Below are positions 1 to 11,400 of a DNA stretch of 11,400 nt, in pieces. The stretch is taken from the NCBI GenBank assembly GCA_025928415.1, contig JAICJK010000037.1, forward strand, positions 1-11,400, given 5' to 3'. The stretch is from Solirubrobacteraceae bacterium (GTDB lineage: Bacteria; Actinomycetota; Thermoleophilia; Solirubrobacterales; Solirubrobacteraceae). The notes under the pieces were generated by a model, which saw only the letters and a list, made by a program, of their open reading frames with translations, was not told the origin of the DNA and searched no databases. The position numbers and the translations under genes are program-made. Each line of letters opens with the position of its first letter. Position 1 is the first letter of the stretch.

Positions 1-2088
1 GCGCTGCAGCGGCGAGTGCTCGATCACGTAGTCGTGCGGGTCCTGGCCCTGCGTGACGGGGAGGTTGTCGACGGGCGGGATCGGCGTGCCCATCGTCCTG
101 CCGTCCTGCTGGCGCAGCGGCCCGATGTCCCACGGGATGATCGCGTCGTCCTGGCGCGGCAGCCGGCCGAGCACGCCGAGCCCGAACGCCGGGTCGACGT
201 CGAACGTGCGCCCCGGGTCGAACGCCGGCTCGCGCAGCTTGGCCCCGATCGTCCGCGCCTCGACCTCGGCCTGGACGTTGGCCACCTGATGGTCGCCGAT
301 CGACATCTCGATCAGGACGTGGTGCCGGGGCGTGTCCGGCAGCGGGTGGCCGGTCATGAACTGCGCGTAGCCCGACGGCTCGCCGCGGTCCCAGAGCATC
401 TGCATGAGGTCGAGGATCAGCGGGTGCACGGCGGTGTCCGGGTAGCCGCCCGCCGCCGCCCACACGCCGCGCCCGTAGAGGATGCTGGCGAAGCTCGTCG
501 GGTCGCCGGGGTCGTCGAAGTCGACGCTGCGCGGCAGCAGCACCGAGTAGGTCATGCCCGGCACGTAGAGCACCGAGCGGGTGACGTCCGGCGACAGCGC
601 GGTCAGCGCGCCGCCGAGGATGCCGCCCTGGCTGTTGCCGTAGTACTCGACGTGCGAGGTGTCGATCACCGGCTGCCCGCCGAGCTCGAACGCCGGATTG
701 CCCGCCATGCCGCCCGGCGCGATCAGCGCGCGCCCGAGGAACATGAAGTTCAAGAAGCCCTGCTGCAGGCGGTCGGCGAGCGCATGGAAGCCGGACAGGT
801 CGAGCAGGATCGGCAGCGCGTTGATCTCGTCCTCGTCGGCCATGCCCTGCCAGTCGGTGGCGCAGACCACCACGCCGTTCTCGTTGCCGAGCTGGTGGAC
901 GTTGCGCGACCCGCGGGCCTCCCCGATGCTGCCGAACAGGCCGTGGCCGTAGAGGGCGGGCAGCAGCCGGTGCACGCCGCCGGCGTCCTGCGCCGACCAC
1001 GGGATGTTGCAGACGAACGGCGCCTTGTCGATGCTGCCCGGCTTCTGCACGGGCAGGCCGTTTGCGCCGAGGTTGAAGGCGCCGCCGCTCGCGCAACCGG
1101 GGGAGAGCAGGTAGCAGGGGACGTCGACCGTGCCCTCGATCTGCCGGCGCAGGTCGGGGTCGGTCCCCGCCGGGCAGTTCTGGCCGCCGGGCGTCGTGCA
1201 CGGCTGGAAGTCGGTGACCTTCGTGACGGTGAACGCCGGGGCGCGGCCCGCGACCTTCCCGTCGCCGAGGTCCGTGTCGCCGAGCTGGGCGAACGCGTCG
1301 TTGCGCATGGCCAGCGCGCGCGCGGTGATCGACCGCTCGCTGGAGACCGTGAAGTCCCAGGCCGCCCACAGGCTGTGGCGCCCGATCTTCGCCCGCTTCA
1401 GCGTGCGGAAGATCGACTCCATGTGCGCGCGGCGCGCGTTGACGACGGGCTGGGTGGACCGCAGCCGGTCGCGGTAGATCCGGAACGGATCCGGCGCGGG
1501 GATCGGCTTCCCGGACGCGTCGCGCAGGTCGCGCAGGGCGACGATGTAGCGGTGGCCCTCGAGGAGGTTCCTGCCCGGGTGGATCTCGAGGTTGCGGGCG
1601 GCGTCGCTCGCGGCGTTGGCGTCGAGCTCGGTCCAGATGATCTGCCGCTGCCCGGTCGCGGCGTCGATCACGACGACCGGCGCCTTCTTGTCCAGGCTCG
1701 CGCCCATGTCGCTGCTCGGGAACAGCTTGGACGCGCTGTAGGCCGCCGCGTTGTCGAGCCCGGGGACCTTGACGATGATCGTGCTGCCGGGCGGGAAGCC
1801 GTCGTTGCCGTTCCACCACTGCGGGTCGATGTGCACGCCGCGGGTGTTGGCGGGCATCGAGGCCTGCGCGAAGTTCACGCGCCGGCCGGTGTCCGTGCTG
1901 GGGTCGGCGACCGTGAACCAGTCGTCGGGGAACGGCGCGAGGCACTGCTGCCCGGCGCCGAGCAGGAAGTCGCAGCCCGCGGCGTTGCTGACGTCGACGG
2001 GCGGCGCCTTGGCCGCCTGCGCCGGCGCGGCGAGCACGGCGAGCCCGAGCAGGCAGACGACGGCGAACCGGACCGGTGACAGCTTCAC
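1..2088 (-). CDS. Secreted lipase/esterase-like alpha/beta hydrolase, paralogue 1 (3' end outside window)
   Basis: A GTG start at 2088 is preceded by GGGAGGAG with about 6 nt spacing, and 696 codons run without a stop to position 1. Residues 1-25 form a Sec signal peptide (basic start, hydrophobic core, cleavage near AQA-AK). A conserved N-terminal region holds a PFPDDWF motif, then DGF/PG, then an EGHRYIVALRDLRDASG strand pattern like the N-terminal domain of VolA/Pla-1-type bacterial lipases. The catalytic part shows HGLFG near residue 382 (oxyanion-type loop), GNSQG with Ser486 (GxSxG nucleophile elbow), GDHQV with Asp599 and DPH with His685. All of these are conserved in the paralogue at 6505-8676, so I infer a Ser-Asp-His triad. 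Conserved cysteines (VPCYL, CNIP, CATD) suggest disulfides outside the cytoplasm. By comparison with the paralogue about 30-40 C-terminal residues are missing. The substrate is unknown. Confidence 0.85.
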   Translation of the reverse strand, partial: MKLSPVRFAVVCLLGLAVLAAPAQAAKAPPVDVSNAAGCDFLLGAGQQCLAPFPDDWFTVADPSTDTGRRVNFAQASMPANTRGVHIDPQWWNGNDGFPPGSTIIVKVPGLDNAAAYSASKLFPSSDMGASLDKKAPVVVIDAATGQRQIIWTELDANAASDAARNLEIHPGRNLLEGHRYIVALRDLRDASGKPIPAPDPFRIYRDRLRSTQPVVNARRAHMESIFRTLKRAKIGRHSLWAAWDFTVSSERSITARALAMRNDAFAQLGDTDLGDGKVAGRAPAFTVTKVTDFQPCTTPGGQNCPAGTDPDLRRQIEGTVDVPCYLLSPGCASGGAFNLGANGLPVQKPGSIDKAPFVCNIPWSAQDAGGVHRLLPALYGHGLFGSIGEARGSRNVHQLGNENGVVVCATDWQGMADEDEINALPILLDLSGFHALADRLQQGFLNFMFLGRALIAPGGMAGNPAFELGGQPVIDTSHVEYYGNSQGGILGGALTALSPDVTRSVLYVPGMTYSVLLPRSVDFDDPGDPTSFASILYGRGVWAAAGGYPDTAVHPLILDLMQMLWDRGEPSGYAQFMTGHPLPDTPRHHVLIEMSIGDHQVANVQAEVEARTIGAKLREPAFDPGRTFDVDPAFGLGVLGRLPRQDDAIIPWDIGPLRQQDGRTMGTPIPPVDNLPVTQGQDPHDYVIEHSPLQR

Positions 2089-2123
2089 GTGGATCTCCTC
2101 CCGCGACGAGTCGTTCGCGGCCA

Positions 2124-2148
2124 AACGTACTCCGCGCGGGACCGCGCG
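2124..2148 (-). promoter_or_regulatory. Possible promoter/operator of the paralogue-1 lipase gene
   Basis: The 132-nt gap between the GNAT-like gene and the lipase start contains no gene. On the minus strand TACGTT (2129-2124) could serve as a -10 element. Directly upstream lies a perfect 7-bp inverted repeat with a 2-bp centre (CGCGCGG-GA-CCGCGCG on the plus strand, 2133-2148). It falls where the -10/-35 spacer would be, as an operator would. No convincing -35 is visible, and GC-only palindromes arise easily at this base composition, so the call is tentative. Confidence 0.25.
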
Positions 2149-2220
2149 TGCCGATTTCGTGCCTTGCGGTCTGGCGCCGGTCGCCCGGGTGGCCGGGGGA
2201 CGCGCGGATCGGGGCCCGCA

Positions 2221-3084
2221 TCACGGTCGCGTCCAGTGCGTGCGGACGTAGGGGCGGCGGAAGCCCAGCGCCGCGAAGCTCGCGTAGGCCGGCGTGTCCA
2301 TCGCGTCCGCCGGCGCCTCGATGTCGGCGATGAAGCCGCGGGCACCGCGCGCCAGGCCGTCGGCGACGATGGCCGCGCAGATCGCGGCGTCGGGCGCGTG
2401 GTCGTGCGTCGTGATCCCGGGCACCGGCGCGTCCATGCCCAGCCAGGCCAGGCCGCCGGGTTCGAGGTACATGCCGCGCGAGGCGACGATTTCGCCGCCC
2501 TCGCGTGCGGCGTACTGATGCCAGCTCGGGCGGTTGACGAGCTCCGGCAGCCACGGGCCGGTGTCGAGCCGGTAGCTGCACTGCACGAACTCCGACCACT
2601 CCTCGGCGGTGGCACGTTCGATCCGCTCGACGGCGATCTCGCGGTCGCCTAGCTCCGGCGGCGCCGCTATCGGGCCGCCCCCGCGGACGATCCGGTCCTG
2701 CGCGTCGAACGGCTCGAGGCCGGCTTGGTACAGCCACGACTCGTAAGCCGCCGGCGCGCAGTGGGGCAGCGACTGCACGAGGAACATCGCGATGCCGAGC
2801 TCGTCCCACAGCGTCAGCACGCGGTCGATCTCCTCCCGCGTCGTGGGCGCCGCCACCCCGAGCCCGATCGCGCGGCTGAAGTAGCGGCGGCCGGTCGCGG
2901 CCCAGTGCAGCACGAGCGCCCCGCCGATCTCCTGCGCGCCGAGGCCGGCCGTGGCCGCCCACCCGGCGGGCGCCGCCGCGTACAGGTCGGCCCATGCGCG
3001 GGCCTCCGCGCCTTCGATGGCACGCGCCGTGGAGTGGTCGACCGCGCTCGTGTCCATGCCTCGGTTCGCGTCGGACGCCGTCAT
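2221..3084 (-). CDS. GNAT-like N-acetyltransferase domain protein
   Basis: This 287-residue soluble protein starts at an ATG with GGAG 6 nt upstream, which favours 3084 over the Met codon nine residues inside. The N-terminal half (about 20-140) looks like one acetyltransferase-type fold. The C-terminal half (about 150-287) ends in a GNAT-like pattern: a helix rich in Ala/Gly (about 230-249), a strand GFIADIEAP (250-258) and the terminal AYASFAALGFRRPYVRTHW (267-284), resembling the AxxxFxxxGFxxxYxR close of many GNAT proteins. The pyrophosphate loop (Q/RxxGxG/A) is not obvious, so acetyl-CoA binding may be degenerate. The gene lies 46 nt downstream of the sigma factor and may be co-transcribed with it. 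The family assignment is moderate and the substrate unknown. Confidence 0.6.
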   Translation of the reverse strand: MTASDANRGMDTSAVDHSTARAIEGAEARAWADLYAAAPAGWAATAGLGAQEIGGALVLHWAATGRRYFSRAIGLGVAAPTTREEIDRVLTLWDELGIAMFLVQSLPHCAPAAYESWLYQAGLEPFDAQDRIVRGGGPIAAPPELGDREIAVERIERATAEEWSEFVQCSYRLDTGPWLPELVNRPSWHQYAAREGGEIVASRGMYLEPGGLAWLGMDAPVPGITTHDHAPDAAICAAIVADGLARGARGFIADIEAPADAMDTPAYASFAALGFRRPYVRTHWTRP

Positions 3085-3130
3085 CGGGGACTCCGGAGAT
3101 CTCGGTGATGTGGACGCTGCGTCCGGGACG

Positions 3131-4324
3131 CTACCGCGGTCCTAGCTCCGCCAGGCGCCGCTCGAGCAGGCGCCGCTCGGCGTCGTCGTGCGCCAGCGCC
3201 AGGGCGCGGCCGAGGGCCTCGCGGGCCTCGGCGGCGCGGCCGAGCCGGCGCAGCAGCTCCCCCCGCGCCGCGTGCAGGTAGTGGTAGTCCTCGAGCGCCA
3301 GGCGGTCGACGAGCGCCAGCCCCGCCGCGGGCCCGTCGGCCTCGGCGACCGCGACCGCCCGGCTCAGCTCGACGACGGGCGAGTCGGTGAGCCGCGCGAG
3401 CTCGCCGTAGAGGGCGGCGATCTGGGGCCAGTCGCGCGGCTCGCCGGCATGCAGGGCGGCGATCGCCGCCTGCACGACGTAGGCCCCGCGCCCGCGCAGC
3501 GCCAGCGCCCGGTCGAGCACCCCGCGCCCCTCGGCGATCTGCGCCGCGTCCCACAGCCCGCGGTCCTGGTCGGCGAGCAGGACCAGCTCGCCGTCGCGGA
3601 AGCGCGCGGCGCGGCGGGCGTCGTGGAGGAGCATCATCGCCAGCAGCCCGTGGACCTCCGGCTCGTCGGGCATCAGCTCGGCGAGCGCGCGCCCGAGCCG
3701 CAGCGCCTCGGCCGTCAGCTCCCGTCCGGGCGGGACGGGGGCCGGGCTCGAGTAGCCGGCGTTGAAGATCAGGTAGACGACGGCGAGCACGGCGGCCAGC
3801 CGGTCGGGCAGCAGGTGGTCCGGCGGGACGCGGAAGGGGATCCCCGCCGCGCGGATCTTGCGCTTGGCGCGGACGAGCCGCTGCGCCATCGTCGCCTCGC
3901 CGACCAGGAACGCGCGGGCGATCTCGCCGGTGGTCAGGCCGCCGAGCGTGCGCAGCGTGAGCGCGACCTGCGCATCGGTGGCGAGCGCCGGGTGACAGCA
4001 GGTGAAGACGAGCTCCAGCCGCTCGTCCGGGAAGCTCGTGGTCTCCATCGTGTCCTCCGCCGCCTCGGGCACCTCCAGCAGGCGCGTCTTGGCGGCCAGC
4101 GTGCGATCGCGGCGGATGCGGTCGATGGCCCGGTTGCGCGCGGTCGTCACCAGCCAGCCGTCCGGGTTGGCCGGGGCCCCGTCGCGCGGCCAGCGCTCCG
4201 CGGCGATCGCGAAGGCCTCCTGGGCGGCCTCCTCGGCGAGATCGAAGTCGCCGAGGAAGCCGACCAGCGCGGCGAGGACGTAGCCCCACCGGTCGCGGAA
4301 GACCCGCTCGAGGATCGCTACCAC
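3131..4324 (-). CDS. ECF42-type RNA polymerase sigma factor with C-terminal extension
   Basis: This 397-residue extracytoplasmic-function sigma factor carries sigma region 2 at about 13-77 ([21 protein letters not shown], then [16 protein letters not shown]) and region 4 at about 108-160 (CCHPAL, then [28 protein letters not shown]). A long C-terminal extension follows from about 165 to 397 ([42 protein letters not shown], and helical TPR-like repeats to the end). That extension and the DGPF partner define the ECF42 group, in which, as I recall, no anti-sigma factor is used and the extension controls activity. The GTG start at 4324 overlaps the last 7 nt of the DGPF gene, implying translational coupling. 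It probably reads the TGTCGA promoter at 4710-4736 and hence its own operon. Family confidence is high; the inducing signal is unknown. Confidence 0.92.
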
Positions 4325-4677
4325 TCCACGATGGGGCGCACCTCGATCGCGCCGCCCATGCGGGCGGCGGGGATCCGCGCGGCCAGCGCGATCGCGGCGT
4401 CGAGGTCGTCGGCCTCGTAGAACAGGTACCCGCCCAGCGCCTCCTTGAGCTCGGCGAACGGGCCGTCCGTCGTGAGCGTCCTGCCGTCCTGCACGCGGAC
4501 CGTGGTCGCCGTCTCCGGCTCGCCCATCTGCAGGCCCGAGGTGACCCCCGGCGTCTCGTTGATCGCCTGGTAGTCGGCGAAGACCGCCTTCTGCTCGTCC
4601 TCCGGCACGCGCGCCCAGGCGTCCGGGTCGCGCGGCGTCGGGGTCGAGCCCTGATGGATCAGCAGCATGTACTTCAT
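4318..4677 (-). CDS. DGPF-motif YCII-related protein, partner of the ECF42 sigma factor
   Basis: This 119-residue protein has the YCII-like dimeric ferredoxin-type fold. It starts MKYMLLIHQ, carries the diagnostic DGPF motif at residues 71-74 ([16 protein letters not shown]) and ends with the typical [18 protein letters not shown] segment. The ATG at 4677 has GAGGAGG 5 nt upstream; longer upstream extensions of the frame are Arg/Pro-rich and not family-like. Proteins of this group are almost always encoded beside ECF42 sigma factors. Their biochemical role is not established; catalysis or sensing has been proposed by analogy with YciI and muconolactone-isomerase-like folds. The gene is the first of its transcript, 32 nt downstream of a candidate ECF42 promoter, and its stop overlaps the sigma start. 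Confidence 0.93.
4651..4670 (-). repeat. Copy A of a 20-bp repeat at the DGPF gene start
   Basis: The plus-strand sequence at 4651-4670 differs at one of 20 positions from 11073-11092. Here it encodes MLLIHQ at the N-terminus of the intact DGPF protein. The similarity is not confined to the 20-mer: both copies share CACGAGGAG in the ribosome-binding region and a TGTCGA promoter further upstream. This suggests copies of a single gene-start segment. Confidence 0.75.
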
Positions 4678-4709
4678 CGCGTCCTCCTCGTGGGGATGGT
4701 CTCCCATGA

Positions 4710-4736
4710 GACGAACGGGAGGCGGCGAGATCGACA
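4710..4736 (-). promoter_or_regulatory. Candidate ECF42 autoregulatory promoter
   Basis: On the minus strand TGTCGA (4736-4731) is separated by 17 bp from CGTC (4713-4710), 32 nt upstream of the DGPF start codon. I recall the ECF42 promoter motif as TGTCGA at -35 and CGA/TC at -10, so both boxes fit exactly. The -35 box begins four bases past the stop codon of the VOC gene, in the only gap between the two genes. This predicts that the sigma factor drives its own dgpf-sigma operon. The same arrangement with the same spacing is found at 11139-11165. Confidence 0.72.
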
Positions 4737-4739
4737 GCC

Positions 4740-5099
4740 TCAGATGCCGGTGACGGCGAACAGCTCGACGCGGTAGCCGTCCGGGTCGGCGACCTGGACG
4801 CGGACGAAGCCGTGGTCGTCCTGCCACTCGGTCTCCTCGACGCCGGCCTCGCGCAGCCGCTCCCGCGCGCGACGCACGTCGTCGCCGTGCGCGAGCCGGA
4901 AGCCGAAGTGGTTCGTGCGCGGCAGCCCTCGCGGCACCTCTTCGCCGTCGCTCAGCGCGAGCAGGGAGCCGTCGGGCGAGCCGAGGATCATCAGGTGCTC
5001 GTCGGCGTGCACCCGCTCGGTCATCCCGAAGTGCTGCGCGTAGAACGCCGCGGACGCCTCGCGGTCGCCGACGGTCAGCGCGACGTGGTTGAGCGGCAT
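4740..5099 (-). CDS. VOC superfamily (glyoxalase/bleomycin-resistance-like) protein
   Basis: This 119-residue protein consists of two beta-alpha-beta-beta-beta modules: [25 protein letters not shown] opens the first and TNHFGFRLA (62-70) the second, and it closes with [12 protein letters not shown] (105-116). His5, His64 and Glu112 occupy positions that usually bind the metal in this superfamily. Members include glyoxalases, extradiol dioxygenases and antibiotic-binding proteins, so the substrate cannot be named. The ATG at 5099 is chosen because the fold begins at once; an in-frame GTG at 5165 would add 22 Arg-rich residues. No strong ribosome-binding site precedes 5099, and GATGAT six bases upstream could be the -10 of a leaderless transcript. 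The gene ends just before the sigma-operon promoter. Confidence 0.85.
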
Positions 5100-5126
5100 G
5101 GCCCGATCATCCCAGGGGAGGCCGTT

Positions 5127-5150
5127 CGCGAGGCGACGTGCCTCCTCGCG
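5127..5150 (-). terminator. Hairpin between the XRE-cupin and VOC genes
   Basis: The 78-nt gap between the two genes holds a perfect 7-bp inverted repeat (CGCGAGG / CCTCGCG, 10-nt loop), starting 28 nt past the stop of the XRE-cupin gene. A competing 5-bp stem, GAGGC/GCCTC, lies inside it. No T-run follows, so it could be a weak terminator, an attenuator or simply a GC-rich coincidence. Confidence 0.35.
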
Positions 5151-5177
5151 CAGTGGCCGGCGCACCCCTGCGGCCGC

Positions 5178-5762
5178 TCAGCCGTGCAGGTGCACGCGCT
5201 CGCCCTGCGGGCCGAAGATCGCGAGCGTCTCGACCGGGCCGTCCAGCGCGCCGAACCAGTGCGGCGTCCAGGTGCTGAACTCGACGGCCTCGCCGGGCTC
5301 GATCGCGAGGTCGTCCTCGCCGAGCAGCAGGCGCATGCGGCCCGACAGCACGTAGATCCAGTCGTGGCCCTCGTGCACGGGCAGCGGGTCGGGCGGGACG
5401 GAGCGGCCGGCGTCGATGCGCAGCTTGAAGGCGTGCAGCCCGCCGGCCGGGCCGTGACGGGTCAGGGGCCACATCGTCAGCCCCTGGAAGTGCTGCGGCG
5501 GGTGGCGGACGCGCGGGTCGGGTCGCTGGGGCGGCGCGAGCAGCTCGTCGGCGGTGACGCCGAGGGCGGCGGCGAGGACCGGGAGGTGGTCGAGCGCCAG
5601 GCGCCGCTTGCCGGACTCGAGCCGGCTGAGCGTCGAGAGGTCGATCGACGCCCGCGCCGCGACCGCCTCGAGCGTCAGGCCGCGGTCGACGCGCAGCTCG
5701 CGCAGCCGCCGCCGGACGCGCTCGCCGACCGGCTCCTCGGTCGTGCCCCGGGCGCTAGCCAC
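5178..5762 (-). CDS. XRE-family transcriptional regulator with C-terminal cupin domain
   Basis: This cytoplasmic DNA-binding regulator has 194 residues if the GTG at 5762 is the start. The helix-turn-helix occupies about 13-75 (RRRLRELRVDRGLTLEAVAA, then IDLSTLSRLESGKRRL, then AAALGVTADELL). A linker leads to a cupin barrel at about 108-185 with HEGHDWIYVLSG (His130, His133), EPGEAVEF (155-162) and PHWF (His168). Cupins in this family typically sense a small ligand. The glutamate expected in cupin motif 1 is not in the usual place, so metal binding may be altered. The gene overlaps the end of the methyltransferase by 8 nt and has no clear ribosome-binding site of its own, so translation is probably coupled. 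A second GTG four codons upstream is an alternative start. Target genes are unknown; its own operon is the first candidate. Confidence 0.88.
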   Translation of the reverse strand: MASARGTTEEPVGERVRRRLRELRVDRGLTLEAVAARASIDLSTLSRLESGKRRLALDHLPVLAAALGVTADELLAPPQRPDPRVRHPPQHFQGLTMWPLTRHGPAGGLHAFKLRIDAGRSVPPDPLPVHEGHDWIYVLSGRMRLLLGEDDLAIEPGEAVEFSTWTPHWFGALDGPVETLAIFGPQGERVHLHG

Positions 5763-6420
5763 GGCGGCGCGCACGGAGCACGGCGTCGTGGAGCGTGAGC
5801 TCCTGTCCTCTGTGGGTCGCAGGCCGCGGGCGCGCCTCGGCGACCTCGACGTCCCACGCCTCGCCGTCGAGGAGCCGCCCGACCTCCGACGCGGCCGGGA
5901 GCAGCTCGGGGTGCGGGCGGGGGACGACGTCGAGGTCCGACGGATCGTGCCCGACGTACAGCAGCACGCCGCCGGGGGCGACGGCCGCCGCGAGCCGGCG
6001 GACGACCTGCGGCCGGACCTCCGGCGCGAAGTGGAGGTACTGCGCGGAGACGAGCTCGTACGCCGCGACCGGCGGCGCCCACTCCCGGGCGTCGGCCTGC
6101 TCCCAGGCCACCCGGCCGGCGACCGCGTGGCCGAGCTCGCGCGCACGGGCGGCGGCGCGCGCGAGCGCGACCTCCGAGACGTCGACCGCGGTCACCCGCC
6201 AGCCGCGCTCGGCGAGCCACAGCGCGTCGGCGCCCTCCCCGCAGCCCACGTCGAGCGCACGCCGGGGCGGCAGCGACGCCGCCTCGGCGACGAGCTGGCG
6301 GTTCGGCTCGCCGCTCCAGATGCGTTCGCGCGACGCGTAGCGGGCGTCCCAGTACGCCTGCCCGTGCGGGTCGCGTCCCGCCGCGTCGACGTGGTCGTGC
6401 TGGTGGTGCGTCTCGCTCAT
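5755..6420 (-). CDS. Class I SAM-dependent methyltransferase
   Basis: This soluble protein has 221 residues. SAM-binding motif I is ALDVGCGEGADALWLAERGW (55-74), followed by the acidic end of strand 2 (VTAVDVS, Asp80) and a motif-IV-like strand YELVSAQYLHF (121-131). The N-terminus is His-rich (HHQHDH, 5-10) and continues into YWDARYASRERIWSGEPN (23-40), typical of a common actinobacterial methyltransferase group whose substrates are mostly uncharacterised. The ATG at 6420 is selected because it opens this conserved segment. It has no good ribosome-binding site but sits 7 nt after a -10 element, so the mRNA may be leaderless. The gene overlaps the XRE-cupin regulator at its 3' end, and the two probably form an operon. 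Confidence 0.86.
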   Translation of the reverse strand: MSETHHQHDHVDAAGRDPHGQAYWDARYASRERIWSGEPNRQLVAEAASLPPRRALDVGCGEGADALWLAERGWRVTAVDVSEVALARAAARARELGHAVAGRVAWEQADAREWAPPVAAYELVSAQYLHFAPEVRPQVVRRLAAAVAPGGVLLYVGHDPSDLDVVPRPHPELLPAASEVGRLLDGEAWDVEVAEARPRPATHRGQELTLHDAVLRARRRG

Positions 6421-6427
6421 GCCGCCG

Positions 6428-6456
6428 ACGATAGGTCCCGGTCCCGAAGACGCCAA
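6428..6456 (-). promoter_or_regulatory. Promoter of the methyltransferase/XRE-cupin operon, probably leaderless
   Basis: On the minus strand TTGGCG (6456-6451) and TATCGT (6433-6428) are separated by 17 bp. Each matches the housekeeping sigma consensus at four of six positions. The -10 box ends 7 nt before the ATG at 6420, so the start codon would coincide with the transcription start. This explains the absent ribosome-binding site. The extended -10 (CCTATCGTCGG) is identical to the one before the lipase gene at 8703-8713. Confidence 0.6.
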
Positions 6457-6460
6457 GGGA

Positions 6461-6479
6461 CCTTGCCGGAATGGCAAGG
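6461..6479 (-). terminator. Hairpin after the paralogue-2 lipase gene
   Basis: A perfect 7-bp stem (CCTTGCC / GGCAAGG) with a 5-nt loop lies 25 nt past the lipase stop codon and just upstream of the -35 box of the methyltransferase promoter. There is no U-run, as is common for terminators in GC-rich actinobacteria. A second stem, GCCGC-AAG-GCGGC (6491-6503), sits between it and the stop. The order gene, hairpin, promoter fits a transcription-unit boundary. Confidence 0.5.
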
Positions 6480-6514
6480 CGGCGCCAAGTGCCGCAAGGC
6501 GGCGTCAGGGGCCG
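6475..6514. repeat. Tandem 20-bp imperfect duplication at the 3' end of the lipase gene
   Basis: Positions 6475-6494 and 6495-6514 match at 17 of 20 bases, and both begin CAAGGCGGCG. The second unit includes the stop codon and last codons of the lipase gene; the first lies outside it and contributes one arm of the 6461-6479 hairpin. It looks like a small slippage duplication. Confidence 0.55.
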
Positions 6515-8676
6515 TTCCAGCCCGCCATGTAGCACGGGTGGCCGTCGCAGACGGCCGGCAGGAACCCGTCCGGCTGCAGCCACTGGCCGATCGCGGCCTC
6601 GCCCTCGGGCGACTGGGCCCAGTCGGGGCCGTGCGGGTCGACGCCGAGGGTGTTGGGGTTGTTGTCGAGCGGCGGTGGGGGCGTGCCCGCCAGCGGGCCC
6701 TCGCACGCCGTGACGCCGTCGTTCGGGCACGGGCGCAGCGGCCCGAGATCCCCGACCACCATCGCCGCCCGGCCGGTGAACGGGAACGCGGCGATCCGCG
6801 GGATGCCCCAGTAGGGCACGGGGCCGGGATAGCGGCCGGGGTCGACCACCGGCTCGCGCAGCCGCGCGCCGATCGTGCGCGCCTCGATCTCGCTGGCCCA
6901 GTTGGTGACCTGATGGTCGCCGAGCGCGACCGTCATGAGGACCGAGTGCACCGGCGTGCCCGGCAGCGGGTCGCGCGTCAAGTGCTGCGCGTAGCCGTCC
7001 GTCTCGCCGTGGTCCCAGAGGTCCTGGATGAACGAGAACAGCAGCATGCGCTCCAGCGGGTCCGGATAGGCGCGGTAGAGGATCTGCGCGAACTCGGGGA
7101 AGTCGCTGCTCCTGGTCAGCAGCAGCGCGTAGTCCATGCCCGCGACGTTCAGGGCCGCCCGGGTGAAGTCGGGCTCGATCGCGGTCAGCGCGCCGCCGAA
7201 GATCGCGCCCTGGCTGCCACCGTCATAGAAGAGCTGCGAGGTGTCGATCACGCACTTCCCGCCGACCCGGAAGACGGCGCTCGAGCAGAACCCGCCCGGG
7301 TTGATCAGGTCACGGCCGAGGTAGACGAAGTCGATCAGGCCCTGCTGGAGCCGATCCGGCAACGACGGGAACGCCGAGAGGTTCGTCAGCGCGCCCGCTG
7401 CGTTCGGGACGTCCTCCTCGGCCATCCCGATCTCGTCGGTCGCGCACGCCATCAGCCCGGAGTCGGCGAGCGCGTAGAGCGAGCCGCTGTTGACCTGGTC
7501 GGCGCTGCCGAACAGGCCGTGCCCGTTGAGCAGCGGCCGGAACGCCTTCCCGCTCTTCGCCCCGATCGGGATGTTGCACTGGAAGTTCGCGCTGATCACG
7601 TTGCCCGGGACCGGGGTCGGCAGCGTCGCATCGGGGCCCGCGTAGGCAAAGCGCGCGCCCGGCGGGCATCCCGGCTCGTCCAGATAGCAGGGGACCGTCA
7701 CGTGGCCCTCGACGTGCGCGTACACGCGGGGATCCAGCGTGCTGCTCGTGGTGCAGCCGGCGGGCGCCGGGCCGGCCGCCACGCTGCAGCTGTCGATCGT
7801 GAAGCTCGGCGCCCTGCCCTGGACGACGCCGTCGCCGGGCGTGGCGTCGCCGAGCTTGGCGAGCGCGTCGTCGCGCAGGAACAGCGCCGTGCCGGTGAGG
7901 CTCTGCCGGCTGGCGACCGTGAAGTCCCAGGCGAGGTACAGGGACCGCCTGGAGACGCCCGCGCGCTGCAGCTGCGGGAAGACATGCCGGAGGTAGTGGA
8001 GCCGGCGCGCCGAGGGCCTCCCGTGCCCGCCGGCGAGATCCGCGAAGGCCGGCTGGGCGCGCAGGACGTTCCCGCCCGCGTCCTTCAGGTCGCGGAGGGC
8101 GACGATGTAGCGGTGCCCTTCGGCGAGGTTCCGCGCCGGGCGGATGATGAGGGCGGTCCGCGCCGGGGGCGGCGGGTCGCCGTTGAGGTCGACCGAGCGG
8201 TCCAGCTCCGCCCAGACGGGCCAGCGTCGCCCCGTCGTCGCGTCGATGACGACGATCGGCGAGTCGCGATCGAGGCTCCGGGCGATGTCCGTGTTGGTCG
8301 GCGGGTCGGTGTTGGCGAACGCCTGCGGGTTGTCCATCCCGGGGACGTGCGTGACGATCGGCGAGCCGGGGCTGAAGCCGTCCAGCCGGTTCCAGTCCGT
8401 CGGGTCGATCGGCGCGCCGGCCGCATTGCGCGGCGTCGCGGACGGGTCGACGTCGAGGCGAAGCCCCGTCGCGGTCGACGGGTCGGCCCGCGTGAAGAAG
8501 TCGTCCGGCCACGGCAGCAGGCAGAGCGAGGGATCGATCGGATCGCACGGCTGATGGACGGGCGCCGCGCCCGAGCGCGGCGCGTGATGCTCGCCGCCCG
8601 GCCTCGCCTCAGCCGGCACGGCCGCCGCCAACCAGGTGCACGCGACGATCACGAAGCATCCGACCCACTTGCGCAT
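6505..8676 (-). CDS. Secreted lipase/esterase-like alpha/beta hydrolase, paralogue 2
   Basis: This 723-residue exported protein starts at an ATG with GAGGAGG 4 nt upstream. Residues 1-24 form a signal peptide (cleavage near AEA-RP); IVAC at 10-13 resembles a lipobox, but the hydrophobic stretch continues past it, so lipidation is doubtful. The N-terminal region has PWPDDFF (55-61), RLDGFSPGSPIV (97-108) and EGHRYIVALRDLKDAGGN (186-203), like the N-terminal domain of VolA/Pla-1-type lipases. The hydrolase part has HGLFG (386-390), GGSQG with Ser488, GDHQV with Asp587 and DPHG with His682, followed by SPEGEAAIGQWL, the usual helix after a catalytic His. The order and conservation with the gene at 1-2088 support a Ser-Asp-His triad. 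Numerous conserved Cys residues suggest disulfides. It has its own promoter and terminator-like hairpin. Esterase or lipase activity is inferred; the substrate is unknown. Confidence 0.85.
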   Translation of the reverse strand: MRKWVGCFVIVACTWLAAAVPAEARPGGEHHAPRSGAAPVHQPCDPIDPSLCLLPWPDDFFTRADPSTATGLRLDVDPSATPRNAAGAPIDPTDWNRLDGFSPGSPIVTHVPGMDNPQAFANTDPPTNTDIARSLDRDSPIVVIDATTGRRWPVWAELDRSVDLNGDPPPPARTALIIRPARNLAEGHRYIVALRDLKDAGGNVLRAQPAFADLAGGHGRPSARRLHYLRHVFPQLQRAGVSRRSLYLAWDFTVASRQSLTGTALFLRDDALAKLGDATPGDGVVQGRAPSFTIDSCSVAAGPAPAGCTTSSTLDPRVYAHVEGHVTVPCYLDEPGCPPGARFAYAGPDATLPTPVPGNVISANFQCNIPIGAKSGKAFRPLLNGHGLFGSADQVNSGSLYALADSGLMACATDEIGMAEEDVPNAAGALTNLSAFPSLPDRLQQGLIDFVYLGRDLINPGGFCSSAVFRVGGKCVIDTSQLFYDGGSQGAIFGGALTAIEPDFTRAALNVAGMDYALLLTRSSDFPEFAQILYRAYPDPLERMLLFSFIQDLWDHGETDGYAQHLTRDPLPGTPVHSVLMTVALGDHQVTNWASEIEARTIGARLREPVVDPGRYPGPVPYWGIPRIAAFPFTGRAAMVVGDLGPLRPCPNDGVTACEGPLAGTPPPPLDNNPNTLGVDPHGPDWAQSPEGEAAIGQWLQPDGFLPAVCDGHPCYMAGWNGP

Positions 8677-8705
8677 CCGTCCTCCTCTGCCTGGGACGAG
8701 GACCG

Positions 8706-8728
8706 ACGATAGGGCACGATCGCCCGGG

Positions 8729-8734
<6 letters not shown>
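8706..8734 (-). promoter_or_regulatory. Promoter of the paralogue-2 lipase gene
   Basis: On the minus strand TTGTGA (8734-8729) and TATCGT (8711-8706) are separated by 17 bp. A start near 8699 would leave a leader of about 20 nt holding the GAGGAGG ribosome-binding site. The -35 box overlaps the stop codon of the monooxygenase gene. The sequence around the -10 is identical over 11 bases to that before the methyltransferase. Confidence 0.55.
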
Positions 8735-10231
<1,497 letters not shown>

Positions 10232-10285
10232 AGCCGCACTCCCTCCGCATTCGCCGTCCACACCACGCACGTCACGCGCCCGCTC

Positions 10286-10305
10286 CCGTGCGCTCTGGCG
10301 CACGG
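10286..10305 (-). promoter_or_regulatory. Perfect hairpin in the leader of the monooxygenase gene
   Basis: CCGTGCGC-TCTG-GCGCACGG (plus strand) is an 8-bp perfect inverted repeat with a 4-nt loop. It lies 55-74 nt upstream of the GTG start and just downstream of the candidate -10 at 10317-10312, so it would be close to the 5' end of the mRNA. It could be an operator or an mRNA stem; its length and perfect match make a coincidence less likely than for other GC palindromes here. Confidence 0.5.
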
Positions 10306-10311
10306 CCGGCG

Positions 10312-10347
10312 ATTATGCGGCACGCCCCGGGGCTTGAAACAAGCCCC
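10312..10347 (-). promoter_or_regulatory. Probable monooxygenase promoter with overlapping operator-like inverted repeat
   Basis: On the minus strand CATAAT (10317-10312) matches the -10 consensus at five of six positions and is one of the few AT-rich hexamers in the region. The corresponding -35 position is covered by a perfect 8-bp inverted repeat, GGGGCTTG-AAA-CAAGCCCC (10329-10347). The -35 itself is poor (GTTTCA at 17 bp spacing). A 19-bp palindrome over a weak -35 is the usual layout for a TetR- or MarR-type operator, but no such regulator is encoded in the window. Confidence 0.5.
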
Positions 10348-10362
10348 CCTCGGGGGTATACG
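10334..10362 (+). promoter_or_regulatory. Plus-strand promoter-like sequence facing the GST gene
   Basis: TTGAAA (10334-10339) and TATACG (10357-10362) are separated by 17 bp on the plus strand. The spacer contains a second small inverted repeat (CCCCC-CTC-GGGGG, 10345-10356 region) that shares bases with the right arm of the 10329-10347 palindrome. An ATG at 10367 and AAAGGAGGTG at 10373-10382 follow, but no start codon is correctly spaced behind that ribosome-binding-like sequence. A transcript from here would run antisense to the GST gene. Confidence 0.35.
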
Positions 10363-10370
10363 TTGGATGT

Positions 10371-10395
10371 GGAAAGGAGGTGGAACGCCCTTTCC
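10371..10395 (-). terminator. Hairpin downstream of the GST gene
   Basis: GGAAAGG / CCTTTCC form a perfect 7-bp stem with an 11-nt loop, 32 nt past the GST stop codon. A 12-bp perfect palindrome (GCGGGCGCCCGC, 10415-10426) lies between the stop and this hairpin. On the minus strand the loop and 3' arm read CACCTCCTTTC. It is plausibly the end of the GST transcript, although no T-run follows. Confidence 0.4.
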
Positions 10396-10427
10396 GCTGT
10401 CGTTCACTCCTCGAGCGGGCGCCCGCG

Positions 10428-11057
10428 TCAGTGGTGGCGGTCGAAGTCGGCCGGCCAGGGCAGCGGGAACAGGTGCCGGTGGGGGCGCGCGTCCGCGATC
10501 ACCTTGGCGAACGACGGCCGCTGCGCGAGCGCGCGGTAGTACCGCGTGAGCTGCGGGTGCGCGCCCTCGTCCCACGGGTGAATCGCCAGGGCGTAGAACA
10601 GCCCCGGCGCGGCGGCGCAGTCGGCGATCGTGAACGTGTCGCCGGCGAGGAGCTCGTGCACCGCCAGTTGCGCCTCCAGCATGCCGTAGGCCATGTCGAG
10701 CCGGCCCCGCGCCTGAGCGACCGCGCGCTCGTCGAAGCGCCGCTCGATCGTGTCGAAGACGATCGCCTGGACGGCGTCGGAGACGTACTGGTCGCAGAGC
10801 CGGTCCCACAGGCGGGCCTCCAGCGACGGCACCAGCCGCGCGCCGGCGACGTGCTCGATGATGATGGACGTCTCGCCGATCACCTGGTCGCCGTCGCGCA
10901 GCACCGGGATCGACGCCGGGGGCCACAGCTTCGCCAGCTCGGCGCGGTCGAAGTCGCGCTGCTCCTCGAGGACGTCGTAGGCGACGCCCTGCTCGTTGAG
11001 CGCGACCAGGACCTTCTGGCAGTAGAGCGCGAAGGGATGCTCGTAGAGGGTGAGCAT
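10428..11057 (-). CDS. Glutathione S-transferase family protein
   Basis: This 209-residue soluble protein has an N-terminal thioredoxin-like domain at 1-72: LYEHPFALYCQKVLVAL (4-20) with Cys13 at the position often held by Ser or Cys, the cis-proline loop IPVL (Pro51) and the GSH gamma-glutamyl-binding turn GETS (61-64). The all-helical C-terminal domain follows, with the hydrophobic-core N-capping box FTIAD (142-146). Such proteins conjugate thiols to electrophiles or act as isomerases. Many actinomycetes lack glutathione, so the real thiol may differ. The ATG at 11057 has GAGGG 7 nt upstream, inside a 12-codon frame that ends 3 nt before it, so translation may be coupled. A TGTCGA/CGAC promoter-like element 82 nt upstream suggests control by the ECF42-type sigma factor of this window. 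Confidence 0.9.
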   Translation of the reverse strand: MLTLYEHPFALYCQKVLVALNEQGVAYDVLEEQRDFDRAELAKLWPPASIPVLRDGDQVIGETSIIIEHVAGARLVPSLEARLWDRLCDQYVSDAVQAIVFDTIERRFDERAVAQARGRLDMAYGMLEAQLAVHELLAGDTFTIADCAAAPGLFYALAIHPWDEGAHPQLTRYYRALAQRPSFAKVIADARPHRHLFPLPWPADFDRHH

Positions 11058-11060
11058 CGG

Positions 11061-11099
11061 TCAGCCCTCGTTCTGATGGATCGGCAGCATGTGGCGCAT
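11061..11099 (-). pseudogene. 12-codon YCII/DGPF-like N-terminal remnant or leader peptide upstream of the GST gene
   Basis: An ATG at 11099 with GAGGAG 7 nt upstream opens MRHMLPIHQNEG followed by TGA. The start aligns with MKYMLLIHQ of the DGPF protein at 4318-4677, and starts of the type M-R/K-Y-M-L-L-I-x-Q-N-E are typical of YCII/DGPF proteins. The nucleotides agree at 19 of 20 positions (11073-11092 against 4651-4670). The remaining ~105 residues and the DGPF motif are absent, because the GST gene begins 3 nt after the stop. I read it as the stub of a deleted DGPF gene; it may still act as a translated leader that couples to the GST start. Confidence 0.7.
11073..11092 (-). repeat. Copy B of the 20-bp DGPF gene-start repeat
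   Basis: This segment differs from 4651-4670 by one base in 20 and lies in the same orientation at the same place in its reading frame. Together with the matching ribosome-binding region and promoter boxes it marks a duplicated or formerly homologous gene start about 6.4 kb from copy A. Confidence 0.75.
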
Positions 11100-11138
11100 C
11101 GGGACGCTCCTCGTGATGGGGCTTGCGGTCACCCTACG

Positions 11139-11165
11139 GTCGGAGCTGCCGGCGGGTTCTCGACA
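11139..11165 (-). promoter_or_regulatory. Second candidate ECF42 promoter, upstream of the GST gene
   Basis: On the minus strand TGTCGA (11165-11160) and CGAC (11142-11139) are separated by 17 bp, the same spacing as at 4710-4736, and both boxes fit the TGTCGA / CGA/TC motif I recall for ECF42 sigma factors. The element is in the 81-nt gap between the upstream partial gene and the YCII-like remnant, 39 nt before the remnant's ATG. Further downstream both leaders share GGG-N-GACC and CACGAGGAG, so they look related by descent rather than by chance. Confidence 0.65.
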
Positions 11166-11180
11166 TCGCGGCTCGGCGGT

Positions 11181-11400
11181 TCAGCGGCCGTCAGGCGGCG
11201 CCCCAGGCGCGCGCAGGACCGCCTGGATCAGCCGGGCCCGGCCTTCGGCGAGGTTGCGTAGGAGGTTGGCCGCCTTGGCGGGGAAGTCCTGGACGAACAC
11301 GTGCAGTCCGAGCTGCGGTTGCCCGCCGGCGAAGAACTGCCGCATGCCCTTCTCCGCCGGCTCGGTGAGGTCGTTCCAGTGAGCTTTCGTGAAGCCCGCC
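11181..11400 (-). CDS. Unrecognised protein, C-terminal 72 residues
   Basis: The minus-strand frame ending in TGA at 11183-11181 is open to the window edge and has strongly G/C-ending codons, so it is the real coding frame here. It reads AGFTKAHWNDLTEPAEKGMR, then FFAGGQPQLGLHVFVQDFPA, then KAANLLRNLAEGRARLIQAV, and ends in a short Pro/Gly tail. A charged segment leads to a beta-like LGLHVFVQ strand and two amphipathic helices; there is no membrane segment. The closing helix pattern recalls the C-termini of some oxidoreductases, but I cannot assign a family. It is probably the end of a separate transcription unit, since a promoter-like element follows its stop. Confidence 0.65.
   Translation of the reverse strand, partial: AGFTKAHWNDLTEPAEKGMRQFFAGGQPQLGLHVFVQDFPAKAANLLRNLAEGRARLIQAVLRAPGAPPDGR

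Follow-up and report, generated by a model that had tools for sequence, protein, structure and literature searches.

Background

A DGPF/YCII gene is the usual first gene of the operons that encode ECF42 sigma factors. To our knowledge, little is known about the signals and roles of these sigma factors. Their promoter consensus in Streptomyces venezuelae is reportedly TGTCGA / CG(A/T)C, and we know of no glutathione S-transferase (GST) gene that is a target of the ECF42 sigma factors of that organism.

The S. venezuelae ECF42 proteins Sven_0747, Sven_7131 and Sven_4377 consist of an ECF core followed by a C-terminal extension of about 200 residues, and activation by protein contact via this extension has been proposed for the group (PMC8999054). 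ECF-10 of Pseudomonas putida, which also belongs to ECF42, has been tied to oxidative stress and antibiotics (PMC8999054). In Sinorhizobium meliloti a YCII gene precedes the gene of the ECF42 sigma factor RpoE10, overexpression of RpoE10 raised distal operons including glyoxalase-like genes, and the SMc01149 and SMb20475 promoters carry TGTCGG-N17-CGTC (PMC6180224). For S. meliloti, an ECF42 sigma factor with glyoxalase-type genes among its distal targets is already published; the accessible sections of that article include no GST among the genes named for RpoE10 (PMC6180224).

Results and discussion

Two ECF42-type sites in one window

The window analyzed here is the whole of contig C271 (11,400 bp) of a Solirubrobacteraceae assembly of 3.25 Mb in 669 contigs (GCA_025928415.1). 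The features on which the analysis centers are the following:

3131..4324, minus strand: ECF42-type sigma factor gene (Sigma70_r2, Sigma70_r4_2, DUF6596 C-terminal extension)
4318..4677, minus strand: DGPF/YCII protein gene (PF03795), directly upstream of the sigma gene
4710..4736, minus strand: predicted ECF42-type promoter, subtype B, of the DGPF-sigma operon; TGTCGATCTCGCCGCCTCCCGTTCGTC, 17-base spacer
10428..11057, minus strand: gene of a glutathione S-transferase-fold protein, 209 aa (Pfam GST_N_3 and GST_C_2; PF13417, PF13410 and others above cut-off)
11061..11099, minus strand: 12-codon ORF MRHMLPIHQNEG followed by TGA, similar in alignment to the beginning of a DGPF/YCII gene
11107..11112, minus strand: Shine-Dalgarno-like GAGGAG before the 12-codon ORF, within a block common to the window DGPF gene
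11139..11165, minus strand: predicted ECF42-type promoter, subtype A, before the GST gene; -35 TGTCGA, N17, -10 CGAC; letters from 11165 to 11139 TGTCGAGAACCCGCCGGCAGCTCCGAC; extended match TGTCGAGAAC-N9-GCTCCGAC

Sigma regions 2 and 4 were recognized above cut-off in the product of 3131-4324 (PF04542 and PF08281). About 235 residues lie beyond region 4, and in this extension Pfam gives DUF6596 and no TPR family (E 0.001). With an ECF core and a long C-terminal extension the protein resembles the ECF42 sigma factors of S. venezuelae, as far as these are described in the accessible part of PMC8999054. The GST-fold protein matched solved GSTs with a best E of 7e-13.

A pattern search found TGTCGA-N17-CGWC twice in the window, both times on the minus strand and 6.4 kb apart on the one contig. 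The places before the GST gene and the DGPF-sigma operon, the common strand and the identical 17-base spacers are all as claimed in the first-pass annotation of this DNA. The chance estimate that accompanied them was about 0.04 matches for the window; dinucleotide shuffles of the window gave a mean of 0.13, roughly three times higher, and at least two matches occurred in 1 of 200 shuffles. A VOC gene lies just before the operon motif, which begins 3 bases past its stop codon; from the end of the motif to the DGPF ATG there are 32 nt. The GST motif is separated from the GST ATG by 81 nt, and the 12-codon ORF sits inside that gap.

Positions 11139-11165 agree with the ECF42-type consensus TGTCGA-N17-CG(A/T)C. 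Compared with the S. meliloti promoters given in the accessible part of PMC6180224, the GST site has the same spacing and five of the six -35 bases, with CGAC where those have CGTC. The -10 CGTC of S. meliloti is like that of the window's sigma operon and unlike the CTCCGAC of the GST site (PMC6180224).

The motif in the assembly and in 146 genomes

TGTCGA-N17-CGWC occurs at 4 places in the 3.25 Mb assembly and its reversed control at 3, so the bare count proves nothing and shows no enrichment. The placement is more telling: 3 of the 4 matches directly precede ECF42-type genes or the GST gene, namely the GST itself, the window DGPF-sigma operon and a second DGPF-sigma operon on contig C410. 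The fourth match, on contig C135, scores below 0 on both motif matrices. DUF6596 extensions occur in four proteins of this genome, encoded on C271, C410, C662 and C495.

The GST and C410 sites both have CTCCGAC at -10, and the GST site fits the extended motif TGTCGAGaAC-N9-GCTCCGAC. TGTCGA-N14-CTCCGAC, the pattern of subtype A, was found at 27 places in 16 genomes among the 146 searched (own genome included), against 4 places for the reversed control; the pattern was derived from the two sites of the own genome, those of the GST and C410, and both are counted in the 27. A plausible target gene (DGPF, RibD_C, MFS, VOC or the window GST) lies behind 22 of the 27 places:

DGPF: 8
RibD_C reductases: 8, with a DGPF gene next in four
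RibD_C-like start at L083, 61 aa and then a stop, assigned by eye and counted among the 22
MFS transporters: 3
VOC: 1, directly after a DGPF-sigma operon
Window GST: 1

Pfam was run on five of the RibD_C proteins, one VOC and one MFS protein, and the rest were assigned by similarity to those or to the window DGPF protein. At L077, L082, L085, L086 and L088 (5/27) a gene start was looked for behind the subtype-A site and none was recognized; the spacer of the L088 site (G086:C56:2592-2618) scores well. These neighbors agree with the proposal that the GST belongs with a detoxification function, as it stands in the company of detoxification-type genes that have the same promoter.

At the free positions, those not fixed by the search pattern, the consensus of 20 sites is TGTCGAGaACgcgcgg.CGGCTCCGAC. 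When left out of the subtype-A matrix (matrix A), the GST site scored 36.7 bits on it in total, with the runner-up in the window at -0.8 bits. The free positions alone contributed 11.4 bits, a score reached by 2 of 100,000 random spacers. The stricter pattern YGTCGAGNNC-N9-SCTCCGAC was found at 30 places in the 146 family members (own genome included) and its reversed control at 0; TGTCGA opens 20 of the 30 and CGTCGA the other 10, and among the latter an identity was assigned to the S. pratensis GST (see below) only. Positions 11139-11165 share this extended motif with DGPF-ECF42 operons.

Two arrangements were observed among the subtype-A loci. RibD_C and DGPF genes lie in tandem behind a single subtype-A promoter at L076, L081, L087, L093 and L071 of S. 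pratensis; the sigma gene follows them in L071, its start is visible in L076 and L087, and none is present in the fetched DNA of L081 and L093. At L164 (G423:C449), two divergent TGTCGA..CTCCGAC sites at about 1500-1605 lie between a DGPF-ECF42 operon and the gene of a DUF6069 membrane protein (PF19545).

Conservation upstream of the GST gene

The GST is 93% identical in Candidatus Solirubrobacter pratensis and 94% identical, over residues 22-209, in the Solirubrobacterales MAG RYN_265, whose copy is truncated before its start. Both organisms and the source of the window fall within one family. Two close GST loci with upstream DNA are known, those of the window and of S. pratensis. The 344 nt upstream of the window GST were searched for blocks against the 8.6 kb S. 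pratensis GST locus, and a single block with E < 0.01 was obtained, 35 nt long and 88.6% identical (E 8.8e-8), at window positions 11172-11138, over the motif. The -35 of the S. pratensis copy is CGTCGA, not TGTCGA. In that genome YGTCGA-N17-CGWC has 292 places against 60 for the control, with about 11 TGTCGA among the matches listed (the first hundred or so of the 292), so the short pattern alone is noisy there. Seven distant GST homologues (45-52% identical; the count leaves out L007, L021, L023, L024, L032 and L033) had no 17-spaced site within 1.5 kb upstream. Together, the extended motif, the matrix score and this conservation give 11139-11165 the sequence features of an ECF42-type promoter.

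The surroundings of the GST gene were also noted. In S. pratensis, the GST gene has a gene for a RibD_C protein (PF01872; L027:2555-3112) some 0.9 kb upstream, in the same orientation. In the window, the GST is followed downstream, also in its orientation, by a gene (8729-10303, minus) for a PRK06834-subfamily FAD monooxygenase that shows a weaker resemblance to rifampin monooxygenases; this gene was not found in the fetched GST loci of S. pratensis and RYN_265. Two window proteins of 708 aa (1-2124, minus, running off the contig) and 723 aa (6505-8676, minus) are alike by eye and had no Pfam match at E 0.001.

Promoter subtype follows sigma clade

On matrix A, that of the C410-type clade, the GST site reaches 36.7 bits; on matrix B, that of the window sigma's clade, it scores -6.3 bits. 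It does not share a subtype with the window sigma operon. The promoter of this operon is of the subtype TGTCGATTTc..CCGTTCGTC, typical of its clade. Of 29 window-sigma orthologues (L131-L159, 70-86% identical), 16 have a site TGTCGAT...GTTCGTC before the DGPF gene and one more has a TGTCGT variant, the remainder having no exact site or too little DNA. In a subclade of the same sigma clade (L151-L154, L156 and L157), sites of the TGTCCCCT.. type, not TGTCGATT, precede DGPF in several members and are perhaps a third promoter subtype.

A first tree of 73 sigma rows (6 labelled A, 24 B, 5 other and 38 without an exact site; L089 and duplicates not included) placed the A rows in one group with support 100/100, separate from the window sigma, with a bootstrap that was not fully settled. 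In a second tree, to which L089 and L164 were added, all 8 placed sigma proteins beside subtype-A sites fell into one 11-row clade (100/100), here called clade A, whose remaining rows are L018, L068 and L071; L087 is the S. pratensis locus of L071. The tree rows exclude L075, L076, L078, L081, L087 and L093, where the sigma gene is truncated or not visible in the fetched DNA.

Since most A rows had been found via the motif, 67 sigma operons obtained without it were rescored. These had been fetched by Pfam family or sigma similarity, and contig ends shorten some of the regions. Only three of them are clade-A rows. Before DGPF, L068 reaches 30.9 bits and L018 22.7 bits on matrix A; L071 has no site directly before DGPF but carries an exact match to subtype A in front of the RibD_C gene that heads the operon. 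None of the 64 other operons exceeded 3.1 bits on matrix A. Comparison of the two sigma clades over their first 165 residues gave 32 differing positions (75% level, 8 versus 24 rows), several of them in stretches taken to read the -10 and -35 elements.

L018, one of the three rows found independently of the motif, is the C495 sigma, a divergent protein that joins clade A on a long branch and has a subtype-A-like site with -10 CGCT, not CGAC. L004, the C410 sigma, is cut by the contig end. With L018 and L004 in clade A, the genome has candidates of this clade. The subtype of the GST promoter belongs with an ECF42 clade different from that of the window sigma, and the GST is most likely a target of the C410/C495 members. 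The first-pass annotation had placed the GST in the regulon of the window's own sigma factor; as worded this did not hold, because the sites found for that clade are of the other subtype (-6.3 versus 36.7 bits).

A DGPF-like leader between promoter and GST

The 12-codon ORF stops 3 nt short of the GST ATG, in the same frame, and GST translation therefore probably proceeds by coupling or re-initiation. The DNA from CACGAGGAG to CATCAG aligns to the 5' end of the window DGPF gene with a score of 44, reached by 0 of 2000 shuffles (best 37), and blastn of the leader against the same 5' end gave 81% identity over 43 nt (E 1.3e-5). The C410 DGPF gene too resembles the leader around the start codon. 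On the basis of these alignments, the promoter, the 5' leader and the first 12 codons appear to derive from a DGPF/YCII gene. In S. pratensis 42 leader bases are absent and the GST ATG lies 38 nt past the motif; in the window the leader ATG lies 39 nt past it. The short repeat CCGATGC at both ends of the 42-base stretch would allow either a loss in S. pratensis or a gain in the window.

Interpretation and alternatives

The motif, its subtype, its conservation in one other species, the leader similarity and the association of subtype with sigma clade lead us to favor, with a probability of roughly 0.7, a GST gene under a subtype-A promoter that looks derived, together with the stub behind it, from a DGPF gene and is most likely read by a clade-A ECF42 sigma factor, not chiefly by the window sigma. 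The C410 sigma, and perhaps the divergent C495 sigma, would recognize the GST promoter, and once the clade-A sigma is activated RNA polymerase would start directly upstream of the DGPF-like leader. Ribosomes would then load at GAGGAG and translate the 12-codon ORF to its stop, after which they would re-initiate on the GST. Clade-A sigma factors appear to turn on small, lineage-variable sets of detoxification-type genes, comprising DGPF, RibD_C reductase, MFS pump, VOC and, here, GST.

It is unlikely that the window's own sigma factor controls the GST as a distal target, although the two sites share the -35 box, spacing and strand 6.4 kb apart on one contig, and ECF42 sigma factors of one genome may cross-recognize promoters. 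The matrix of that sigma's own promoter class gave -6.3 bits against 36.7 on the other class, and promoter class tracks sigma clades that differ at 32/165 first residues (75% level); on the matrix scores, the trees and the operon rescoring, control by the window sigma was rejected as first choice. Somewhat less likely again is a fossil site, in which an ECF42 promoter and DGPF start outlived their DGPF gene and play no present part in GST expression, the GST being transcribed from another promoter or by read-through. A 12-codon stub with a stop is what gene decay leaves, and a same-strand frame upstream of the GST motif, which had no Pfam match, ends at 11181, so that read-through is possible. 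Against this stands the S. pratensis locus, where the promoter block is the sole conserved upstream stretch and the GST ATG replaces the stub.

That a 10-base pattern simply arose by chance in a GC-rich genome is very improbable. The genome count of 4 versus 3 for the reversed pattern would fit such an origin, but the extended match of 36.7 bits against -0.8 for the next window place, the counts of 27 versus 4 and 30 versus 0 against reversed controls (146 genomes each) and the conservation of the motif in a second species, S. pratensis, do not; together with the shuffles, they led us to reject a chance match.

Beyond the clade-A reading of the GST promoter, a wider one is offered tentatively for the family, here Solirubrobacteraceae as judged from S. 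pratensis. Several ECF42 circuits might operate in one cell, held separate by promoter subtypes that match sigma clades, and their regulons might grow by capture of a DGPF cassette (promoter, ribosome-binding site and DGPF start) joined to cargo such as the GST, with the stub serving as translational starter.

Conclusions

In the open-licence literature, outside which most subscription papers lie, no GST under an ECF42 promoter was recognized among the matches listed, nor were the pump/reductase regulon set, subtypes tied to sigma clades or the DGPF stub.

The reductases, pumps and glyoxalases that are grouped with the GST suggest a defence against toxic organics. Taken as one comparative regulon, the RibD_C reductases, MFS pumps, glyoxalase and GST point to a response to such compounds. 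Which sigma paralogue controls which genes is predicted by the two promoter subtypes. A GST promoter that is probably read by a sister of the window sigma hints that one cell may run chemical-defence circuits in parallel.
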